Shown here in pieces: positions 1 to 64,000 of a DNA stretch of 64,000 bases. Every line of letters begins with the position of its first letter. Positions within the stretch are counted from its first letter, which is position 1. The stretch is from Parafrankia irregularis. GTDB lineage: Bacteria; Actinomycetota; Actinomycetes; Frankiales; Frankiaceae. The DNA is taken from contig NZ_FAOZ01000040.1 of NCBI RefSeq assembly GCF_001536285.1, positions 1 through 64,000 on the forward strand, in the 5' to 3' direction. Both the position numbers and the translations under genes were made by a program. Below the pieces are notes generated by a model, which searched no databases, had not been told where the DNA came from, and saw only the letters and a program-made list of their open reading frames with translations.

Positions 1-1
1 T

Positions 2-1756
2 CTCGCCGCGCTGGAAAGCGACTCGAAGAAGGTCGGCACCCAGGGCGACGGGCTCGATTTCGCGCTGCTCGTCGACGGGCTCGCCGCGGAACGCGAACAG
101 GGCATCACGATCGACGTCGCCTACCGGTTCTTCTCCACCGAGCGGCGTAAGTTCATCGTCGCGGACACCCCCGGGCACGAGCAGTACACCCGGAACATGG
201 TGACCGGCGCGTCCACCGCCGACCTCGCCGTGATTCTCGTCGACGCCCGCCGGGGTGTGCTCACCCAGACCTGCCGGCACAGCTATCTGGTGTCGCTGCT
301 GGGAATCCGCAAGGTCGTCCTGGCGGTGAACAAGCTCGATCTCGTCGGATACTCCAAGGAGACGTTCGACGCCATCGAGGCGGACTACCGCCAGTTCGCC
401 GCGCAGATCGGGCTCAGCGACATCGTCGCGATCCCGATGTCGGCGCTCGCGGGTGACAACATCACCGCGCCCAGCCCGAACACCCCCTGGTACACCGGGC
501 CAACCCTGGTCGGCCACCTGGAGACCGTCGAGATCGACGACGATCTGGAGGACAGGCCGTTCCGGCTGCCCGTCCAGTGGGTCAACCGACCGGACCTGGA
601 CTTCCGCGGGTTCTCCGGGCAGATCGCCGGAGGAGTCATCCGCCCTGGCGACCGGGTACGGGTGCTGCCTTCGGGCCAGGAGAGCACCGTCTCGCGGATC
701 GTCACGGCTGACGGCGACCTGCCCGAGGCCGGTGCCGGTCAGTCGGTGACCCTCACCCTCGCGGACGAGATCGACATCAGCCGCGGCGACGTCATCGCGA
801 CCGCCGTCAACCCTCCGGAGGCCGCTGACCAGTTCGAGTGCCATCTGGTGTGGATGGGCGAGGAGCCGATGCTGCCGGGCCGGCCCTACCTGCTCAAGAT
901 CGGCACCCGCACCGTCGGCGCGGCGGTCACCCAGCCGAAGTACAAGGTCAACGTCAACACCCTGGAGCACCTCGCCGCACGTTCTCTCGAGCTCAACGAG
1001 ATCGGCGTCGTCAACATCAGCCTCGACCGGCCGGTGCCGTTCGACCCCTATGGCGAGAACCGGGACATGGGCGGTTTCATCCTGATTGATCGGTTCACCC
1101 ACGGCACGGTCGCGGCCGGGCTGCTGCACTTCGCGCTGCGACGCGCGCACAACGTGCACTGGCAGGCCGTCGAGGTCAACAAGAAGGCCCGTGCACTCGG
1201 CAAGGGCCAGCGACCGGCCGTCGTGTGGTTCACCGGGCTTTCCGGCGCCGGCAAGTCGACGATCGCCAACCTCGTCGAGAAGCGGCTGCACGACCAGGGC
1301 TTCCACACCTATCTGCTGGACGGTGACAACGTCCGGCACGGCCTGAACAAGGATCTCGGGTTCACCGAGGCCGACCGGGTGGAGAACATCCGCCGTGTCG
1401 CCGAGGTCGCGAAGCTCATGGTGGACGCCGGCCTCATCGTGCTCACCTCCTTCATCTCGCCGTTCCGCGCCGAACGACAACTGGCCCGCAGCCTGTTCGA
1501 GGACGACGAGTTCATCGAGGTCTTCGTCGATGCGCCCCTCGAGGTCGCCGAGTCCCGCGACCGCAAGGGCCTCTACGCCAAGGCCCGTCGTGGTGAGCTG
1601 ATCAACTTCACCGGCATCGACTCGTCCTACGAGGCCCCCGTGGCACCGGAGCTGCATCTCGACGCGAGCGGAGCCGTCGCCGCCGAGGCCTCCGCCGATT
1701 TCGTCATCGCCCACCTGCGCCAGGCCGGCGTCCTCACACTGCCGCAGACGTCGTGA
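2..1756 (+). CDS. cysNC: Bifunctional sulfate adenylyltransferase subunit 1 / adenylylsulfate kinase (5' end outside window)
   Basis: Sulfate activation. The CysN part is the GTPase subunit of ATP sulfurylase and the CysC part phosphorylates APS to PAPS. The frame is open from base 2, so the N terminus with the first P-loop is missing; 584 residues are visible. CysN marks are [11 protein letters not shown], the G3 motif DTPGHEQ and the G4 motif NKLD, followed by EF-Tu-like beta-barrel domains. After a short linker the kinase starts, with P-loop GLSGAGKST at visible residues 412-420 and the DGDNVRHGL motif. The fused arrangement is common in actinobacteria and proteobacteria. The CysD partner should lie just upstream, outside the window. 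The stop overlaps the cysQ start (GTGA), so the two are probably translationally coupled. Confidence 0.97.
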
Positions 1757-2493
1757 CCGGGCTCGACGCCCTCGACGGGCTGGACGATCACGCCCTCGCG
1801 GCGCAGCTGGCCGAGCTGGCCGGGGCCCTGCTGCTCGCCATCCGCTCCGAGGGCGGCAAGGAGGGTGACCGACAGTCCAACGAGCTTCTTCTGGGACTGC
1901 TGGCACGAGCCCGCCCCGACGATGCAGTCCTGTCCGAGGAGAGCGCGGACAACCCGGCACGCCTCGACCGGGAGCGGGTCTGGATCATCGATCCTCTCGA
2001 CGGCACCCGTGAGTACGGCGAGCCGCCCCGGGAGGACTGGGCCGTCCACGTGGCTCTCGCCCTCGGCGGCCTGCCCGCTGCCGGCGCGGTCGCCCTGCCC
2101 GCGGCCGGGCTCGTCCTGCACACCGGGGCCCCACCAGCGTCCCCGCCTGTCGCACCGGGGCCGATCCGTCTCGTGGTGTCACGCACCCGGCCACCGGCCT
2201 GTGTCGACCTGCTCCGCACCCACCTTGACGCCGAGCTCGTGCCCATGGGCTCGGCGGGGGCGAAGGCGATGGCTGTCGCGCGTGGCCAGGCGGACGTCTA
2301 CGCCCACTCCGGCGGTCAGTACGAGTGGGACTCGTGCGCGCCCGTGGCGGTGGCCGCCGCGGCCGGCCTGCATGTGTCCCGGCTCGACGGCAGCCCACTG
2401 CTGTACAACCGGCCCGACCCCTACCTCCCCGACCTGCTGATCTGCCGTCCGGACCTCGCGGGTGCGGTTATCAGCGTGCTCCGGGAGAGCTGA
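1753..2493 (+). CDS. cysQ: 3'(2'),5'-bisphosphate nucleotidase, inositol monophosphatase superfamily
   Basis: Likely removes the 3'-phosphate of PAP, the by-product of PAPS use, or dephosphorylates PAPS; both roles are known in the family. The 246-residue length is normal. The metal-binding motif DPLDGT is at residues 80-85, preceded by an acidic EES (residues 62-64), and the C-terminal signature [10 protein letters not shown] starts at residue 192. These are the Li-sensitive phosphatase marks. GTG start chosen because it overlaps the cysNC stop as GTGA and gives a full-length domain. Sitting directly behind cysNC supports a sulfur role over an inositol monophosphatase role. Confidence 0.9.
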
Positions 2494-2575
2494 GCGCCCA
2501 GCCCGGACCGGTCGGCCTGATGTAGCTGCCGCAACACAGATTTCTGGTCATCGATGGTGGAGGAGACAGCTGGAC

Positions 2576-3400
2576 ATGTCCCTGTTTGACGCGTTCCGGT
2601 TCGACGGGAAGCGGATCCTCGTGGTCGGCGGTGCCACCGGGATGGGTGCCTCGGCTGCCGAACTGGCACTGAGCGCCGGCGCCGAGGTCGTGGTGATGGA
2701 CCACGCCGCCGTCACGCTCGCCGGTGCGACGGCGATCACTGTCAACCTCGCGGACACCGACTCCATCGACGCAGCCGTCGAGGAGTGCGGCGGCCCGGTG
2801 CACGCCGTCCTCTCCTGCGCGGGCGTCGCCGACGGCACCCCCGGCATCGAGAAGATCAACTTTCTCGGTCATCGGTACCTGATCGAGCGTCTGCTGGCCG
2901 CCGATGCCCTCCCAGCCGGATCGGCCATCGGATTCATCTCCTCCGCGGTCGGGCTGGGTTGGGAGAAAAACCTGCCGGAGCTGCGCGAATACCTCGCCAT
3001 CACCGACGTCGAGAAGGCATCGGCCTGGGCAGTCGAGCACGGCAGGGCCTCCTACCTGTGGAGCAAGCAGACGGTCTGCGCCTATGTGGCCAGCGAGGCA
3101 CTGCCGCTGCTGAAGCGGGGTATCCGCATCAACGCCATCTGCCCGGGCCCGACCGAGACACCGCTGGCCCAGGCCAACAAGGAGACCTGGCTCGGGTTCG
3201 GTGCCGACTACAGAGCCGAGATCGGTATCGAGGCAGCCACATCCCTGGAACAGGCGTACCCGCTGCTCTTCCTGTGCAGCGAGGCCGCGGCCGCGATCAC
3301 CGGCATCACCGTGATCACCGACTCGGGCTACTTCAGTGCCGGCGTGACCGAGTCCTTCCCCGCCGCCGCAGCAGCGGTGAAGTTCGTCCTCAGCCTCTGA
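2576..3400 (+). CDS. SDR family NAD(P)-dependent oxidoreductase (coniferyl-alcohol / 3-alpha-hydroxysteroid dehydrogenase type)
   Basis: Classical short-chain dehydrogenase of 274 residues. The cofactor motif GGATGMG is at residues 18-24, the NAG-equivalent is LSCAG, and the catalytic Tyr160 and Lys164 are in YLWSK, followed by INAICPGPTETPL. The shape (long segment between strand 4 and the active site, PG-P-T after the active site) resembles the coniferyl alcohol / 3-alpha-HSD group. The start at ATG 2576 follows GGAGGAGA at a good distance; an in-frame extension to 2462 would overlap cysQ and add residues without homology. It heads a same-strand run with an LLM oxidoreductase and an aldehyde dehydrogenase, so a role in oxidising an alcohol or hydroxyl group in a degradation route is likely. 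The substrate is unknown. Confidence 0.88.
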   Translation: MSLFDAFRFDGKRILVVGGATGMGASAAELALSAGAEVVVMDHAAVTLAGATAITVNLADTDSIDAAVEECGGPVHAVLSCAGVADGTPGIEKINFLGHRYLIERLLAADALPAGSAIGFISSAVGLGWEKNLPELREYLAITDVEKASAWAVEHGRASYLWSKQTVCAYVASEALPLLKRGIRINAICPGPTETPLAQANKETWLGFGADYRAEIGIEAATSLEQAYPLLFLCSEAAAAITGITVITDSGYFSAGVTESFPAAAAAVKFVLSL

Positions 3401-3442
3401 CCGACCGGGGCGAGCACTCTTCGACTGGATGGTTTGCTCTCT

Positions 3443-4345
3443 ATGCGATTCGTGTATCACTACCCCGAAACCAACGGACTCGAGCGCGACATGCTCGAAG
3501 CAGGCGCCGTCGGTGACGTGGCGGCCGCAGCGGAGAAGGCCGGGTTCCACGGTTTGTGCCTCAGCGAGCACCCCGCACCGAGCGCGCGCTGGCTGGCTTC
3601 CGGCGGCCACCAGAGCCTCGATCCGTTCGTCGCGCTCGGGCATGCCGCCGCCGCGACCGAACGGCTCCGGCTACACACCAATCTCTCGGTGGCTCCCTAT
3701 CGCAACCCGTTTCTGCTCGCGAAGGCGGCGGCGACCGTCGACAAGCTCTCGGGCGGACGGTTCGTGCTCGGTCTGGGGGCCGGGTACATGAAAACCGAGT
3801 TCTACGCGCTCGGAGTGAACGTCGATGAGCGCAACGCCCTGTTCGACGAGGTGCTCGACGTGCTCCCGCTGCATTGGAGCGGCGAGCCGTTCAGCTACCA
3901 GGGCCGCCATTTCGACGCTCGCAACGTGATCGCCCGGCCCCGGCCGGTGCAGAACCCCATACCGATCTGGATCGGCGGCAACTCGAAACTGGCACGGCGC
4001 CGGGTCGCCGAACGGGCGCAGGGATGGATGCCGCTGGTAGGCCCGCCCGAGCTCAGCGCCGCTGTCCGCACCACCGCGATCGGTTCGCTGGCGGAACTGA
4101 GCAACATGATCAACGAGATTCGGGAGACGGCCGCGGCCGCGGGGCGAACGGACACGATCGACCTGCAGTACTCCTACAAGGATCGTTCCATCGCCACACC
4201 GGCCGTCGACGCGGACCGCCATCGCGCGGCACTGGCCGAGATCGAAAAGGCCGGCGTGACCACTGTGATCGTGTCCAGCCCGTCGGTGTCACCCGAGGCC
4301 ACCCTGGAGTTCCTTGAGACCTTCGGTACCACCTATCTGTCCTGA
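3443..4345 (+). CDS. LLM class F420-dependent oxidoreductase
   Basis: Luciferase-like monooxygenase fold of 300 residues. Family marks are RLRLHTNLSVAPYRNPFLLAKAAATVD, LSGGRFVLGLGAGY and IPIWIGGNS. In actinobacteria such proteins mostly use F420 (probable from family) and reduce or oxidise varied organic substrates. ATG 3443 is preferred to the TTG nine bases upstream; no clear Shine-Dalgarno is visible for either. Between the SDR (42 bp) and the aldehyde dehydrogenase (27 bp), so probably co-transcribed with them. Substrate not readable from sequence. Confidence 0.85.
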   Translation: MRFVYHYPETNGLERDMLEAGAVGDVAAAAEKAGFHGLCLSEHPAPSARWLASGGHQSLDPFVALGHAAAATERLRLHTNLSVAPYRNPFLLAKAAATVDKLSGGRFVLGLGAGYMKTEFYALGVNVDERNALFDEVLDVLPLHWSGEPFSYQGRHFDARNVIARPRPVQNPIPIWIGGNSKLARRRVAERAQGWMPLVGPPELSAAVRTTAIGSLAELSNMINEIRETAAAAGRTDTIDLQYSYKDRSIATPAVDADRHRAALAEIEKAGVTTVIVSSPSVSPEATLEFLETFGTTYLS

Positions 4346-4372
4346 CAGCGCTACCGGAGAGAAGCGGCGACG

Positions 4373-5851
4373 ATGGCGGAGACCCGCGCAATCAACCCCG
4401 AGCGCAGAATGCTGGTCGACGGCCGGCTGTGCGACGCCGACTCGGGACGGACATTCGACAACATCAATCCGGCGACCGAAGAGGTACTGGGCCAGGTCGC
4501 CGACGCGTCGGGTACGGAGATGGACCGGGCGATCGCCGCGGCCCGCCGGGCTTTCGACGAGACGGACTGGTCGACGAACCGGTCGTTCCGGCGTCACTGC
4601 ATCGAACAGCTGCAGGAGGCGTTGGAGGCAGCCCGCGAGGAGCTACGTGAGCAGCTGATCCTCGAGACAGGCTGCCCGCGCATGCTCACGAACGGCCCGC
4701 AGCTCGACGACCCGCTCTCCGAGGCGCTCCGCTACCCGCTGAAGCTCATGGATGAGTTTCCGTGGGAGGTCGATCTTCCGGACGCGCTGACCCGGGGGAC
4801 GGTGAACCACCGGCGGATCTGGAAGGAGCCGGTCGGGGTGGTCGGGGCCATCGCGCCGTGGAACTTCCCGTTCGAGATCGCCCTGCACAAGCTTGGCCAG
4901 ATCCTCGCCACCGGTAACACGGTGGTTCTCAAGCCGGCCCCGGACACGCCCTGGAATTCCACTCTGATCAGCCGCCTGGTCGCAGAGCAGACCGATTTCC
5001 CGGCCGGCGTGATCAACGTCGTCACATCCTCGGATCACCTGGTGGGAGAGAGACTGACGCTCTCTCCGCTGGTCGACGCGATTTCCTTCACCGGGTCGAC
5101 GCCCGTCGGAAAGAGGATCCTGGAGAAGGGTGCGGCGACGGTCAAACGGGTTTTCCTGGAGCTCGGCGGCAAGTCGGCGACCATCGTGCTCGACGACGCC
5201 GACTTCCCGAAGGCACTCATGGCGGGCCTGGGAGTGTGCGTCCATGCCGGCCAGGGCTGTGCCATCCAGAGCCGCATGCTGCTGCCGCGCTCTCGCTACG
5301 CCGAGGGCGTGGCCATGCTGAAGGCGGCCATGGCGGCCGTTCCCTACGGAGACCCGCAGCGCCCCGATGTGATCATGGGGCCGGTGGTGTCGAGCAAGCA
5401 GCGTGATCGGGTCCTCGGCTACATCGAGAAGGGTGTCCAGGAGGGCGCGACACTCGCCGTCGGGGGCGGTCGCCCCGACCATCTGCCGAAGGGCTGGTAC
5501 GTCGAGCCCACGCTGTTCGCCGACGTGGACAACTCGATGACGATCGCCCGGGAGGAGATCTTCGGGCCGGTGCTCGTCGCTATTCCCTTTGATGACGACG
5601 ACGATGCCGTCCGTATCGCCAACGACAGTTCCTACGGCCTTGGCGGAGGGGTGTTTTCGGGGTCGTTGGAGCGATCCTTCGCCGTGGCGCGCCGGATCCG
5701 GGCCGGAAGCGTCGGCCTCAACGGCGGCATCTGCTACGGCGCCGACCTGCCGTTCGGGGGATACAAGCACAGCGGAGTGGGGCGGCAGAACGGGAGCGTC
5801 GGTTTCGAGCAGTATCTCGAGACGAAGTCGCTCGCCTGGCCAGCCGCCTGA
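4373..5851 (+). CDS. NAD(P)-dependent aldehyde dehydrogenase
   Basis: Full-length ALDH superfamily member (492 residues). Catalytic Cys296 lies in GQGCAIQSR, general base Glu263 in FLELGGKSA, Asn164 in PWNFPFE; the EEIFGPV motif and the PFGGYKHSG end are present. It oxidises an aldehyde to a carboxylic acid. As third gene of the SDR-LLM-ALDH run it may oxidise the aldehyde made by the SDR. Start is ATG 4373, preceded by GGAGAGAAGCGG. Identity within the family (betaine, vanillin, aliphatic and so on) cannot be settled here. Confidence 0.93.
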   Translation: MAETRAINPERRMLVDGRLCDADSGRTFDNINPATEEVLGQVADASGTEMDRAIAAARRAFDETDWSTNRSFRRHCIEQLQEALEAAREELREQLILETGCPRMLTNGPQLDDPLSEALRYPLKLMDEFPWEVDLPDALTRGTVNHRRIWKEPVGVVGAIAPWNFPFEIALHKLGQILATGNTVVLKPAPDTPWNSTLISRLVAEQTDFPAGVINVVTSSDHLVGERLTLSPLVDAISFTGSTPVGKRILEKGAATVKRVFLELGGKSATIVLDDADFPKALMAGLGVCVHAGQGCAIQSRMLLPRSRYAEGVAMLKAAMAAVPYGDPQRPDVIMGPVVSSKQRDRVLGYIEKGVQEGATLAVGGGRPDHLPKGWYVEPTLFADVDNSMTIAREEIFGPVLVAIPFDDDDDAVRIANDSSYGLGGGVFSGSLERSFAVARRIRAGSVGLNGGICYGADLPFGGYKHSGVGRQNGSVGFEQYLETKSLAWPAA

Positions 5852-6016
5852 CTCATCGCTCCCCCGCGGGCCAGACTGCGCGCATTCGCCAGCGATTCGC
5901 CCCAGGAGTCGAAGGCTCCGCCTCAGGACGGTGGCACAGGCCAAGGCCTTCGCCGGCGACATCACCGCCGAGGTCACCAGCGACCTGTTCGCCCTGTCGC
6001 ATCGCAAATGCTCTGG

Positions 6017-6044
6017 TTGGTGCTTTCTCTGTTGAACCTAGATA
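6017..6044 (+). promoter_or_regulatory. Possible sigma-70-type promoter before the DUF1214-like gene
   Basis: TTGGTG (6017-6022), 16 bp, then TAGATA (6039-6044), about 40 bp before the ATG at 6083. The 231-bp gap after the aldehyde dehydrogenase suggests the next gene has its own promoter. The match is weak at -35 and this is inference only. Confidence 0.3.
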
Positions 6045-6082
6045 GAAATGATGGGAACGAGAAGATGGGCGGAGCGATCACG

Positions 6083-7363
6083 ATGACCGATGAGCAAGCT
6101 CGGCAGACCCGGCCGGTCCTGGCAACGCCGTCGCAGATTCTCGCCGAGGAGACCTTGCTTGAGATCCTCGAGGACGCTCAGCTCAAGCGCTTGCAGGCCG
6201 ACCTGCGCGAACAGCTCGCGGCGACCCCGCGCGGGCAGTCCCCGGCGGGCGCCGCCACCCTCGACGAGGCGATCTCCCAGTGGTCCAACTCGCTGATCAT
6301 GGCGGAGATTGCGAACGTCCTGCCTCAGCCCTCGCAGATCTGGGTCACCGACGACACCCCCCGGGAATGGCTCGGCCACACCCTGCCCGGCGTCGGCACC
6401 TCCGGCGACAACCCGGACGCGGTCTACCGCATCGCCTCCGTCGACGGGGACCGGCGCTTTGAGGTCCTCGGCCGCTTCGACCCCGCCCGCCGCCCTGCGC
6501 AGCTCAACATCGAGCTGCATCGCGGAACCAAGGTCACCCCACCGAACATGGTCAACAACACGGATCTGACTCCCCTGGCCAGTATCACCGATCGTGATCT
6601 GCAGATCGCGGTGGACGGGTCCTTCCGGATCACGATCGGACCCAAGGAGGAGAGCCCCGTCCACCTTCTTTCGGCTCCCGGCCTGCTTTCTCTCGGCTCC
6701 CGGGACATGCTGGCCGACTGGGATCAGCGCCCGTCCTGGATGGAGCTGCGCCCGCTCGACGACGTCGAGCCGACCCCCTTCGACATCGCGGAGATCATCC
6801 GGTCGGTCTACCGTGACCTGCCGGGCTACCTGCTCTTCTGGGCGAATTTCCCGAACGTGTGGTTCGGCGGCCTTCACGGCAACCAGATCAGTCCCGGGCA
6901 TATACGCACCGGCAGCATGTCCGGCTTCACGGTGGCTCTCAGCTGGGACCTCCGGCCGGATCAGGCGATCGTCGTGACGACGGACCCGGTCGGCGCCGCC
7001 TACACGGGCTTCCAGCTCATGGACCCGTGGATGCTCGGGCCGAATGCCAAGGAACGTCAGGTCTCGCTCAACCTGGCCCAGACCGCGCCGAACCCCGACG
7101 GCACCTTCACCTTCGTCATCGCTCACGAAGACCCCGGGGTTGCGAACTGGCTCGACACAACGGGCCTCGATGAGGGGCTCGGACTCATCCGGTGGCAGGC
7201 GGCACCGCCTGGCGCGGCAATCAGCCCAGCCGTGCTGGTGCGCGATTTCCGGGTCGTCTCCCTCGCCAACGTGGAAAGCCTCGAGCTCCCCCAGGTCACC
7301 CCCGCCCAGCGGGCGGCCCAGCTTGCGGCCCGGGCCGTGGGATATCACTCCCGCACGCTCTAG
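6083..7363 (+). CDS. DUF1214-like domain protein
   Basis: 426 residues, no signal peptide or membrane segment evident. The C-terminal half ends with the pattern seen in DUF1214 proteins: a hydrophobic region (FQLMDPWML), then NPDGTFTFVIAHEDPGVANWLDT and a closing strand with LIRWQ. The biochemical role of that domain is not firmly known. ATG 6083 is chosen because GGAG lies 8 bases upstream; ATG 6065 and further upstream starts lack this. In actinobacteria such genes often sit in catabolic clusters, and here it stands between an aldehyde dehydrogenase and a VOC protein. Domain call is by motif recall, so moderate. Confidence 0.65.
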   Translation: MTDEQARQTRPVLATPSQILAEETLLEILEDAQLKRLQADLREQLAATPRGQSPAGAATLDEAISQWSNSLIMAEIANVLPQPSQIWVTDDTPREWLGHTLPGVGTSGDNPDAVYRIASVDGDRRFEVLGRFDPARRPAQLNIELHRGTKVTPPNMVNNTDLTPLASITDRDLQIAVDGSFRITIGPKEESPVHLLSAPGLLSLGSRDMLADWDQRPSWMELRPLDDVEPTPFDIAEIIRSVYRDLPGYLLFWANFPNVWFGGLHGNQISPGHIRTGSMSGFTVALSWDLRPDQAIVVTTDPVGAAYTGFQLMDPWMLGPNAKERQVSLNLAQTAPNPDGTFTFVIAHEDPGVANWLDTTGLDEGLGLIRWQAAPPGAAISPAVLVRDFRVVSLANVESLELPQVTPAQRAAQLAARAVGYHSRTL

Positions 7364-7482
7364 TCCCCGCACCCGTCAAGGTTCCCCGTGCGGCGTACCC
7401 AAGCCGATTGCTGGCAAGGCACCGAAATCCGCTGTGTAGCAGCGCCACCCGAGAACCAGCGAAGGGCAGGTCACCCCCCACG

Positions 7483-7911
7483 ATGCGTACGCCGACCTTC
7501 CGCTTCACGAAACTCGTGGTCAGCGACCTCGCTGTCGCGGAGAGCTTCTACAGCGGCGTCTTCGGGATGAAGGTCATCAACCGTGTCATGACCGACGAGC
7601 ACAAGTACCCACTTGAAGAGATCACGCTGTCATCCACCGGCGAGCCCGATACGCACGTTCTCGTCATCGCCAGATATCTCGAGCACGCCCGCCCGCCGGC
7701 CGGCTCGGCGTGGACCGGTTTTGTCGTCCCGAATATCGATGTGGCACTGGCGGCGGTGGAGTCGGCCGGCGGCCGGATCGAGGTCCCGGTGCACGGGAAT
7801 GCCGAGTTCGGAACACGTGCGGCCATCGCGACCGATCCAGACGGGCATCCGATCGAGATCATTCAGTTGATGTATGCCTCCACGCCTGAGAGGCGAACGT
7901 TCGGTCGCTGA
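7483..7911 (+). CDS. VOC superfamily (glyoxalase/bleomycin resistance/dioxygenase fold) protein
   Basis: 142 residues with the typical start FRFTKLVVSDLAVAESFYSGVFGM, a central beta strand FVVPNID, and the end TDPDGHPIEIIQ with a metal-ligand-like Glu. One VOC module pair, so a small single-domain protein. Could be a lyase, isomerase, dioxygenase-like enzyme or a binding protein; function not readable. ATG 7483 taken as start since upstream in-frame sequence overlaps the preceding gene's end without homology. Last gene of the same-strand block that starts with the SDR. Confidence 0.8.
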   Translation: MRTPTFRFTKLVVSDLAVAESFYSGVFGMKVINRVMTDEHKYPLEEITLSSTGEPDTHVLVIARYLEHARPPAGSAWTGFVVPNIDVALAAVESAGGRIEVPVHGNAEFGTRAAIATDPDGHPIEIIQLMYASTPERRTFGR

Positions 7912-7925
7912 ACTGCCGCCACCGA

Positions 7926-8069
7926 TCAGGGGAGGCGGCCCGTGCGGGCGATCTCACCGAGCCAACGTGCGGACGGTTTCACCGTGCGGGCGAAGGTGGC
8001 CCGGTCGACGGCGATCAGCCCGAAGGTCATCGCGTAGCCGGACGTCCACTCGAAGTTGTCGAGCAGGGA
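7926..8069 (-). pseudogene. Remnant of a glycosyl hydrolase family 1 (beta-glucosidase) gene: C-terminal end only
   Basis: Reading the minus strand from 8069 to a TGA at 7926-7928 gives 47 residues that begin [18 protein letters not shown], contain [14 protein letters not shown] and end just after RTG. This is the hallmark end of GH1 enzymes (LLDNFEW, then FGL..VD, then R..K.SA.W). Upstream of 8070 the likeness stops at once, and the MFS gene ends at 8089. There is no start and no catalytic ENG motif, so this is a fossil of a deleted gene. Confidence 0.75.
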
Positions 8070-8088
8070 GCGACCAACGGCATGCGGG

Positions 8089-9549
8089 TCAGACCCGACG
8101 GGCCGTCCGGCTGTTCCGCAGTACCGTCCGGCTGTTCCGCAGTATCAGAGCCAGCGCCGCCCCGGTCGCGGCAACGCCGGCGGTGAACAGGAGACCGTTG
8201 GAGTATCCCTCGTCTCGGTAGAACCGGATGCCGTGAATGATCTGGCTGTCCCGGGCAAGAATGATGAAGGTCAGTTGGCTGAGAATGGTCTGGGTGGCCC
8301 CTTGCGCCATTGACTGGGCGCCGTTGGCCAGGGCCTGTTCCGCTGGGTGCACCGCCTGGATGACCAGGATGGGAACGGTGGCCACCACGAGGCCCATGCC
8401 CACCGCGGTCCCGGCGCCGAGGAGCATCAACTGCGGCACGGTGTGGTGGTATACGGAGATCGCACCATAGCCGCCGGCGACGAGCAGGCCGCCGACGGCC
8501 AGCAGGAGCCAGGGGTCGATCCGACGGGCAGCCATCCCGGCCGCGATCGCGCCCAGAAGAACCAGGACGCTGCTGGGAGCATTGATCAGCGCGTTTTTGG
8601 TCGCGGAGAACCCCAGGCCGTCGGAGACGCCGGGGATCGTCGGCATCAGGGCGAGCAGGAACATCACCGTGCCGACGGCGTACGCTGCCCCGCCGACCAG
8701 TGACGTCGTCAGCAGCATGGTCCAGAACGACCGCCGTTTCAGCAGGGGCAGTGGAAACATCGGATGCGGCACCCGGCTTTCGACGAAGGCGAAACCGGCC
8801 ACCGCGGCGAGACCGCCGCCGATGAACAGAGGGGTGCGGGCACTGGCCCAGCCCCAGCCTGCGCCTTCACCGATCCCGTAGATGACCGCGGTCAGGCCAC
8901 CGCCGAGCAGGAGCCCGCCCAGCCAGTCGATGCGGGTGCGTTCCTCGCGCACGGGACTCTCGGGAACGAGAAGCACGAGCGCCGCAAGGCTGAGCGCGCT
9001 GGCAGCGGCCATGAACCACAGCGCGCCACGGAAGCCGAAACCGTCGACGAGCCACGCGGACAGAAACGGGCCGCCGAGCGCGACCAGCCCGACGCCGCCG
9101 CCCAGCAGGCCGCTGGCTGGACCAACGAGCCGGCGCGGGAAGACATCACGAACCATCGAACAGGCCAGCGCGGCGATCGGACCGTAGCACCCGGCAATGC
9201 CACGTCCGATCAGCAGCATGGAGTAGTTCGTCGCGAGGGCGGCGATCACGTCACCCACCAGGCCGAGGACGGTGATGACCACCATGACGCGCTTCTTGCC
9301 GTACATGGCCGCAGCCTTGACCACGAACGGCGTGACGAAGGTGCCGACCAGCGCCGTGACCAATGTGAACCACGAGATCCTCGCGGTGTGAAAATGTATG
9401 GCGATCTCGGCCTGAATGTTGCCGGACAGCAGGCCGACCAGCCCCAGGAGCTGGGATGCCCACATCAGCACAAGCAGGATCAACGCATGTCGCGCGCCGA
9501 ATCCGGATTCTCCGGATGCTGTCCGGGACGGGGCCGCGATAAGGGTCAT
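8089..9549 (-). CDS. MFS transporter, DHA2-like drug exporter type
   Basis: 486 residues with about 14 hydrophobic segments, starting at [21 protein letters not shown]. Cytoplasmic loop 2-3 has [12 protein letters not shown], the MFS A-motif variant; [26 protein letters not shown] is loop 4-5. The 14-segment plan fits DHA2 proton antiporters that expel drugs or small molecules. ATG 9549 follows AGGAGCC at 6 bases. Its 3' end carries a tandem 21-bp duplication encoding LRNSRTV / LRNSRTA. The preceding gene on this strand is the Ser/Thr kinase (95 bp); a perfect 7-bp hairpin lies between them. Substrate unknown. Confidence 0.85.
8103..8144. repeat. Tandem 21-bp duplication at the 3' end of the MFS gene
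   Basis: Two exact 21-bp units (8103-8123 and 8124-8144), each containing CCGTCCGGCTGTTCCGCAG. In frame, so it simply lengthens the cytoplasmic tail by 7 residues. Probably a recent slippage event. Confidence 0.9.
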
Positions 9550-9579
9550 GAACGGCTCCTGTCTGCTCGAATGATGAAA

Positions 9580-9595
9580 CCCCTGGCACCAGGGG
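9580..9595. promoter_or_regulatory. Short perfect inverted repeat between the kinase and MFS genes
   Basis: CCCCTGG-CA-CCAGGGG, 7-bp arms with 2-bp spacer, 31 bp upstream of the MFS ATG and 50 bp after the kinase stop. It could be an operator for the MFS gene or a weak terminator; the 2-base loop favours a DNA site over an RNA hairpin. Confidence 0.4.
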
Positions 9596-9644
9596 CACGC
9601 CGACAGCGCCGTAATACCGTTGTTCAGGACGGGCGACGGCCCGG

Positions 9645-11210
9645 CTACAACGGAATGGAACCGCCGCCACTGGCCGGGCTGTCATGGAGTTCCAGCCGCC
9701 GCGGTGTGGCGTCACGCGGTAGGTCGAACACCATCCTGCCGTGAATGGACGCACCCGGCTCGGCGGTGTTCCAGATCGTCTCGCCGGGCAGGTAGTAGCG
9801 CGACAGGTAGTCGGCGGTGCGACGAGCCCCGGTGCTGTCGTACACGTACTGGTAGGAATTATCCAGGGCACGGGGCGACGTACCGTTGTTACGGATCGTT
9901 ATGGCGACCAGGCAGAACTGGCCATCCGGGTGGCGGGCCAGGAGCCCGAGGCCGAGTTGTTCGACCTCGCATTCGACGCCGTCGACGGCAAACGACAACG
10001 GGCCGTCCCGGAAGGCGCCGGGGCCAGGTGCGGTACGCGGGCCGGAAAGCGGCATGGCCGAGGAGTCCGCCGGTACGGCCGGGGACGCCACCGACGCCAC
10101 CGACGCGGCCGGGGTGGCCGGGGATTCCACCGGCGTCGCCGCAGGAGTGGCCGGCTCAGCCGACGTCCCGTCATCACGGTTCGCCGCCAGCCTGATCGCG
10201 GTGAGGGCCACCATGACCAGCACCAGGCTGGCGGTCAGCGGAACGCGGCCACGCCCCCGGAGCCGCCACCGCGCATGCGCGGACCGGTCCGCGGACCGGT
10301 CCGGCGAGGGCGCGAGCTCCGCGGTGAGCCCGAGCAGGCGGACAGCCGGATCGGTGGGGTGCTCCCCCGGCCGGCGCTCGACCAGACGCAGGAGCAGGTC
10401 CCGGGCATCAGGCCGGCCGGCCGCGTCTTTCGTCAACGCATCGCGGACGAGATCCACCACCTGCCCGGGCAGGCCGGTCAGGTCCGGTTCGGCGGCGGTG
10501 ATCCGGTGGGAAAGCTCGACATCCGGGCCGTCCCCGAAAGGGTGCCGCCCGGTGCCCGCATAGGCGACAAGAATGCCCCAGGCAAACACGTCAGCCGCCG
10601 CCCCGATCGGCTGACCGTTGATCTGCTCGGGTGCCATCCATCCCGCCGAGCCGAACCCCCAGGCCGTCGGCTTACCGGCGCCGTCCAGGGCACGGGCGAT
10701 ACCGAAGTCAATGACCCGCGGACCGGTCAGTGAGAGGATCACATTGCTGGGTTTGAGATCCCGGTGGATCAGCCCGGCATGGTGAATCGCGGTCAACGCC
10801 GTCGCGACCCCGACTGCCAGCCCGGTAAGAGTCGACGAGTCGAGCGGCCCCCCGTCGGCGACAGCGTTGTCCAGCCGGGGGCCGCCGATGAACTCCGTCA
10901 CCAGGTACGGCGCGAACGCCTCCGGGTCGGCGTCGAGAACTTCGGCGGTGCAGAACGAGGCGACGCTGCGAGCCGCCTCGACCTCCCACCGGAACCGCCT
11001 GCGGAACTCCTGGTCCCTCACCCGATCCGACCTGATCACCTTGACCGCGACCGGCCTCCCCTGCTGGTCGCGCGCGTAGTAGACGGCACCCATCCCACCC
11101 ACGCCCAACCGGCTCATCAGCACATACGGGCCGATGACGGTCGGCTCGTGCGGAAGCAGGGGTTCACCCGGGACGGACACACCGCGCGCAGTCTCCACCG
11201 CTACCTTCAT
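9645..11210 (-). CDS. Membrane Ser/Thr protein kinase with extracellular DUF4352-like domain
   Basis: Hanks-type kinase. The glycine loop is LGVGGMGAVY, the lysine is in VAVKVI, the catalytic loop IHRDLKPSN has Asp151 (from ATG 11210), and DFGIA follows. After about residue 270 comes a Pro/Ala/Arg linker, one membrane segment (VPLTASLVLVMVALTAI), a Thr/Pro/Ala-rich spacer, and a beta-rich outside domain that starts near PLSFAVDGVECEV with VAITIRNNGTSPRALD and YLPGETIWNTAEPGASIHGRMVFDLP; this matches the DUF4352 style. So it probably senses something outside and phosphorylates inner targets. A GTG at 11231 would add 7 residues; neither start has a clear Shine-Dalgarno. Confidence 0.9.
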   Translation of the reverse strand: MKVAVETARGVSVPGEPLLPHEPTVIGPYVLMSRLGVGGMGAVYYARDQQGRPVAVKVIRSDRVRDQEFRRRFRWEVEAARSVASFCTAEVLDADPEAFAPYLVTEFIGGPRLDNAVADGGPLDSSTLTGLAVGVATALTAIHHAGLIHRDLKPSNVILSLTGPRVIDFGIARALDGAGKPTAWGFGSAGWMAPEQINGQPIGAAADVFAWGILVAYAGTGRHPFGDGPDVELSHRITAAEPDLTGLPGQVVDLVRDALTKDAAGRPDARDLLLRLVERRPGEHPTDPAVRLLGLTAELAPSPDRSADRSAHARWRLRGRGRVPLTASLVLVMVALTAIRLAANRDDGTSAEPATPAATPVESPATPAASVASVASPAVPADSSAMPLSGPRTAPGPGAFRDGPLSFAVDGVECEVEQLGLGLLARHPDGQFCLVAITIRNNGTSPRALDNSYQYVYDSTGARRTADYLSRYYLPGETIWNTAEPGASIHGRMVFDLPRDATPRRLELHDSPASGGGSIPL

Positions 11211-11364
11211 CCGAGCCGGGGCCGGCCGCACATTCTGATCTGGTCGACGGCCGTGCCCGGGCGTCTATGCACCCCCGCGCAATACTGCCCCGGCCGGGCC
11301 GCTCCGTCATCGTCCATCCGCAGGCAGTACCGGCTACATATGACGCAGTACTTTTCCGGCCGTC

Positions 11365-11382
11365 GTACTCCAACCGGAGTAC
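11365..11382. promoter_or_regulatory. Inverted repeat in the gap between the oxidoreductase 3' end and the kinase 5' end
   Basis: GTACTCC-AACC-GGAGTAC, perfect 7-bp arms, about 155 bp upstream of the kinase start. The gap 11211-11514 holds no gene. The repeat may be an operator for the kinase gene; it follows CGCAGTAC, which resembles half of the arm. Function inferred only. Confidence 0.35.
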
Positions 11383-11514
11383 CTGCCGCGGCTCCGGCTC
11401 CGGCTCCGCAGCGGCCGGCTGGCCGGCTGGCCGCCGGCGCCCTGACCGCCCCCGGACACCGGCAACCGCCGGCCTGCCGCTCGGCCTACAGGCAGCCGTA
11501 TGACCACTGTGTCG

Positions 11515-12549
11515 TCAGGCGTTGTCGGCTGGGTAGTGCACCCCGATCCGGGCTCGCGCAGTGTCGAGGGTTCGCATGATCGAGACGGTTTCGTCCAGCG
11601 GCATGATGTCGCTTTCGAGGTGCCCCGACCGCAGCCGTTCGTGGACGTGGCGGGCCTGGTGGTGCAGGCCGCCACCGGCCGTCTCGTCCCCGTCGCCATC
11701 GCCGTCCCGGGCGGCCGGCAGGTGCAGGCGCTCGACGGCACCCGCCCGTTGCACGACGAGTTCGTCGGGGCAGTGCATGAAGGCGGGCAGCTCGATGCTT
11801 CCGGCCGTGCCGGTGACCCGGCCGGCGCACGCCAGACTGGCCCGCAGAGACGCCTTGGCAACGGCGAACGCGCCACTGTCGTAGGCGCCACTGTCGTAGG
11901 AGGTCAGGACGGCCAGGTGCTCATCGACTCCGGTCTCGCCGAGCTGCCCGAACGCCGCCACCCGGCTCGGCTCACCGAGCAGCATGCTGGCCAGCGACAC
12001 CGGGTAGACGCCGAGGTCCAGCAGTGCGCCACCGCCCAGGGCCGGGTCGAACAGCCGGTGGGTGGGTGTCATCGGCACCCGGAACCCGAAGTCGCCCTCG
12101 ACCGAGAGCACGGTGCCGATCTCGCCGGCCGTGACCAGCTCGCGCAGCCTGACGTAGGCGGGCAGGAAGCGGCTCCACATCGCCTCCATCAGAAACCGGC
12201 CCTGCGCTCGGGCCGCCGCCACCATTTCGGCGGCCTGGCCGGCGTTCAGCGCGAACGGCTTCTCGCACAGCACGCCGTGGCCGGATTCCAGGAAAAGCAG
12301 GGTGTGCTCGTGGTGGTGCGAGTGGGGGGAGGCGACGTAGACGATGTCGATGTCGTCGTCGGCGGCCAGGCTCTCGTATGAGCCGTACCTGCGGTTCGGC
12401 GCGATGCCGTGGTTCTCGCCGAACTCGTCGGCGGTCGCCCGGTTGCGGGAGCCGACGGCCACCAGTTCGGCTTCCGGAAGGCGGCCCAGCGCGTCGGCGA
12501 AGCCCCTGGCGATCGCTCCGGTCCCCGCGATTCCCCAGCGTAAGGCCAT
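11515..12549 (-). CDS. Gfo/Idh/MocA family oxidoreductase
   Basis: 344 residues. The N-terminal Rossmann fold has WGIAGTGAIARGFA; VYVASPHSHH and the catalytic-type motif CEKPFALN follow, then the alpha/beta C-terminal domain with GGGALLDLGVYPVSLA. The family oxidises sugars, sugar acids or inositols with NAD(P). ATG 12549 chosen: an upstream in-frame start would add a Pro/Arg stretch without homology and would move toward the operators. Divergent from the LacI gene with two palindromic operators in between, so expression is probably sugar-controlled by that regulator. Confidence 0.9.
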   Translation of the reverse strand: MALRWGIAGTGAIARGFADALGRLPEAELVAVGSRNRATADEFGENHGIAPNRRYGSYESLAADDDIDIVYVASPHSHHHEHTLLFLESGHGVLCEKPFALNAGQAAEMVAAARAQGRFLMEAMWSRFLPAYVRLRELVTAGEIGTVLSVEGDFGFRVPMTPTHRLFDPALGGGALLDLGVYPVSLASMLLGEPSRVAAFGQLGETGVDEHLAVLTSYDSGAYDSGAFAVAKASLRASLACAGRVTGTAGSIELPAFMHCPDELVVQRAGAVERLHLPAARDGDGDGDETAGGGLHHQARHVHERLRSGHLESDIMPLDETVSIMRTLDTARARIGVHYPADNA

Positions 12550-12656
12550 GTGTACCCCGTTCTCCGAAGGATGCCGCGGGCGGGTGCCGCCCGTTCCTCT
12601 CACGATCGGGGTAGGTCGGCCCGGCGGGCGGTGTCACGCAGCATTTGCACCCGGAG

Positions 12657-12670
12657 GTTACACGTGTAAC
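12657..12670. promoter_or_regulatory. LacI-type operator, copy 1
   Basis: Perfect 14-bp palindrome GTTACACGTGTAAC with the central CpG-type core usual for LacI-family sites. It lies in the divergent region between the Gfo/Idh/MocA gene (start 12549) and the LacI gene, and copy 2 is centred exactly 30 bp away. Confidence 0.8.
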
Positions 12671-12686
12671 ATGACCCTCGCCGCGA

Positions 12687-12700
12687 GTTACACGTGTAAC
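12687..12700. promoter_or_regulatory. LacI-type operator, copy 2
   Basis: Identical GTTACACGTGTAAC palindrome, 30 bp centre-to-centre from copy 1, which is nearly three helical turns, so two repressor dimers could bind on the same face. Position suggests control of both divergent genes, including autoregulation of the LacI gene. Confidence 0.8.
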
Positions 12701-12753
12701 TTGATCACACAGTCGAACGGGTGTGCCGCGGGCAGAGGATGGGTGATCGCACG

Positions 12754-13815
12754 ATGCCGGTAGATGGTCGACGGGGCGAGGAGCTGTCGAGGCTGCCCGC
12801 GGCGCCGGGGCCGGGGCCGGGGCCGTCCAGGCCCACCAGCGCCGACGTGGCACGGCACGCCGGTGTGTCACGGGCGACGGTCTCCCACGTCCTCAACGGC
12901 ACCGACCATCCGGTCAGCGAACAGACCCGACAGCGGGTCCTGGCAGCGGCGCGGGACCTGCAGTACGCGCCGAACGCGTCCGCGCGGGCGCTGCGCGCCG
13001 GGCGCAGCAACATCGTCCTGGTGCCCATGCTGCGGTCCGCGACCGTGCCTGGTGCGGACCGGTTCCTCGAGAGCCTCGACCGGGAGCTGGCCGCTCGCGA
13101 CCTGGTCCTGCTGATGCACGGCGACCGCACCACCAGCGGGGTGCGGGGGGCCCAGGCCTGGGCCGAGCTTCGCCCCGCCGCCGTGTACGTCAACGTGTCC
13201 CGCGGTACCCCGGCCGCCGTGGAACTGCTGCGCCGGGCGGGCGTGCAGGCAGTCCTGCTCACAGGTGCCCCGCGGGTGGACTACGCGCCCACCGTGCCGC
13301 TCGATCCCGCCGCGGTGGCCCGCCTCGCGACCCGGCACCTGCTCGCACGGGGCTGTCGGCGCCTCGCCTGTCTGGTGCCCAGCGGGCCGCTGGCGGAGCT
13401 GCCCACGCAGCGTTACGAGGCGGTCATGGAGGTGGCGGCGGCCGACGGCGTGCCCGTCGAGCGGGTGGACTGCGAGCTCTCCTCGGACAGCATCGCGCCG
13501 GTGGTGGACCGATGGCGCGACCCCGCGCAGCGGCCGGACGCGGTGTACACCAACAGCGACCCGTTCGCCATCCTGCTCATCGACAAACTGCGCGCCGCGG
13601 GCATCGAGGTTCCCCGCGACATCGCGGTGGTCGGTTCGGGTGACCATCCGCTGGGCGCCGCGCTGCGGCCCGCGATCACCACCGCCACCTTCGACGTCCC
13701 GGCGATAGCGCGGGTGGTCGCCTCCTCGATCCGGCGGCTCCTCGACGGAGCGGACCTGGATCCGGGCCTGGAGGCCGCTCTGCGACCACACCTGATTGTC
13801 AGGGAGTCCGGGTGA
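12754..13815 (+). CDS. LacI family transcriptional regulator
   Basis: The helix-turn-helix TSADVARHAGVSRATVSHVLNG is near the N terminus, then the hinge YAPNASARALRAGRSN and a periplasmic-binding-protein-like effector domain ending with ITTATFDVPAIARVVASSI. About 350 residues. ATG 12754 is preferred because GGTGA sits 8 bases upstream; GTG 12721 and ATG 12739 in the same frame are possible and add only unstructured residues. A Pro/Gly-rich stretch (PAAPGPGPGPSRP) lies before the HTH, unusual but common in high-GC homologues. Probably binds the two GTTACACGTGTAAC boxes and responds to a sugar handled by the divergent oxidoreductase. Confidence 0.9.
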   Translation: MPVDGRRGEELSRLPAAPGPGPGPSRPTSADVARHAGVSRATVSHVLNGTDHPVSEQTRQRVLAAARDLQYAPNASARALRAGRSNIVLVPMLRSATVPGADRFLESLDRELAARDLVLLMHGDRTTSGVRGAQAWAELRPAAVYVNVSRGTPAAVELLRRAGVQAVLLTGAPRVDYAPTVPLDPAAVARLATRHLLARGCRRLACLVPSGPLAELPTQRYEAVMEVAAADGVPVERVDCELSSDSIAPVVDRWRDPAQRPDAVYTNSDPFAILLIDKLRAAGIEVPRDIAVVGSGDHPLGAALRPAITTATFDVPAIARVVASSIRRLLDGADLDPGLEAALRPHLIVRESG

Positions 13816-13841
13816 GGACCTTTCCCCGGGAAAGTCCTCAC
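13812..13841 (+). terminator. Hairpin overlapping the LacI stop codon
   Basis: GTGAGGACCTTTCCC pairs with GGGAAAGTCCTCAC with one bulged base; no T tract follows, as is usual in high-GC actinomycetes. It overlaps the stop codon of the LacI gene and stands 36 bp before the P450 start, so it may separate the two transcripts or attenuate read-through. Confidence 0.55.
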
Positions 13842-13876
13842 TTCATCCCGCACCTACGACGAGAGGACTTATCCAC

Positions 13877-15064
13877 ATGACGGACGATCTGTACTGGGAC
13901 CCGTTCGACAAGGAGATCGACGTCGACCCGCACCCGCGGTGGAAGCGGATGCGCGACGAGGCGCCGGTCTATCGCAACGAGAAGTTCGACTTCTACGCCC
14001 TCTCCCGCTTCGCCGACGTCGACGCGGCCCACCTCGATCCGACGACATACAGCTCCAGGTACGGCACCGTCCTCGAACTCATGAAGCCGGAGCCCTGGGA
14101 CACCGGGCAGATAATCTTCATCGACCCGCCCGCGCACACCACCCTGCGCGTGCTGGTCTCCCGGGCCTTCACCCCGCGCCGAGTCGGCGGTCTCGAAGGC
14201 GTCATCCGGGACCTGTGCGCCGAGCTTCTCGACCCGCATATCGGCGGTGGCGGGTTCGACTACGTCCAGGACTTCGCCGCCCAGCTCCCCTCACTGGTCA
14301 TCTCCCAGCTCATCGGCGTCGACCCCGCCGACCGGGAGGACGTCCGAAAGATGATCGACGGGACGTTCTACCTGGACCCGGAGAAGGGCATGTTCAACGA
14401 GACCGCCATGGCGGCCACCGCCCGGTTCCACGGCTACCTGACCGCCCAGCTCGAGGAGCGGGCCAGGAGCCCCCGCGACGACATGATGACCGCGCTCATC
14501 CAGGCGGAGATCGCGGCCGAGGGCGGCACCCGCCGCCTGAGCCTGCGCGAGGCCACGGACTTCACCGCGCTGCTCGTCTCCGCGGGCACCGAGACCGTCG
14601 CCCGTCTGCTCGGCTGGGCCTGCGTGCTGCTGGCCGCCCACCCCGACCAGCGGGCCGACCTGGCCGCCGACCCGGCGCTGCTGCCGGGCGCCGTCGAGGA
14701 GACCCTGCGCCACGAGGCACCGTCTCCCGTCCAGGGGCGCATGGCCACCCGCGACATCGACCTGCACGGCACCCGGATCCCTGCCATGTCGAAGGTTCTG
14801 CTGCTCACCGGCTCCGCCGGGCGGGACGACCGCAAGTACGACGACCCGGACCGCTACGACATCCGCCGCTCGTTCGACAGGCACCTCTCCTTCGGCCGCG
14901 GCGTCCACTTCTGCCTCGGCGCCTCCCTAGCCCGCATGGAGGGACGCATCGCCCTGGAGGAGACCCTGCGCCGTTTCCCGACCTGGGACATAGACCACAA
15001 GAACACGGTTCGCCTACATACCAGCACCGTGCGCGGCTACGAGAAGCTGCCGATCATTCTCTGA
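13877..15064 (+). CDS. Cytochrome P450
   Basis: 395 residues, soluble bacterial class I type. I-helix motif AGTET at residues 236-240, ExxR in EETLRHEAP, and haem-binding loop FGRGVHFCLG with Cys346 as thiolate ligand. N-terminal MTDDLYWDPFDKEIDVDPHPRWKRM fits the CYP family. It needs an external ferredoxin and reductase; neither is encoded next to it. ATG 13877 follows GAGAGGA at about 9 bases. A hairpin separates it from the LacI gene. Substrate unknown. Confidence 0.95.
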   Translation: MTDDLYWDPFDKEIDVDPHPRWKRMRDEAPVYRNEKFDFYALSRFADVDAAHLDPTTYSSRYGTVLELMKPEPWDTGQIIFIDPPAHTTLRVLVSRAFTPRRVGGLEGVIRDLCAELLDPHIGGGGFDYVQDFAAQLPSLVISQLIGVDPADREDVRKMIDGTFYLDPEKGMFNETAMAATARFHGYLTAQLEERARSPRDDMMTALIQAEIAAEGGTRRLSLREATDFTALLVSAGTETVARLLGWACVLLAAHPDQRADLAADPALLPGAVEETLRHEAPSPVQGRMATRDIDLHGTRIPAMSKVLLLTGSAGRDDRKYDDPDRYDIRRSFDRHLSFGRGVHFCLGASLARMEGRIALEETLRRFPTWDIDHKNTVRLHTSTVRGYEKLPIIL

Positions 15065-15093
15065 TCGGCAGCCTCCACGCCGCACAGTTCACC

Positions 15094-15129
15094 CCAGCCC
15101 CAGCCCCGGCCCCGGCCCCGGCCCCGGCC
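15094..15129. repeat. Hexanucleotide microsatellite between convergent genes
   Basis: Six tandem hexamers, two CCAGCC then four CCGGCC, in the 80-bp gap between the P450 stop and the convergent MFS stop. A slippage-prone tract; no function suggested. Confidence 0.85.
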
Positions 15130-15144
15130 CACGTCACCTGACGA

Positions 15145-16464
15145 TCACGCCGGTGTTGTCCGCGTCGCCCAGAGCAGGGCGACGAGTGCGAGTGCCATCC
15201 AGGCCGTGAGGTAGCCGAACGCGAGCGCGGGCGAGGCCACGGTGTACAGGAGCCCCGCGACGACGCTGGCGGCGGTGTTGCCGACCGCCTGCACGGTGGC
15301 GAGCAGTCCGAACGCCGACCCACGGATCTCCTCGGGAGCGAACGCGGCGACCGCCGCGTGCTCCGCGGTCTCCGCGCACCCGATCCCGAAACCCGCCAGG
15401 ACGAACCCGACCCCCAGCAGCCAGACCTGCGGCCCGGCCGCGGCGAACAGCAGGTAGGAGGCCAGAAACGCGGCGACGCCGGCGACGGTGACCAGCAGTG
15501 GCCCGCGCCGGCCGAGCCGGTCGGAGATGCCTCCGGCTGGGAACGACGCGGCTGTGGCGGCGATGTTGTAGGCGATGTACAGGCCGATCGCGATCTGGGT
15601 GGCGGTGCCGGTGCCGTGCCCGGGGGCCAGCAGATCCGTGGCCCGCAGGATCAGCAGGGCGGCGGCCGCATTGCCGACCTCGAACGCGGTGAAGCCGGTC
15701 AGCACCCGGCCGAGCTGGCCGCGCAGCACCGGACGGACCTGAAAGCGCAGGCGGCGGCGTTCACCGGCCCGGGGCACCTTCGCCTGCCGGATCGCGTAGC
15801 CAACCGCGACCGCGGCCAGCAGCCCTGGGATCACCGACAGCAGCATCGCGGTACGCACGCCGACCAGCGACACCAGGCCGAGTGCGAGCAGCGGGCCCAC
15901 GATCGCGCCGAGATTGTCCATGGTCCGCTCGAAACCGTAGGCCCGGCCGTAGGCGGCGGCGGGCACGACGTCGGCGAGCAGCGCGTTGCGGGCCGGGACC
16001 CGCAGCCCCCGGGCCGCCCACGCCGCCCCGCGCAGGACCCCGGCCTGCGCGGTCGAGGTGGTCGCCCCGATCAGGGCGGCGAGCGCGGCGGTGGTGGTGT
16101 AGCCGCCGATCGCGACCGTCCGGCGCCGGCGGGGGTCGTCGGCCAGGGCGCCGCCGACGAACCGGCCCGCACCGGCCAACCCGTCCGAAATGCCCTCGAT
16201 CGCGCCCAGCGCGGCGGCCGGGGCGCCCAGGGTCACGGTGACGAAACCGGCCATCAGCGCGGTCGGCACCTCGTGCCCGACATCGGCGAGGAAACTCGCC
16301 GTCCCGATTCCCCCGACCCCGGGGGTGAGCCACAGCCGCCCGGACGGCTCCCGCGCCGGGTCAGTCGTCGCCTCCGACGTCTCCCCGGCCGCGGTTCCGC
16401 TCCTGGCCTCACTGCACTCGGCCTCACCGCTCTCGGCCTCACTGTTCGCCGTCTCGCTGCGCAC
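15145..16464 (-). CDS. MFS transporter
   Basis: About 439 residues, 12 hydrophobic segments. Loop 2-3 carries GRFVGGALADDPRRRRTVAIGG (A-motif-like G..adDprRRR) and loop 8-9 SFPAGGISDRLGRRGPLL (second A-motif). The start is uncertain: I use GTG 16464, which puts an acidic Ser/Glu/Ala-rich tail of about 40 residues before WLTPGVGGIGTASFLADVGHE. The longer frame reaching 16953 runs through the neighbouring regulator gene and is rejected. It lies 118 bp behind a GntR/PBP-type regulator on the same strand, which may control it. Substrate unknown. Confidence 0.85.
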   Translation of the reverse strand: MRSETANSEAESGEAECSEARSGTAAGETSEATTDPAREPSGRLWLTPGVGGIGTASFLADVGHEVPTALMAGFVTVTLGAPAAALGAIEGISDGLAGAGRFVGGALADDPRRRRTVAIGGYTTTAALAALIGATTSTAQAGVLRGAAWAARGLRVPARNALLADVVPAAAYGRAYGFERTMDNLGAIVGPLLALGLVSLVGVRTAMLLSVIPGLLAAVAVGYAIRQAKVPRAGERRRLRFQVRPVLRGQLGRVLTGFTAFEVGNAAAALLILRATDLLAPGHGTGTATQIAIGLYIAYNIAATAASFPAGGISDRLGRRGPLLVTVAGVAAFLASYLLFAAAGPQVWLLGVGFVLAGFGIGCAETAEHAAVAAFAPEEIRGSAFGLLATVQAVGNTAASVVAGLLYTVASPALAFGYLTAWMALALVALLWATRTTPA

Positions 16465-16525
16465 ATACGGAAGAAAACAGCTTTCCTCGCCGAAAATGCA
16501 GTCTGTTCCCGGTCGCCCTACCCGC

Positions 16526-16541
16526 TTACAATGATCTTTGT
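16526..16541. promoter_or_regulatory. Near-palindrome upstream of the MFS gene
   Basis: TACAATGATCTTTGTA is self-complementary at 14 of 16 positions around a GATC centre and is markedly AT-rich for this genome. It lies 62 bp upstream of the assumed MFS start, between the GntR/PBP regulator and the MFS gene, so it is a candidate operator. Confidence 0.4.
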
Positions 16542-16582
16542 ACCGGTCTGTGCCAACACTGCCCGCACCAACGACAGCAGGG

Positions 16583-17518
16583 CTATTCCGCCGACGGCCG
16601 GTCCACGTCCACCGGTCGGACCATGCCGGTGCGGGTGAGGTCATAGCCGCCGAGTGCCGTGATCGCCTGATGCAGGGCGGGGTCCCGCAATGCGTCGAGC
16701 AGCGGCCGGGCGGCGCCCAACGACTCACGTCCGAGCGCGATCTCGTACGGCTCCCACCGCAGCGGCACGAACTCCAGCCCCAGATCCGCGAGCCCCGCCC
16801 GCACGCCCAGCCCCACGTCGGCGATGCCCAGCGCGACCGCGAACGCGACCTCCATATGCGAGGGAAGCACCGGTCCGGCGACAGCGTCCGGGGCGATCCC
16901 CTCGGCGAGCAGCAGCTGATCAAGCAGTACTCGGGTGCCCGCTCCGAGCTCACGCCGAGCGACCTGGAGACCGCCGATTCCGGCGGCCGAGGCGAGCCCG
17001 CGTGGATTGCCGGCCGGGACGATCAACCCCTGCTCACGCCGCCACAGGTGGATCAGGTGCGGGTCGTCGCGGGCCAACACGGCCCGAACGAACGCCTCGT
17101 TGTACACGCCGTCGCGATGACACAGGTGGATCACCGCACCGTCGGCTTCACCACGGATGACAGCGCGCAGACCAGGGAAACTGCCCCGCGCACCGACCGG
17201 CGTCACGGCCGGGCCGAGGCGACCGAGCAGAACACCCAACGCGGGATCGTCGCTGCCGGCGAGCCGGAACACCCTCCCGGGCTCCAACAGCCGCGCCGCC
17301 GCGATCACGCCCTCCGCCGCGACCCGGGCCCGCCGCCGATCCGCGATCGTGATCACCGCACCGTCGGCCAGATACCGGTACGCCCGCACGACCGTCGACG
17401 AGGTCGTCCCCAGAACCCGGGCGTACTCCCGCACCCCGGGCAGCTCCGTCTGCGCGGCCAGTTCTCCGGACCGCACACGACACGCCAGTTCATGAGCGAT
17501 CTCCACATAACGGGCCAT
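16583..17518 (-). CDS. GntR-type HTH regulator fused to a substrate-binding (PBP-like) domain
   Basis: 311 residues. N-terminal winged HTH of GntR type: MARYVEIAHELACRVRSGEL, LPGVREYARVLGTTSSTVVRAYRYLADGAV. The rest resembles the PBP-like domain found C-terminal to HTHs in one-component regulators that sense molybdate-like or other small ligands: AGSDDPALGVLLGRL, VIHLCHRDGVYNEAFV, GNPRGL, SHMEVAFAVALGIADVGLGV. ATG 17518 is used because a longer frame (to 17614) adds an unconserved stretch. Probably regulates the MFS gene downstream. Ligand unknown. Confidence 0.8.
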   Translation of the reverse strand: MARYVEIAHELACRVRSGELAAQTELPGVREYARVLGTTSSTVVRAYRYLADGAVITIADRRRARVAAEGVIAAARLLEPGRVFRLAGSDDPALGVLLGRLGPAVTPVGARGSFPGLRAVIRGEADGAVIHLCHRDGVYNEAFVRAVLARDDPHLIHLWRREQGLIVPAGNPRGLASAAGIGGLQVARRELGAGTRVLLDQLLLAEGIAPDAVAGPVLPSHMEVAFAVALGIADVGLGVRAGLADLGLEFVPLRWEPYEIALGRESLGAARPLLDALRDPALHQAITALGGYDLTRTGMVRPVDVDRPSAE

Positions 17519-17590
17519 GGCCGCCGACTGTAGGGCCACCAGCCGAATCGTGGGGAGAAACGAGCGCACTCGGGCCCTGATCTTCCCGGC

Positions 17591-17659
17591 TTGGTCACCA
17601 ACCTGGGCGGGCACGACCTCGTCCCGCTCGACGCCGCCTTCGGCCGCATCGACGACACC
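17591..17659 (+). pseudogene. Possible scrap of a transketolase-like / pyruvate dehydrogenase E1 gene
   Basis: Twenty-three codons on the plus strand read LVTNLGGHDLVPLDAAFGR then IDDT, close to the TNLGGHD motif I recall in homodimeric dehydrogenase E1 / transketolase-like proteins. Nothing matching follows or precedes. It sits in the gap between the divergently placed regulators. Short, so chance likeness cannot be excluded. Confidence 0.35.
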
Positions 17660-17722
17660 CTCGCCGGCGGACCGGTGGGCGCCGTTCCCCGCGTGGAGCG
17701 CGTCGGCGAGAGCCGCGCGGCG

Positions 17723-18112
17723 TCACCCGGCGCGGTCGAGGCGGATGACGCCGTCGTACGCCTCGCGGGCATCGAGGAGCTGGTCCCAGTGCTCGGCGAC
17801 CCAGGCGCAGGCAACCGTCATCGGCTCCAGCATGCTGCGGCCCAGCGCGGTCAGCTCGTACTCGACATGGGCGTTGGCCCTGGCATCCAGGACGGTGCGG
17901 GTGATCAGGCCGTCCCGTTCGAGGGAACGCAGCGACTGGGTGAGCACCTTGGGAGTGACCCGGCTAAGTGGCACGCGCAGCTCGGAGAACCGGCGCGGCC
18001 CGTCTTCAAGGCAGCGGATGATGAGGGCCGCCCACTTGTCGCCGAAGCGGATCGGGTTGAGCGAGGACGGGCACAGCTCGTCGAACATGTCGGCGGGCAG
18101 AGGCTCCCTCAC
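17723..18112 (-). CDS. HxlR family winged-helix transcriptional regulator
   Basis: About 129 residues. The family pattern is clear: CPSSLNPIRFGDKWAALIIRCLEDGPRRFSELRVPLSRVTPKVLTQSLRSLERDGLITRT then VEYELTALGRSM. The usual conserved Cys before the first helix is present (ELCPSS). The start is placed at GTG 18112; a TTG at 18133 would begin upstream of and close to the probable operator, and an ATG at 18088 is also possible. Divergent from an NAD(P)-binding protein gene, the common arrangement for HxlR sensors of reactive electrophiles or quinones. Confidence 0.85.
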   Translation of the reverse strand: MREPLPADMFDELCPSSLNPIRFGDKWAALIIRCLEDGPRRFSELRVPLSRVTPKVLTQSLRSLERDGLITRTVLDARANAHVEYELTALGRSMLEPMTVACAWVAEHWDQLLDAREAYDGVIRLDRAG

Positions 18113-18135
18113 AGCCTCACGATAGCCAGACAACC

Positions 18136-18153
18136 GGTATCCCCGCGGTAACC
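18136..18153. promoter_or_regulatory. Candidate HxlR operator
   Basis: GGTATCC-CCGC-GGTAACC, an imperfect dyad in the divergent gap between the HxlR gene and the NAD(P)-binding gene. GTATC...GGTAAC-like dyads are frequent next to actinobacterial HxlR genes as far as I recall; this is inference. Confidence 0.45.
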
Positions 18154-18219
18154 GTCGTCCTCGCTAGCGTCCGCGCAACGGCCGGCGCAAGGGCGCCGGT
18201 TCCCGAGAGAGGGGTTGCC

Positions 18220-18840
18220 GTGGACATTGTGGTGTTCGGCGCAGGCGGGCGTGCGGGGCGGCAGGCTCTCGCCGAAGCAGGTCGCCGCGGCCACCAGGTC
18301 ACCGCCGTGGTCCGCGACCCCGCCCAGCATGGTGACCTGCCGTCCGACGTCCGGGTGGTTGCGGGCGATGTGACGGACGCGATGAGTGTCGAGCGGGCGG
18401 CGGCCGGGCAGGACGCGGCGATCAGCGCCGCGGTCGACCTGTCCGTGCCGGCACACGATTTCTTCACCGCATCGTCCCGCGCCCTGGTCACAGGGCTGGC
18501 CAGGGCGGGCGTGCGCCGTCTGGTGGTCGTCGGCCTCTCCTCGATCCTGCCGGGGGCATCCGGCGCCGCGTTGATGGACGAGCCCGGCTACCCGAACGAG
18601 TACCGTCCTTTCTTTCTCGGCCACGCGGCGGGCCTCGACGTGCTGCGCACCTGCGAGCTCGACTGGGCGTACATCGCTCCCGCCGGGGACTTCAACCACG
18701 ACGGGGCGCGCACCGGCCAGTACCGGGTCGCCGAGCACGGCGACGCGGCCAGCCGGATCGGCTACTCGGACTTCGCAATCGCGCTGCTCGACGAGATCGA
18801 GGAAGCGCGTCACCACCGCGCCACCGTCAGCGTCCGGTAG
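18220..18840 (+). CDS. NAD(P)-binding Rossmann protein (NmrA-like / atypical SDR)
   Basis: 206 residues. Starts MDIVVFGAGGRAGRQALAEA, the nucleotide motif GAGGRAG of atypical SDRs (NAD(P)H-binding, NmrA/HSCARG-like). No YxxxK active site, so it may be a redox sensor, quinone reductase-like or isomerase-like protein. GTG 18220 follows GAGAGGGG at about 6 bases. Divergent from the HxlR regulator, which probably represses it until an electrophile or oxidant is present. Confidence 0.8.
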   Translation: MDIVVFGAGGRAGRQALAEAGRRGHQVTAVVRDPAQHGDLPSDVRVVAGDVTDAMSVERAAAGQDAAISAAVDLSVPAHDFFTASSRALVTGLARAGVRRLVVVGLSSILPGASGAALMDEPGYPNEYRPFFLGHAAGLDVLRTCELDWAYIAPAGDFNHDGARTGQYRVAEHGDAASRIGYSDFAIALLDEIEEARHHRATVSVR

Positions 18841-19024
18841 GCACCGACCAGGGAGACGGGTCGTGACCTTACCGAGTCAGGGTCGACTGCCTCGGCCGTC
18901 TGGCGCGGGGGCATCCGCGTTTCCGGAGTAGTCGGGGGTCCGCGCGGCTACGAGCCACCGAGAAATGCGGCTTCGCCGTTCGGCCGGGCCTCGATGCCGA
19001 CTGTCCGGCCACCAGCCCCTTTCT

Positions 19025-20100
19025 TCAACGCGGGGGTTCAGTGCCCTGGGTGTGAGTGGCGTCGAGGAAGGCGGTGTAGGAGATAACGCTGGGAATGGGA
19101 CGCCGAGAGCACCGGCGGTGCCGGTCAGGGTCTTCTCCTGGCCGAGGAGACGTCCGTCGGTCGGATCGATGAGCAGGGTGTAGCGGGTCGGCAGTCCGGA
19201 CATCGCGCTGTCGACCGCGACCGCGAGGGCGGGGCGGCCGGCCCGGTCGACGGTGCGGCCCTGGAAGTAAAGGTCCGGAGTGGAGGCAAGAACGTCGAGA
19301 AGGGCGGCGCGCACCGGTGCGGGTGGAACCTGTTCGAGGCAGAGATCGGCGATGGCGACGAGGGTCTCGGCGGGGCCGTTCTCAACTGGATGACTGGTGG
19401 CGAGGAGGGCTGCCAGCTCGGTCGTGCCCGTGGGCAGGTCTGCTGGATACATGGCACCCAGGCCGCCAGCCGGGAAAGTCTCATCAGCAGGATCGGCTAT
19501 GGGACGTCCTTCCTCCTCCCATGCCTGCCGCGCATCCTCCGAAGGGAACTGCGGCTCGCCCGCGACGGTTCGAATGCGCCCGGAGCCGTCGGGAGCACGC
19601 CAAACCTCACGGATCTCGGGCAGGACCGCCGAACGGACCTGGACACCATCGATCCGTGTGGACAGATCCCAGCTCTGCGTCCGCACGTATCGATAACCAG
19701 TGCTACTGCTCGCAGGAGCCTCGGCCGCGCGGATGCGGCCGGCGACGGCCAGCAGCGCCTCCCGGGCAGATCCCGCCTCGGCCTGGTAGGTCAGCGGCGG
19801 TGGTGTAGCGGCCTGAGCCAGCGACGGGGCGGTGCCCCGCGGCAGGCCGAGCTGAGTCACGACGATCGCTACCAGGACGGCAGCCATCCCCACCGGCGTT
19901 AGCCACAGCGCGTGTGACCGGCGTCGAGCGGCGCTCTGGCTTCGGCCGCGCCGTCCCGGGTCCCCGGGGGTGTCAAGGATGCGGGCAAGGACAGCTGTGT
20001 GATCCGTAGCCGCGGTCTCGTCGATGCCGTCTGCCGGGTCGTGACCGCCAAGAATCCGGTCGGCGACCACGGCCTGAGGCACAGCAGCGCCTCGATCCAC
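19025..20100 (-). pseudogene. CU044_5270-type membrane protein gene, frameshifted and probably 5'-truncated
   Basis: One membrane segment (LWLTPVGMAAVLVAIVVTQ) followed by a large outside domain with YRYVRTQSWDLS, IREVWRAPDGSGRIR, QVPPAPVRAALLDVLASTPDLYFQGRTVDRAGRPALAVAV and YTLLIDPTDGRLLG. These are the marks of CU044_5270 family proteins, usually the partner of an ECF-type sigma factor. The proper ending IPSVISYTAFLDATHT is present but in another frame from about 19098, ending at TGA 19025-19027; the undisturbed frame instead runs on to 18877 with junk. One inserted base would repair it. The usual N-terminal region is not seen either; its place overlaps an integrase remnant on the other strand. 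No sigma gene is next to it. Confidence 0.6.
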
Positions 20101-20255
20101 CTTGCCGAGGAAGTCGACATCACGTTGGTGTCGAAGCGGCCTCGACGACCATCACCGGGCATCTGTACACGCACCTGCTGCGGTCGTCCGGGGCGCAGAC
20201 TGCGGAGACCGCTGCCGCCGCGATCCCTCGGAAGCGCGCGAACGTGCCCACATAG
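20056..20255 (+). pseudogene. C-terminal remnant of a tyrosine integrase from an earlier element
   Basis: Reads VGDHGLRHSSASIHLAEEV then DITLVSKR, the HxLRH box and following helix of tyrosine recombinases. After a frame change and loss of the expected LGHSS it continues TTITGHLYTHLLRSSGAQ with the tyrosine box (GHLYTHL), ending with PRKRANVPT and TAG at 20253-20255. The distance from this stop to the 58-bp att repeat at 20339 is 83 bp; the live integrase has 84 bp between its stop and the other copy at 36708. So this is the leftover integrase of a former resident at the same site. Confidence 0.8.
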
Positions 20256-20338
20256 ATCATCGAGCGAGGCGGACGTCAGCCCGGACGACAGACGTTCGTT
20301 GAGCCGCAAGGGGTGCGGTCGACCATTCCCACGATCAG

Positions 20339-20396
20339 GTTGCGGAGGATGCGAGATTCGAACTCGCGAGGGGTTGCCCCCAACACGCTTTCCAAG
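20339..20396. repeat. Left attachment repeat (58 bp, tRNA-Ser 3' half)
   Basis: Identical base for base to 36708-36765. It covers the tRNA from the anticodon loop through variable and T arms to the 3' end. The next bases (TCTGTGGC) break the tRNA, so this copy is not a functional tRNA gene. It marks the element's left edge. Confidence 0.95.
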
Positions 20397-20491
20397 TCTG
20401 TGGCACCCCGTTTGCGGCCGTTCGCAGTGGTACGCGCGTGATACGTGACGGCCAAACGATCCTTGGCGGACGCCCCCGAACGAACGTGAAC

Positions 20492-20509
20492 GAGACCAGA
20501 ACTGAGACC
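20492..20509. promoter_or_regulatory. Paired GAGACC site, left end copy 1 (candidate integrase/excisionase arm site)
   Basis: GAGACC-N6-GAGACC with 12-bp period, 96 bp inside the left att repeat. The same pair occurs at 21586-21603 and, inside the other end, at 36622-36639. Tyrosine integrases bind short arm-type repeats near the core, so this is a reasonable role, inferred from position only. Confidence 0.5.
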
Positions 20510-20708
20510 GCCGATCCACCAACTTGCCCAGCCGGGGAGTGATCGTGTACGGTCCTAGATCAAGGCAGACGCGCCTGCCGGCTCCGAGCTACCGGGACCC
20601 ACGCACCCGCAGCGATGAGGACAAGAGGCCTTGACTCAGCGCACTCATCCGCACGTTTGGCATGACCGCCGATCTTGCGGAGGGCGTGGGACTCCGTCGG
20701 AGGATGTC

Positions 20709-21341
20709 GTGTCCAAGAACTTCAAGCGCAAGCCCGTAGCGGATCGTGCCCGGGTGAGGGCTATTCGCGCCCGTCAGGCAAGGACCGGCGAGCCCTACAG
20801 CGTCGCGGCCCGCATGGTGGATGTCGAGGTAGCTGCCGCGCAGGAGCACGCGAAGCAACGCAGCGCGGACGACCAGGGACTGAACGTCTCCAAGCTCGAG
20901 ACGGCCCTAGGCATCGATCCGCTTCTTCGGGACCGGATGGCTCGCATCGTTGCCGACTACCAGGCATCCGCATTCGCCTCGATCGCCCGAGCGCTCGCCC
21001 CGGCACAGGAGGCCGCCGCCGCCTCGATCGCTGCGGCGGTCAGTCCGATGCAGGAGCTCGCCAAGACCCACCAGGCATCCACGTCCGCCTCGATCGCCCG
21101 AGCGCTCGCCCCGGCGCAGGAGGCCGCCGCCGCCTCGATCGCTGCGGCGGTCAGTCCGATGCAGGAGCTCGCCAAGACCCACCAGGCATCCACGTCCGCC
21201 TCGATCGCCCGAGCGCTCGGCCCGGCACAGGAGGCCGCCGCCGCCTCGATCGCCAGAATGGTCGAAGTCGCCCAGGTACCCACCTGGATGGACGATGTCA
21301 TCCGTCTCCAGGAGCGGATCGGCAAGATCTACGGCGTCTAG
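20709..21341 (+). CDS. Uncharacterised repeat protein of the element (37-residue tandem repeats)
   Basis: 210 residues. GTG 20709 has GGAGG 6 bases upstream, so the longer reading from 20631 is not needed. The N terminus is basic: KNFKRKPVADRARVRAIRA followed by RQARTGEPYSVAAR, a motif I know from many small actinobacterial plasmid and element proteins of unknown role. The middle holds Ala-rich tandem repeats of 37 residues with the pattern QAS-SASIARALAPAQEAAA-ASIAAAVSPMQELAKTH, itself built of two similar halves, which should form a long helical rod. It ends PTWMDDVIRLQERIGKIYGV. First gene inside the left end; function unknown. Could be a DNA-bridging, partition or cell-surface-independent structural protein. 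Confidence 0.75.
   Translation: MSKNFKRKPVADRARVRAIRARQARTGEPYSVAARMVDVEVAAAQEHAKQRSADDQGLNVSKLETALGIDPLLRDRMARIVADYQASAFASIARALAPAQEAAAASIAAAVSPMQELAKTHQASTSASIARALAPAQEAAAASIAAAVSPMQELAKTHQASTSASIARALGPAQEAAAASIARMVEVAQVPTWMDDVIRLQERIGKIYGV
20961..21254. repeat. 111-bp tandem repeat within the left-end gene
   Basis: Units start at 20961, 21072 and 21183, each 111 bp and nearly identical; the third is partial. The near-identity at the DNA level, including silent positions, points to recent unit duplication, so copy number probably varies between strains. Confidence 0.9.
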
Positions 21342-21358
21342 ACCCATCACACGAAGCA

Positions 21359-21383
21359 GCCGGTACCTGGCTCAGGTACCGGC
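21359..21383 (+). terminator. Hairpin after the repeat-protein gene
   Basis: GCCGGTACCTG-GCT-CAGGTACCGGC, perfect 11-bp arms and 3-base loop, 18 bp after the stop at 21341. Strong GC stem without a T tract, a usual actinomycete terminator form. Confidence 0.7.
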
Positions 21384-22207
21384 CGCTTCGCGTTCCCTAC
21401 CGTCGAGTGCCGCGGAGGCACGTGCGACAGCCTTCATGACGGTTCGCGACGTAGTCGAGGTGGAACCCGCCGACCTTCCGCTTTTCAGTGCCACGGTGTT
21501 CGATTCACCACCGTGCCGGGCCATTCAACCCGCTCGTCCGCGGATGATCCGACACAGCCGCGACCATCGTTGAACGGCAGTGAACGAGACCAGGACTGAG
21601 ACCATGCGGCCACGTCACGTTGACCGGAGGAAGCAGGGGCACGGGATCCGCGTCGCGAACCTGGGAGGTCGACGGCTGGCCAGCGCGACTGTGGCCATGC
21701 CGCAGAAGACAACGTCTCTGGGCTCTACGTTGCCCTAACGTCCGTCTTCCAGACTGTGACCTACGGGTGGTCCGATCAAGCCCAGCCAACCGGCCCGATC
21801 GAGGCTTCCAACCAGCGTGCGCTTCGTGCATCGGTGATGGCGATTTGCCTGTTTCGCCACAGTTTGTGCCGATCGACCTACGGTCTAGCCTAGCCTTGCC
21901 ACCAGCGATCCCAGGTCACGACACGTCAAGCCGCAAATGATCATGAGCGTTCGGCCGAGTCGATGGTCACCCAGCTCCAAAGCGTAGTTACATCGGTGCG
22001 GTACTGTGCCCCCGTATCACCGCTTGGTGGCTTGCAAACCACCAGGCAGGGCCGCCTTGGTGCTACGAGGGCACTGCAAGCACTCGTGAGCCGCACAGCC
22101 CCACTACTGGATCAACTTCTGTGGATCGCATGCGGGCCGCGCATCCGGCGCCCTACGCTTGCAAGGCGGGTCAGGAACCTAGGCAGCTTGACGGGGGGTG
22201 CGGTGGT
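21384..22207. other. 824-bp stretch without a convincing gene
   Basis: No reading frame here has a good start signal or family likeness. It holds the second GAGACC pair (21586-21603), a CACGGTG...CACCGTG hairpin around 21492-21515 and a GGTGG...CCACC hairpin around 22025-22050. It separates the repeat-protein gene from the AT-richer cargo and presumably carries the promoter of the ImmA/IrrE gene. Confidence 0.5.
21586..21603. promoter_or_regulatory. Paired GAGACC site, left end copy 2
   Basis: GAGACC-N6-GAGACC preceded by GAAC as in copy 1. It lies about 1.1 kb further inside the element, with no recognisable att core beside it. Either an extra distal arm site or a remnant of an older end. 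Confidence 0.4.
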
Positions 22208-23365
22208 ATGGCGGAGCGCGTCGCAGTCTCGCCGGGCCTACTCGCTTGGGCACGAGAGAGGTCCGGCCGTACGGTCCAAGACCTCTCTAGGAGCTTCCCT
22301 AAACTCATCGAGTGGGAGGCTGGCGTTCAGCAGCCTACAATGCGCCAGCTAGAAGGCTTTGCCCGTGCAACACATACGCCGTTCGGCTTCTTCTTTCTCC
22401 CCGAACCACCCGTAGAAAATCTCCCAATCACCGATTTTCGCACCATAGGGGACGAACCGGTGATTAGGCCTACTCCAGATTTGTTGGACATTATCTACGC
22501 ATGCCAGAGGCGCCAGGATTGGTACCGCGCATTTGCGGAGGAGAATGACCACGATCCTGTCAGCCTAGTCGGAAGCATGTCGCTTGATGCCGATCCGCGG
22601 AGTGCGGCTTCTGCGCTTCGAGATACGCTTGGCTTCGGCCTCGACATCAGGTCCACCTTCCAAAGCTGGAGTAGGGCGTTGGATGGGCTTCGCGAGAATG
22701 CCGAGAAGGCGGGAATTCTCGTCATGGTCAACGGTGTAGTAGACAATAATACGCATCGCAAGCTGGACCCTGACGAGTTTCGAGGCTTCTCGCTGGTCGA
22801 CGAGTATGCCCCGGTGATATTCATTAATGGCAGCGACACGAAGGCTGCACAGATCTTTACGCTTGCGCATGAACTCGCGCACATTGCACTTGGAGAGTCG
22901 GGCGTATCGAACCCGAACCTCGGAAGCCTTGAAGAAAATGGCGCTGTCGAAATCTGGTGTAATTCGGTCGCCGCAGAGCTACTCGTTCCTACTGAATCGA
23001 TTGTAGTCGAGTTTCGGTCGACTGCCGACCTCACCATGGAGCTTGACCGACTCGCAAAAATCTACAGGGTGAGCACTCTCGTTGTGCTCAGAAGACTCCA
23101 TGACACACGGGCAATTTCTCCAACAAGATTCAGAAACGCTTTTCCTGTCGAGCTAGACCGAGTTCGCAGGCTAAGCCCGAAGCGCGATGAATCTAGCGGA
23201 AATTTCTACAATACTGAGCCCATTCGAATGAGCAAGAGGTTCACGCGCGCAATACTAGCGGATACAGTCGGGGGCCGCACCATGTACAGAGACACTTTCC
23301 GCCTTTTGGGTTTCAGTAAGATTTCGACCTTTGAAGAACTGGGTCAGAAACTCGGAGTGGTTTAG
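22208..23365 (+). CDS. XRE-type HTH and ImmA/IrrE family metallo-endopeptidase
   Basis: 385 residues. N terminus has an HTH-like region: VSPGLLAWARERSGRTVQDL, WEAGVQQPTMRQLEGFARATHTPFGFFFLPEPP. Then the ImmA/IrrE (DUF955) peptidase with zinc motif HELAH at 221-225 in AQIFTLAHELAHIAL, and EIWCNSVAAELLVP, where the Glu completes the site. Such peptidases cut HTH repressors or act as antitoxin-like partners. ATG 22208 follows a G-rich stretch (GGGGGGT). The GTG start of the next gene shares the last base of this stop codon, so the two form a unit. Codon use is clearly AT-richer than in the element backbone, a sign of separate origin. Confidence 0.9.
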   Translation: MAERVAVSPGLLAWARERSGRTVQDLSRSFPKLIEWEAGVQQPTMRQLEGFARATHTPFGFFFLPEPPVENLPITDFRTIGDEPVIRPTPDLLDIIYACQRRQDWYRAFAEENDHDPVSLVGSMSLDADPRSAASALRDTLGFGLDIRSTFQSWSRALDGLRENAEKAGILVMVNGVVDNNTHRKLDPDEFRGFSLVDEYAPVIFINGSDTKAAQIFTLAHELAHIALGESGVSNPNLGSLEENGAVEIWCNSVAAELLVPTESIVVEFRSTADLTMELDRLAKIYRVSTLVVLRRLHDTRAISPTRFRNAFPVELDRVRRLSPKRDESSGNFYNTEPIRMSKRFTRAILADTVGGRTMYRDTFRLLGFSKISTFEELGQKLGVV

Positions 23366-23850
23366 TGTATCTGGTCGACTCCAACGTACTGATCCAGGCA
23401 AAGAATCGACACTACCCATTTGACGTAGTGCCGGGTTTTTGGGATTGGCTAACCAACGGCCATCTTGCGGGCAAAGTGTACGTTGTGGAAAAGGTCGCAG
23501 ACGAAATAATGTCTGGCAACGACGAGTTGGCGGCCTGGCTTAAGGGTCAGCCTAACTCTTTCCGCCTACCATCTACACCGGATGATGCTCCGTCCTTGGC
23601 GAGAGTTGCACTCTGGGCCAACGGCGCTGGATATGCGGCCAGAGCCGTCAATGAGTTCTTCAGCGCAGCCGACTTCCATCTTGTTGCACAAGCCCTAACA
23701 CAGCGATTCGTTGTAGTGACTCACGAAGTCCCGAATACAGGTTCGGTCAAGAGGATCAAAATTCCGGATGCGTGTCATGCGGTTGGCGTGGCCTGCATAG
23801 ATCCATTCCGAATGCTGAGGAGCGAGAGCGCAAAGTTCGTACTCCTCTAA
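23365..23850 (+). CDS. DUF4411 family PIN-like protein
   Basis: 161 residues. Begins MYLVDSNVLIQAKN, the PIN-domain acidic start (Asp5), with later conserved acids in EKVADEIMSG, SAADFHLVAQAL and KIPDACHAV. This fits DUF4411, a PIN-like putative RNase fold. Pairs of XRE-ImmA/IrrE with DUF4411 recur on mobile DNA and are counted as toxin-antitoxin-like modules in genome surveys. Starts at GTG 23365, overlapping the upstream stop by one base, so strict translational coupling is likely. Activity not proven. Confidence 0.85.
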   Translation: MYLVDSNVLIQAKNRHYPFDVVPGFWDWLTNGHLAGKVYVVEKVADEIMSGNDELAAWLKGQPNSFRLPSTPDDAPSLARVALWANGAGYAARAVNEFFSAADFHLVAQALTQRFVVVTHEVPNTGSVKRIKIPDACHAVGVACIDPFRMLRSESAKFVLL

Positions 23851-23862
23851 GGTTCATAAACT

Positions 23863-24819
23863 CTAAGCAGGCCACTTTGATTTGTCGATTACCGGTAGCT
23901 CGTATCGTACACAGAAAGTATCAATAAAATTGTCCACGACCGCTTTACCGTTTTCTTCGATGAATTCGTAGCCGCCGAAGCGATATACATCATATCCAGC
24001 GAGACGCAGCTTCCTGTCCTCAGAAACCATCTCCGCATAGCGCCGAGGATCGGGTTTCCCTTCCGAGGAATAATGGTGCACCCCGTCGATTTCGACGACA
24101 ATTCGAATATCACCTGGAAGCAGTAGAAGAAAATCCATCCGCTGCCTTATGAGTGGGCCCTGACTTGAACGAGATGCTTTCGTGTAAGGGTCGTAGTGCA
24201 TGTAAACTTGCGGAATAAGAGCAGGCCATTCCCAACCTTCGGCATTCGCGTAGGCCCCACAGTAACGATTGAAGAAGACTCGCTCGGGGTCCGACGCAAG
24301 AGATTTACTCAAGCGTTGATATAGATGGCGTCCCGCCATCATAGAATCTTCGATTCTCGTAATTTCCTGCCACCAGCTGACGAGGCTCTTCCAGGTAAGA
24401 CCCCGCGAGTCGATCGGACGGTCGTAGACCAAGCAGAATTGCTCGTTCTTAGTAATCTTTACAATGTTGCTGACTGCGTCCGTCAAGATTATTTCAGGCT
24501 TTGGCCCATCGGCCGAGAATATAAGATTCCTGAACTCTCCGGATGCGCCCTGAGCGCCGGATCTCTTAATAAGATCCTCAAGTTGCGGACTTGCGTGATC
24601 ATCAAGAATTTGTCGCGCAAGCGCGACGAGCTGTGCGCGATTATGCTTTTCTATCCTCGACAGTACATACCAACGCTTGCTCGAAAAGGCATCGCTTTCC
24701 GTTCCCGGTTCTAGGCCATACGAAACGCAAGCTTCGGGGATTTCGTAGGAGCGCAATGCGTCTCGCAACGTCTCGGCAATTGCGTTCCGGAGCTCGTATA
24801 GCTTCACCGGTCCTGTCAT
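23863..24819 (-). CDS. Putative defence protein with C-terminal DUF559/Vsr-like nuclease domain
   Basis: 318 residues, convergent with the DUF4411 gene (12-bp gap) and equally AT-rich. The C-terminal part has RMDFLLLLPGDIRIVVEID then GVHH, with Asp229, Glu243, Asp245 and paired His, followed by RYAEMVSEDRKLRLAGYDVYRFGG. This is the pattern of DUF559/Vsr-type PD-(D/E)XK enzymes (DF...EIDG.HH...DR.L...GY.V.RF). The first 90 residues (KLYELRNAIAETLRDALRSY, SSKRWYVLSRI, QLVALARQIL) remind me of the AbiJ-type N-terminal modules that precede effector domains in abortive infection proteins; that part is tentative. Probable anti-phage or anti-plasmid cargo. Confidence 0.7.
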   Translation of the reverse strand: MTGPVKLYELRNAIAETLRDALRSYEIPEACVSYGLEPGTESDAFSSKRWYVLSRIEKHNRAQLVALARQILDDHASPQLEDLIKRSGAQGASGEFRNLIFSADGPKPEIILTDAVSNIVKITKNEQFCLVYDRPIDSRGLTWKSLVSWWQEITRIEDSMMAGRHLYQRLSKSLASDPERVFFNRYCGAYANAEGWEWPALIPQVYMHYDPYTKASRSSQGPLIRQRMDFLLLLPGDIRIVVEIDGVHHYSSEGKPDPRRYAEMVSEDRKLRLAGYDVYRFGGYEFIEENGKAVVDNFIDTFCVRYELPVIDKSKWPA

Positions 24820-24895
24820 GTGTAGATGTTACGTGATATCGAAGTCTTTATGCTGATCCGATGCCGGTGAACGCGGGGCAAGACTCCGGATCCGA

Positions 24896-24940
24896 CGACG
24901 TCTGCGAGCCGTGACTCCCCGGGGACACTCGCAGTCGTCG
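24896..24940. promoter_or_regulatory. Long hairpin in the gap between cargo and backbone
   Basis: CGACGTCTGCGAG pairs with CTCGCAGTCGTCG with one mismatch, and the 19-base interior holds the 10-bp palindrome TCCCCGGGGA. The gap 24820-25166 (347 bp) contains no other feature I can name. The hairpin lies between the nuclease gene's 5' end and the next plus-strand gene, so it could be a two-way transcription barrier or a binding site. Confidence 0.45.
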
Positions 24941-25166
24941 CGGGGGCGGGCTCAAATCGGGCTCTCTGATCCCAGACGGAGGAGCTCGGCAACCCGGCAA
25001 TCTATCTCTACGTCTCTGCACTTGGCCGCACAAATAGTGCTGGGTAGTCAAATGGATGCGACTGGTACTAGCGTGGCCGTGAGTCGCGGTACGAGGAGGC
25101 TGGCCGGGTGTGTGAGTACAGGCCGACCGCGGCGGACCCCTGAGCGACTTGGGAAGGGATCGACCG

Positions 25167-25457
25167 ATGGATGATGGTGCTGCCAAGCTACGAGAGCCGC
25201 GCTACCGACCTGAGCAGGGCTGCCGGATCTGGGCAGGGCACATCGATGGGGAAGTGGAGGTCTACGCGGACACCGGGGTGACGGCTGAGCAGCTCACGAA
25301 CGCGCTGGCTCTTTACGTTCGGGGTAGCGCTCGGCTGGTCGAGGTCGAGGTGCCGGACCGTGCTGACGGAGCCAACCTTTTCCGCTTCCGCCTTCCACCT
25401 GAATCGCACCAGAAGGGCGGCAGTCAGGAGCATCGCACGAATGCGTGCGAAAAATGA
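25167..25457 (+). CDS. Hypothetical small protein of the element
   Basis: 96 residues, not recognised. Contains GCRIWAGHIDGEVEVYADTGVTAEQLTNALALYVR and a hydrophilic tail. ATG 25167 follows GAAGGGA at a good distance. The next gene starts within its stop (ATGA), so the pair is translationally coupled. Codon use is like the high-GC backbone. Confidence 0.65.
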   Translation: MDDGAAKLREPRYRPEQGCRIWAGHIDGEVEVYADTGVTAEQLTNALALYVRGSARLVEVEVPDRADGANLFRFRLPPESHQKGGSQEHRTNACEK

Positions 25458-25756
25458 GCAACTCCGACATCTCTCCCGTTCCTCTCGGCGCGCTGTTTCC
25501 TATGTGGCGAGGCCGCGGTTGCGAGTCATCCTCTACCGGGATGCCCGCCGCGTCAGACCAACCCGACCGGTACCCACCTCTCGTTGGTGGCTTGGTCCTC
25601 AACGAGGACGGCGAGCCCATCGAGGTTGTGGCGCCGTTTGCGGGTCCGTCGGCACTCGCCGCGTGGATGGAACGTCGCGGCATCACGCACTACCGAGTGC
25701 TGTTGGCCCACCTGCCGGGTGCGGTCGCGCCGCACGGATCGGCCGACCCAACGTAG
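25454..25756 (+). CDS. Hypothetical small protein of the element
   Basis: 100 residues, not recognised. Middle part YPPLVGGLVLNEDGEPIEVVAPFAG, then ALAAWMERRGITHYRVLLAHLPGAVAP. ATG 25454 overlaps the upstream stop as ATGA. A partner of the preceding protein by coupling; role unknown. Confidence 0.6.
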   Translation: MSNSDISPVPLGALFPMWRGRGCESSSTGMPAASDQPDRYPPLVGGLVLNEDGEPIEVVAPFAGPSALAAWMERRGITHYRVLLAHLPGAVAPHGSADPT

Positions 25757-25848
25757 CCGAGTCGCACCAAAAGTGCGGGGTGGTTACGGGAATGCGACCT
25801 GTGGGAGGATCGTTGGACTCTTGACGTCCACCCACAGGAAGAGGATCT

Positions 25849-26166
25849 ATGTTCGGCTTGGTGGTCCGGTTCAGTCTGAGGCCTGGTGGCGCCGAGGGGT
25901 TCGATCGGCTGGTGGCCCGGACGTTGCCGCTCATCGTGTCATCCGAGCCAGGGACTTTGCTGTATCTGACGCACACCGTGGACGGGGACCCTGACGCCCG
26001 GATCTTCTACGAGGTGTACCAGGATCGGGCCGCGTTTGACGAACACGAGCGCCAAGACCACGTTCGGGCCTTCCTCGCAGCCCGGGAGGAATTCCTTTCC
26101 GGCCCGCCACGGGTTGAGTTCGTGACGGTGGCCGACGGCAAGGGCATGCCGGCCGGTGCGCCATGA
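25849..26166 (+). CDS. ABM-domain protein (putative quinol monooxygenase type)
   Basis: 105 residues with the dimeric alpha-beta barrel pattern: GLVVRFSLRPGGAEGFDRLV, EPGTLLYLTHTVDGDPDARIFYEVYQDRAAFDEHERQDHVRAFL. Such proteins oxygenate quinols or are cofactor-free monooxygenases; many are uncharacterised. AGGAAGAGG precedes ATG 25849. Its stop overlaps the start of the XRE regulator (ATGA), so the regulator is made from the same message. An odd partner for a conjugation regulator, possibly a small-molecule sensor or modifier. Confidence 0.8.
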   Translation: MFGLVVRFSLRPGGAEGFDRLVARTLPLIVSSEPGTLLYLTHTVDGDPDARIFYEVYQDRAAFDEHERQDHVRAFLAAREEFLSGPPRVEFVTVADGKGMPAGAP

Positions 26167-27377
26167 CAGATCCGCTCCCCACGCTCGGCGAAAGAGTCGC
26201 TTTCTATCGCAAACGACGCGGATTGTCCCAAGTCGAACTCGGTCGGCTGATTGGCCGGTCGGAGAGTTGGGTTTCGCAGGTTGAGCGGAACACCCGCAAG
26301 GTCGACCGCCTGTCGGTGCTCGCTCAGGTTGCCGAGGTACTCGGTATTCCCGTGTCGGATCTCGCACCCGAAGCACCGACGGAACCGGTCGAATCCGACG
26401 CCGAGTCGTGGCGGACCGCGCTTCGCCTCGCGCTGACCGGTCATCCGGCGTTGCCGTTGCTGTTCTCGGAGACGACGCCGGAGGTGCCCTCCCCGCGGAC
26501 TGCCCAAGAGCGGGCGGACGACGCATGGTCGCTGGTCCATGCCTCCCGCTACACCGACGCGGGTCCGGCGCTCGTGCCGCTGATCGGTGAGCTGGAGTCC
26601 GCGGTTCGCTCCGCGCCGGCGGACGAGCGTCCGGCGGTCGCCCGGGTCCTGGCCGCTGTGTACCAGGCGGTTACGGAGCTGTTCGTGAAGGTCGGTGACA
26701 TCGAGGTCGCGTGGTTGGCCGCGGACCGGGCGCTGTTCGCGGCGGAACGCGCCGGGAACCTGGGCCTGGTGGCTGCCGGTCACCACCGGCTTGCGCACAC
26801 GTTCTTGAGTGCCGGCCGGTATCAGCAGGCCCGGCATGCTGCGACGGTGGCCGCGGATGCGCTTCGTTCCGGCCCGTCGGGGTTGGGAGTTGAGGGGCAG
26901 TCCGCGTTGGGCGCGCTGTGTCTGGTTCGGTCGATCATCTGTGCCCGTTCCGGTGACCGGGGCGGGGCCTGGCAGGCGATCGGGGAGGCTGAGACCCTCG
27001 CCGGTGCCGTCGGTGCGGGTCGCAACGATTTCAACCTGGAGTTCGGTCCGGCGAACGTCGCACTACACGCGGTCGCGGTCGCGGTGGAGCTGGGCGACGC
27101 TGGCGACGCGCTGGACCGCGCTGGCCGCGTGGACACGGCCGGGCTTTCGCCCGAACGGCGTTCGCGGTTCCTGGTGGACGTGGCCCGCGCGCACGCTCAG
27201 CGTCGCGACCGCGGGGACGCGATCGCCGCACTGTTGGAGGCTGAGCGCATCGCGCCCGAGCAGATCCGAGACCACCCAAAAGTCCGCGTCCTGGTCCGAG
27301 ACCTGCTCCAGGATCCCGGATGGCGCTCTGACCAGGACCTACGCGGCTTGGCGGACCGGTGCGGAGTAGTCGCCTAG
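26163..27377 (+). CDS. XRE family transcriptional regulator with TPR-like C-terminal part
   Basis: 404 residues. The HTH at the N terminus reads LGERVAFYRKRRGLSQVEL, IGRSESWVSQVERNTRKVDRLSVLAQVAEVLGI. The rest is helical with repeated Ala/Leu/Arg patterns (AWLAADRALFAAERAGNLGLVAAGHHRLAHTFLSAGRYQQA), like the TPR-type sensor region of many actinobacterial XRE proteins. Placed just before the transfer and replication genes, so a candidate master regulator of the element. A dyad at 27405-27433 just downstream may be its target for the next operon. Confidence 0.85.
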   Translation: MTDPLPTLGERVAFYRKRRGLSQVELGRLIGRSESWVSQVERNTRKVDRLSVLAQVAEVLGIPVSDLAPEAPTEPVESDAESWRTALRLALTGHPALPLLFSETTPEVPSPRTAQERADDAWSLVHASRYTDAGPALVPLIGELESAVRSAPADERPAVARVLAAVYQAVTELFVKVGDIEVAWLAADRALFAAERAGNLGLVAAGHHRLAHTFLSAGRYQQARHAATVAADALRSGPSGLGVEGQSALGALCLVRSIICARSGDRGGAWQAIGEAETLAGAVGAGRNDFNLEFGPANVALHAVAVAVELGDAGDALDRAGRVDTAGLSPERRSRFLVDVARAHAQRRDRGDAIAALLEAERIAPEQIRDHPKVRVLVRDLLQDPGWRSDQDLRGLADRCGVVA

Positions 27378-27404
27378 GCGACCCGCACAGAAAGTACTAG
27401 ACAA

Positions 27405-27433
27405 CACTCAGAGTACGACCCATACTTTGAGTG
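27405..27433. promoter_or_regulatory. Inverted repeat before the small-protein/tra operon
   Basis: CACTCAGAGTA-N7-TACTTTGAGTG, 11-bp arms with one mismatch, AT-rich compared with surroundings, between the XRE gene and the genes at 27570 onward. Candidate operator for the XRE regulator controlling transfer and replication genes. Further AGTACT/GAGTAC half-sites lie just upstream (27393-27415). Confidence 0.5.
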
Positions 27434-27439
27434 CGGGTT

Positions 27440-27460
27440 GGCGGCGCCACCGGCGCCGCC
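27440..27460 (+). terminator. GC hairpin downstream of the XRE gene
   Basis: GGCGGCGCC-ACC-GGCGCCGCC, perfect 9-bp arms and 3-base loop, 63 bp after the XRE stop. Could end the regulator transcript or act as a leader hairpin of the next operon. Confidence 0.5.
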
Positions 27461-27569
27461 TTCGCCGTTTCTGGGACGACTCCACCGCCCCGGAACGAGC
27501 GGACCCCGGCGCGGTGACTCCACCACCGGCCGGGGTCCTGGCCCGACCTGTCTAGGAGGTCAGACCGCT

Positions 27570-27677
27570 ATGAAGCATGCCCTGATGTCGCCGCCGTTGG
27601 CGGACAACCTGACGGACGCGACGGTCCACGAGGTCGAGCGGATCGCCCGTGAGCTGATCGAGCGAGGCGGGAAGTGA
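27570..27677 (+). CDS. Small hypothetical protein (35 residues)
   Basis: Sequence begins MKHALMSPPLADNLT and continues as an amphipathic helix DATVHEVERIARELIERGGK. AGGAGGT stands about 10 bases before ATG 27570. The stop overlaps the next start (GTGA). First gene of a tightly packed run reaching to the translocase. Function unknown. Confidence 0.6.
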   Translation: MKHALMSPPLADNLTDATVHEVERIARELIERGGK

Positions 27678-28087
27678 CCGCCCTCGCGGCCATCGCCGCG
27701 CCGGAGCAGACCACCCCCGCGACGGCCGGCCCGTTCGCGTCCGCGCTGCGCCTGGCCGCTGACCTGATCGACCACATGCGCAGGAGCGACCCGGACATCC
27801 GGGTGTCGGTCAGCGCGATGGACGGCATCGGGTCGGAGCTTCCCGAGGTCCGGTTCCTGTTCCACGGGACCGATCGGCAGGCGTTGGCGTCGCTGTCCGG
27901 CGCCACGTTCACTCTCGACGTCCCGGTCACCGTGTCCGACCCGTCGCCCGCGCTCGACGACGGGGTGTGGGTCGGCGGGTTCGTCGTCCGCGACGGGGTC
28001 ACGGTGACGTTCCGGACCGGCTTGCACGACCCGGAGGTCATCGCCCACGCGCGGCGGATGTTCCCCGACGGCACCGGGGGCTGGTGA
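27674..28087 (+). CDS. Hypothetical protein of the element
   Basis: 137 residues, not recognised. Helical start (ASALRLAADLIDHMRRSDPDIRVSVS), then beta-rich LPEVRFLFHGTDRQALASL and VWVGGFVVRDGVTVTFRTG. GTG 27674 overlaps the upstream stop and its own stop overlaps the next start (TGATG). Such genes are standard in the small-ORF block of actinomycete elements. Confidence 0.65.
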   Translation: MTALAAIAAPEQTTPATAGPFASALRLAADLIDHMRRSDPDIRVSVSAMDGIGSELPEVRFLFHGTDRQALASLSGATFTLDVPVTVSDPSPALDDGVWVGGFVVRDGVTVTFRTGLHDPEVIAHARRMFPDGTGGW

Positions 28088-28332
28088 TGGTGGCCGATCC
28101 GGTCGAGCGGGAGCCGTCGGCCCGGGAGCTGGCGGCGATCGAACGGGAGTGGCCGCTGATCGCGGCCGACCTCGCCGTCCTCGACGCCGAGATCACCATC
28201 CTCGACACCGAAGCCGCCGGGCAGGTCTCCGACCTCGTCTGGCGGCGCCTGGCCCACGCCCACGCGCAAGCCCGCACCGCCCGTCCGCTGTCCGCCCACC
28301 CCCGCCGACCCCACGTCCGGCGCACCGCCTGA
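28087..28332 (+). CDS. DUF6284-like small protein
   Basis: 81 residues: EPSARELAAIEREWPLIAADLAVLDAEI followed by WRRLAHAHAQARTAR. The AAIEREWPLIAAdLavLDAEI pattern matches small helical DUF6284 proteins common in Streptomyces elements. Role unknown. ATG 28087 overlaps the previous stop. Confidence 0.65.
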   Translation: MVADPVEREPSARELAAIEREWPLIAADLAVLDAEITILDTEAAGQVSDLVWRRLAHAHAQARTARPLSAHPRRPHVRRTA

Positions 28333-28349
28333 GCAGGAGGTGACACCCC

Positions 28350-29144
28350 ATGGCCACCATCAACCCCGACCATCTCCGCCGTGTCGGCCGCGCCCTCGAC
28401 GGTGCCCTGTGGTTGGTCGCCCTGCTGGTCGGGGCGTACTCGCTGGCCAACGTGCACAGCGTCGCCATCGGGCATCACACCGACGATCCGCAGGCGTGGC
28501 TGTTGGCACCGATCGTCGACCTCGCGCTGTTCGCGGGCATCACCGCCGACAGCGTCCTTGCCCGCCACGGCCTGCACCCCACCCGATGGGGAACCGGCCT
28601 GCGCTGGTTCTGCGGCCTGGCGACCTGGACCCTCAACGTCTGGGACGCCGCCACCAGCCTCGATGCCGGGGCGATCGTCGCGCATTCGGTGCCCCCGGTC
28701 GTGCTGATCCTGCTCGCCGAAGCCGCGCCCCGCTACCGCCACCAGTTCGCCATCCTCACCACCACCGCGCCGCCGGCCGACGGGCCGGCACCCGCCCTCA
28801 CCCCCGCGACCGACCCTGCTCCCTCAACTCCTGCCACCGCCCCGGCCGCCGTTCCCGTCCCGCCGACCAAGGGTGCTCCGGTACGCCGTACCGGTACCTC
28901 GGCCCGGCGCCGTACCGGTACGGCGAGCAAGCCCCGTACCGCCCGGCGCACCGACGCCGATCTGATCGCCGCCCTCGCCGATGTACCACGTGACCCGGAC
29001 GGCACCGTCCCGGTGCGCCGCGCCGCCGCCGCGCTCGGCTGTGGCCCGGACCGCGCCCGCCGGCTACTCACCGCGCAAGAACTCCTCCGACCCCGCACCG
29101 CCGACACCCTGACCGCCCCGACGCCGGTACTCGCCGCCGTCTGA
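28350..29144 (+). CDS. DUF2637 membrane protein (Spd-like) with C-terminal HTH-like segment
   Basis: 264 residues. Four hydrophobic segments in the first 130 residues (GALWLVALLVGAYSLANV, AWLLAPIVDLALFAGITADSVL, FCGLATWTLNVWDAA, VPPVVLILLAEAAPRYRHQF) match DUF2637, found beside tra genes and thought to help spread plasmids between mycelial compartments. Then a Pro/Thr/Ala linker, a basic stretch with RRTGT repeats, and a closing segment VPVRRAAAALGCGPDRARRLLTAQELLR that looks like a small HTH. AGGAGGTG precedes ATG 28350. Confidence 0.85.
   Translation: MATINPDHLRRVGRALDGALWLVALLVGAYSLANVHSVAIGHHTDDPQAWLLAPIVDLALFAGITADSVLARHGLHPTRWGTGLRWFCGLATWTLNVWDAATSLDAGAIVAHSVPPVVLILLAEAAPRYRHQFAILTTTAPPADGPAPALTPATDPAPSTPATAPAAVPVPPTKGAPVRRTGTSARRRTGTASKPRTARRTDADLIAALADVPRDPDGTVPVRRAAAALGCGPDRARRLLTAQELLRPRTADTLTAPTPVLAAV
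28885..28924. repeat. Repeated palindromes in the linker of the DUF2637 gene
   Basis: GCCGTACCGGTACC (28885-28898) and the perfect 16-bp palindrome GCCGTACCGGTACGGC (28909-28924); a third CCGTACCG follows at about 28935. They encode RRTGT repeats, but the perfect dyads could also be protein-binding sites just before the tra gene. Confidence 0.45.
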
Positions 29145-29161
29145 CCCGACCAGCTCCGCCC

Positions 29162-29203
29162 GGGGCGCGGCGACCGTCTCGCCAAAGTCACCCGCCGCGC
29201 CCC
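29162..29203. repeat. 42-bp hairpin block, copy before tra
   Basis: GGGGCGCGGCG...CGCCGCGCCCC, perfect 11-bp arms around a 20-base loop with ACCGTCTCGCCAA. It matches the block at 35300-35341 in 39 of 42 positions. Each copy stands 30-31 bp upstream of a start codon, here the translocase gene. Candidate operator, leader hairpin or terminator shared by tra and int. Confidence 0.7.
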
Positions 29204-29232
29204 GGTCCTCCCCGCAAGGAGGCACCACCATC

Positions 29233-31449
29233 ATGACCACCACCGACCCGTTCCCACCGCCGGACCCGGACGGCTGGATTCCCGACATCGCCGCCGCCCT
29301 CGAAGCAGCGGAGGTCGTCGACCTCGACAAGGCCCGGACCCGCCGCGTCGACCCCGACCAGCCCACCACCAACACCGACGACACCCCCGACGGCGACAGC
29401 GACGCGGACGAGGATGCCGAGTCGCTCACCGCTCGCCCGGAGCAGGTCGGGCCGCCAGTCGACCCGCCCGACCACGACGGGCCCCGGCCAGTCGGTGGGC
29501 AGCGTCGAGTGCCGGTCCTGCCCGCGTGGGCGCACTCCCGCGCCGACATCGTCGCGACCGCCCGGCACGCCGCGGGCAACGCCGGCTACGTGCTCCGGTT
29601 CCACGCGGTGCGGACGCCGAAGTACGCGGCGAAGGTCGCCGTGTGGGCGCCGATCGGGTTCCTGCGCACCCTCGCCCGGCTGCTGCGCTGGGCCACGGCG
29701 GAGGAAGGTAACTGGGGTCTGCGGCAGGATGCCGCGCGGCGCAACGACCCGGAGACGTGGCTGAAGCTGGACCGGCAGCGTCAGCGGCAGACGTCGGTAC
29801 GGTGGCCGATCCTGATCGCGGGCAGCACCGCCGCGCTGGTTGCCGCCGCGGTGGTGTGGTTCGGGCCGACCCCGGCGCCGGTGCGCTGGCTGGCGTTCCT
29901 GGCCGTGGTCGTGGCCTGCGCCCGGTTGGGCCGCCCGGCGGACCGGCCGATCACCGACCGCGTCAGCGCCGGTGAGACGTACCGCAAGCTGACCGCCGAA
30001 CTCGTACGCCGCGCGCTGACGTCGCTGGGGATCGCTGGCATCAACTCCGCGGTGGCGAAGAACCCCGGCGCCATCAGCTTTCCGGTGGAGATCCACCGGG
30101 ACGGGCCCGGCCACCTGGCCATCGTCGACCTGCCCTACGGGGTCGAAGCAGGGGAGGTCATCGCGCGGCGTGGCCGGTTGGCGTCCGGTCTGCGGCTGCC
30201 GCTGGACCAGGTGTGGCCCGACCCCGCGCCCGGTCACACGGGCCGGTTGGCGCTGTGGGTCGGCTACCAGCCCGCGTCACAGATGCGTCAGCCCGCCTGG
30301 CCGCTGATCCGCTCCGGCAGCGTGGACGTGTTCAAGCCGTTCCCGTTCGCGACCACGCCGCGGATGAACGTCGTGACCGTGTCGCTGATCTTCCGGAACT
30401 GGCTGTTCGGCGGGCAGCCCGGATCGGGCAAGACGTTCGCGTTGCGGCTGCTCGTGCTCGCCGCCGCCCTGGACCCGCGGGTGGAGATCCGCGGCTACGA
30501 GTTGAAGGGAGTGGGCGACTTCGCCGGTACTGCGCCGGTGCTCTCGGAGTACGGCAACGGGTTCGACGAGGACACCTTGGAAGCCTGCGCGGCGATGTTG
30601 AAGTGGCTGTACGACGAGTGCCGCCGCCGGTCGGAACGGATCGCGTTCTACGCGGCCGCGGGCGAGGCACCGGAGAACAAGGTGACCCCGGAACTGGCGT
30701 CGCTGAAGGGCTCCGGGCTGCACCCACTGGTGGCGTTCATCGACGAGATCCAGGAGCTGTTTCACTCCCCGTGGGGCAAGGAAGCCGCCGAGTACGCCGA
30801 GAAGGTCATCAAGCTTGGCCGCGCCCTGGGCGTGACCCTGCTGATCGGCACCCAGATTCCCGACAAGGACAGCCTTCCCCCGGGGATCACCCGCAACGTC
30901 AACAGCCGGTTCTGCCTGTCGGTCGCGGACCAGGTCGCGAACGACATGATCTTGGGCACGTCGATGTACAAGCAGGGCTACCGGGCCACCGTCTTCGAAC
31001 CCGTCGTGGAAGCCGGGTGGGGCATCCTCGCCGGTTTCGGCAAGCCATCCGCTGACCGGTCCTACCCCGTCACTGGCCCGGAGCTTGACCGCGTGATCGC
31101 CCGCGCGGTCGAACTGCGCACCGCCGCCGGCACCCTGCCGACCCCGGCGGAGCAGACCCGCACCACCGCCCCGGCCGCCGATGTGGTCGTCGACGTCGCC
31201 GCGGTGTGGCCGGCCGGTGAGGACAAGACGTGGAACGAGACCCTGTGCGCCCGCCTGGCCGACCTACGCCCCGACGTCTACGGCGGATGGGAGTCCGCAC
31301 AGCTCACCGCCGCACTCAAGCCGCACGCCATCACCCCCGTCGACGTCGGCCGCCGCATCGACGGTAAGGCCGTCACCCGGCGCGGGATCTCCCACGCGGC
31401 GATCCTCGCCGTGATCGCGGAGCGTGACCGAAAGCGGCGGGCGAACTAG
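29233..31449 (+). CDS. FtsK/SpoIIIE-type DNA translocase, TraB-like conjugation protein
   Basis: 738 residues. Acidic N-terminal tail, two hydrophobic segments (WPILIAGSTAALVAAAVVWF and PVRWLAFLAVVVACARL), then the ATPase: Walker A GQPGSGKT at 394-401, Walker B VAFIDEI with Asp504, and TLLIGTQIPDKDSLPPGITRNVNSRFCL, the FtsK-like sensor region. The C-terminal 100 residues look like a small DNA-binding winged helix (DVGRRIDGKAVTRRGISHAAILAVIAE). In Streptomyces-type transfer one such hexamer moves double-stranded DNA between cells without relaxase. Start ATG 29233 after AAGGAGG. Confidence 0.93.
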   Translation: MTTTDPFPPPDPDGWIPDIAAALEAAEVVDLDKARTRRVDPDQPTTNTDDTPDGDSDADEDAESLTARPEQVGPPVDPPDHDGPRPVGGQRRVPVLPAWAHSRADIVATARHAAGNAGYVLRFHAVRTPKYAAKVAVWAPIGFLRTLARLLRWATAEEGNWGLRQDAARRNDPETWLKLDRQRQRQTSVRWPILIAGSTAALVAAAVVWFGPTPAPVRWLAFLAVVVACARLGRPADRPITDRVSAGETYRKLTAELVRRALTSLGIAGINSAVAKNPGAISFPVEIHRDGPGHLAIVDLPYGVEAGEVIARRGRLASGLRLPLDQVWPDPAPGHTGRLALWVGYQPASQMRQPAWPLIRSGSVDVFKPFPFATTPRMNVVTVSLIFRNWLFGGQPGSGKTFALRLLVLAAALDPRVEIRGYELKGVGDFAGTAPVLSEYGNGFDEDTLEACAAMLKWLYDECRRRSERIAFYAAAGEAPENKVTPELASLKGSGLHPLVAFIDEIQELFHSPWGKEAAEYAEKVIKLGRALGVTLLIGTQIPDKDSLPPGITRNVNSRFCLSVADQVANDMILGTSMYKQGYRATVFEPVVEAGWGILAGFGKPSADRSYPVTGPELDRVIARAVELRTAAGTLPTPAEQTRTTAPAADVVVDVAAVWPAGEDKTWNETLCARLADLRPDVYGGWESAQLTAALKPHAITPVDVGRRIDGKAVTRRGISHAAILAVIAERDRKRRAN

Positions 31450-31459
31450 CCGCCGGGGG

Positions 31460-31497
31460 CTGCTAGCGATAGCAGGCACCCCTGCTATCGCTAGCAG
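31460..31497. promoter_or_regulatory. Perfect 16-bp-arm inverted repeat after the translocase gene (candidate clt or terminator)
   Basis: CTGCTAGCGATAGCAG-GCACCC-CTGCTATCGCTAGCAG starts 11 bp after the stop. Each arm is itself an inverted repeat (CTGCTA-GCGA-TAGCAG), so four CTGCTA/TAGCAG words occur in 38 bp, and more relatives follow (CCTAGCAC, TAGATAGCAG, CTGCTAGCC up to 31612). A plain terminator needs no such internal repeats. TraB proteins bind clustered short repeats of the clt locus beside their gene, so this is a candidate transfer site. Confidence 0.65.
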
Positions 31498-31589
31498 ATC
31501 CCCTAGCACCTCACACCCACCCTGGCCAGGGCTCTAGTAGATAGCAGCCCTCGGCCAACCGCGCCCGAAAACTCCCCAAGGAGCGGTTT

Positions 31590-31829
31590 GTGACCCCCAC
31601 CACCGGCCTGCTAGCCGCCCTCTCCCTGCCCCTCATCGTCGTCACTCTCGGTTACATCCTGCTGTGCTGGGTCCGGCCGTTCGGCCCCTGCCCGCACTGC
31701 CACGGCACCGCCCGCACCGAAAGCCATTTCACCCGCCGCACCCGCCCGTGCCGGCACTGCGACCACACCGGCCTACGCCTGCGCGTCGGTCGCCGCGCCT
31801 GCAACGCGCTCCGTCGACTCCTGCCCTGA
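31590..31829 (+). CDS. Small membrane protein with CxxC pairs (candidate spread protein)
   Basis: 79 residues. N-terminal membrane segment LLAALSLPLIVVTLGYILLCW, then CPHCHGTARTESHF and CRHCDHTGLRL, two CxxC pairs that look like a zinc ribbon or DnaJ-like knuckle, then basic residues. GTG 31590 follows AAGGAG. Position between tra and rep genes is where spread (spd) genes lie in related elements. Confidence 0.75.
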   Translation: MTPTTGLLAALSLPLIVVTLGYILLCWVRPFGPCPHCHGTARTESHFTRRTRPCRHCDHTGLRLRVGRRACNALRRLLP

Positions 31830-31851
31830 CCACCGCCCCGAGGGACCCGCC

Positions 31852-32121
31852 ATGGCCGTCCTGCTCACCCTCGCCGCCCTCGCCGTCCTCTTGCTCATCC
31901 GGCCCGCGCGGGCCGCCCTCACCACGATCAGCCGCGTGGTCCGGGCCGTCCGCCGGCCCGCCGCCGTGCTGGTCCTGCTCGCCCTCGCCGCCCGCGTCCC
32001 CAGCCCGGTCCGCCCCGCCGCGACCACCACCCTCTACACCCTCGCCGCCGTCGCCGCCCTCGCCCTAGCCGTCGTCCTCGCCGCCGTCGCCCTACGCCTG
32101 CGCGCGTCGGCCCGCCGCTGA
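31852..32121 (+). CDS. Small hydrophobic protein
   Basis: 89 residues, mostly membrane: AVLLTLAALAVLLLIRPARA, AAVLVLLALAARV, LYTLAAVAALALAVVLAAVAL, ending RASARR. Three likely membrane segments. Follows the CxxC protein by 22 bp. Role unknown; probable spread-type partner. Composition alone would permit a non-coding reading, so confidence is moderate. Confidence 0.6.
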   Translation: MAVLLTLAALAVLLLIRPARAALTTISRVVRAVRRPAAVLVLLALAARVPSPVRPAATTTLYTLAAVAALALAVVLAAVALRLRASARR

Positions 32122-32206
32122 ACGGGGCCGCCGGCCCTGCCCCGCCGGCGCCCACCGTTCCCGCCGCTGACCTCCCCGCTTCCTGACCTGAGAAAGGACC
32201 GTCCCC

Positions 32207-32680
32207 ATGGCGAACGAGACCCCGCTGACCGTCGTCGGGAACCTCACCGCGGACCCGGAGCTGAAGTTCACCCCGGCCGGGGTGGCGATGTGCCGGTTCA
32301 CCGTCGCGTCCACCCCGCGCCGCTTCGACAAGACCACCAACCAGTGGGCCGACAGCGACCCGATGTTCCTGACCTGCACCGCCTGGCGGACCGCCGCGGA
32401 ACACGTCTCCGAGTCGCTGGCCAAGGGCATTCGGGTCATCGTTACCGGCCGTCTGCGGCAGCACCACTGGACCACCGACGCCGGAGAGCACCGGTCGATG
32501 TTCGGCCTCGACGTCGACGAGGTCGGTCCGTCCCTGCTGTTCACCACCGCCACCGTCACCCGCGCCACCCGCGGCGCCGCGCGCACGGAAGACCCATGGT
32601 CCACCGCCGCCCCGGCCCGCACCGGCGGGAGCGCCAATGACCGGACGGAGCAGGGCTACAGCGAGGAACCGCCGTTCTAG
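32207..32680 (+). CDS. ssb: Single-stranded DNA-binding protein of the element
   Basis: 157 residues. OB-fold marks: [77 protein letters not shown]. The tail is short and ends [10 protein letters not shown], an acidic tip with Pro-Phe as used to recruit partners. AGAAAGGA precedes ATG 32207. Serves replication of the excised element together with the following primase-polymerase genes. Confidence 0.95.
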
Positions 32681-32798
32681 ACCCGCCCCGCCCACGGCGA
32701 CGGAGCAGGGGCAGGTCCGGTCGGACCCCGGTTGGCCTGCCCCACACCGGCCCGGTCCGCGCCGGTCCGATCCCCATCCCTGAAAGGAGTTCCGTTCC

Positions 32799-33740
32799 AT
32801 GACCACGATCGCGTCCGGCATGCTCGCCGTCGCGCTCAACGCCGCGTTCCGTGGCTGGTACGTCCTCCCGCTCCGCCCCGGCCGGAAGATCCCTCTCGCC
32901 CACGACGTCGACCACTGCCCCCGCACCGGCCCGTGTGCCGATGGGCACCGGACGTGGGAGCAGCGTGCGACGCGCGACCTGGCCCACGTCGAAGCGCACT
33001 GGTCGGCCCACCCGCACCACGGGGTGGGGATCGCGACCGGCCCGTCCGGGCTGGTCGTGGTCGACCTCGACACCCCCAAGCCGGGCGATCCGCCGTTGCC
33101 CGCCGCCTGGCAGGCCGAAAAGGTCCGCACCGGCGCCGAGGTCCTGGTCGTCCTCGCCCGGCGCGCCGGGGTGGAGATCCCCCGCACCTACATGGTCCGC
33201 ACCGGCTCCGGGGGATGGCATCTCTACTACGCCGCCCCGCCCGGCGCCCGGATCGGGAACACCGGCCGGAGTCTGGGCCCGTGGATCGACACCCGCGGAT
33301 GGGGCGGACAGGTCGTCGCCGCCGGAACCGTCGTGGCTGGACGGCTCTACACGACCGCCCGGAACCTGCCCATCGCCCCGTTGCCCCCCACCCTGTTTCA
33401 GCCCTTGCTCACCCCGCCGCGCCCCGCACCGCGGCCGGTGCGGGTGGCCCTGCCGGCCGGGCGCCGGACGGCCTACCTGAACGCCGCGATCCGCCGCCAA
33501 CTCGCCTACATCACCGACGCCAGCACCGGCGCCCGGAACACCGCCCTTTACCGCTCCGCCGTAGCCCTGGGCCAACTGGTCGCCGGTGGCGCGCTCACCG
33601 ACACCGAGGTCACCGACATGCTGAAACAGGCTGCCGACATCCACATCGGCATCGACGGGTTCACCGCCGCCAGCGCGGACGCCACGATCCGTTCCGGCCT
33701 GCGCGCCAGTGCGGCCCGCCCCCGGCGGATTCCGGCATGA
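32799..33740 (+). CDS. Bifunctional DNA primase/polymerase (Prim-Pol), replication initiator
   Basis: 313 residues. Prim-Pol N-terminal marks: ALNAAFRGWYVLPLRPGRKIPL, HHGVGIATGPSGLVVVDLDTPK (the DxD metal pair), TGSGGWHLYYAAP and GPWIDTRGWGGQVVAAGTV. The C-terminal part is helical (RNTALYRSAVALGQLVAGGALTDTEVTDML). ATG 32799 follows GAAAGGAG. The stop overlaps the next start as ATGA, making a coupled pair with the DUF3631 protein. This pair defines the Prim-Pol class of AICE replication modules. Confidence 0.92.
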   Translation: MTTIASGMLAVALNAAFRGWYVLPLRPGRKIPLAHDVDHCPRTGPCADGHRTWEQRATRDLAHVEAHWSAHPHHGVGIATGPSGLVVVDLDTPKPGDPPLPAAWQAEKVRTGAEVLVVLARRAGVEIPRTYMVRTGSGGWHLYYAAPPGARIGNTGRSLGPWIDTRGWGGQVVAAGTVVAGRLYTTARNLPIAPLPPTLFQPLLTPPRPAPRPVRVALPAGRRTAYLNAAIRRQLAYITDASTGARNTALYRSAVALGQLVAGGALTDTEVTDMLKQAADIHIGIDGFTAASADATIRSGLRASAARPRRIPA

Positions 33741-35005
33741 CCGGCCGCCCGCCGGCCGACGGGGTGGCCATCCTCGATGCCCTCCGGGCCGCGCTCGTGC
33801 GGTACGTGGTCCTGCCCTCGCCGCAGGCCACCGATGCCGTGGTGCTGTGGATCGCCGCCACCCACGCCCAACCCGCGTGGGCACATGCACCCCGCCTGGT
33901 GATTCGCGCGCCGGAGAAGCGGTGCGGGAAATCTCGCCTGCTCGACGTCGTCGAAGCCACCTGCCATAACCCGCTTATCACCGTGAACGCGTCCACCGCG
34001 GCCATTTACCGGTCGATTGACGACGATCCGCCGACTCTGCTTGTCGACGAATCCGACACCGTCTTTGGTGGGAAATCCGCGGACACCAACGAGGATCTAC
34101 GTGGTCTGCTGAATGCCGGTCATCAGCGCAACCGGCCGGCGCTTCGGTGGGACAACGTCGGCCGTCAACTGGAACGCTGCCCGACGTTCGCCATGGCCGC
34201 GCTCGCCGGAATCGGCGCCATGCCCGACACCATCGAAGACCGCGCCGTCGTCATCCGCATGCGCCGCCGCATGCCCGGAGAAACCGTCTCCCCCTACCGA
34301 CACCGCCGCGACCGGCCCACCCTGCGCACCATCGCCGAAGATCTTTCCGCCTGGCTCCGCCCCGACCTCGCCGCGCTGGAACGCGCCGAACCCGCCATGC
34401 CCGTGGAGGACCGGGCCGCCGACACCTGGGAACCGCTGTTCGCCGTGGCCGAACACGCCGGCGGGCCCTGGCCGGACCGGGCCCGGCGCGCCGTCGACGT
34501 CCTGACCGCCGAAGCCGACGAGGGAGAGGAGAGCTCACAGCGGGTCCGGCTTCTGCTCGACTGCCGCCGCGCGTTCGGCGCCGAGAACGCGCTTCCCACC
34601 GCCCGGCTGTTGCAGCTCCTCAACGGCGACCCCGAAGCGCCGTGGGCCGAACACGGCCCGGCCGGACTCACCGGCCGCCGCCTGGCCGTCCTGCTCCGCG
34701 ACTACGGCATCCGCTCCGCCAACATCCGCTTCCCGGACGGCACTCAGGCCAAGGGCTACGACCGCGCCGCGTTCACCGACGCGTGGGCCCGCTACTGCCC
34801 GCCCGATGACCCCGAGGACCCGTCGGCGGAGGTGCCGTCCCACCCGTCCCGGCCGTCGCCGCCCAGCTCAGCGCGGGACGGATACCCGCCGTGGGACGGA
34901 TCGATCCGTCCCGTCACACCGATCCGTCCCGCGCTGACCAGCCACAACGAGCGTGTGACGGATGGGACGGATACCCCGCCAGCACCCGCGATCACCCCGG
35001 CATGA
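33737..35005 (+). CDS. DUF3631 domain protein (helicase-like replication protein)
   Basis: 422 residues. APEKRCGKSRLLDVVEATC is a P-loop-like motif, LLVDESDTVF a Walker B-like motif, and LLNAGHQRNRPALRW, FAMAALAGIGAMPDTIEDRAVVIRMRRR follow as in DUF3631. The C-terminal domain LRDYGIRSANIRFPDGTQAKGYDRAAFTDAWARYC looks winged-helix-like. The last 60 residues are Pro/Ser-rich and their DNA carries six GGGACGGAT-type repeats, a candidate origin. ATG 33737 overlaps the Prim-Pol stop. Works with Prim-Pol to unwind the origin, by inference. Confidence 0.85.
   Translation: MTGRPPADGVAILDALRAALVRYVVLPSPQATDAVVLWIAATHAQPAWAHAPRLVIRAPEKRCGKSRLLDVVEATCHNPLITVNASTAAIYRSIDDDPPTLLVDESDTVFGGKSADTNEDLRGLLNAGHQRNRPALRWDNVGRQLERCPTFAMAALAGIGAMPDTIEDRAVVIRMRRRMPGETVSPYRHRRDRPTLRTIAEDLSAWLRPDLAALERAEPAMPVEDRAADTWEPLFAVAEHAGGPWPDRARRAVDVLTAEADEGEESSQRVRLLLDCRRAFGAENALPTARLLQLLNGDPEAPWAEHGPAGLTGRRLAVLLRDYGIRSANIRFPDGTQAKGYDRAAFTDAWARYCPPDDPEDPSAEVPSHPSRPSPPSSARDGYPPWDGSIRPVTPIRPALTSHNERVTDGTDTPPAPAITPA
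34875..34972. repeat. Iteron-like cluster GGGACGGAT (candidate replication origin)
   Basis: Exact 9-mers at 34875-34883, 34893-34901 and 34964-34972 (plus strand) and 34904-34912 and 34922-34930 (minus strand), plus GTGACGGAT at 34955-34963 directly abutting the last. Two of them form the perfect palindrome GGGACGGATCGATCCGTCCC (34893-34912). They lie in the disordered 3' part of the DUF3631 gene, where DNA constraint can outweigh protein constraint. Role as origin is inferred. Confidence 0.65.
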
Positions 35006-35092
35006 TCCGACGCCCGGCCCCCGCGCGTGCCCCGCCCCGGCCACGGACCGGCCCGCCCTCCACCGCCGATGCCCTGCCCCGGGAGCCAGACC

Positions 35093-35275
35093 ATGCCCGC
35101 CGCCCCGACCACGGTTCTCCTCACCGTCGAACAGGCCGCCGAACAGCTCACGATCGGCCGCACCACCCTCTATGCCCTCATCCGCACCGGCGCGATCACG
35201 TCCGTCCGGATCGGCAAGCTCCGCCGCCTGCGCCCCGCCGACCTCGCCGCCTACACCGCCCGGCTCACTGCCTGA
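35093..35275 (+). CDS. xis: Excisionase-type MerR-like HTH protein
   Basis: 60 residues: LLTVEQAAEQLTIGRTTLYALIRTGAITSVRIGKLRRLRPADLAAYTARL. This is the helix-turn-helix excisionase pattern (HTH_17). ATG 35093 has GGGAG 7 bases before it; a longer reading from 35027 adds only Pro-rich sequence. Lies 97 bp before the integrase gene, as is usual. It should bend DNA at the ends to favour excision. Confidence 0.9.
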   Translation: MPAAPTTVLLTVEQAAEQLTIGRTTLYALIRTGAITSVRIGKLRRLRPADLAAYTARLTA

Positions 35276-35299
35276 CTCGCCACCTGACCCGCCCTCCCC

Positions 35300-35341
35300 G
35301 GGGCGCGGTGACCGTCTCGCCAACGCCACCCGCCGCGCCCC
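35300..35341. repeat. 42-bp hairpin block, copy before int
   Basis: GGGGCGCGGTG...CGCCGCGCCCC with ACCGTCTCGCCAA in the loop; 39 of 42 bases equal the block before the translocase gene. It lies between xis and int, 31 bp before the integrase ATG. Confidence 0.7.
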
Positions 35342-35372
35342 GGGGCCCTCACCCCACGAGGAGCCATCCGCC

Positions 35373-36623
35373 ATGCCCCGCAAGCGCAAGGAAGGCACCC
35401 GCGCCCCGAACGGCGCGTCCAGCATCTATTTCGGTACCGATGGGTCCTGGCACGGACGGGTGACCGTCGGCGTGCGCGACGACGGGAAGCCGGACCGCCG
35501 GCACGTGCGCGGCAAGTCCGAGGTGGAGGTCACCCGCAAGGTTCGCAAGCTCGAACAGGACCGTGACGCGGGCACCGTCCGCAAGCCGGGCCGACCGTGG
35601 ACGGTGGAGCGGTGGTTGACGCACTGGGTGGAGAACATCGCCGCGCCATCGGTCAGTGAGAACACCATTGCCGGCTACCGGGTCGCGGTGCGCGTTCACC
35701 TGATTCCGGGTCTGGGCGCGCACCGGCTGGACCGGTTGGAACCGGAGCACGTCGAAAAGCTCATGCAGAAAATGCTGCGGGCGGGCAGTGCTCCGGCCAC
35801 CGCCCATCAGGCGTACCGGACGCTCAAAACGGCACTGAACGAGGCCGTGCGCCGTAAGCACATCACGGAGAATCCGACACTGATCGCCAAACCGCCCAAG
35901 CTGGTGGAAGAGGAAGTGGAACCGTATTCGGTGGAGGAGGTGCAGCGCCTGCTGATCGCGGCGGCGCGGCAGCGGAACAGCGCGCGGTGGGCTCTCGCGC
36001 TGGCGTTGGGACTGCGTCAGAGCGAAGTGCTCGGGTTGAAGTGGGCCGACGTCGACCTGGACCAGGGGGTGCTACGGATCCGCCGGGGCCGCCTGCGGCC
36101 GAAGTACGCCCACGGCTGCCAGGTGCCCTGCGGTCGCAAGGCCGGCTACTGCCGCGACCGGATCACGGTCCACCCGGACACCCGGGACACCAAGTCCCGG
36201 GCGGGCCGCAGGCCGATCGGCCTGCCCGACGAGTTGGTGGCGATCCTGCGCCGGCACCGCGACGTCCAGGCCGCGGAACGGGCGCTGGCCGCGTCGCTGT
36301 GGCATGAGGCGGGGTGGGTGTTCACCGACGAGACCGGTCGGCCGCTCAACCCGAACACCGACTACCACCGGTGGAAGGCGCTCGTACGGGCTGCCGGGGT
36401 CCGCGACGCCCGGTTGCACGACGCCCGGCACACCGCGGCCACGGCCCTGTTGCTGCTGGGGGTGCCCGACCGGATCGTCATGGGGATCATGGGGTGGTCG
36501 TCGGACATGCGCCGCCGCTACCAGCACGTGACCGACCCGATGTTGCGCGACGCGGCGGACAAGGTCGGCCGGCTGCTGTGGGAGGTACCCACCGCAGCAG
36601 AGCGCCCCGCCGGGGGCGAATGA
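35373..36623 (+). CDS. int: Tyrosine-type site-specific integrase
   Basis: 416 residues. N-terminal arm-binding region (GASSIYFGTDGSWHGRVTVGVRDDGKP), SAM-like core-binding domain (WTVERWLTHWVENIAAPSVSENTIAGY), catalytic domain with Arg215 in LGLRQSEVLGLKW, H349-x-x-R352 in LHDARHTAATALL, GWSS and nucleophile Tyr383 in RRRYQHVT. An inserted HGCQVPCGRKAGYCRDR looks like a metal knuckle. ATG 35373 follows GAGGAG. Its stop lies 84 bp from the att core in the tRNA, and overlaps the GAGACC pair. It catalyses integration into, and with Xis excision from, tRNA-Ser. Confidence 0.95.
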   Translation: MPRKRKEGTRAPNGASSIYFGTDGSWHGRVTVGVRDDGKPDRRHVRGKSEVEVTRKVRKLEQDRDAGTVRKPGRPWTVERWLTHWVENIAAPSVSENTIAGYRVAVRVHLIPGLGAHRLDRLEPEHVEKLMQKMLRAGSAPATAHQAYRTLKTALNEAVRRKHITENPTLIAKPPKLVEEEVEPYSVEEVQRLLIAAARQRNSARWALALALGLRQSEVLGLKWADVDLDQGVLRIRRGRLRPKYAHGCQVPCGRKAGYCRDRITVHPDTRDTKSRAGRRPIGLPDELVAILRRHRDVQAAERALAASLWHEAGWVFTDETGRPLNPNTDYHRWKALVRAAGVRDARLHDARHTAATALLLLGVPDRIVMGIMGWSSDMRRRYQHVTDPMLRDAADKVGRLLWEVPTAAERPAGGE

Positions 36624-36639
36624 GACCGAAACTGAGACC
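36622..36639. promoter_or_regulatory. Paired GAGACC site, right end
   Basis: GAGACC-N6-GAGACC overlapping the integrase stop codon, 69 bp inside the right att repeat. Same spacing and orientation as the left-end pair at 20492-20509. Candidate arm-type integrase site. Confidence 0.5.
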
Positions 36640-36707
36640 GCGAGATCGCCGGCCGGATCGCGTGGTTCGCCCGGCAGAGACAGAAGCCCTGGTGGGGCGG
36701 GATGATC

Positions 36708-36765
36708 GTTGCGGAGGATGCGAGATTCGAACTCGCGAGGGGTTGCCCCCAACACGCTTTCCAAG
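36708..36765. repeat. Right attachment repeat (58 bp) within tRNA-Ser
   Basis: Exact copy of 20339-20396. Here the sequence continues into the complete tRNA, so the element restores a functional gene at this junction. Confidence 0.95.
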
Positions 36766-36796
36766 CGTGCGCCCTAGGCCACTAGGCGAATCCTCC
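36712..36796 (-). tRNA. tRNA-Ser (anticodon GGA)
   Basis: Minus strand, 85 nt without CCA. The acceptor stem GGAGGAT pairs with ATCCTCC, followed by discriminator G. The anticodon arm ACGCTTGGAAAGCGT shows GGA, reading UCC/UCU. The long variable arm (TTGGGGGCAACCCC) is typical of class II tRNAs, and the T loop is GAGTTCGAATCTC. The 3' end faces the integrated element, and its 3' 54 bases lie in the att repeat. Confidence 0.97.
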
Positions 36797-36911
36797 GTGG
36801 GGGAGCCTATCTGACGGCGAGGCGTTGTGGGGTGACGGGGTGCGCGAACGGGCTCACAGCCGGCCACCGGACCCGCGCGCTCATGATCGCTGGAAGACGG
36901 CTAGACTGCAC

Positions 36912-37006
36912 AGCAGACCCCTCGTGCGGCGTTACCCCGTGAACCCCCCCAGGGCCGGAAGGCAGCAAGGGTAAGCGGGCTCTGGCGGGTGTGCGAGGGG
37001 TCCTCC
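36912..37006 (+). ncRNA. ffs: Signal recognition particle RNA, small bacterial (4.5S) type
   Basis: Carries the SRP Alu-less hairpin with the signature GGCCGGAAGGCAGCAAGGGTA at its tip and closing stem GACCCCTCGTGCGG with GTGCGAGGGGTC. Length about 95 nt; ends approximate. Lying directly upstream of dnaX is the usual actinobacterial position. Confidence 0.92.
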
Positions 37007-37044
37007 TCGTTCGGGCGAGCATCGCGAGCATCCGGAGCACACGA

Positions 37045-39906
37045 GTGAGCACTGCGCTGTACAACAGGTACCGCCCTGCGACGTTCGGCCAGGTGGTGGG
37101 CCAGGAGCACGTCACCGACGCGCTTGGTCACGCGTTGCGCAGTGGGCGGCTACACCACGCCTACCTGTTCAGCGGCCCCCGCGGGTGCGGGAAGACGTCG
37201 TCGGCCCGGATCCTGGCCGCCTCGCTGAACTGTGAGAAGGGCCCGACACCGGAGCCCTGCGGGGTCTGCGACCAGTGCGTCTCCATCCGTACCGGCTCGT
37301 CGATGGACGTCACGGAGATCGACGCCGCCTCGCACGGCCTTGTCGATGATGCCCGTGACCTGCGTGAACGTGCGTTCTTCGCCCCTGCGTCCGCCCGGTT
37401 CAAGGTGTTCGTCGTCGACGAGGCGCACATGGTCACGGCGGCGGCGTTCAACGCGCTGCTGAAGGTGGTCGAGGAGCCGCCCCCGTACCTGAAGTTCGTC
37501 TTCGCCACCACCGAGCCGGACAAGGTGATCGCCACCATCCGGTCCCGGACGCACCACTACTCCTTCCGGCTGGTGCCTCCTGGTGTCCTGCGCGGGCACC
37601 TGGAGTCGATCTGCCAGCAGGAGGGGGTCGTCGTCGACCCGGCGGTGTTCCCGCTGGTGGTCCGTGCGGGTGCCGGCTCCGTCCGGGACTCGCTCTCCGT
37701 TCTCGACCAGCTCCTCGCCGGTGCCGGTGAGGGCGGGCTCAGCTACGACCGCGCGGTGGCGCTGCTGGGCATGACGGACGGCATCCTGCTCGACGAGACC
37801 GTGGACGCCCTCGCCGGGCGCGACGGCGCGGCACTGTTCACCGTGGTCGATCGTGTGGTCTCGTCCGGCCACGACCCGCGCCGGTTCGCGACCGACCTGC
37901 TCGACCGGCTCCGTGATCTCATCGTGGTCGCCGCGGTGCCCGACGCGGTGGAGCGCGGCCTGCTGGAGTCGTTCTCCAGCGACCAGGTCGACCGGATGCG
38001 GGCCCAGGCCGGCCGCATCGGGCCGGCGGAGCTCTCCCGCACGGCGGACGTCCTGCATTCCGGCCTGGTCGAGATGCGCGGGACGGCGAGCCCCCGGCTG
38101 CTGCTGGAACTGATCCTCGCGCGCGCCCTCCTCCCCAGCGCCTCCGCGGACCCGGCCGCGCTCGCCGTCCGGCTCGAGCGGCTGGAACGCCGGCCGGCGC
38201 CGGCGCTCGGAGCGGCTCCGCTCGCGGGCCCGGCGGCCACCGCCGCGAACACCCACATGGAGGCACCGCCGCACGCTGGCCCGCCCGTGCCAGCAGCAGT
38301 AGCCACCGCCCAGGGTCCCGCGGGTGCGGTCACCGGGCCTCCGGCCTCAGGGCCGGCACCCGCCTACCCACCCGCGCCCGCGGTCGCGGCTCCAGCAGGC
38401 CCCGCGTACCCGGCTGCGCCCACGCGCCAAGGGCCTCCCGCGCCCCCGGCCGCACCCGCCGCCTACCCCGCAGCGCCTGCCTACCCGGCAGCGCCCACGC
38501 ACGCGGCAGCGCCCGCGTACCCGGCAGCGACGGCGTCGTCTCCGGGCGCCGGCTCCGGCGGCCTTGATGCCGCGGGGCTGACCGCCGTCTGGGATGAGGT
38601 GCTCGCGTTCGCCGGGCGCCGCAGCCGCCGGACCCACGCGATCCTGAAGGACTACGCCTCGGTCGTCGAGGTCCGCGGAGACGAGGTCGTGCTCTCCTTC
38701 TCCGCGCCGGCTATGGGGAAGATGTTCGGTCAGGGGAACAACGCCGAGATCCTGGCCTCCGCGCTCACCGACCGGTTCGGTGGAACGTGGCGGGTCACCA
38801 TCGGAGGCGGTGGTCCCGGCCCGTCGGGTGGTCGCCCCCAGGCTCCTCGGGGCACCGGCGGGTCGGGCGGAGCCGGGCAGCCCGGTGGTGGCGGCGCGCC
38901 CCCGGCCGGGTTCAGCCCGGTGCCACCGGGTGCGTATGGCGGGCCTCCCGCCCCCGCCGGGCCAGGTCCGTATGCCGGCTCCGGCGTCTCCGGCGGGTCT
39001 GGTCCACGGGTCGCGTCCGCGGCCTATGGTGGCGCCGACGCGTACCCGGGCAGCGGGGTCGTCAACGGCGCAGCGGGGCCAGGCATGCCCGGCGGCCCGG
39101 GCGTCCCCCACGACAGCGGCCCTGGGCAGCGGCAGGGTGTTCCGGGTGCAGGTGGGCCTTCGAGCGATGGTTGGCCGGCTCCCGGGGCACCTGCCGCGCC
39201 GGCCGGCGGCTCCTTCGGGTCGCCGGTGGCGGCGGTCGCGTCAGCCGTCGCCACAGCGCCCCCTGCCGTCAGCACATCGCCGCAGATGTCCAGCGGCGTC
39301 GGACCTGGCGGCGCCGGGGCGGCCGTGCTCGGTTCCGCGCCGGCCGGGCCTCCCGGAGCGTTCGGCGCGTACCCGCCGGCCGATCCGTTCACCGGCAACG
39401 GTTCAGGTGGGCCCCCGGCCGCCGTGCGCCCCGGCATCGCACCCGGCCACGACGTCACAGCCGGTCACGGCGGCGCACCCGGCCCCGGCATGGCGCCCGG
39501 CCCAGGCACCACATTCGGGCCCGGCACCACGCCCGGACCCGGACCCGGCCCTGGCACAGCGCTCGCGTCGCCACCGGCCGGATCGGTTCCGCGCCAGGAT
39601 CCGGCTCAGCCGGGTGGTGCCATCCCACCCGCGACCGGCGGCGGCCGGCCTCAGAGCGGGGCCGCCGCCGCACGCGCCGCGGTGATGACCGCCCGCGCCG
39701 GGCACGCCGCGGCCGGTCGATCGCCTGGCTCCGCGGTGGCCACCGCGGGGCCGGCGGCTGTCGGCGACACCTCCGGGGTGGACGAGGCGTCCCTCGACGA
39801 CGAGGACGTACCCACCCATCCGGGGGATGCCAGGAGCAGCGAGGAGGCCGCGGTGGCCCTGCTGCGCACAAGCCTCGGCGCGACGGTCATCGACCAGTCG
39901 GGCTGA
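37045..39906 (+). CDS. dnaX: DNA polymerase III subunits gamma/tau
   Basis: 953 residues. Clamp-loader ATPase: starts MSTALYNRYRPATFGQVVGQEHV, Walker A GPRGCGKT at residues 44-51, zinc module CEKGPTPEPCGVCDQC, Walker B VFVVDEAH, SRC-like sensor in TIRSRTHHYSF. Domain III and a tau-like segment (VWDEVLAFAGRRSRRTHAILKDYASVVEVRGDEVVLSF) follow. Between and after them run very long Pro/Ala/Gly-rich low-complexity stretches, about half the protein. GTG 37045 is used, with GGAG 8 bases upstream. Heads dnaX-ebfC-recR. Confidence 0.96.
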   Translation: MSTALYNRYRPATFGQVVGQEHVTDALGHALRSGRLHHAYLFSGPRGCGKTSSARILAASLNCEKGPTPEPCGVCDQCVSIRTGSSMDVTEIDAASHGLVDDARDLRERAFFAPASARFKVFVVDEAHMVTAAAFNALLKVVEEPPPYLKFVFATTEPDKVIATIRSRTHHYSFRLVPPGVLRGHLESICQQEGVVVDPAVFPLVVRAGAGSVRDSLSVLDQLLAGAGEGGLSYDRAVALLGMTDGILLDETVDALAGRDGAALFTVVDRVVSSGHDPRRFATDLLDRLRDLIVVAAVPDAVERGLLESFSSDQVDRMRAQAGRIGPAELSRTADVLHSGLVEMRGTASPRLLLELILARALLPSASADPAALAVRLERLERRPAPALGAAPLAGPAATAANTHMEAPPHAGPPVPAAVATAQGPAGAVTGPPASGPAPAYPPAPAVAAPAGPAYPAAPTRQGPPAPPAAPAAYPAAPAYPAAPTHAAAPAYPAATASSPGAGSGGLDAAGLTAVWDEVLAFAGRRSRRTHAILKDYASVVEVRGDEVVLSFSAPAMGKMFGQGNNAEILASALTDRFGGTWRVTIGGGGPGPSGGRPQAPRGTGGSGGAGQPGGGGAPPAGFSPVPPGAYGGPPAPAGPGPYAGSGVSGGSGPRVASAAYGGADAYPGSGVVNGAAGPGMPGGPGVPHDSGPGQRQGVPGAGGPSSDGWPAPGAPAAPAGGSFGSPVAAVASAVATAPPAVSTSPQMSSGVGPGGAGAAVLGSAPAGPPGAFGAYPPADPFTGNGSGGPPAAVRPGIAPGHDVTAGHGGAPGPGMAPGPGTTFGPGTTPGPGPGPGTALASPPAGSVPRQDPAQPGGAIPPATGGGRPQSGAAAARAAVMTARAGHAAAGRSPGSAVATAGPAAVGDTSGVDEASLDDEDVPTHPGDARSSEEAAVALLRTSLGATVIDQSG

Positions 39907-39967
39907 CCGGGCGATCCGGCGGCGGTTGGCGTCGGATCGGCATCGCCCGGCACGTAGGCTCACGGTC

Positions 39968-40414
39968 ATGTCGAACCCACAGATCCCCGCCGGGAATGGC
40001 GCCAACCTGGGGCAGATCCTCGAGCAGGCACAGCGGATGCAGGCCGCTCTGTTCGCTGCCCAGCAGGAGCTGGCCGAGACCCGGGTCGAGGGCTCGGCCG
40101 GCGGTGAGCTCGTCATCGCGACCGTGAACGGTGGCGGCGAGCTCGTCGATCTTGTGATCAAGCCCGCGGCGATGGATCCGGACGACCCCGAGACCCTCGC
40201 GGATCTCGTCCTCGCCGCCGTGCGGGACGCGACGACCAACGCGCACCGGCTCGCCGCGGAGAAGATGAACGCGGCCACCGGTGGCCTCGGCGGGGCGCTG
40301 AGCGGTCTCGGCGGGCTGGGCGGGGCGGCCGGTCTCGGTGGCGGTGCCCCGGCACCAGGTGCGCTGCCGGGTGGGGGCGCGCTGGGCGGCCTGGGCATCC
40401 CTGGCCTCGGCTGA
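39968..40414 (+). CDS. ebfC: YbaB/EbfC family nucleoid-associated protein
   Basis: 148 residues. The core [93 protein letters not shown] is the YbaB/EbfC fold, a small dimeric DNA-binding protein. A Gly/Leu-rich tail follows ([13 protein letters not shown]). Stands between dnaX and recR as in most bacteria. Confidence 0.93.
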
Positions 40415-40427
40415 GTCTGCCGCCGCC

Positions 40428-41027
40428 ATGTACGAAGGCGTTGTCCAGGACGTGATCGACGAGCTGGGCCAGCTTCCCGGTATCGGGCCGAAAAGCGCGC
40501 AGCGCATCGCGTTCCACCTGCTCGCCGCCGACCCGGCCGACGTCCGTCGGCTCGTGAACGCGCTGACCGAGCTCAAGGAGAAGGTCCAGTTCTGCCGGAC
40601 CTGTTTCAACGTGGCCCAGTCGGAGCTGTGCCGGATCTGTGTGGACCCGCGCCGCGACCAGACGTCCATCTGCGTCGTCGAGGAGTCTAAGGACGTCGTC
40701 GCGATCGAGCGGACCCGCGAGTTCCGCGGCAGATACCACGTTCTGGGTGGCGCGATCAATCCGATCGGCGGGGTCGGCCCGGATGATCTGCACATCCGGG
40801 AGCTGATCGCCCGGCTGGCGGACGGCGCGGTCACCGAGATCATCCTGGCGACGGATCCGAACACCGAGGGTGAGGTGACGGCGTCCTATCTGGCGCGCCA
40901 GATCGCGCCGATGGGCCTCACGGTCACCCGGCTGGCGAGCGGCCTGCCGATGGGCGGCGACCTCGAATGGGCTGACGAGGTCACCCTCGGCCGTGCCTTC
41001 GAGGGCCGGCGGATCGTCAACGCCTGA
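40428..41027 (+). CDS. recR: Recombination mediator protein RecR
   Basis: 199 residues, family length. N-terminal helix-hairpin-helix [20 protein letters not shown], zinc finger with Cys56, Cys59, Cys68 and Cys71, Toprim part with [14 protein letters not shown], and C-terminal [27 protein letters not shown]. Works with RecO and RecF to load RecA at gaps. ATG 40428, 13 bp after ebfC. Confidence 0.97.
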
Positions 41028-41128
41028 CCGCCCGGCGCGCGTGACCGCTCGGCGCGGCCGGGCGTTCGGGGCGGCCGGGCATTCGCGGTCAGGTACCTGA
41101 TCTCTGTTGCCTGGCCGGCCGGCGGACG

Positions 41129-41671
41129 TCAGAAGCCCAGGATCGGCGCGTAGGCCGAGCTGGGGATGGAGGCGAGCGTCAGCAGGACGACGCTGACATC
41201 GAGCTGGTCGGCGCCCGCACCGAACTCGGCGTGCCTGCCGTGGGTGGCGTAGACCAGAACGTCGGAGTCCCGCGTCACCCGCACACCGAACATGTGCGTC
41301 GCCCGGACCCACCACACCCGGCCTCCCACCCGCACCCGCACCCGCCGAGCGTCGCGGCGCAGCCCGGTCGTGAACCGCGCCAGCCGCCCGGATGGCAGGT
41401 CGGGCTGGTCCAGGTAGCCGGTGATGTCCCCACCGGGGCCGTGCACGACTATGCGCGCCGGGCTGGCCGGCGGGCCGGGTTCGACGAGGCTGGCCTCCGC
41501 GGAGATCTCCTGCTCCCAGGGATGCATCTCGGCGGCCCAGACCTGCTCGCCGCACACGAACCGTTTGCCGAGCACGCCACCTTCGGGATGCCCGCGTGGC
41601 AGCAGCCCGCCAACCACCCGACCGGCACCTTCGAGGCGCCAGACGACGGAGACGATCGCCCCGGCCGGCAT
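41129..41671 (-). CDS. Hypothetical protein
   Basis: 180 residues, not recognised. Mixed beta-rich: GAIVSVVWRLEGAGRVVGGLL, VCGEQVWAAEMHPWEQEI, GGRVWWVRATHMFGVRVTRDSDVLVYATHGRHAEFGAGADQLDVSVVLLTLASIPSSAYAPILGF. No signal peptide. ATG 41671 has GGAGGG 8 bases before it, better than the upstream alternatives at 41716 or 41881. Convergent with recR. Looks real by codon bias; family unknown. Confidence 0.65.
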   Translation of the reverse strand: MPAGAIVSVVWRLEGAGRVVGGLLPRGHPEGGVLGKRFVCGEQVWAAEMHPWEQEISAEASLVEPGPPASPARIVVHGPGGDITGYLDQPDLPSGRLARFTTGLRRDARRVRVRVGGRVWWVRATHMFGVRVTRDSDVLVYATHGRHAEFGAGADQLDVSVVLLTLASIPSSAYAPILGF

Positions 41672-42324
41672 CTCGGGGCCCTCCGGCGCACCGGTCACGC
41701 TCGTGTTCACGCGCATGCGGGACGGACGCCCGGGCGGTACGCCCCGGCCAGGCCGCACGGTCGCGCGGTGCCCGACACCCCGGACCGTAGTATGGGGTGC
41801 AGAGGCCAGTGCACGTACCTCTGCTGTTGCACGTGCGGGTGCCAGTGAACCCGCACCCGCGACGGACGGCCCACGCCTCACCTTCCAACCCCCGCCCTAC
41901 CATCGGCCCGGACGATCAGCCATTTACGGTCGACGCATCACAGGCCGTCGCCGGCTTCGGGCCGACGCCGGCCGAATCTGCGACCTCCGACACCGAATCA
42001 CTGCACTATGCATGCAGATGGTACGCGGCATGCGGACTGTCCGGAGTCCCTCGCGCACACCTTTCTCGTCGACACCTTGCTGTCACCACAATTCAATGAC
42101 AACGCCACACGAATGGATGCCGGCCGGGGCCGTGGCTCCGCGGAACACCGGACCCCGGTGCGGCATCGCGTCGACCTGCGGACAAGGTGGAACCATGCCG
42201 GGGAATCCAGGCCGGTAACCGTCTCTCGATCCTCCGAGGAGGAACTGCCCGCAATGAGGCTTTTCCATCCCAAGGTGCATGGTCAGGGATGCCGCAGGTC
42301 CGCGTCGACGACGGAGAAGGCTCA
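41672..42324. other. 653-bp stretch without a supported gene
   Basis: No reading frame with start signal and family likeness. Some parts (41780-42100) are less GC-biased, as intergenic DNA usually is. It holds the divergent promoters of the two flanking genes. Confidence 0.5.
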
Positions 42325-42777
42325 ATGATCATCAGTTCCCATGTCGGTGCCGGGGCGTTCGTCGGCATGGCCGCGTCGAGGCCGGGGCCGGCTCTGGCGC
42401 TTGGCTTTCTGTCGCATCTGGCCATGGACGCGATGCCGCACTGGGGCACCGGTCCCAACACCGAACCCGAGTGGCTGCCGATCGCGCGCAAGGACGGCGT
42501 GGCGGGCCTCGCCGCGATGGCCCTGCTCACCGCCGCCGCCCCCGCGGACCGGCGCGTCGGGGTGCTGGCCGGAATGATCGGCGCCTGCCTGCCCGACACC
42601 GACAAGGTCGGCCGCTACTTCGTCGGGACCAGCCCCTGGCCGGCCCGCTTCGACCGGTTCCACGAGGCCATCCAGAACGAGTCCCGGCACCGGTTGCCCC
42701 GGGAGGTCGCGACGGCCGCCTGCCTGACCGTCGCGGGCACGGTCGCCCTGCGGCTGCTGGCCGCCCGCCCACGCTGA
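42325..42777 (+). CDS. Small membrane protein resembling YdjM-type metal-dependent hydrolases
   Basis: 150 residues. SSHVGAGAFVGMAASRPGPALALGFLSHLAMDAMPHWG carries the H...D.xPHW motif of the DUF457/YdjM group of membrane hydrolases; GVAGLAAMALLTAAA and VLAGMIGACLPDTDK give further hydrophobic segments and an acidic pair. True substrate unknown. ATG 42325 has GGAGAAGG just upstream. Confidence 0.65.
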   Translation: MIISSHVGAGAFVGMAASRPGPALALGFLSHLAMDAMPHWGTGPNTEPEWLPIARKDGVAGLAAMALLTAAAPADRRVGVLAGMIGACLPDTDKVGRYFVGTSPWPARFDRFHEAIQNESRHRLPREVATAACLTVAGTVALRLLAARPR

Positions 42778-42849
42778 GGCGCGGCTGGTTCCGCCTCCAG
42801 CCGGACGGCATGAGCCGCGCCAGCGGCGTCAGCCTCGTCGGGGGCGGGT

Positions 42850-45513
42850 TCACGGTCGGGGGCGGGGGTGGCTCCGCCGGGCCCGGACCGACAGCGCCGA
42901 GAACCGTGCCACGCCGCTCAGGTAACAGTTGTCGACCGAGTCGGCGAGGCTGACAGCGCGGTCGAGGAGCAGCAGGCATCGGTCCGGGTCGCGGTCGACA
43001 ACCAGCTCGGCCTCGCCATAGGCCAGCCAGCCGATGTCGGACGGGGCAAGCGGCCCCGCCGGCGTCTGGGTCCGCACGACCCGGCCGGCTTCCAGGTCGC
43101 CCGCGTGGGCATGGGCGAGCATGACGTTGCGCAGCCCAGCCACCTCGGCATGCCGGTCGCCGCAGGCCCTGGCCGCGGCGACCAGCTCCCAGCCGTGGTC
43201 GACGGCCTCGCCGATCCGACCGCGGTAGAACGCGAGGTCGCCAAGCAGTTCGAGCGAGAACCTACGCTCGGGCGCGTCACCGGCGATCAGGCGGCCACGT
43301 TGCGCGCAGGCTCCGGCCATCTCCAGGTCACCGGTGCTGACGTACCAGGCCGCCGCGGTCGCCAGGGCGATCGACAGCGCACCGGCGGACACCCCGGGCG
43401 GCAGGGCCACCGACAGGTCCGAGACCAGATCCGCCAACCGGTGGGGCTCCACCCCGGCCGGCGGGTGCAGGCCGAACGCCCGGATGAGTTCGACCGCGGC
43501 GGACAACGGCTCGATCCGCAGCCGGCTCATCGCGTAGACGTGCACCGCCGCGGCGATCTCGACCGCGAGCGGCGGATCGTTCGCCAGCGCCCAGGCCCGC
43601 GCCGCCCTCGACTCGATGAGCAGGTCGGCCAACCGGCGTTGCCCCTCGGCCTCACGCGGGGTACGGAGCAGCCCGTCCGCGACGCGCAGCTGCCCGAGGA
43701 CGTACCGCGCGTGCGCCGCGGACAGCGTGTCGTCGGCCGCCCCGAGCTCCCACCGCGCGTAGTCGCGGATGGTGCCCAGTAACGAATATCGGGTCAGACC
43801 GTGGGCCGGATCCGCGACCACCAGCGAACGCGCAACCAGCGCGTCGAGCATGTCCAGGCCGGTTGCCTGCGGCAGCCCCGCCAGGGCGGCGACGTCCTCG
43901 GCGACGACCGGGCCGGCGAAGGCACCCATGATCCGTAGCATCGCCCGGTGCGGGCGGTCCAGCATCGACACCGACCACGCCACCACGTCGGTGAGGGTGC
44001 CGTGGCGCGCCGTGCTCGCCCGACGCGTGCCCCGGCGAAGGCCGAGATGCTCATCCAGGCGGTCAGCGAGCTCGGGCAGTGGCATCACGCCGCTTCGCGC
44101 CGCCGCCATCTCGATTCCGAGCGGCAGACCGTCGAGGGTGCGGACGATGCGCTCGACCGCCGCGGCGTCCGCCACCGTGCTGCCCGCAACCGCACTGCCC
44201 ACCACCGCGCTGTCCGCTACCACCCCGGCTGACGCCACGCCGGCTGACACAGGCTCGGCTGACGCAAGCTCGGCTGGCGCCGACGCGGAACCGTCGGGCG
44301 TGGCCCGCGCCCGGAACAGCGCGAGAGCGGGGGCATCCGGCCCGTCGACCCGCAACGGACGCACCGGCCAGCAGTGCTCGCCGGCCACGCCGAGCGGCTC
44401 ACTGCTGGTCGCCAGCACCCGCACCCCGGAACCACCGGAGACAAGAGCTGACGCGGCGGCCGCGGCCGCCCCGACGACGTGCTCACAGCCGTCGAGGATC
44501 AGCAACGCCTCCAGGCCGGAGGCGGCTGCCAGGACCGTCATGGCCTCGCCGTCCATCCCGCCCGCACCTGACCCACCGGAGCCACCGGAGCCACCGGAGC
44601 AACCCACGCCGAACTCGTCGGCGACGGTGGCGGCGACCGCCGCCGGGTCACGCACACCGGCCAGCTCGACCAGCCGGACGCCGTGCGTGAACCGGCCGGC
44701 GAGGCTGTCCGCGAGGTGCAGCGCGAGCCGTGTCTTGCCGACGCCGCCCGGCCCGAAGAGCGTGACGATCCTGGCCGAGCCGATCAGGTCGCTCACCGCG
44801 GCCAGGTCGGCGGCGCGCCCCAGCAGAGCGGCGGCGGGCGGGCGACCGCGCCGGGATCGGCCCAGCAGCGTCGGCGAGCCCTTCACCGAGACTGCGGGGG
44901 GTGCCGAGCGCGCAGAGGGTGCCGAGAAGGCAGACGGTGCCGAGAAGGCAGACGGTGCCGAGAAGGCAGACGGTGCCGAGAAGCCGGAGGGTGCCGACAG
45001 CACCGGGCGCCGCGGCAGCAGAGCCGCCCGCGACTCCCGCGCGGCGGCCCGGGCCTCGGCCAGGCGGACCGCCGCCGGACGCAGTGTCGGATTGTCGGTC
45101 AGCTCTCCGAAGGCCGGACCGCGCCAGAGCGCGAGCGCGTCATCCAGCAGGATGAGCTGCTCGGCGGCCTCGGGCACCTCGTGGGAAAGCCTCAGCAGCC
45201 GCTCGAAGACCACGATGTCGACCTGCTCAGGCGCCAGCCGCAGAGACCAGCCGCCAGGACAGGTCGCCACGGCGTCGCCGAGCACCCGCCGCAGCCGCGA
45301 GACGTAGGACCGCAGCGTCGCCTCCGCGGTCGGCGGAGGGCACTCGCCCCACACCGCGCCCACCAGGCGAGCCTGTGGCACCGCATCGCCCACCCGGGAG
45401 CCCAGCACTGCCAGCAGCAGCCGCTGCGTCGGGCTGCCGATGGTGATCGTCGTCCCGGCCGCGTCCACGACGTCCACCGGGCCCAGTAGCCGTACGCGCA
45501 CACAACCGATCAT
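42850..45513 (-). CDS. SARP/AfsR-type transcriptional regulator (OmpR-like DNA-binding, BTAD, NB-ARC-type ATPase)
   Basis: 887 residues. N-terminal winged helix VRVRLLGPVDVVDAAGTTITIGSPTQRLLLAVL and LRSYVSRLRRVLG, then BTAD domain (DIVVFERLLRLSHE...), a low-complexity FSAPSA repeat linker, ATPase with Walker A GPGGVGKT (Lys260) and LLILDGCEHV, then helical repeats. It ends CYLSGVARFSALSVRARRSHPRPRP, where related proteins as I recall continue for another 100 or more residues, so the C terminus may be cut short. ATG 45513 lacks a clear Shine-Dalgarno. Usually activators of secondary metabolism; no biosynthetic cluster is next to it. Confidence 0.85.
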   Translation of the reverse strand: MIGCVRVRLLGPVDVVDAAGTTITIGSPTQRLLLAVLGSRVGDAVPQARLVGAVWGECPPPTAEATLRSYVSRLRRVLGDAVATCPGGWSLRLAPEQVDIVVFERLLRLSHEVPEAAEQLILLDDALALWRGPAFGELTDNPTLRPAAVRLAEARAAARESRAALLPRRPVLSAPSGFSAPSAFSAPSAFSAPSAFSAPSARSAPPAVSVKGSPTLLGRSRRGRPPAAALLGRAADLAAVSDLIGSARIVTLFGPGGVGKTRLALHLADSLAGRFTHGVRLVELAGVRDPAAVAATVADEFGVGCSGGSGGSGGSGAGGMDGEAMTVLAAASGLEALLILDGCEHVVGAAAAAASALVSGGSGVRVLATSSEPLGVAGEHCWPVRPLRVDGPDAPALALFRARATPDGSASAPAELASAEPVSAGVASAGVVADSAVVGSAVAGSTVADAAAVERIVRTLDGLPLGIEMAAARSGVMPLPELADRLDEHLGLRRGTRRASTARHGTLTDVVAWSVSMLDRPHRAMLRIMGAFAGPVVAEDVAALAGLPQATGLDMLDALVARSLVVADPAHGLTRYSLLGTIRDYARWELGAADDTLSAAHARYVLGQLRVADGLLRTPREAEGQRRLADLLIESRAARAWALANDPPLAVEIAAAVHVYAMSRLRIEPLSAAVELIRAFGLHPPAGVEPHRLADLVSDLSVALPPGVSAGALSIALATAAAWYVSTGDLEMAGACAQRGRLIAGDAPERRFSLELLGDLAFYRGRIGEAVDHGWELVAAARACGDRHAEVAGLRNVMLAHAHAGDLEAGRVVRTQTPAGPLAPSDIGWLAYGEAELVVDRDPDRCLLLLDRAVSLADSVDNCYLSGVARFSALSVRARRSHPRPRP
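44919..44990. repeat. 18-bp tandem repeat in the SARP linker
   Basis: Three identical and one diverged 18-bp units (period start 44919, 44937, 44955, 44973) encoding FSAPSA on the minus strand. A 9-bp repeat at about 44571-44600 encodes GGS units nearby. Slippage products in linkers. Confidence 0.85.
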
Positions 45514-45682
45514 AGGAGCCACAGCCGGAAACAACCCGTAACACGCCAGATACGCCACTCGGGAGCTATCAGAACGCCGGCGGGCCGCAATCCAACCATA
45601 GCGACGCAAGCATCACAATCCGACACCCCGTATACCGCCACCACTCATGCGGCGGCGGAAACTTCCACGCGGGACTCGGGGG

Positions 45683-46798
45683 TCACGTGGTGTCGGGAAA
45701 GAGCACTGCCGCGCCGTCGACCCGGTCGCCGGCCAGGTCCGTGAGCGCCTGAGCGGCCGAGGTCAGCGGGTAGGGGGTGACGGTCACCTCGAGGTGGTGG
45801 CGGGAGGCCACGGCCAGGAACTCATGGCCGTCCGCCCGGGTGTTCGCGGTCGTGCTGCGCACGGACCGTTCCTGGAACAGATGCCGCTGGTAGTTCAGCC
45901 GCGGGATGTCCGTGAGATGGATTCCCGCGACCGACAGAGTGCCCCCGCGGTCCAGCGCCTCCAGCGCGACCGGCACGAGATCACCTACCGGCGCGAACAG
46001 GACAGCCGCGTCGAGTGGCTCGGGGGGAGCGTCGTAGGCGCCGGTCACCGAGGCGGCGCCGAGGTCGAGCGCAAGCCGACGGGCCCGCTCGGACCTCGTC
46101 ATGACGTGCACGCGGGCGCCCTGGGCGATGGCAACCTGGGCGGCGAGATGCGCGGACGCACCGAACCCGTAGATGCCCAGCCGCCCGTCAGGCGGTAGTT
46201 CCGCACGTGACAGTGCCCGGTAGCCGACGATGCCTGCGCACAGCAGCGGAGCCAGCTCGCCGTCGCTGTAGCCGGCCGGCAGGTGGTACGCGTAGGCGGC
46301 GTTCACGACGGCGTACTGGGCATAGCCGCCGTCGACGTCCCAGCCGGTGTAGATCGACGCGGGGCAGAGGTTCTCGGCCCCGCGTCGACAGTAGGCACAC
46401 GTCTGGTCGGTGCCACCGAGCCAGGCGATGCCGAGCCGGTCACCGAGCTGGATCGCGGCGGAGGCGGCGGGAGCGGCACAGGCGGCGGGAGCGGCAGAGG
46501 CGGCAGGAGCAGCGGAGGCGGCGGAGGTGGGCCCGTCGGCGAGGGTCTCCGGCGCGCCGGCGGGCTCGATCCCGGGCCCGAGTGCGTCGACGTAGCCGAC
46601 GACCTCATGGCCCGGAACCGTGCGCGGGCGGCGCGGAGTGAGGTCGCCCTCGGCGAGATGCAGATCCGTCCGGCAGACACCGCAGGCGGCGACCTTCAGC
46701 CGGACCTGGCCGGGCCCCGGTTCGGGTACCGGAAGCTCCACTGCCCGCAACGGCCCCGAGGCCATGGGCCCCGGGCTGGTCACCTGCCAGGCCAACAC
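45683..46798 (-). CDS. Zinc-dependent alcohol dehydrogenase
   Basis: 371 residues. MDR family: catalytic zinc [15 protein letters not shown] and GHEVVG, structural zinc [12 protein letters not shown] (three to four Cys), cofactor motif [16 protein letters not shown]. The end and the DIPRLNY stretch resemble AdhA-like zinc-binding alcohol dehydrogenases. An Ala/Pro/Ser run ([20 protein letters not shown]) is inserted between the GHE and structural-zinc parts, an expansion that must loop out. GTG 46798 follows GGAGGT. 169 bp upstream of the SARP gene on the same strand. Confidence 0.88.
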
Positions 46799-46956
46799 CG
46801 CGCATCAACCTCCGTCGCCCGGCCCAGCCGCTCCCACGGATCGCCCGCGGCCAGGCCACGGATCGCCCGCGCCCACGGATCGGCCCGGCCCCACCTTCGA
46901 GGCCCGGCCTCGCGGTCAGGCCCGGCCTCGCCGGTCAGCTCCTGGCGAGACGTCGG

Positions 46957-47541
46957 TCAGACGTTCACGCCGTGGTCGCGGGCGAGGCCGCTGAGGTCGT
47001 TGTGCCCCTGGCCCACCGCGCGGAACTTCCAGTCGGCGCCGTTGCGGTACACCTCACCGAAGATCACCACGGTCTCGGTGGAGTAGTCCTCGGAGAGGTC
47101 GTAGCGGACCAGCTCGGTGCCGGTCTGGTCCACCACGCGGATGTAGGCGTTGCGTACCTGCCCGAAGTTCTGCGCCCGGTTCACCGCGTCGTAGATCGAC
47201 ACCGGCACGACGATCTTGTCGATCTCCTGGGGCACCAGACCCAGGGCGATGTTGATCGACTCGTCGTCGCCCTCGCCGGCGCCGGTCAGGTTGTCGCCGG
47301 AGAGCGAGATGGCACCCTCCGGGCTCTTCATGTTGTTGAAGAAGACGAAGTGACCGTCGGACAGCACCTTGCCGTCGCTCTTGACACCGATAGCGGATGC
47401 GTCCAGGTCGAAGTCGGTGCCGGTCGTCGTCCGGGCGTCCCACCCGAGGCCGACGGTGAGCGCGGTCAGCGCTCCGGTTCCCGCCTCGGCGGCCTGCTTC
47501 GTGAGGCTGACGTTGCCGCCCTTGGCAAGGCTGATCGCCAT
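46957..47541 (-). CDS. TerD family calcium-binding stress protein
   Basis: 194 residues, family length. MAISLAKGGNVSLTKQ, VGLGWDARTTTGTDFDLDASAIG, FVFFNNMKSPEGAISLSGDNLTGAGEGDDESINI with the acidic calcium sites, and RVVDQTGTELVRYDLSEDYSTETVVIFGEVYRNGADWKFRAVGQG. TerD proteins belong to tellurite/stress gene sets; in actinomycetes often development-linked. AGGAAGGA precedes ATG 47541. Stands alone, without other ter genes. Confidence 0.95.
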   Translation of the reverse strand: MAISLAKGGNVSLTKQAAEAGTGALTALTVGLGWDARTTTGTDFDLDASAIGVKSDGKVLSDGHFVFFNNMKSPEGAISLSGDNLTGAGEGDDESINIALGLVPQEIDKIVVPVSIYDAVNRAQNFGQVRNAYIRVVDQTGTELVRYDLSEDYSTETVVIFGEVYRNGADWKFRAVGQGHNDLSGLARDHGVNV

Positions 47542-47763
47542 GACGAATGTCCTTCCTGAGGAATGCTTCTAACGGCGACGATCCTCCGCAGCGAGGACCA
47601 TCGGTCCAACATGGTCGCTTCCGTAGCCACCCTTGCACAGGAGTACGAACACAGCCGGCAGGCCGTCGGTCGGATGACACTGATGCCACCGGGACGTCCA
47701 AGCCGCCCACGTCACGGAGCGCGACCGGGCGGAAGTGCCCCCGACCTCGGTAATCTGGCACGC

Positions 47764-49032
47764 ATGGCGCTCCTGGTCGCGAAGTTCGGCGGTTCCTCGG
47801 TCGCGGACGCGGATCGCATCAAACGGGTCGCCGAGCGGATCGTGGAGACCCGCCGAGCCGGCAACGACGTGGTGGTCGTGGTCAGCGCGATGGGTGACAC
47901 CACCGACGACCTGCTCGACCTCGCCGAGCAGGTCAGCCCCGTCCCGCCCGCCCGGGAACTGGACATGCTGCTCACCGCCGGTGAGCGGATCTCGATGGCG
48001 CTGCTGGCGATGGCGATCACCAAGCTCGGCGCGGAGGCGCGTTCCTTCACCGGCTCCCAGGCCGGGGTGATCACCGACTCGGTGCACGGCAAGGCCCGGA
48101 TCATCGACGTGACCCCGGGGCGTATCCGCACCGCGCTGGACGAGGGCGCGATCGCGATCGTCGCCGGCTTCCAGGGCGTCAGTCAGGACACCAAGGACAT
48201 CACCACGCTGGGCCGCGGCGGCTCCGACACGACCGCGGTGGCGCTCGCCGCCGCGCTGAACGCCGACGCCTGCGAGATCTACACCGACGTGGACGGCGTC
48301 TTCACCGCCGATCCGCGCATCGTGCCCGATGCCCGCCGCATCGACCGGATCTCCTACGAGGAGATGCTGGAGATGGCGGCGTGCGGGGCGAAGGTGCTCA
48401 TGCTGCGGTGCGTCGAGTACGCCCGCCGATACAGCGTCCCCGTGCACGTCCGCTCCTCGTTCTCGTCGAAGCCGGGCACGTGGGTCACCGAGACTCCGGA
48501 GGCACAGCTCGTGGAACAGGCCATCATCCGCGGCGTCGCGCACGACCTGAGCGAGGCGAAGGTGACCGTCGTGGGCTGCCCGGACAAGCCGGGCGTGGCC
48601 GCCGCGGTGTTCCGCGCGGTCGCCGACGCCGACGTCAACCTTGACATGATCGTGCAGGTCGGCTCGGTCGCCGGCTCCGGCCGGACGGACATCTCGTTCA
48701 CCCTGCCGAAGACGGACGGGAAGACCGCGCTGGAGGCGCTGGAGAAGGTGCACAGCCAGATCGGCTTCGACCGCACCCTCTACGACGACCACATCGGCAA
48801 GCTGTCACTGATCGGCGCCGGGATGAAGTCGCATCCGGGGGTGTCCGCTCGTTTCTTCGGCTCCCTCGCCGACGCCGGGGTCAACGTCGAGATCATCTCG
48901 ACGTCCGAGATCAGGATCTCGGTGGTCGTGCGGGACACGGATCTGCCCGTCGCCGTGCGCGCCGTGCACAGCGCCTTCGAGCTGGGCGACCCGGACGAGA
49001 GCGCCGTCGTGTACGCGGGAACGGGTCGATGA
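47764..49032 (+). CDS. ask: Aspartate kinase (alpha subunit; in-frame beta subunit start inside)
   Basis: 422 residues. Kinase part: [65 protein letters not shown]. Two C-terminal ACT domains: [22 protein letters not shown] and [43 protein letters not shown]. First step of the Lys/Thr/Met pathway, probably feedback-inhibited by Lys plus Thr. ATG 47764 matches the family N terminus; an in-frame extension to 47563 is not supported. asd follows 88 bp later. Confidence 0.97.
48498..49032 (+). CDS. Internal translation start for the aspartate kinase beta (regulatory) subunit
   Basis: GGAGG at 48498-48502, 8 bases, then GTG at 48511, in frame with ask and exactly at its codon 250. The product (173 residues from 48511) is the pair of ACT domains. 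Corynebacterial LysC has its beta-subunit start at the same place (codon 250), giving an alpha2beta2 enzyme. Sequence shows the signal; use in vivo is inferred. Confidence 0.75.
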
Positions 49033-49120
49033 ACGCTTCCCGCGGCGGCAGCTGCCGCCGTGGCGGCAGCGACGGCAACGGTGACGGCAGCGGCAGTGGA
49101 CGGACGAGCGGAGGCAGGCA

Positions 49121-50182
49121 ATGAGTGACATCCCCCAGCGCCCCACGCTGGCCGTGGTGGGTGCGACCGGGGCGGTGGGCAGCGTGATGCTCGGCCTGCT
49201 GTCCGAGCGCCCGGACGTCTGGGGTGAGATCCGGCTGGTCGCCTCGGCCCGCTCGGCCGGGCGCACGCTTCGGGTACGCGGCCAGGACGTGCCGGTCCAG
49301 GTGTTGGCACCGGAGGTGTTCGACGGTGTCGACATCGCCGTCTTCGACGTGCCGGACGAGGTGTCCGCGCAGTGGGCTCCCGTCGCCGCGGCGCGGGGCG
49401 CCGTCGCCGTGGACAACTCCGGCGCCTTCCGGATGGACGCGGACGTCCCCCTCGTCGTGCCGGAGGTCAACGCGGCCGCGGTCGCGGACCGCCCGCGCGG
49501 CATCATCTCGAACCCGAACTGCACGACCCTGTCGATGATCGTGGCGGTCGGCGCGCTGCACCGGGCCTTTGGCCTCGAATCCCTCTTCGCGACCTCCTAC
49601 CAGGCCGCGAGCGGGGCCGGGCAGTCCGGCATCGACACGCTGTACGACCAGCTCCAGCTGGTCGGCGGCACCCGGGAGCTGGGGCAGGCGGCCGGTGACG
49701 TGCGCAAGGCCGTGGGCGAGGACGGCCTCGGCCCGTTCCCCGCACCGCTCGCGCTCAACGTGGTCCCCTGGGCCGGGTCGTTGAAGGAGGGCGGCTGGTC
49801 CTCCGAGGAACTGAAGATCCGCAACGAGTCGCGGAAGATCCTCGGCATGCCGGGCCTGCGGGTGTCGGCGACCTGTGTACGGGTTCCCGTCGTGACCACG
49901 CACGCCGTGGCGGTGCACGCCCGCTTCACCCAGCCGGTCACCGGTGAGCAGGCGCGGGAGGTCCTGACGTCGGCTCCCGGCGTGGCCGTCCTGGACGATC
50001 CGGCCGCCGGCCAGTTCCCCACCCCGGCGGATGTGGTGGGCACGGACCCGACCTGGGTCGGGCGTATCCGTCAGTCGCCGGATGATCCGCACGAGGTCGC
50101 GCTTTTCGTATGCGGGGACAACCTGCGCAAGGGCGCCGCGCTCAACACGCTGCAGATCGCAGAACTGCTCGCAGCCCGCTGA
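49121..50182 (+). CDS. asd: Aspartate-semialdehyde dehydrogenase
   Basis: 353 residues. NADP motif VVGATGAVGSVML, catalytic Cys134 in SNPNCTTL, FATSYQAASGAGQSG, and substrate-binding RVSATCVRVPVVTTHAVAVHARF. Reduces aspartyl phosphate made by ask, feeding lysine, threonine, methionine and diaminopimelate. ATG 49121 follows GGAGG. A terminator hairpin lies right behind, so ask-asd form a closed operon. Confidence 0.97.
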   Translation: MSDIPQRPTLAVVGATGAVGSVMLGLLSERPDVWGEIRLVASARSAGRTLRVRGQDVPVQVLAPEVFDGVDIAVFDVPDEVSAQWAPVAAARGAVAVDNSGAFRMDADVPLVVPEVNAAAVADRPRGIISNPNCTTLSMIVAVGALHRAFGLESLFATSYQAASGAGQSGIDTLYDQLQLVGGTRELGQAAGDVRKAVGEDGLGPFPAPLALNVVPWAGSLKEGGWSSEELKIRNESRKILGMPGLRVSATCVRVPVVTTHAVAVHARFTQPVTGEQAREVLTSAPGVAVLDDPAAGQFPTPADVVGTDPTWVGRIRQSPDDPHEVALFVCGDNLRKGAALNTLQIAELLAAR

Positions 50183-50190
50183 CGTCGGTC

Positions 50191-50210
50191 GGCCCCGCCG
50201 GCGCGGGGCC
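50191..50210 (+). terminator. Terminator hairpin of the ask-asd operon
   Basis: GGCCCCGC-CGGC-GCGGGGCC, perfect 8-bp arms with 4-base loop, 8 bp after the asd stop. Confidence 0.7.
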
Positions 50211-50773
50211 GCCGGTCCGCCGGTGGTAGCGATCAGCACTGAACGTCACTGCACGCGATTGGCACGACGCGAATTGCGCACGCGCCCGGTCCAGTCATGA
50301 TCCTGTGAACATCCTATGAATCATGAAGGATCGACGCTTCAGCGCTCCCACCACCCGGTCGGCGCGAACGCACGACTGAACAGAGGGCCGTCACGGAACG
50401 TGACATCACCCCAGCACGGAGCAGCACAGGACGGCGTCTCGGAACGAGATATTTGCGCCAGGAAGTATTCCCGACATCATCTTTTTCGGTTCCGACCAAT
50501 CAGCGAGACGCTTGCCGACTGCTCCACGAATCGATCGACCCAGCTGGGAACGAATGACATCTGTTATTCGTCTGCCCGCCGCGGCATACCGATTCCGGCA
50601 ACGAGATGACGCCGGATCCCGCAACTACATCCAGCCGGATCCTGCACCTGGATCGCACCGGTCGGTACGCCTTCTGGTGAACGACCGCCGCAGCCGGCGG
50701 AAGCCCCAAGGCGGGCTACCCGGACAGATCAGAACGCCACCGGCGAGAGCCACGCCATCGCCCTGACATCACC
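50211..50773. other. 563-bp stretch without a supported gene; two GAA-centred dyads
   Basis: No credible reading frame. GTCACG-GAA-CGTGAC (50390-50404) and TCTCG-GAA-CGAGA (50437-50449) share the same CG-GAA-CG core, 46 bp centre to centre; possibly a pair of binding sites, but no obvious promoter or target gene stands beside them. Confidence 0.4.
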
Positions 50774-50822
50774 AAAAAGCGGTCAGCCCGCTCACCGGAG
50801 TGATCCGACGAGCGGGCTGACC
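50774..50822 (-). terminator. Rho-independent terminator of the cold-shock gene
   Basis: On the minus strand the 13-bp stem GGTCAGCCCGCTC / GAGCGGGCTGACC (50810-50822 with 50781-50793) is followed by GCTTTTTGG. A classic stem plus T-run, rare in this high-GC window, 27 bp after the cspA stop. Confidence 0.92.
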
Positions 50823-50849
50823 GACCTTGGTTCTACTGCTACTCGTGGC

Positions 50850-51053
50850 TCAGACGACGCGGACGGCGTCGGCCTGCGGGCCCTTCTGGCCCTGGGTCAC
50901 CTGGAACTCGACCCGCTGGCCCTCCTCGAGTGCCTTGTAGCCGTCCATCACGATTGCGCTGTAGTGGACGAAGACGTCAGACCCGCCGCCGTCCACGGAG
51001 ATGAAGCCGAAGCCCTTCTCCGAGTTGAACCATTTCACCGTGCCCTGAGCCAC
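50850..51053 (-). CDS. cspA: Cold-shock domain protein
   Basis: 67 residues, [20 protein letters not shown] with RNP1 KGFGFI and RNP2 VFVHYSAI, ending [11 protein letters not shown] single-stranded nucleic acid-binding RNA chaperone. Own terminator downstream and a 300-bp upstream region; expressed alone. GTGTCTC-GGTT-GAGACAC upstream may be a control site. Confidence 0.97.
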
Positions 51054-51385
51054 GTGCCGTTCTCCCTGCTGGTGCAGTCAGGACCCGCACCGCGCGGGCC
51101 CCGGGCCGGAACGCTTCGGCGATAGGATTCGCCGCCGCGTTGTTCCGCTGTGTCTCGGTTGAGACACGAACTGACGAACCCCGGCCACGCCTGACGCTAC
51201 ACGTACGCGGCCCCGGACGGGAGTCCTCCGGCAGAAGAAGTCCACTTCACGGCTCGGCATTACGAACATCCACTTCACCGTGGCGGTGTGTCACAGCGCA
51301 CTCGATCGAAGTCGAGCAGCCACCGGAACAGCTCTTCGCAGGCCTTCGCAGCCCTTCACCGAGCGCCGAAGTAAGGACTCCCAAC
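51054..51385. other. 332-bp gap with an inverted repeat upstream of cspA
   Basis: GTGTCTC-GGTT-GAGACAC (51150-51167), perfect 7-bp arms, about 100 bp upstream of the cspA start, possibly in its promoter or 5' leader. Otherwise no gene. Confidence 0.4.
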
Positions 51386-52435
51386 TCACACAAGTGCGCT
51401 GCCGGGCAACGCGGGGCTCTGGCGCGCGGGGCCTTCTCCGGCACCATGACGCTCGATCGCGGTGGCGATCTCATCCAGGTCGCCGCCGCTGAGAACCACC
51501 TCGCCACCGGCCGGCAGCCAGGCTTCGATCTGGTCCGGACGCCGGGCCCCGACAATCGCGGCGGTCACCCCATCGAAGGACAACGTCCAGGCCACAGCCA
51601 CCGCGGCCACCGTCGTCCCGTTCCGGTCCGCGATGGGGCGCAGCGCGTCCACCAGGGCCAGGTTCCGGTCGAGCGCGGGCCGCACGAACTCCGGCGACCG
51701 ATGGCGCCAGTCATCCTCCGGGAGCGACTGCGAGCGCTCCAGCGACCAGCGGCCACTGAGCAGCCCCGACTGCATCGGGCTGTAGACGATCACTCCGATG
51801 TCCCGCATCGCACAGTAGGGCAGGAGATCCGTCGCGGCCAGCCGGTTGATCATCGAGAACGGCGGCTGCAGGACGTCGACGCCGCCCACGGTGGCCGCCT
51901 CCTCCAGCTGGCCCACCGAGAGGTTCGACACACCCACCGCGCGAATCTTGCCGGCCGCGCGGAGCTCATGCAGGGTGCCGACCGCGTCGGCGATCGACGT
52001 GCCGTCCTGCGGCGGCCAGTGCAGCTGGTAGAGGTCGATGCGCTCGGTCCGCAGCCGCCGCAGCGAGGCCTCGACCTCCGCGCGGATCGACGAGGGCGCA
52101 CCGACCCGCTCCGGCGGCCGGGAGAAGTCGCTCTCGTCCCAGACCAGGCCGCACTTGGTGAAGACGTAGGGCCGCTCGTCGGCGGGGATGTCGGCCAGCG
52201 CGCGGGCGACCAGCTCCTCGGAGTGACCGAGCCCGTAGACCGCGGCGGTGTCGATCCAGTTCACCCCGGACCGCACCGCGGCGCGGATCGCCTCGACGGC
52301 CTCGGCGTCGTCCTGGGCCCCCCACCCGAACGCCCAGCCCGCCCCGCCGATGGCCCAGGCGCCGAACCCGACCCGGGTGACGGACATGTCAGTCCTGCCG
52401 AGTCGGACGGTCGGCAGCGATTCAGGAGCGGTCAT
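51386..52435 (-). CDS. Aldo/keto reductase
   Basis: 349 residues. LGRTDMSVTRVGFGAWAIGG, NWIDTAAVYGLGHSEELVARAL with the catalytic Asp and Tyr, PYVFTKCG with the Lys, LYQLHWPP with the His, and VGVSNLSVGQLEEA. The C-terminal part AVAWTLSFDGVTAAIVGARRPDQI binds NADPH. Substrate unknown (sugar or xenobiotic aldehydes and ketones are usual). ATG 52435 has GAGGAG 8 bases upstream. Single gene. Confidence 0.93.
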   Translation of the reverse strand: MTAPESLPTVRLGRTDMSVTRVGFGAWAIGGAGWAFGWGAQDDAEAVEAIRAAVRSGVNWIDTAAVYGLGHSEELVARALADIPADERPYVFTKCGLVWDESDFSRPPERVGAPSSIRAEVEASLRRLRTERIDLYQLHWPPQDGTSIADAVGTLHELRAAGKIRAVGVSNLSVGQLEEAATVGGVDVLQPPFSMINRLAATDLLPYCAMRDIGVIVYSPMQSGLLSGRWSLERSQSLPEDDWRHRSPEFVRPALDRNLALVDALRPIADRNGTTVAAVAVAWTLSFDGVTAAIVGARRPDQIEAWLPAGGEVVLSGGDLDEIATAIERHGAGEGPARQSPALPGSALV

Positions 52436-52877
52436 TCGGCATCTCCTCGTGAACGTGGGCGCCTGACCCGGGGTGCCCACCGGACTGCGCGCTGGCGTGA
52501 CCAGGCTCCGGTGACTCCGGGCCGCCGGAACGCGGGGACCTCGCCACCGCTCGCCGGACGTCCACCGACACCACCTGGCGCCTGCCGACGTCTGCCGCGC
52601 GCCCGCCAGACGTCTCCAGGCCCGATGCTGCCCGACCCGCGCCCCGTCCGCCCGTCAAGGTGGCCACCCACACGCCCGTGATGCGCCGCCACGAGACGAA
52701 AGTCACACGCGAGCAGGCCCTCGCGAACTACTGCGGACCAGAACCTACCGGGACGCGGACGGCACAGGAGCGGCCGTCGCACGGGCGACCATCAGAGAGC
52801 CGAACGTCACACAGACGAACGCCGAACGGGCGAACGTCGCAGGGGTGAGCGCTGAACGGGTGAACGCCGAACGGACG
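52436..52877. other. 442-bp gap with degenerate short repeats
   Basis: No supported gene. Between about 52800 and 52875 variants of GAACGCCGAACGGG and GGGTGAACGCC recur, a degenerate run of roughly 12-24-bp units just behind the CYTH-CHAD stop. Confidence 0.4.
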
Positions 52878-54413
52878 TCAGCGGAACCAGCGGCGGTGGC
52901 GGCGGGCGGAGGCCGCCGGCCACAGATCGAAGAAGTCCCGTTCGGCCGTGCGGGCCCGGTGCTCCTCCAGCCCGAGCAGCACGCCCAGCGTGAAAGCGGA
53001 CGGGTCGCCGGCCTCCTGGGCACGCACCCCCCATTCGCGCAGCAGGCCGCGGGCGATCGTCGCGTCCTGATGTGTTCCGAGCAGTTCCTGCATCGACTCG
53101 GCGAGCCGGGCGAACGCCGCCGCGGACGAGCCGTAGACCGGGCCGACCGCCTCGGCCGCGTAGCGCAGCCGCTTGGCCTGCTTGCGCGCCGAGTGCAGCA
53201 GCTCGTCGCGTTCGAGGCCGATCGGCAGGTCACCGGCGCGGGCCACCTTGCGGGTCAGCCGGCGGTCGGCGTCATGCAGCAGGCCCGGGAGGATCTTCTC
53301 GGCGGGCTTGCGGGCGGACCCGGTCAGCGGCGCGTTGACGAGCGCGATCAGATCCTCGAGAAGCTGCAGATAGCGGGCGCTGCGCAACATCGCGAGCGCC
53401 TCTTCCCGTGCCGCGCTCTGGTCGGCGGCGAGATGGCCGGAGATGACCGCGGCCGCGTCGCCGCGGACCAGCTCGGCGGGCAGCTCGGCGAGCCGCTCGG
53501 TGAAGTAGGCGATCTGCACCTCCGCGTCACGCGCGCCGGACAGCGCCCCGGCCAGGTCGCGCAGCTCGCCGTCCAGGTGCGCGACGAGCTCGGCGGGGAA
53601 GAAGGGCGCGAACGTCCGCAGCGTGCTGCGTGTCCGGCGACAGGCGACCCGCATCCGGTGCACGGCGTCCGGGGCGTCCAGCCGCACCCGCGGGTCGGTG
53701 GCGAGCAGCGTCTCGACCTGGGCGATGAGATACGCACGGATCACGGTGCCGGCCGGTGTGCGGCGGCGCAGTTTGGCCGCGGCGGCGGGCACATCCGGGC
53801 CTGGCGCCTCGGCGAGTGCCGGGCCGAGCACCTGAGCCAGCTTCGAGGCGGACGCCGAGCGGCCGGCCCCGGCGGCCAGCAGCACCCGCTCCACATCGTC
53901 CAGCAGGGCAGGGGCGCCCGCACCGAGCTCGACCTCGATCTCGCGCCACTTCTGCGCGCCCGCGGCCGAGCCCAGGATCGTGGCGGACACCTGATCGTCG
54001 ACGACCTCGGCCAGATCCACACCTGCGTCGTCCCGCAGGCGCCGGGCCGTCCGCAGCGTCACCAGACGGGCGACCGGACGCAGCTCGGCTCCGCGCAGGT
54101 ACGCCGTGACGAGATCAACGAGGTCGGCGGGCACCGGGCCGCCGTCACCGCCGAGCGGCCGCTGGATCTCGTCCCGCGCCCCGGGGGCGACGGGGAGCTT
54201 CAGGTGCCAGCCGGCATCGGGCCCGCCGGTGCGCCGGCGCAGCGTGATGCGGTTGCGGGCCAGCCGCAGGTCCTCGGTGTCGTGGTAGACGGCCTCCAGT
54301 GTCACGGCACGGCGGGTGCGCGCCGTCGAGACACCGGGCACCTGGGCCAGCCTGGGCAGCATGAAGCCCGGATCCACCGAGTACTTGCGTTCGATCTCCC
54401 GAACCGAGCCCAT
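52878..54413 (-). CDS. CYTH and CHAD domain protein
   Basis: 511 residues. N-terminal CYTH domain with signature EIERKY (residues 6-11), VYHDTEDLRLARNRITLRRR, AGWHLKLPV; then a CHAD domain, helical with conserved basic/His residues (DAVHRMRVACRRTRSTLRTF, LRYAAEAVGPVYGSSAAAFARLAESMQELLGTHQDATIARGLLRE). CYTH enzymes act on triphosphates; CHAD domains bind polyphosphate. Role probably in polyphosphate or phosphate metabolism. ATG 54413 with GGGAGGGAG upstream; the frame to 54575 is an extension only. Confidence 0.92.
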   Translation of the reverse strand: MGSVREIERKYSVDPGFMLPRLAQVPGVSTARTRRAVTLEAVYHDTEDLRLARNRITLRRRTGGPDAGWHLKLPVAPGARDEIQRPLGGDGGPVPADLVDLVTAYLRGAELRPVARLVTLRTARRLRDDAGVDLAEVVDDQVSATILGSAAGAQKWREIEVELGAGAPALLDDVERVLLAAGAGRSASASKLAQVLGPALAEAPGPDVPAAAAKLRRRTPAGTVIRAYLIAQVETLLATDPRVRLDAPDAVHRMRVACRRTRSTLRTFAPFFPAELVAHLDGELRDLAGALSGARDAEVQIAYFTERLAELPAELVRGDAAAVISGHLAADQSAAREEALAMLRSARYLQLLEDLIALVNAPLTGSARKPAEKILPGLLHDADRRLTRKVARAGDLPIGLERDELLHSARKQAKRLRYAAEAVGPVYGSSAAAFARLAESMQELLGTHQDATIARGLLREWGVRAQEAGDPSAFTLGVLLGLEEHRARTAERDFFDLWPAASARRHRRWFR

Positions 54414-54611
54414 GCCGGCTCCCTCCCCGTCGTGAGTCGCCCTCGCCGGGACGATCAGTTGGACACCGGACGCATCGGCACCGGGCATCTGCCGCCAGGC
54501 GGGCCCCCGAGCACGGAAGGGACCTGGCAAGGCACAACACACAACGCACCCGCAGGCACGTTGTGATATGGACAACTTTTGTTTGCCTTTTGTTTACCTT
54601 AGCGCGGAAGG

Positions 54612-55541
54612 CTACCTCGGAACGGGGATCCACGAGACCTTTCCGGCAAGAATCACGTATCCGACGAAGGCAACACTGTCGATGAGTGTGTGCGCGATCA
54701 CCAGGGGTAGCACCCGGCCGGTGCGCTGGAAGATCCGCCCGAACAGCAGCCCCATCGCGACATTGCCGGCGAACCCGCCCAGCCCCTGGTAGAGGTGGTA
54801 GGAGCCGCGCAGCAGCGCACTCGCCAGCAGGGCGGAATTCGAGCGCCAGCCCAGCTCCCGCAGGCGGACGAGCAGATACCCAGCCACCACGACCTCCTCG
54901 GCCAGCCCGTTCTCGGCCGCGGAGGCGATCAGCACCGGCACCCGCCACCAGACGTCCGGCAGGCTCGACGGGGAGACCGTGAGGTTCGCGCCGCTGTGCC
55001 AGGCCGCCAGGTAGAAGGCAAGCCCCGCCCCACCCACCACCGCCGCCAGCGCCGCCCCGCGCAGGCCGTCCGCCCACGGGCGACGCCGATCGAGCCCGAT
55101 GGCCGCGGCGCCGCCGCCGTGCCGGCCGAGCAGATGGCACACGAGGAACACCGGCACCAACGCGGAGGCGATCGACGCGAGCTGCAACGCGAGATCGAGC
55201 CAGGGCCGGCCCGGCGCCGCCGACGAGTTCAGGCTCGCGACCTGTGAACGCACCGACTTCTCCGCGGTGAGCACGCCGACATACCGGATCAGCGCGAACA
55301 GGCCGGAGGATGCGAACGAGACGCCCAGAACGAGGAGAACCTCGTTGCGCAGCAGCCGGTGGCCGAGCGACTCCGCACCGCCCTGGTAGGCCGGCTCCGC
55401 CTCCGGCGTCGGTGCCGGCGCCGGCGCCGGAGGCGGAGGCGGAGCCGGCGGGCTCGTCGTCGTCATCGCCGTCGGAGGCGGTGCGGCTCCTGTGGGCACG
55501 GCGGAACCGTCCGCTCGGCTGCTACCGGAGCTGGCCCTCAT
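54612..55541 (-). CDS. CPBP family intramembrane metalloprotease
   Basis: About 309 residues. A Pro/Ala-rich start, then 7-8 membrane segments. Motif 1 AENGLAEEVVVAGYLLVRL (the EE pair), motif 2 LLRGSYHLYQGLGGF, motif 3 VIAHTLIDSVAFVG: the Abi/CAAX protease-bacteriocin-processing layout. Motif 1 lacks the Arg at the usual place (EEVVVAG), otherwise complete. Substrate unknown. GTG 55544, ATG 55541 and ATG 55463-55465 are all possible starts. Confidence 0.88.
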   Translation of the reverse strand: MRASSGSSRADGSAVPTGAAPPPTAMTTTSPPAPPPPPAPAPAPTPEAEPAYQGGAESLGHRLLRNEVLLVLGVSFASSGLFALIRYVGVLTAEKSVRSQVASLNSSAAPGRPWLDLALQLASIASALVPVFLVCHLLGRHGGGAAAIGLDRRRPWADGLRGAALAAVVGGAGLAFYLAAWHSGANLTVSPSSLPDVWWRVPVLIASAAENGLAEEVVVAGYLLVRLRELGWRSNSALLASALLRGSYHLYQGLGGFAGNVAMGLLFGRIFQRTGRVLPLVIAHTLIDSVAFVGYVILAGKVSWIPVPR

Positions 55542-55641
55542 CACCTAATGAAGGTAGTCGCGCCGCCGAAACGACTCCCGCGCCGGGAGCCGCCACCACC
55601 GTCCGCACCCGCCCTGGCCGGCCGCTCGAAGCCGGAGCTAC

Positions 55642-55702
55642 GAAGATCTGAGGAGTTTGGTCGTTGCGACGACCACGATCCTCAGATCTTGCTCAACAGC
55701 AA
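55642..55702. repeat. Dispersed palindromic repeat, copy 1
   Basis: TGAGGAGTTTGGTCGTT...ACCACGATCCTCAG followed by TTGCT..ACAGCA. Related to two copies at 59271-59330 and 59364-59424. Most diverged of the three in the centre (GCGACG in place of CGAACA). Lies between the CPBP gene's 5' end and the cydAB terminator. The gap 55542-55856 (315 bp) contains this repeat and the terminator and no gene. Confidence 0.7.
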
Positions 55703-55800
55703 CCGCAGTCACAGCCCCGGTCGGAGCCGGCGGACCACATCCGCCGCCTTCGGGAATGCGCTGCACACCCCTGGCCGGGATTGCGCGGCCCTGACGCAGC

Positions 55801-55837
55801 GCGGCCCTGCGCCGGCAGCATGCCGACGCAGGGCCGC
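55801..55837 (-). terminator. Terminator hairpin after cydB
   Basis: GCGGCCCTGCG / CGCAGGGCCGC, perfect 11-bp arms extended by CGGCA / TGCCG, 20 bp after the cydB stop on the minus strand. Very stable; no T tract. Confidence 0.8.
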
Positions 55838-55856
55838 ATCCCGGGCCGGTCCCTCG

Positions 55857-56864
55857 TCAGGACCTGGCCTCGGGGCTGGACACCTCCGGGCTGGAGAACA
55901 GGCGGAACAGCATCCACAGTGAGGGCACCAGGATGACGAGCCCGCAGCAGACCGCGATCAGCATCGCCACGATGTTGGCCGACGGGGCGGCGGCCGAGTC
56001 GATCGTCGCCTGGCCCATCACGAGATCCGGGTACTGCGCGGCGGCCCAGCCCCAAAGCACGCCGGCGACCGCGAGACCCGCCGTCACCCTCGCCGTCGTG
56101 AACCTGTGCCGCCACAGCGCCACCAGCGAGGACACCCCACCGATCGCGGAGATCACGACGAACGGGATCGAACGATCGGCGAACCGATCCGCGACCACCG
56201 GTGCCTCGGACCACAGCAGAGGCAACAGCGCGGCGGCGAGCAGCCCGGACACGACCGCACCGCCGAGCGCGCGGCGCCGGAAGCCCGGGACCAGATGCGC
56301 CGTCTCGGTGCTGGCGGCCGCGTCGCGGCACAGGTAGACCGCCGCCAGGAAGGCGGTCACCGCGAGCGCGAACACACCGCAGAGGATCCCGAAGGCACTC
56401 TTCACCGGGGTGAGCGGTGCGCCTTCGGCGACGTCACCGGTGGCGAGCGCGGCGCCGGCCACCCCGAGGGCGACCGGCGTGATCGCCGACGAGACCGCGA
56501 ACACGTGGCCCCACCAGTGGTCCGGCCCGGCGGCGCCTGAGCCGTACGCCCGGTACACGTAGGCCGCGCCACGCAGCACGATGCCGGCGAGCGCGCAGAT
56601 CAGCGGGATCTCCAGGGTCGAACCGACGACACCGAACGCCGCCGGGAAGCCGCTGAACATCATCACCACGACGAAGATGAGCCAGACGTGGTTCGCCTCC
56701 CAGATCGGGCCGAGCGCCGCGGAGACGAGCCGGCGCTGGTCCGCGGCGTCGCGGCCGCGGGCGAACAGGTCCCAGACGCCTCCTCCGAAGTCGGCGCCGC
56801 CGGTGAGGGCATAGGCGGTGAGCCCGAGCACCATCACGATGGCGAGCAGGTCCGCGGCGGTCAT
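55857..56864 (-). CDS. cydB: Cytochrome bd oxidase subunit II
   Basis: 335 residues, eight to nine membrane segments. LLAIVMVLGLTAYALTGGADFGGGVWDLFARG, SAALGPIWEANHVWLIFVVVMMFSGFP and YAAYVYRAYGSG-like region are subunit II marks (GADFGGGVWDL, GPIWEANHVWL). ATG 56864 has GGAGGGGG upstream and overlaps the cydA stop as ATGA. Forms the terminal oxidase with CydA. No cydCD is in the window. Confidence 0.95.
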   Translation of the reverse strand: MTAADLLAIVMVLGLTAYALTGGADFGGGVWDLFARGRDAADQRRLVSAALGPIWEANHVWLIFVVVMMFSGFPAAFGVVGSTLEIPLICALAGIVLRGAAYVYRAYGSGAAGPDHWWGHVFAVSSAITPVALGVAGAALATGDVAEGAPLTPVKSAFGILCGVFALAVTAFLAAVYLCRDAAASTETAHLVPGFRRRALGGAVVSGLLAAALLPLLWSEAPVVADRFADRSIPFVVISAIGGVSSLVALWRHRFTTARVTAGLAVAGVLWGWAAAQYPDLVMGQATIDSAAAPSANIVAMLIAVCCGLVILVPSLWMLFRLFSSPEVSSPEARS

Positions 56865-58522
56865 CGGGCGTCCCCCTCCTGCCCGGCACGGCCCGCGCCG
56901 GGACGGTCCGCACCGGGACGGCCGGGCGGCTCGGTTGTCAGGGCGTCGAATCCGGAGGCTTCCGACCTCGCGGAGCCGCCCGGCGGCGCGGACTGTTCGG
57001 GCAACGCTGAGGCTTCCGGCCTGGCGGAGGCTTCCGGCGCCGGCGCGGGCTGGCCCGCCGGCGCCGGCCGTGCATCCGGAATGTCCGGCGTGGTGGTGCT
57101 CTCGGCGATGGCGCCGCCGAGCACCGGCCCGCCGGTCGCCATCCGGCGCAGGATGAGCACCAGCGCGACCGCGAGGCCCAGGTAGAGCAGGACCGTCCCA
57201 GCGAAGATCACCGGCATGCCCTCGGTGGTCGTCACAGCCTCGTCCACCCGCATCCGGCCGTAGACGATCCAGGGCTGGCGGCCGCCCTCGGTCACCTCCC
57301 AGCCGGCCATCATCGCCGCCACGGAGGCCGGGCCCGAGGCAACCGCCGCCCACAGCCACGATCTGCCGGTGGGCAGCAGCGGCCGTTCCCCGCGCCGGCG
57401 CCGGCGCCAGACCGCGATACCGGTGGCGCCGGCGAAGGCGATCAGGGCACAGCCGAGCCCGACCATCACGTTGAAGGCCAGGTGCACCTGGCGCGCGTCC
57501 GGCCGCTCCTCCGGGGGCACCGCCGACAGGCCCGTGATCTCGTGATCGGCGCTGAAGCCCTCCATCAACGACAGCAGGTTGGGGATCTCGATCCCGTGCC
57601 GGACCTCGCCGGTCTCCTCGTCGTAGATCCCGCCGATGGTCAAGGGGGCATGTGTCTGGGTGTGGCCGATCCCCTCCATCGCGGCGAGCTTGATCGGCTG
57701 CTTCTCACCGACCACCCGGGCCGCGATGTCGCCGACGACCAACTGCAGGGGGGCACAGACGAGCAGGACGGTCAGACCGACGCGCAGTCCGCGCTGGTGA
57801 TACGCGTCGCGCCGGCCGCGCAGCAGGCCGACGGCATACACCCCGGCGACGATGCCGCCGGTGCACATCAGCGCAGCCAGCAGCATGTGGACGAGCTGAT
57901 GCGGCGCGGTCGCGGCCAGGAACGGGGCGAACGGCTCTGCCGAAACGACCTTGCCATCGACCTCTGTGATGTGACCGGGGGTGTTCATCCAGGCGTTGGC
58001 CGTGATGATGAAGAGAGTCGACATCGTCCCGGCGATGGCGATCGGCCACAGCGTCATCCAGTGAGCCCGCGGCGAGAGGCGCTTCCAGCCGTACAGGTAC
58101 ATGCCGATGAAGATCGCTTCGGTGAAGAACGCGAAGCCCTCCAGGGTGAACGACAGTCCGAGCACACCGCCGTACCGGGCCATGAAGGCCGGCCACAGCA
58201 GACCGAACTCGAAGGACAGTGCCGTCCCGGAGACTGCGCCGACGGCGAACAGCACCGCGAACGCCTTGGACCACTTGCGGGTCAGCGCCAGCCAGACCGG
58301 GTCACGGGTGCGGACCCAGCGGCCTTCGACGAACAGCAGGAGCCACGGCATCCCGACGCCGAACACCGCGAAGCAGATGTGGAACGCCAGCGAGATCGCG
58401 GTCTGCGCGCGCGCCAGGTCGGTGGACAGTGCGCTCGCGCGGGTCACATCCGCAGCCAGCGAGAGCGTCTCAACGTGGGAGAACACCGCGACATCGGTGA
58501 GAACTGCGGCGGCTTGGACCAT
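56861..58522 (-). CDS. cydA: Cytochrome bd oxidase subunit I
   Basis: 553 residues. DLARAQTAISLAFHICFAVFGVGMPWLL with the haem-ligand His, FSFTLEGFAFFTEAIFIGMYLYGW-like region, NAWMNTPG, the Q-loop with TQTHAPLTIGGIYDEETGEVRHGIEIPNLLSLM, and AGWEVTEGGRQPWIVYGRMR. Menaquinol:O2 oxidoreductase, high-affinity respiration without proton pumping. The C terminus has a Pro/Ala/Ser extension of about 80 residues. ATG 58522 follows GGAGGAG. Three TTCTACG-type dyads lie just upstream and overlap likely -10 boxes (TAGAAT), suggesting BlaI repression. Confidence 0.96.
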   Translation of the reverse strand: MVQAAAVLTDVAVFSHVETLSLAADVTRASALSTDLARAQTAISLAFHICFAVFGVGMPWLLLFVEGRWVRTRDPVWLALTRKWSKAFAVLFAVGAVSGTALSFEFGLLWPAFMARYGGVLGLSFTLEGFAFFTEAIFIGMYLYGWKRLSPRAHWMTLWPIAIAGTMSTLFIITANAWMNTPGHITEVDGKVVSAEPFAPFLAATAPHQLVHMLLAALMCTGGIVAGVYAVGLLRGRRDAYHQRGLRVGLTVLLVCAPLQLVVGDIAARVVGEKQPIKLAAMEGIGHTQTHAPLTIGGIYDEETGEVRHGIEIPNLLSLMEGFSADHEITGLSAVPPEERPDARQVHLAFNVMVGLGCALIAFAGATGIAVWRRRRRGERPLLPTGRSWLWAAVASGPASVAAMMAGWEVTEGGRQPWIVYGRMRVDEAVTTTEGMPVIFAGTVLLYLGLAVALVLILRRMATGGPVLGGAIAESTTTPDIPDARPAPAGQPAPAPEASARPEASALPEQSAPPGGSARSEASGFDALTTEPPGRPGADRPGAGRAGQEGDAR

Positions 58523-58564
58523 CGGGGCCTCCTCCACCGTGGTAGCAGCGAGCCCGTCGCGTAC

Positions 58565-58619
58565 TTCTACGTCCCGTAGAAAATTCTACGAGATGTAGAA
58601 GATTCTACGTTCCGTAGAA
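58565..58619. promoter_or_regulatory. Triple operator upstream of cydA (candidate BlaI sites O1-O3)
   Basis: Three 17-bp dyads at 58565-58581, 58584-58600 and 58603-58619, all TTCTACG-N3-NGTAGAA, with an exact 19-bp period. TTCTACGTTCCGTAGAA is the best. The minus strand shows TAGAAT twice inside them, fitting -10 boxes of the cydA promoter, so occupied sites would block RNA polymerase. Confidence 0.85.
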
Positions 58620-58669
58620 GATTTTTTGTTGTGAGATCGAGCGACCTGACCGAACTTGCGGGCAGGAAG

Positions 58670-58686
58670 TTCTACGCGGCGTAGGA
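58670..58686. promoter_or_regulatory. Fourth operator, at the blaI start
   Basis: TTCTACGCGGCGTAGGA, same consensus, ending 7 bp before the blaI ATG at 58694. TAGGAT at 58682-58687 could be the -10 box, putting transcription start on or near the ATG (leaderless). Indicates autoregulation. Confidence 0.8.
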
Positions 58687-58693
58687 TCGGTCT

Positions 58694-59203
58694 ATGGCTC
58701 GCCTGGGTGACCTGGAACGGTCGGTCATGGACGTCCTGTGGTCCGCGGAGGGCTGGCTGACCGCACGTAACGTCGCGGCCCGCCTGCACCACGAACGCGA
58801 CCTCGCCTACACCACCGTGCTGACCGTGCTGGAGCGCTTGGAGCGCAAGGGCTTCGTGCGCCGCCAGCGGGCCGCGCGCGCCCACCGTTACGCGGCGGCC
58901 GACAGCAGGGAGGCCGTGGTCGCGGAGGCGATGCTGGAAGCTCTCGGCACCGCCGACGACCGGGGCTCCGCGCTCGTCCGCTTCGTTGGCTCGGTGTCCG
59001 CGGAGGAGGCCGAGATCCTGCGCCGCGCGCTCGAGCCCACCGGCCCCGCCGACACGCCCGAGGCCACGCCCGGCACCGAGGGCGGCAGCGGCGAGCAGGC
59101 ACACGCGCCCGTCGAGGCCCCGGCGGCCGGATCCGACGGTGGCCCGGCGCGAGCCGAGGCCGGCACCGACAGCGCCCCTGACGCGGCGGCCCCGAGCGCC
59201 TGA
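58694..59203 (+). CDS. blaI: BlaI/MecI family transcriptional repressor
   Basis: 169 residues. The winged helix MARLGDLERSVMDVLWSAEGWLTARNVAARL, LAYTTVLTVLERLERKGFVRR, AHRYAAADSREAVVAEAML is typical BlaI/MecI/CopY. A Thr/Glu/Ala-rich tail of about 50 residues follows, longer than in classic members. Operators in front of it and of cydA suggest it represses itself and cydAB. An M56 peptidase lies 407 bp downstream, as BlaR1-like partners do. Confidence 0.93.
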   Translation: MARLGDLERSVMDVLWSAEGWLTARNVAARLHHERDLAYTTVLTVLERLERKGFVRRQRAARAHRYAAADSREAVVAEAMLEALGTADDRGSALVRFVGSVSAEEAEILRRALEPTGPADTPEATPGTEGGSGEQAHAPVEAPAAGSDGGPARAEAGTDSAPDAAAPSA

Positions 59204-59270
59204 CACGACCAGCGCGCCTGGCACCGGCACCGCCCCGCTCCCCTGCCCCGCGACCGCTTTGCCGCAGGCC

Positions 59271-59330
59271 GAGAGTTGAGGATTTCGGTCGTTCGAACAA
59301 CCACGATCCTCAGGATTTGCTCGGCAGCAG
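59271..59330. repeat. Dispersed palindromic repeat, copy 2
   Basis: TGAGGATTTCGGTCGTTCGA continuing ACAACCACGATCCTCAGG and TTTGCTCGGCAGCAG. Central GTTCGAAC palindrome and TGAGGAT / ATCCTCA outer arms. Copy 3 follows 34 bp later. The whole gap 59204-59610 (407 bp) contains copies 2 and 3 and no gene. Confidence 0.8.
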
Positions 59331-59363
59331 CGACGGCGACCGCGACCCGAGGCCACGGCGACC

Positions 59364-59424
59364 GAAGACCTGAGGATCTTCGTCGTTCGAACAACCACGA
59401 TCCTCGGGATTTGCTTGACAGCAG
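59364..59424. repeat. Dispersed palindromic repeat, copy 3
   Basis: TGAGGATCTTCGTCGTTCGA continuing ACAACCACGATCCTCGG and ATTTGCTTGACAGCAG. Nearly identical to copy 2 over the 27 bases from GTCGTTCGAAC to ATCCTC. Confidence 0.8.
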
Positions 59425-59610
59425 GGGCAGCCCGAAGATCGACGCACGGGACCTTTGGCCATGACCACCGTCAGGGGACTACCGGACGTCACCGAAGTCA
59501 CCCCCCGACTGCCCATAACAGCGACGACCAGCGCATTCGGTCCGATCAGGCTCGCAGTCGGCGCGCAATCGTAGTCAGTCCGGGTGCAGAGCGGTAGCGT
59601 CAGGCTGGAC

Positions 59611-60912
59611 ATGACGACCGCGGCCCTTCTCGCCCTGTTCGCGTGCGCGCTGGCATGGCCGGCCCCACGCCTGCTGGCCGCCGCCCGTTGGCCGCACCGC
59701 TGTCCGCGCGCCGCGATCGTGCTGTGGCAGGCGATCGGCCTGGCCGGTGGGGTGTCCGCACTGCTCGCCGCGGCGGCGTTCACCGTGGCCCCGTTGTCGC
59801 AGGGCATCCCCGCCGCGATGGCCGACCACGCGGCCAACCTCCTGGCCGGCGACCCACTCGTCGGGCTCGGCCGGATGAATCTCATCGGTCTCGCGATCGC
59901 CGCCGCGCTGGCCGCCCGGCTGTTCGGCGTGTTGGCCGTGTCGACAGCGGCGACGCTGCGCGAACGTCATCGGCACCGGCACCTCGTCGATCTGGCCGGT
60001 CACCGGCACCGCGACCACCTCCACGATCACGCACATGGTCCCGTACACGGACGCAGCGCCGGCCACGGCCAGCCCGCGGAGTCAGGAACGCCCGCAGACG
60101 TCCCGAACGCGGGCGACGCCAACCCGGCGGGCGACCCGGCAGGGCCAGTTGGTGACCCGGCAGGGCCAGTAGGCGCCCCTGCCGGGCCAGAGGGCCGAGC
60201 GGCAGGGCCGATGGGCCTGGCGGGGGGCCGTGCCGAGCTTCCCGGCGAGGGGTGTTCCCTGTGCCTGCACCGGGAACGCAGCGCCGCCCGGCTGCGCATC
60301 CTCGACCATCCGGTCGCCGTCGCCTACTGCGTTCCCGGCGGGCGGCACGCGCGGGTCGTGGTCTCCGAGGGGCTGCTGCGAACGCTGACACCGGAGGAGC
60401 TCGACGCTGTCCTCGCGCACGAGGAGGCGCACGTCGCCGGCCGGCATGACCTGGTGATCCAGCCCTTCATGGCCTGGGAGCGCACCTTTCCGTTCCTGCG
60501 CCCGGCACGCGAGGCCACCGCCGCGGTGTCGCTGCTGGTCGAGATGCTCGCGGATGACGCCGCCGCGCAGCGGACCAGTGGGCGCACGCTGGCGCGGGCA
60601 CTGGCCCGGCTCGGGGTGACCCGTGCCGCGGTGCCCGCCGGCACGCTGGGGGTGACCGGCATGCCGCCGGGCACCGCCCCCGAGTCGCTGGCGGTGCTGG
60701 GAGTCGGCGGGGCCGGCCGCCTCGTCGCCACGATGACCACCTTTCTCGGCGAAAGCCCCGGCGCCCAGCGGCGCAGTCCCGTGCACACACCTGTTGTCAC
60801 CCGGATCTCCCGGCTGCTCGACCCCCCGACGGTCCCGATCTGGCTGCCCGGCGCGGCCTACCTCACCGCGGTGGCGGTGTTCCTCGCCCCGGTCCTGTTG
60901 CTGCTCCTCTGA
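59611..60912 (+). CDS. M56 (BlaR1-like) membrane peptidase with histidine-rich loop
   Basis: 433 residues. Membrane segments at both ends (TTAALLALFACALAWP, AIVLWQAIGLAGGVSALLAAA, LIGLAIAAALAARLFGVLAV, and C-terminal AAYLTAVAVFLAPVLLLLL). Zinc motif HEEAH at residues 270-274 in LDAVLAHEEAHVAGRHDLV; VEMLADDAAAQ supplies the third ligand region. Between segment 3 and the peptidase lies a striking His-rich loop (RHRHRHLVDLAGHRHRDHL, HDHAHGPVHG), then GDPAGPVG repeats and a CSLC pair. ATG 59611. Likely cuts or signals to BlaI; His loop suggests metal or haem sensing. Confidence 0.9.
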   Translation: MTTAALLALFACALAWPAPRLLAAARWPHRCPRAAIVLWQAIGLAGGVSALLAAAAFTVAPLSQGIPAAMADHAANLLAGDPLVGLGRMNLIGLAIAAALAARLFGVLAVSTAATLRERHRHRHLVDLAGHRHRDHLHDHAHGPVHGRSAGHGQPAESGTPADVPNAGDANPAGDPAGPVGDPAGPVGAPAGPEGRAAGPMGLAGGRAELPGEGCSLCLHRERSAARLRILDHPVAVAYCVPGGRHARVVVSEGLLRTLTPEELDAVLAHEEAHVAGRHDLVIQPFMAWERTFPFLRPAREATAAVSLLVEMLADDAAAQRTSGRTLARALARLGVTRAAVPAGTLGVTGMPPGTAPESLAVLGVGGAGRLVATMTTFLGESPGAQRRSPVHTPVVTRISRLLDPPTVPIWLPGAAYLTAVAVFLAPVLLLLL

Positions 60913-60922
60913 GAGACGTCCT

Positions 60923-63900
60923 TTGACCAGTCGCCCCGGCCCGTCGTCGCCCGCATCGGAACCAGACGGCCCCGCGGCCGGCGCGCAGGCGGGACCAAAG
61001 TCGCAACCACTACCAAAGTCACCACCGGCCTCACCGCTTCCGCCACCGACGCCGACGCCGACGCCAGCGCCGGCGTCGCCGTCGCCGTCGTCGCGGAGCC
61101 AGGCTCAGGATCCGGGTGGTTTCTCCGGCGGTGTCTCCTCCGACGCTCGCCACGCGGCAGTACGCGCCGACGTGCGCCGGCTGGGAACGCTGCTCGGTGA
61201 GGCGCTCACCCGCCACGAGGGCGCCGAGCTGCTCGACCTGGTCGAACGGGTCCGGCTGCTGGCCCGCGGTGAGGACGCCGGCGCCGAGCTCGCCACAGTG
61301 CTCGACGAGGTCGACGCATCCAGGGCGATTCCGCTGGCCCGGGCGTTCAGCGCCTACTTCCAGCTGGCCAACATCACCGAGCAGCTGCACCGCTCAAGGG
61401 AGATCTCCGACCGGTCGAGCGGGCGGCTGCAGGCGCTCACCGAGCAGATCGCCGACGCCGTGGCCGACGGCAGCCTGGACCCGGGCCTGCCCGCCGAGGT
61501 GATGCGGCGCCTTGAGCTCCGGCCGGTGTTCACCGCGCACCCCACCGAGGCCAGTCGACGCTCCGTGCTGGACACCCTGCGCGGCATCGCGGATCTGCTC
61601 GACGCCGCCGACGACCCGCGCCGCCCCGGTGCCGACGACGAACGGCTGGCCCGGCGGCTCGCCGAGATGGTGGACGTCCTGTGGCAGACCGACGAGCTGC
61701 GGGTCGAGCGGCCCAAGCCGGCGGATGAGGCCCGGTCCGCCACGTACTACCTGGGGTCGATCATCACCGAGGTCCTTCCGGACCTGCTGGAGGACCTGGA
61801 CCGGGCGCTGGCCCGGATCGGCGTGGAGCTGCCGGTCACCGCCCGCCCGCTGACGTTCGGCTCGTGGGCGGGCGGAGACCGGGACGGCAACCCGAACGTC
61901 ACCCCGGCCGTCACCCTCGAGGTCCTGAACCTTCAGCACGAGTTCGGCATCAGGGTGCTCACCGCGGCGCTCGACCGGCTGGTCCGTGAGCTGACCGCGT
62001 CCACCCGGGTCGTCGGGGAGATCAGTGCCGGGCTGCGGGCCGCGCTGGCAGCGGACCGGGCGGCGCTGCCCGAGGTGTACGGCCGGTTCATCCGGCTCAA
62101 CGCCGAGGAGCCCTACCGGCTCAAATGCAGCTACATCCTGGCCCGGCTGGCCGCCACCCGGGCCAGGCTCGCCGCCGGCTCCCCGCATGTGCCGGGCAAG
62201 GACTACCTGCGGATCACCGAGCTGGTGGACGAACTGGAGCTCATGCGGGCCTCCCTCGCCGCCAGCCACGGTGAGCTGGTGGCGAACGGGCCGGTGCTGC
62301 GCGCGATCCGGACCGCGAACGCCGCCGGGCTGTCGTTGGCGACACTCGACATCCGTGAGCATGCCGACGCCCATCACGCGACCCTCGGCGCGATCTACGA
62401 CCAGCTCGGCGAGCTCGACGTCCCCTATGCCAGCCTGGACCGACCAGCCCGGCTCGCGCTGCTGGTGGCGGAGCTGGCGGGGCGCCGACCGCTGCTCGGT
62501 GCGGTCCCGCCGCCGCTGCCGGAACGCGCCGCGCGGACTTTCGAGCTGCTCACCACGGTGCGCCGGGCGCTGGACCTGTACGGCGACGGTGTCATCGAGA
62601 GCTACATCGTGTCGATGACCAGAGGCGTCGACGACATCCTCGCGGTCGTCGTCCTCGCGCGGGAGGCGGGGCTCGTCGGCACGGGCCGCTCCGCGGGAGC
62701 GGAAACCGGCTCGGGCACCGCGACCGGCTCGGGCACCGCGGCGGGCACCAGCGCTGGTGCTGGTGCCGGCAGCCGTAGCGGCAGCGCAGCGGGCACGGGC
62801 GGGGCGTGGGCGCGCATCGGGTTCGTCCCGCTGTTCGAGACCGTCACCGAGCTGCGGGCGGCGGGCAGCCTGCTCGAGCGGCTGCTCGCGGATCCGTCCT
62901 ATCGCTCGCTGGTCGCGGCACGCGGTGACGTGCAGGAGGTCATGCTCGGTTACTCGGACTCGTCCAAGGACGCCGGCATCACCGCCTCCCAGTGGGAGAT
63001 CCACAAGGCGCAGCGCGAGCTGCGGGACACCGCGCGGGCCCACGGCGTCGTCCTGCGGCTGTTCCACGGCCGGGGCGGCTCGGTCGGCCGCGGCGGCGGC
63101 CCCTCCGGGGAGGCGATCCTCGCCCAGCCGTACGGCACCCTGGACGGGCCGATCAAGGTCACCGAGCAGGGCGAGGTGATCTCGGACAAGTACATCCTGC
63201 CCAGCCTCGCCCGGCAGAACCTGGAGATCGCCCTGGCCGCGGTGGTCGAGGCCTCGGTGCTGCACCGGACCTCTCGGCAGCCCGACCACGTCCTCGCCGG
63301 CTGGGACGACACGATGGCCGCGGTCTCGGAAGCGGCGCAGGGCGCCTACCGGTCGCTGGTGGCCGATCCCGCGCTGGTGCCGTTCTTCCTCGCCGCGACG
63401 CCCGTCGACGAGCTGGGGAACCTCAACATCGGTTCCCGGCCGGCGCGGCGGCCCGGCGGCACCGGGGGGCTCGCCGACCTGCGGGCCATCCCGTGGGTGT
63501 TCGGCTGGACGCAGTCACGGATCCTGCTGCCCGGCTGGTTCGGGGTCGGCTCCGGCCTGGCCGCGGCGCGCGTGGCCGGAGCCGGCGACGAGCTGGCCGA
63601 GATGTACCGCTCATGGCACTTCTTCCGCACCTTCCTCGGCAACGTCCAGATGACGCTGGCCAAGGCGGACCTCACGATCGCGCGCCACTACGTGTCCACC
63701 CTGGTCGATCCCGAGCAGGCCGGCCTGCTCGACGTCATCCGGGCCGAGTACGACCGCACGGTACGCGAGGTCCTGAGCGTCACCGGCCAGTCGGAACTGC
63801 TGGAGACCGCACCCGTGCTGCGACACACCCTGCAGGTCCGGGACGTCTATCTCGCTCCGCTGCACGCCCTGCAGGTGTCACTGCTGGCCCGCACCCGGGC

Positions 63901-63988
63901 CGCCGGCGACGACGCGGATCCCCGCCTGCGCCGCGGCCTGCTGCTGACCATCAACGGCATCGCCGCCGGCCTTCGCAACACCGGGTGA
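60923..63988 (+). CDS. ppc: Phosphoenolpyruvate carboxylase
   Basis: About 1021 residues. Catalytic His206 in FTAHPTEASRR, GSWAGGDRDGNPNVT, YSDSSKDAGITASQWE, and the mobile loop FHGRGGSVGRGGGP with Arg717. C-terminal WVFGWTQSRILLPGWFGVG and closing RNTG. Fixes bicarbonate to PEP giving oxaloacetate. The start is uncertain: TTG 60923 is the only fitting one and gives a Pro/Ser/Thr-rich N tail of about 65 residues. An odd Gly/Ser/Thr/Ala insertion of about 45 residues (about 586-628: TGSGTATGSGTAAGTSAGA) interrupts the region before IGFVPLFETV. Starts 10 bp after the M56 stop. Confidence 0.96.
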   Translation: MTSRPGPSSPASEPDGPAAGAQAGPKSQPLPKSPPASPLPPPTPTPTPAPASPSPSSRSQAQDPGGFSGGVSSDARHAAVRADVRRLGTLLGEALTRHEGAELLDLVERVRLLARGEDAGAELATVLDEVDASRAIPLARAFSAYFQLANITEQLHRSREISDRSSGRLQALTEQIADAVADGSLDPGLPAEVMRRLELRPVFTAHPTEASRRSVLDTLRGIADLLDAADDPRRPGADDERLARRLAEMVDVLWQTDELRVERPKPADEARSATYYLGSIITEVLPDLLEDLDRALARIGVELPVTARPLTFGSWAGGDRDGNPNVTPAVTLEVLNLQHEFGIRVLTAALDRLVRELTASTRVVGEISAGLRAALAADRAALPEVYGRFIRLNAEEPYRLKCSYILARLAATRARLAAGSPHVPGKDYLRITELVDELELMRASLAASHGELVANGPVLRAIRTANAAGLSLATLDIREHADAHHATLGAIYDQLGELDVPYASLDRPARLALLVAELAGRRPLLGAVPPPLPERAARTFELLTTVRRALDLYGDGVIESYIVSMTRGVDDILAVVVLAREAGLVGTGRSAGAETGSGTATGSGTAAGTSAGAGAGSRSGSAAGTGGAWARIGFVPLFETVTELRAAGSLLERLLADPSYRSLVAARGDVQEVMLGYSDSSKDAGITASQWEIHKAQRELRDTARAHGVVLRLFHGRGGSVGRGGGPSGEAILAQPYGTLDGPIKVTEQGEVISDKYILPSLARQNLEIALAAVVEASVLHRTSRQPDHVLAGWDDTMAAVSEAAQGAYRSLVADPALVPFFLAATPVDELGNLNIGSRPARRPGGTGGLADLRAIPWVFGWTQSRILLPGWFGVGSGLAAARVAGAGDELAEMYRSWHFFRTFLGNVQMTLAKADLTIARHYVSTLVDPEQAGLLDVIRAEYDRTVREVLSVTGQSELLETAPVLRHTLQVRDVYLAPLHALQVSLLARTRAAGDDADPRLRRGLLLTINGIAAGLRNTG

Positions 63989-64000
63989 CGCCGGTGGCAC

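What the first reader, a model, noticed from the sequence alone, without database searches (positions are those of the whole stretch)
58565..58686. BlaI-type repressor with four matching operators appears to control cytochrome bd oxidase
Three dyads with an exact 19-bp period cover the cydA promoter, and a fourth overlaps the blaI start. All share TTCTACG-N3-CGTAGAA. cydAB in actinobacteria is usually discussed with Rex-like redox control; a BlaI/M56 circuit would let a membrane signal, perhaps a metal, haem or envelope signal, switch the oxidase. This is a clear and testable regulatory system.
Basis: partly seen in the sequence, partly recalled or inferred. Interest (0 to 1): 0.78.

Follow-up and report, generated by a model that had tools for sequence, protein, structure and literature searches.

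The report
BlaI repressor switch for respiratory oxidase
In this nitrogen-fixing Frankia-type bacterium a repressor of the penicillinase-repressor family appears to have its DNA sites in front of the copper-free respiratory oxidase genes and, in its relatives, in front of copper- and haem-handling genes too, so it looks like a switch for the cell's oxygen-reducing machinery.

Summary
The four dyads are real. Three form a tandem array with a 19-bp period (58565, 58584, 58603) upstream of cydAB; the fourth (58670) lies 7 bp before blaI, over a conserved -10-like hexamer. Two match TTCTACG-N3-CGTAGAA exactly, two with one mismatch. In 35 genomes of the family the core TTCTAC-N5-GTAGAA occurs 134 times against 4 for the reversed control. 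It stands before cydA in 28 of 29 promoters read (0 in 200 shuffles) and at all ten cydA loci unlinked to blaI, so the sites follow the target gene, not only its neighbour. Other sites mark copC-copD-ctaG, hemE, SCO/PCuAC, ctaE, a TlpA-like thioredoxin and an unnamed membrane protein. Elsewhere in the class such dyads precede cydA in 20 of 23 promoters; six Streptomyces-like ones carry Rex sites instead. BlaI control of cydAB is thus well supported by comparison but untested at the bench, and not wholly new: M. tuberculosis BlaI is reported to bind the cytochrome bd promoter. New here are the operator array, the copper/haem regulon, and a His-rich, CxLC-bearing insert in the linked metallopeptidase, which makes copper or oxidase status the leading candidate signal.

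The parts
58565..58581 (.). Operator dyad O1 of the cydA array (exact consensus)
   Evidence: kept in relatives
58584..58600 (.). Operator dyad O2 (core exact; one mismatch to TTCTACG-N3-CGTAGAA)
58603..58619 (.). Operator dyad O3 (exact consensus)
58670..58686 (.). Auto-operator dyad O4 before blaI (one mismatch, in the half that overlaps the -10-like hexamer)
58682..58687 (+). -10-like hexamer TAGGAT, 6 nt before the blaI ATG; TANNNT kept in relatives; suggests a leaderless transcript (inferred)
58694..59203 (+). blaI: BlaI/MecI-family repressor, 169 aa, with a low-complexity C-terminal tail
   Evidence: PF03965; best solved chain 2g9w, E 2.1e-26 (that 2g9w is Rv1846c BlaI is recalled)
59611..60912 (+). 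Membrane metallopeptidase of BlaR1/M56 or M48 type, 433 aa, no beta-lactam sensor domain found
   Evidence: M48 above, M56 below cut-off; HEEAH, hydrophobic segments
59968..60066 (+). His-rich insert of the metallopeptidase (residues 120-152)
60253..60264 (+). CxLC motif of the metallopeptidase (residues 215-218)
60418..60432 (+). HEEAH zinc-peptidase motif (residues 270-274)
56861..58522 (-). cydA, cytochrome bd oxidase subunit I, 553 aa, GRQPW present
   Evidence: PF01654, E 6e-134
55857..56864 (-). cydB, cytochrome bd oxidase subunit II, 335 aa, overlaps the cydA end by 4 bp
   Evidence: PF02322, E 2.9e-59

Best explanation
BlaI, as a dimer, binds TTCTAC-N5-GTAGAA dyads. A row of them upstream of cydA lets several dimers sit side by side on one promoter and shut the copper-free bd oxidase; one dyad over the -10 of blaI gives autorepression. 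The membrane metallopeptidase downstream of blaI is thought to relieve repression by cutting or displacing BlaI when respiration through the copper-dependent branch falters. In the family the same repressor also reaches genes for copper delivery to the aa3 oxidase (copC-copD-ctaG, SCO/PCuAC), haem synthesis (hemE) and, in one genus, ctaE, so the regulon would balance the two terminal oxidases and their cofactors. Shown by sequence and comparison: sites, their conservation, targets, BlaI co-occurrence. Inferred: binding, direction (repression), proteolytic relief, and copper or oxidase status as the signal.
For: Exact dyads 134 v 4 control in 35 genomes (sums mine). cydA promoters: 28 of 29 read have a dyad with at most one mismatch within 360 bp, 0 of 29 in each of 200 shuffles; ten cydA loci unlinked to blaI all have one. 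Auto-operator with a TANNNT hexamer inside it in genera g1, g2, g7. The 6 kb around each of the four BlaI paralogues of this genome has no such dyad at up to one mismatch. Targets: of 110 distinct exact-dyad contexts, 44 cydA, 21 hemE/DUF3817 (22 with L102), 13 copC, 4 small membrane protein, 3 TlpA-like, 1 SCO/PCuAC, 1 ctaE; ctaE dyad at most one mismatch in 8 of 8 g7 genomes. Class: cydA divergent from blaI in 18 of 40 loci; blaI-type dyad before cydA in 20 of 23 promoters outside family f15, shuffles mean 0.02, maximum 1. Literature: M. tuberculosis BlaI said to bind cytochrome bd and ATP-synthase promoters (PMC5473688, passage); cydABCD and rv1303-1305 higher in a sigC mutant in copper-poor medium (PMC7924339).
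Against: No binding, expression or mutant data. No sigma-70-like promoter found at the array. 10 contexts precede an FAD monooxygenase and 4 an alpha/beta-hydrolase/TetR pair, which fit a respiratory theme less well; 1 an Rrf2 regulator; 8 had no label. ctaE carries a clear site in one genus only; elsewhere a two-mismatch site at a nearly fixed, possibly coding, position. The auto-operator is missing in the g6 genomes. Distant CydA homologues (31-49%) in family genomes have no exact dyad listed beside them. Outside the family exact dyads are not enriched genome-wide (17 v 17 over 14 genomes), and 3 of 23 cydA promoters lack one. The peptidase is below the Pfam M56 cut-off and its model is poor (pLDDT 52).
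Confidence: 0.8

Rival explanations
1. The dyads are sites of another regulator that happens to stand near blaI; BlaI only autoregulates, or does something else.
For: No biochemistry links BlaI to the dyads; the genome has five BlaI-family proteins.
Against: The same dyad stands directly before blaI in genera g1, g2 and g7 and before cydA; the genomes without any dyad (G014, G016) have no BlaI match; the arms resemble the TACTAC/GTAGTA sites seen at blaI and cydA in other families; the paralogues' surroundings have none.
Confidence: 0.08
2. The repeats act as RNA or DNA structures (terminator, attenuator) and not as operators.
For: 58603-58619 followed by a T run scores as a terminator-like element on the + strand.
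Against: No gene on the + strand is known to end there; on the cydA strand no T run follows the array; dyads at other cydA genes and at copC or hemE keep the same arms at different distances from the start codon with variable N5.
Confidence: 0.03
3. BlaI does bind, but the physiological input is envelope or beta-lactam stress as in the classical system, and the oxidase is a downstream stress gene.
For: BlaI family and membrane metallopeptidase pair; amoxicillin-clavulanate raises blaI-blaR and cydAB in M. tuberculosis (PMC5473688, passages).
Against: No beta-lactam sensor domain found in the peptidase; no beta-lactamase recognised among the labelled targets (beta-lactamases were not searched for as such); most labelled targets are oxidase, copper and haem genes.
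Confidence: 0.15

Closest known systems
BlaI (Rv1846c) with the Rv1845c metallopeptidase of Mycobacterium tuberculosis
   Same: Closest solved relative (2g9w); [quoted passage not shown] similar arms TACTAC/GT(A/C)GTA before cydA in the seven mycobacteria-like loci read
   Different: There blaC is a target and the gene numbers place cyd (rv1620-1624) away from blaI (PMC7924339); here tandem 19-bp operators, TTCTAC arms, divergent cydAB, copper/haem targets, and a His-rich CxLC insert in the peptidase
BlaI-BlaR1 / MecI-MecR1 of staphylococci
   Same: Repressor family PF03965 and a membrane metallopeptidase gene nearby
   Different: No penicillin-binding sensor domain found, no beta-lactamase or PBP target recognised, peptidase below the M56 cut-off
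Rex repression of cydABCD in Streptomyces
   Same: Repressor at the cytochrome bd promoter; haem genes also in its regulon (PMC5355995, passages)
   Different: Other protein and operator; best Rex-like match has 5-7 mismatches of 14 in 29 Frankiaceae cydA promoters, while six Streptomyces-like promoters have a site with at most 2
CopY copper repressors
   Same: NCBIfam CopY model matches weakly; copper genes among the targets
   Different: 34.8 bits against a cut-off of 121.95; the targets here look like copper supply to an oxidase, not copper export (inference)

Membership tests
BlaI/MecI repressors (PF03965) | Match over the curated cut-off | tested here: met
   84.3 bits v 22.6
BlaI/MecI repressors (PF03965) | Binds inverted-repeat operators at its own and target promoters | tested here: inconclusive
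   Sites present and conserved; binding not testable here
BlaI/MecI repressors (PF03965) | Neighbouring gene for a membrane metallopeptidase | tested here: met
   59611-60912, HEEAH, terminal hydrophobic segments; also downstream of blaI in relatives
BlaR1 peptidase M56 (PF05569) | Match over the curated cut-off | tested here: not met
   20.2 bits v 31; M48 PF01435 41.3 v 20.3
BlaR1 peptidase M56 (PF05569) | C-terminal beta-lactam sensor domain | tested here: not met
   No such Pfam domain in 433 aa
BlaR1 peptidase M56 (PF05569) | Cleaves or inactivates the partner repressor | not testable with these tools
   needs a bench test
Cytochrome bd oxidase | CydA and CydB domains and GRxPW motif | tested here: met
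Rex regulon | TTGTGAANNNNTTCACAA-like site before cydA | tested here: not met
   best 5-7 mismatches of 14 in 29 Frankiaceae promoters, no better than shuffles
CopY/TcrY equivalog (TIGR02698) | Score over the equivalog cut-off | tested here: not met
   34.8 v 121.95

The most novel reading that the evidence does not exclude
In Actinomycetes the founding job of the BlaI/membrane-metallopeptidase pair is to watch the copper or haem-copper-oxidase status of the respiratory chain, not beta-lactams; in Frankiaceae the peptidase does so through a His-rich, CxLC-bearing insert that binds metal, and BlaI release switches on the copper-free bd oxidase together with copper delivery and haem genes.
Probability: 0.35. 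Interest if true: 0.82.

Novelty: new variant of a known kind. Interest (0 to 1): 0.64.

Why it matters
How a BlaR that lacks the beta-lactam sensor is triggered is called unknown for mycobacteria (PMC5473688, passages). A regulon made of cydAB, copper delivery to aa3 oxidase and haem synthesis turns that into a short list of direct tests: copper chelation, aa3 inhibition, haem limitation. It would also name the switch by which nitrogen-fixing Frankia choose their terminal oxidase, and it would explain why cydAB is Rex-governed in some members of the class and BlaI-governed in others.

Tried and rejected
Rex as regulator of this cydA: rejected. Terminator or attenuator: unlikely. The idea that all near matches in the genome form a regulon: rejected, mismatched places are hardly more common than in the reversed control. 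ctaE as a family-wide target: rejected; only genus g7 has a clear site, 8 of 8. The identical dyad sequence in G025 (L195) is not at ctaE, which lies on another contig there. An exact-dyad regulon outside the family: not enriched, 17 v 17 over 14 genomes, although single places there are meaningful (cydA in G102 and G214, the small membrane protein in G214). Structure of the peptidase: model too poor (mean pLDDT 52), no fold search made; a profile search of solved structures found only two HtpX/M48 fragments. Literature searches for BlaI with cydAB, cytochrome bd, ctaE/qcr, hemE, copper, Rv1845c/Rv1846c or Frankia showed, in what I opened, only the M. tuberculosis link; not every listed paper was opened, and Sala et al. 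2009 is not held, so its content is second hand.

Full report
What is there. The region holds two divergent units: cydA (56861-58522, minus) with cydB (55857-56864, minus), and blaI (58694-59203, plus) followed after 407 bp by a membrane metallopeptidase gene (59611-60912, plus). Between the start codons lie four 17-bp dyads: 58565, 58584 and 58603 with a 19-bp period, and 58670 just before blaI. The common core is TTCTAC-N5-GTAGAA. The genome carries nif-like genes (L010, recognised by eye), and among the named loci Parafrankia sp. EUN1f is the nearest, with cydA 99% identical.

Is it more than chance. Within the window the four matches with at most one mismatch are these four. In the whole genome the exact core occurs 8 times against 0 for the reversed pattern; over 35 genomes of the family the sum is 134 against 4 (sums mine). 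With mismatches allowed most of the excess over the control vanishes, so the arms are nearly fully specified.

Who binds. BlaI orthologues (76-100% identity over about 115 residues) are found in 32 of 35 genomes; the three without are G010, G014 and G016. G014 and G016 also have no dyad. G010 has six dyads; its cydA starts about 630 bp from a contig end, and in its close relatives blaI lies about 800 bp away on that side. A dyad stands 24-25 bp before blaI in the genera g1, g2 and g7, where its right half (GTAGGA, GTAAAA or GTAAAG) doubles as a TANNNT hexamer six or seven bases before the ATG; this suggests a leaderless transcript whose -10 the repressor covers. In g6 the dyad at blaI is missing but those at cydA stay. 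The four BlaI paralogues of this genome have no dyad at up to one mismatch in the 6 kb fetched around each.

Trans test. CydA was sought in the 35 genomes; 33 have a match, 48 match rows in all, and the tool fetched 30 loci. In 29 of these 30 a dyad with at most one mismatch lies within about 250 bp of the CydA match; the exception, L141, has two mismatches, and in L157 the only dyad is the one beside blaI. A stricter script read 29 promoters (L139 dropped) and found 28 with such a dyad within 360 bp, against none in 200 rounds of shuffles. In ten loci cydA is not linked to blaI (another contig, or 0.55 and 2.6 Mb away): four are second cydA copies in genus g2 (L136-L139) and six are the cydA of genus g7 (L140, L142-L145, L147). 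All ten have dyads. Tandem spacing is 19 bp in 14 pairs, 18 bp in 4 and 23 bp in 2. The match rows that were not fetched include distant CydA homologues (31-49%); no exact dyad is listed beside those, so the rule covers the orthologous cydA only. Two g7 genomes without a CydA match, G028 and G033, keep BlaI and dyads at other genes.

The rest of the regulon. From the exact dyads I could place 110 distinct contexts (dyads, not promoters, so an array counts more than once): cydA 44, hemE/DUF3817 21 (plus L102, hemE by reading), copC 13, FAD monooxygenase 10, a small membrane protein 4, alpha/beta hydrolase with TetR 4, TlpA-like thioredoxin 3, and one each at ctaE, SCO/PCuAC and an Rrf2 regulator; 8 had no label. 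At least 24 of the 134 places were not examined. For example loci Pfam confirms CopC, a CopD-CtaG fusion (CtaG is a cytochrome oxidase assembly factor), uroporphyrinogen decarboxylase, DUF3817, SCO1/SenC, PCuAC and cytochrome oxidase subunit III. In genus g7 the ctaE dyad is present in 8 of 8 genomes with at most one mismatch. In this genome itself the exact sites outside the window lie at copC-copD-ctaG (C1:11153), a TlpA-like gene (C2:28216), hemE/DUF3817 (C6:78034), an FAD monooxygenase (C7:359118) and the small membrane protein (C16:29710). The FAD monooxygenase and hydrolase targets do not obviously fit respiration.

Beyond the family. Of 246 class genomes, 143 match BlaI at E <= 1e-20; best matches are 77-100% identical in Frankiaceae and 63% or less elsewhere. 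I fetched 40 of the other loci. In 18 of 40 a different cydA (27-48% identical) lies divergently 58-336 bp from blaI; in 16 of these 18 a loose palindrome test (no control run) marks at least one dyad, mostly TTCTAC-N5-GTAGAA or TACTAC-N5-GTAGTA, spaced 19 bp in L223 and, reading the second dyad by eye, in L220 and L230. A second set of 30 cydA loci from 29 genomes was read: a blaI-type dyad with at most one mismatch stands before cydA in 20 of 23 promoters outside family f15 (shuffles: mean 0.02, maximum 1) and in 0 of 6 of f15; Rex-like sites with at most two mismatches stand in 6 of 6 of f15 and 0 of 23 others (L274 was not readable). Some of these, in f16 and f35, are the cydA beside blaI; those of f4, f14 and f30 are not. 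In G214 a small membrane protein 42% identical to the one in this genome also has a dyad 11 bp upstream, so a second target is shared between families. Against this, the exact pattern as such is not enriched in 14 outgroup genomes (17 v 17).

The partner. The gene after blaI encodes 433 residues with HEEAH and hydrophobic segments at both ends. It passes the Pfam cut-off for M48, not for M56, and only two HtpX/M48 fragments answer among solved structures. Frankiaceae copies carry an extended loop with a median of 11.5 histidines in the 170 residues before HExxH and a CxLC in 18 of 18, against a median of 4 and CxxC in 0 of 35 readable copies from other families (5 of 40 were not readable). The three g6 copies read are His-rich but lack CxxC. 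This is what a metal- or redox-sensing insert could look like; nothing shows that it binds metal.

What is known. M. [quoted passage not shown] 2009, which is not held). [quoted passage not shown] In copper-poor medium a sigC mutant has higher cydABCD and rv1303-rv1305 transcripts than its parent (PMC7924339, abstract and section 2.4 read); its authors explain this by reductive stress, and I note only that both are reported BlaI targets. Rex controls cyd in Streptomyces (PMC5355995, passages). A study of M. smegmatis cydAB control by Crp does not hold the word BlaI (PMC7739888, term search of the text). My searches showed no report of BlaI control of copper-delivery, hemE or ctaE genes, nor of BlaI control in Frankia; I opened only some of the listed papers, and the library lacks most subscription journals.

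Verdict. The fresh part is a copper/haem/oxidase regulon, its operator architecture, and a testable candidate for the signal.

Noticed in passing
L107:2736-3086; L100, L123, L190, L254: A small membrane protein (111-143 aa; the L107 copy has no Pfam, NCBIfam or PHROG match) has a dyad 8-15 bp upstream in two families and lies next to copC in L100, L123 and L190; a candidate unnamed part of oxidase or copper biogenesis.
   Followed up: partly
59277-59424: Two 54-bp direct copies, 89% alike, in the 407-bp gap between blaI and the metallopeptidase gene.
   Followed up: no
L016 and L040, metallopeptidase gene: The reading frame appears broken in the low-complexity linker in these two near relatives (two overlapping matches in different frames); assembly error or real change not decided.
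   Followed up: partly
G002, G006, G007, G008, G009 (genus g2): These genomes carry two cydA copies, one near blaI and one elsewhere; both have an exact dyad upstream.
   Followed up: partly
L106, L113, L126, L168, L172, L173, L185: An FAD-dependent monooxygenase with a dyad about 8-22 bp upstream is a recurrent target whose link to respiration is unclear.
   Followed up: no
L165:1507: In G003 a dyad stands 43 bp before an Rrf2-type regulator gene.
   Followed up: no
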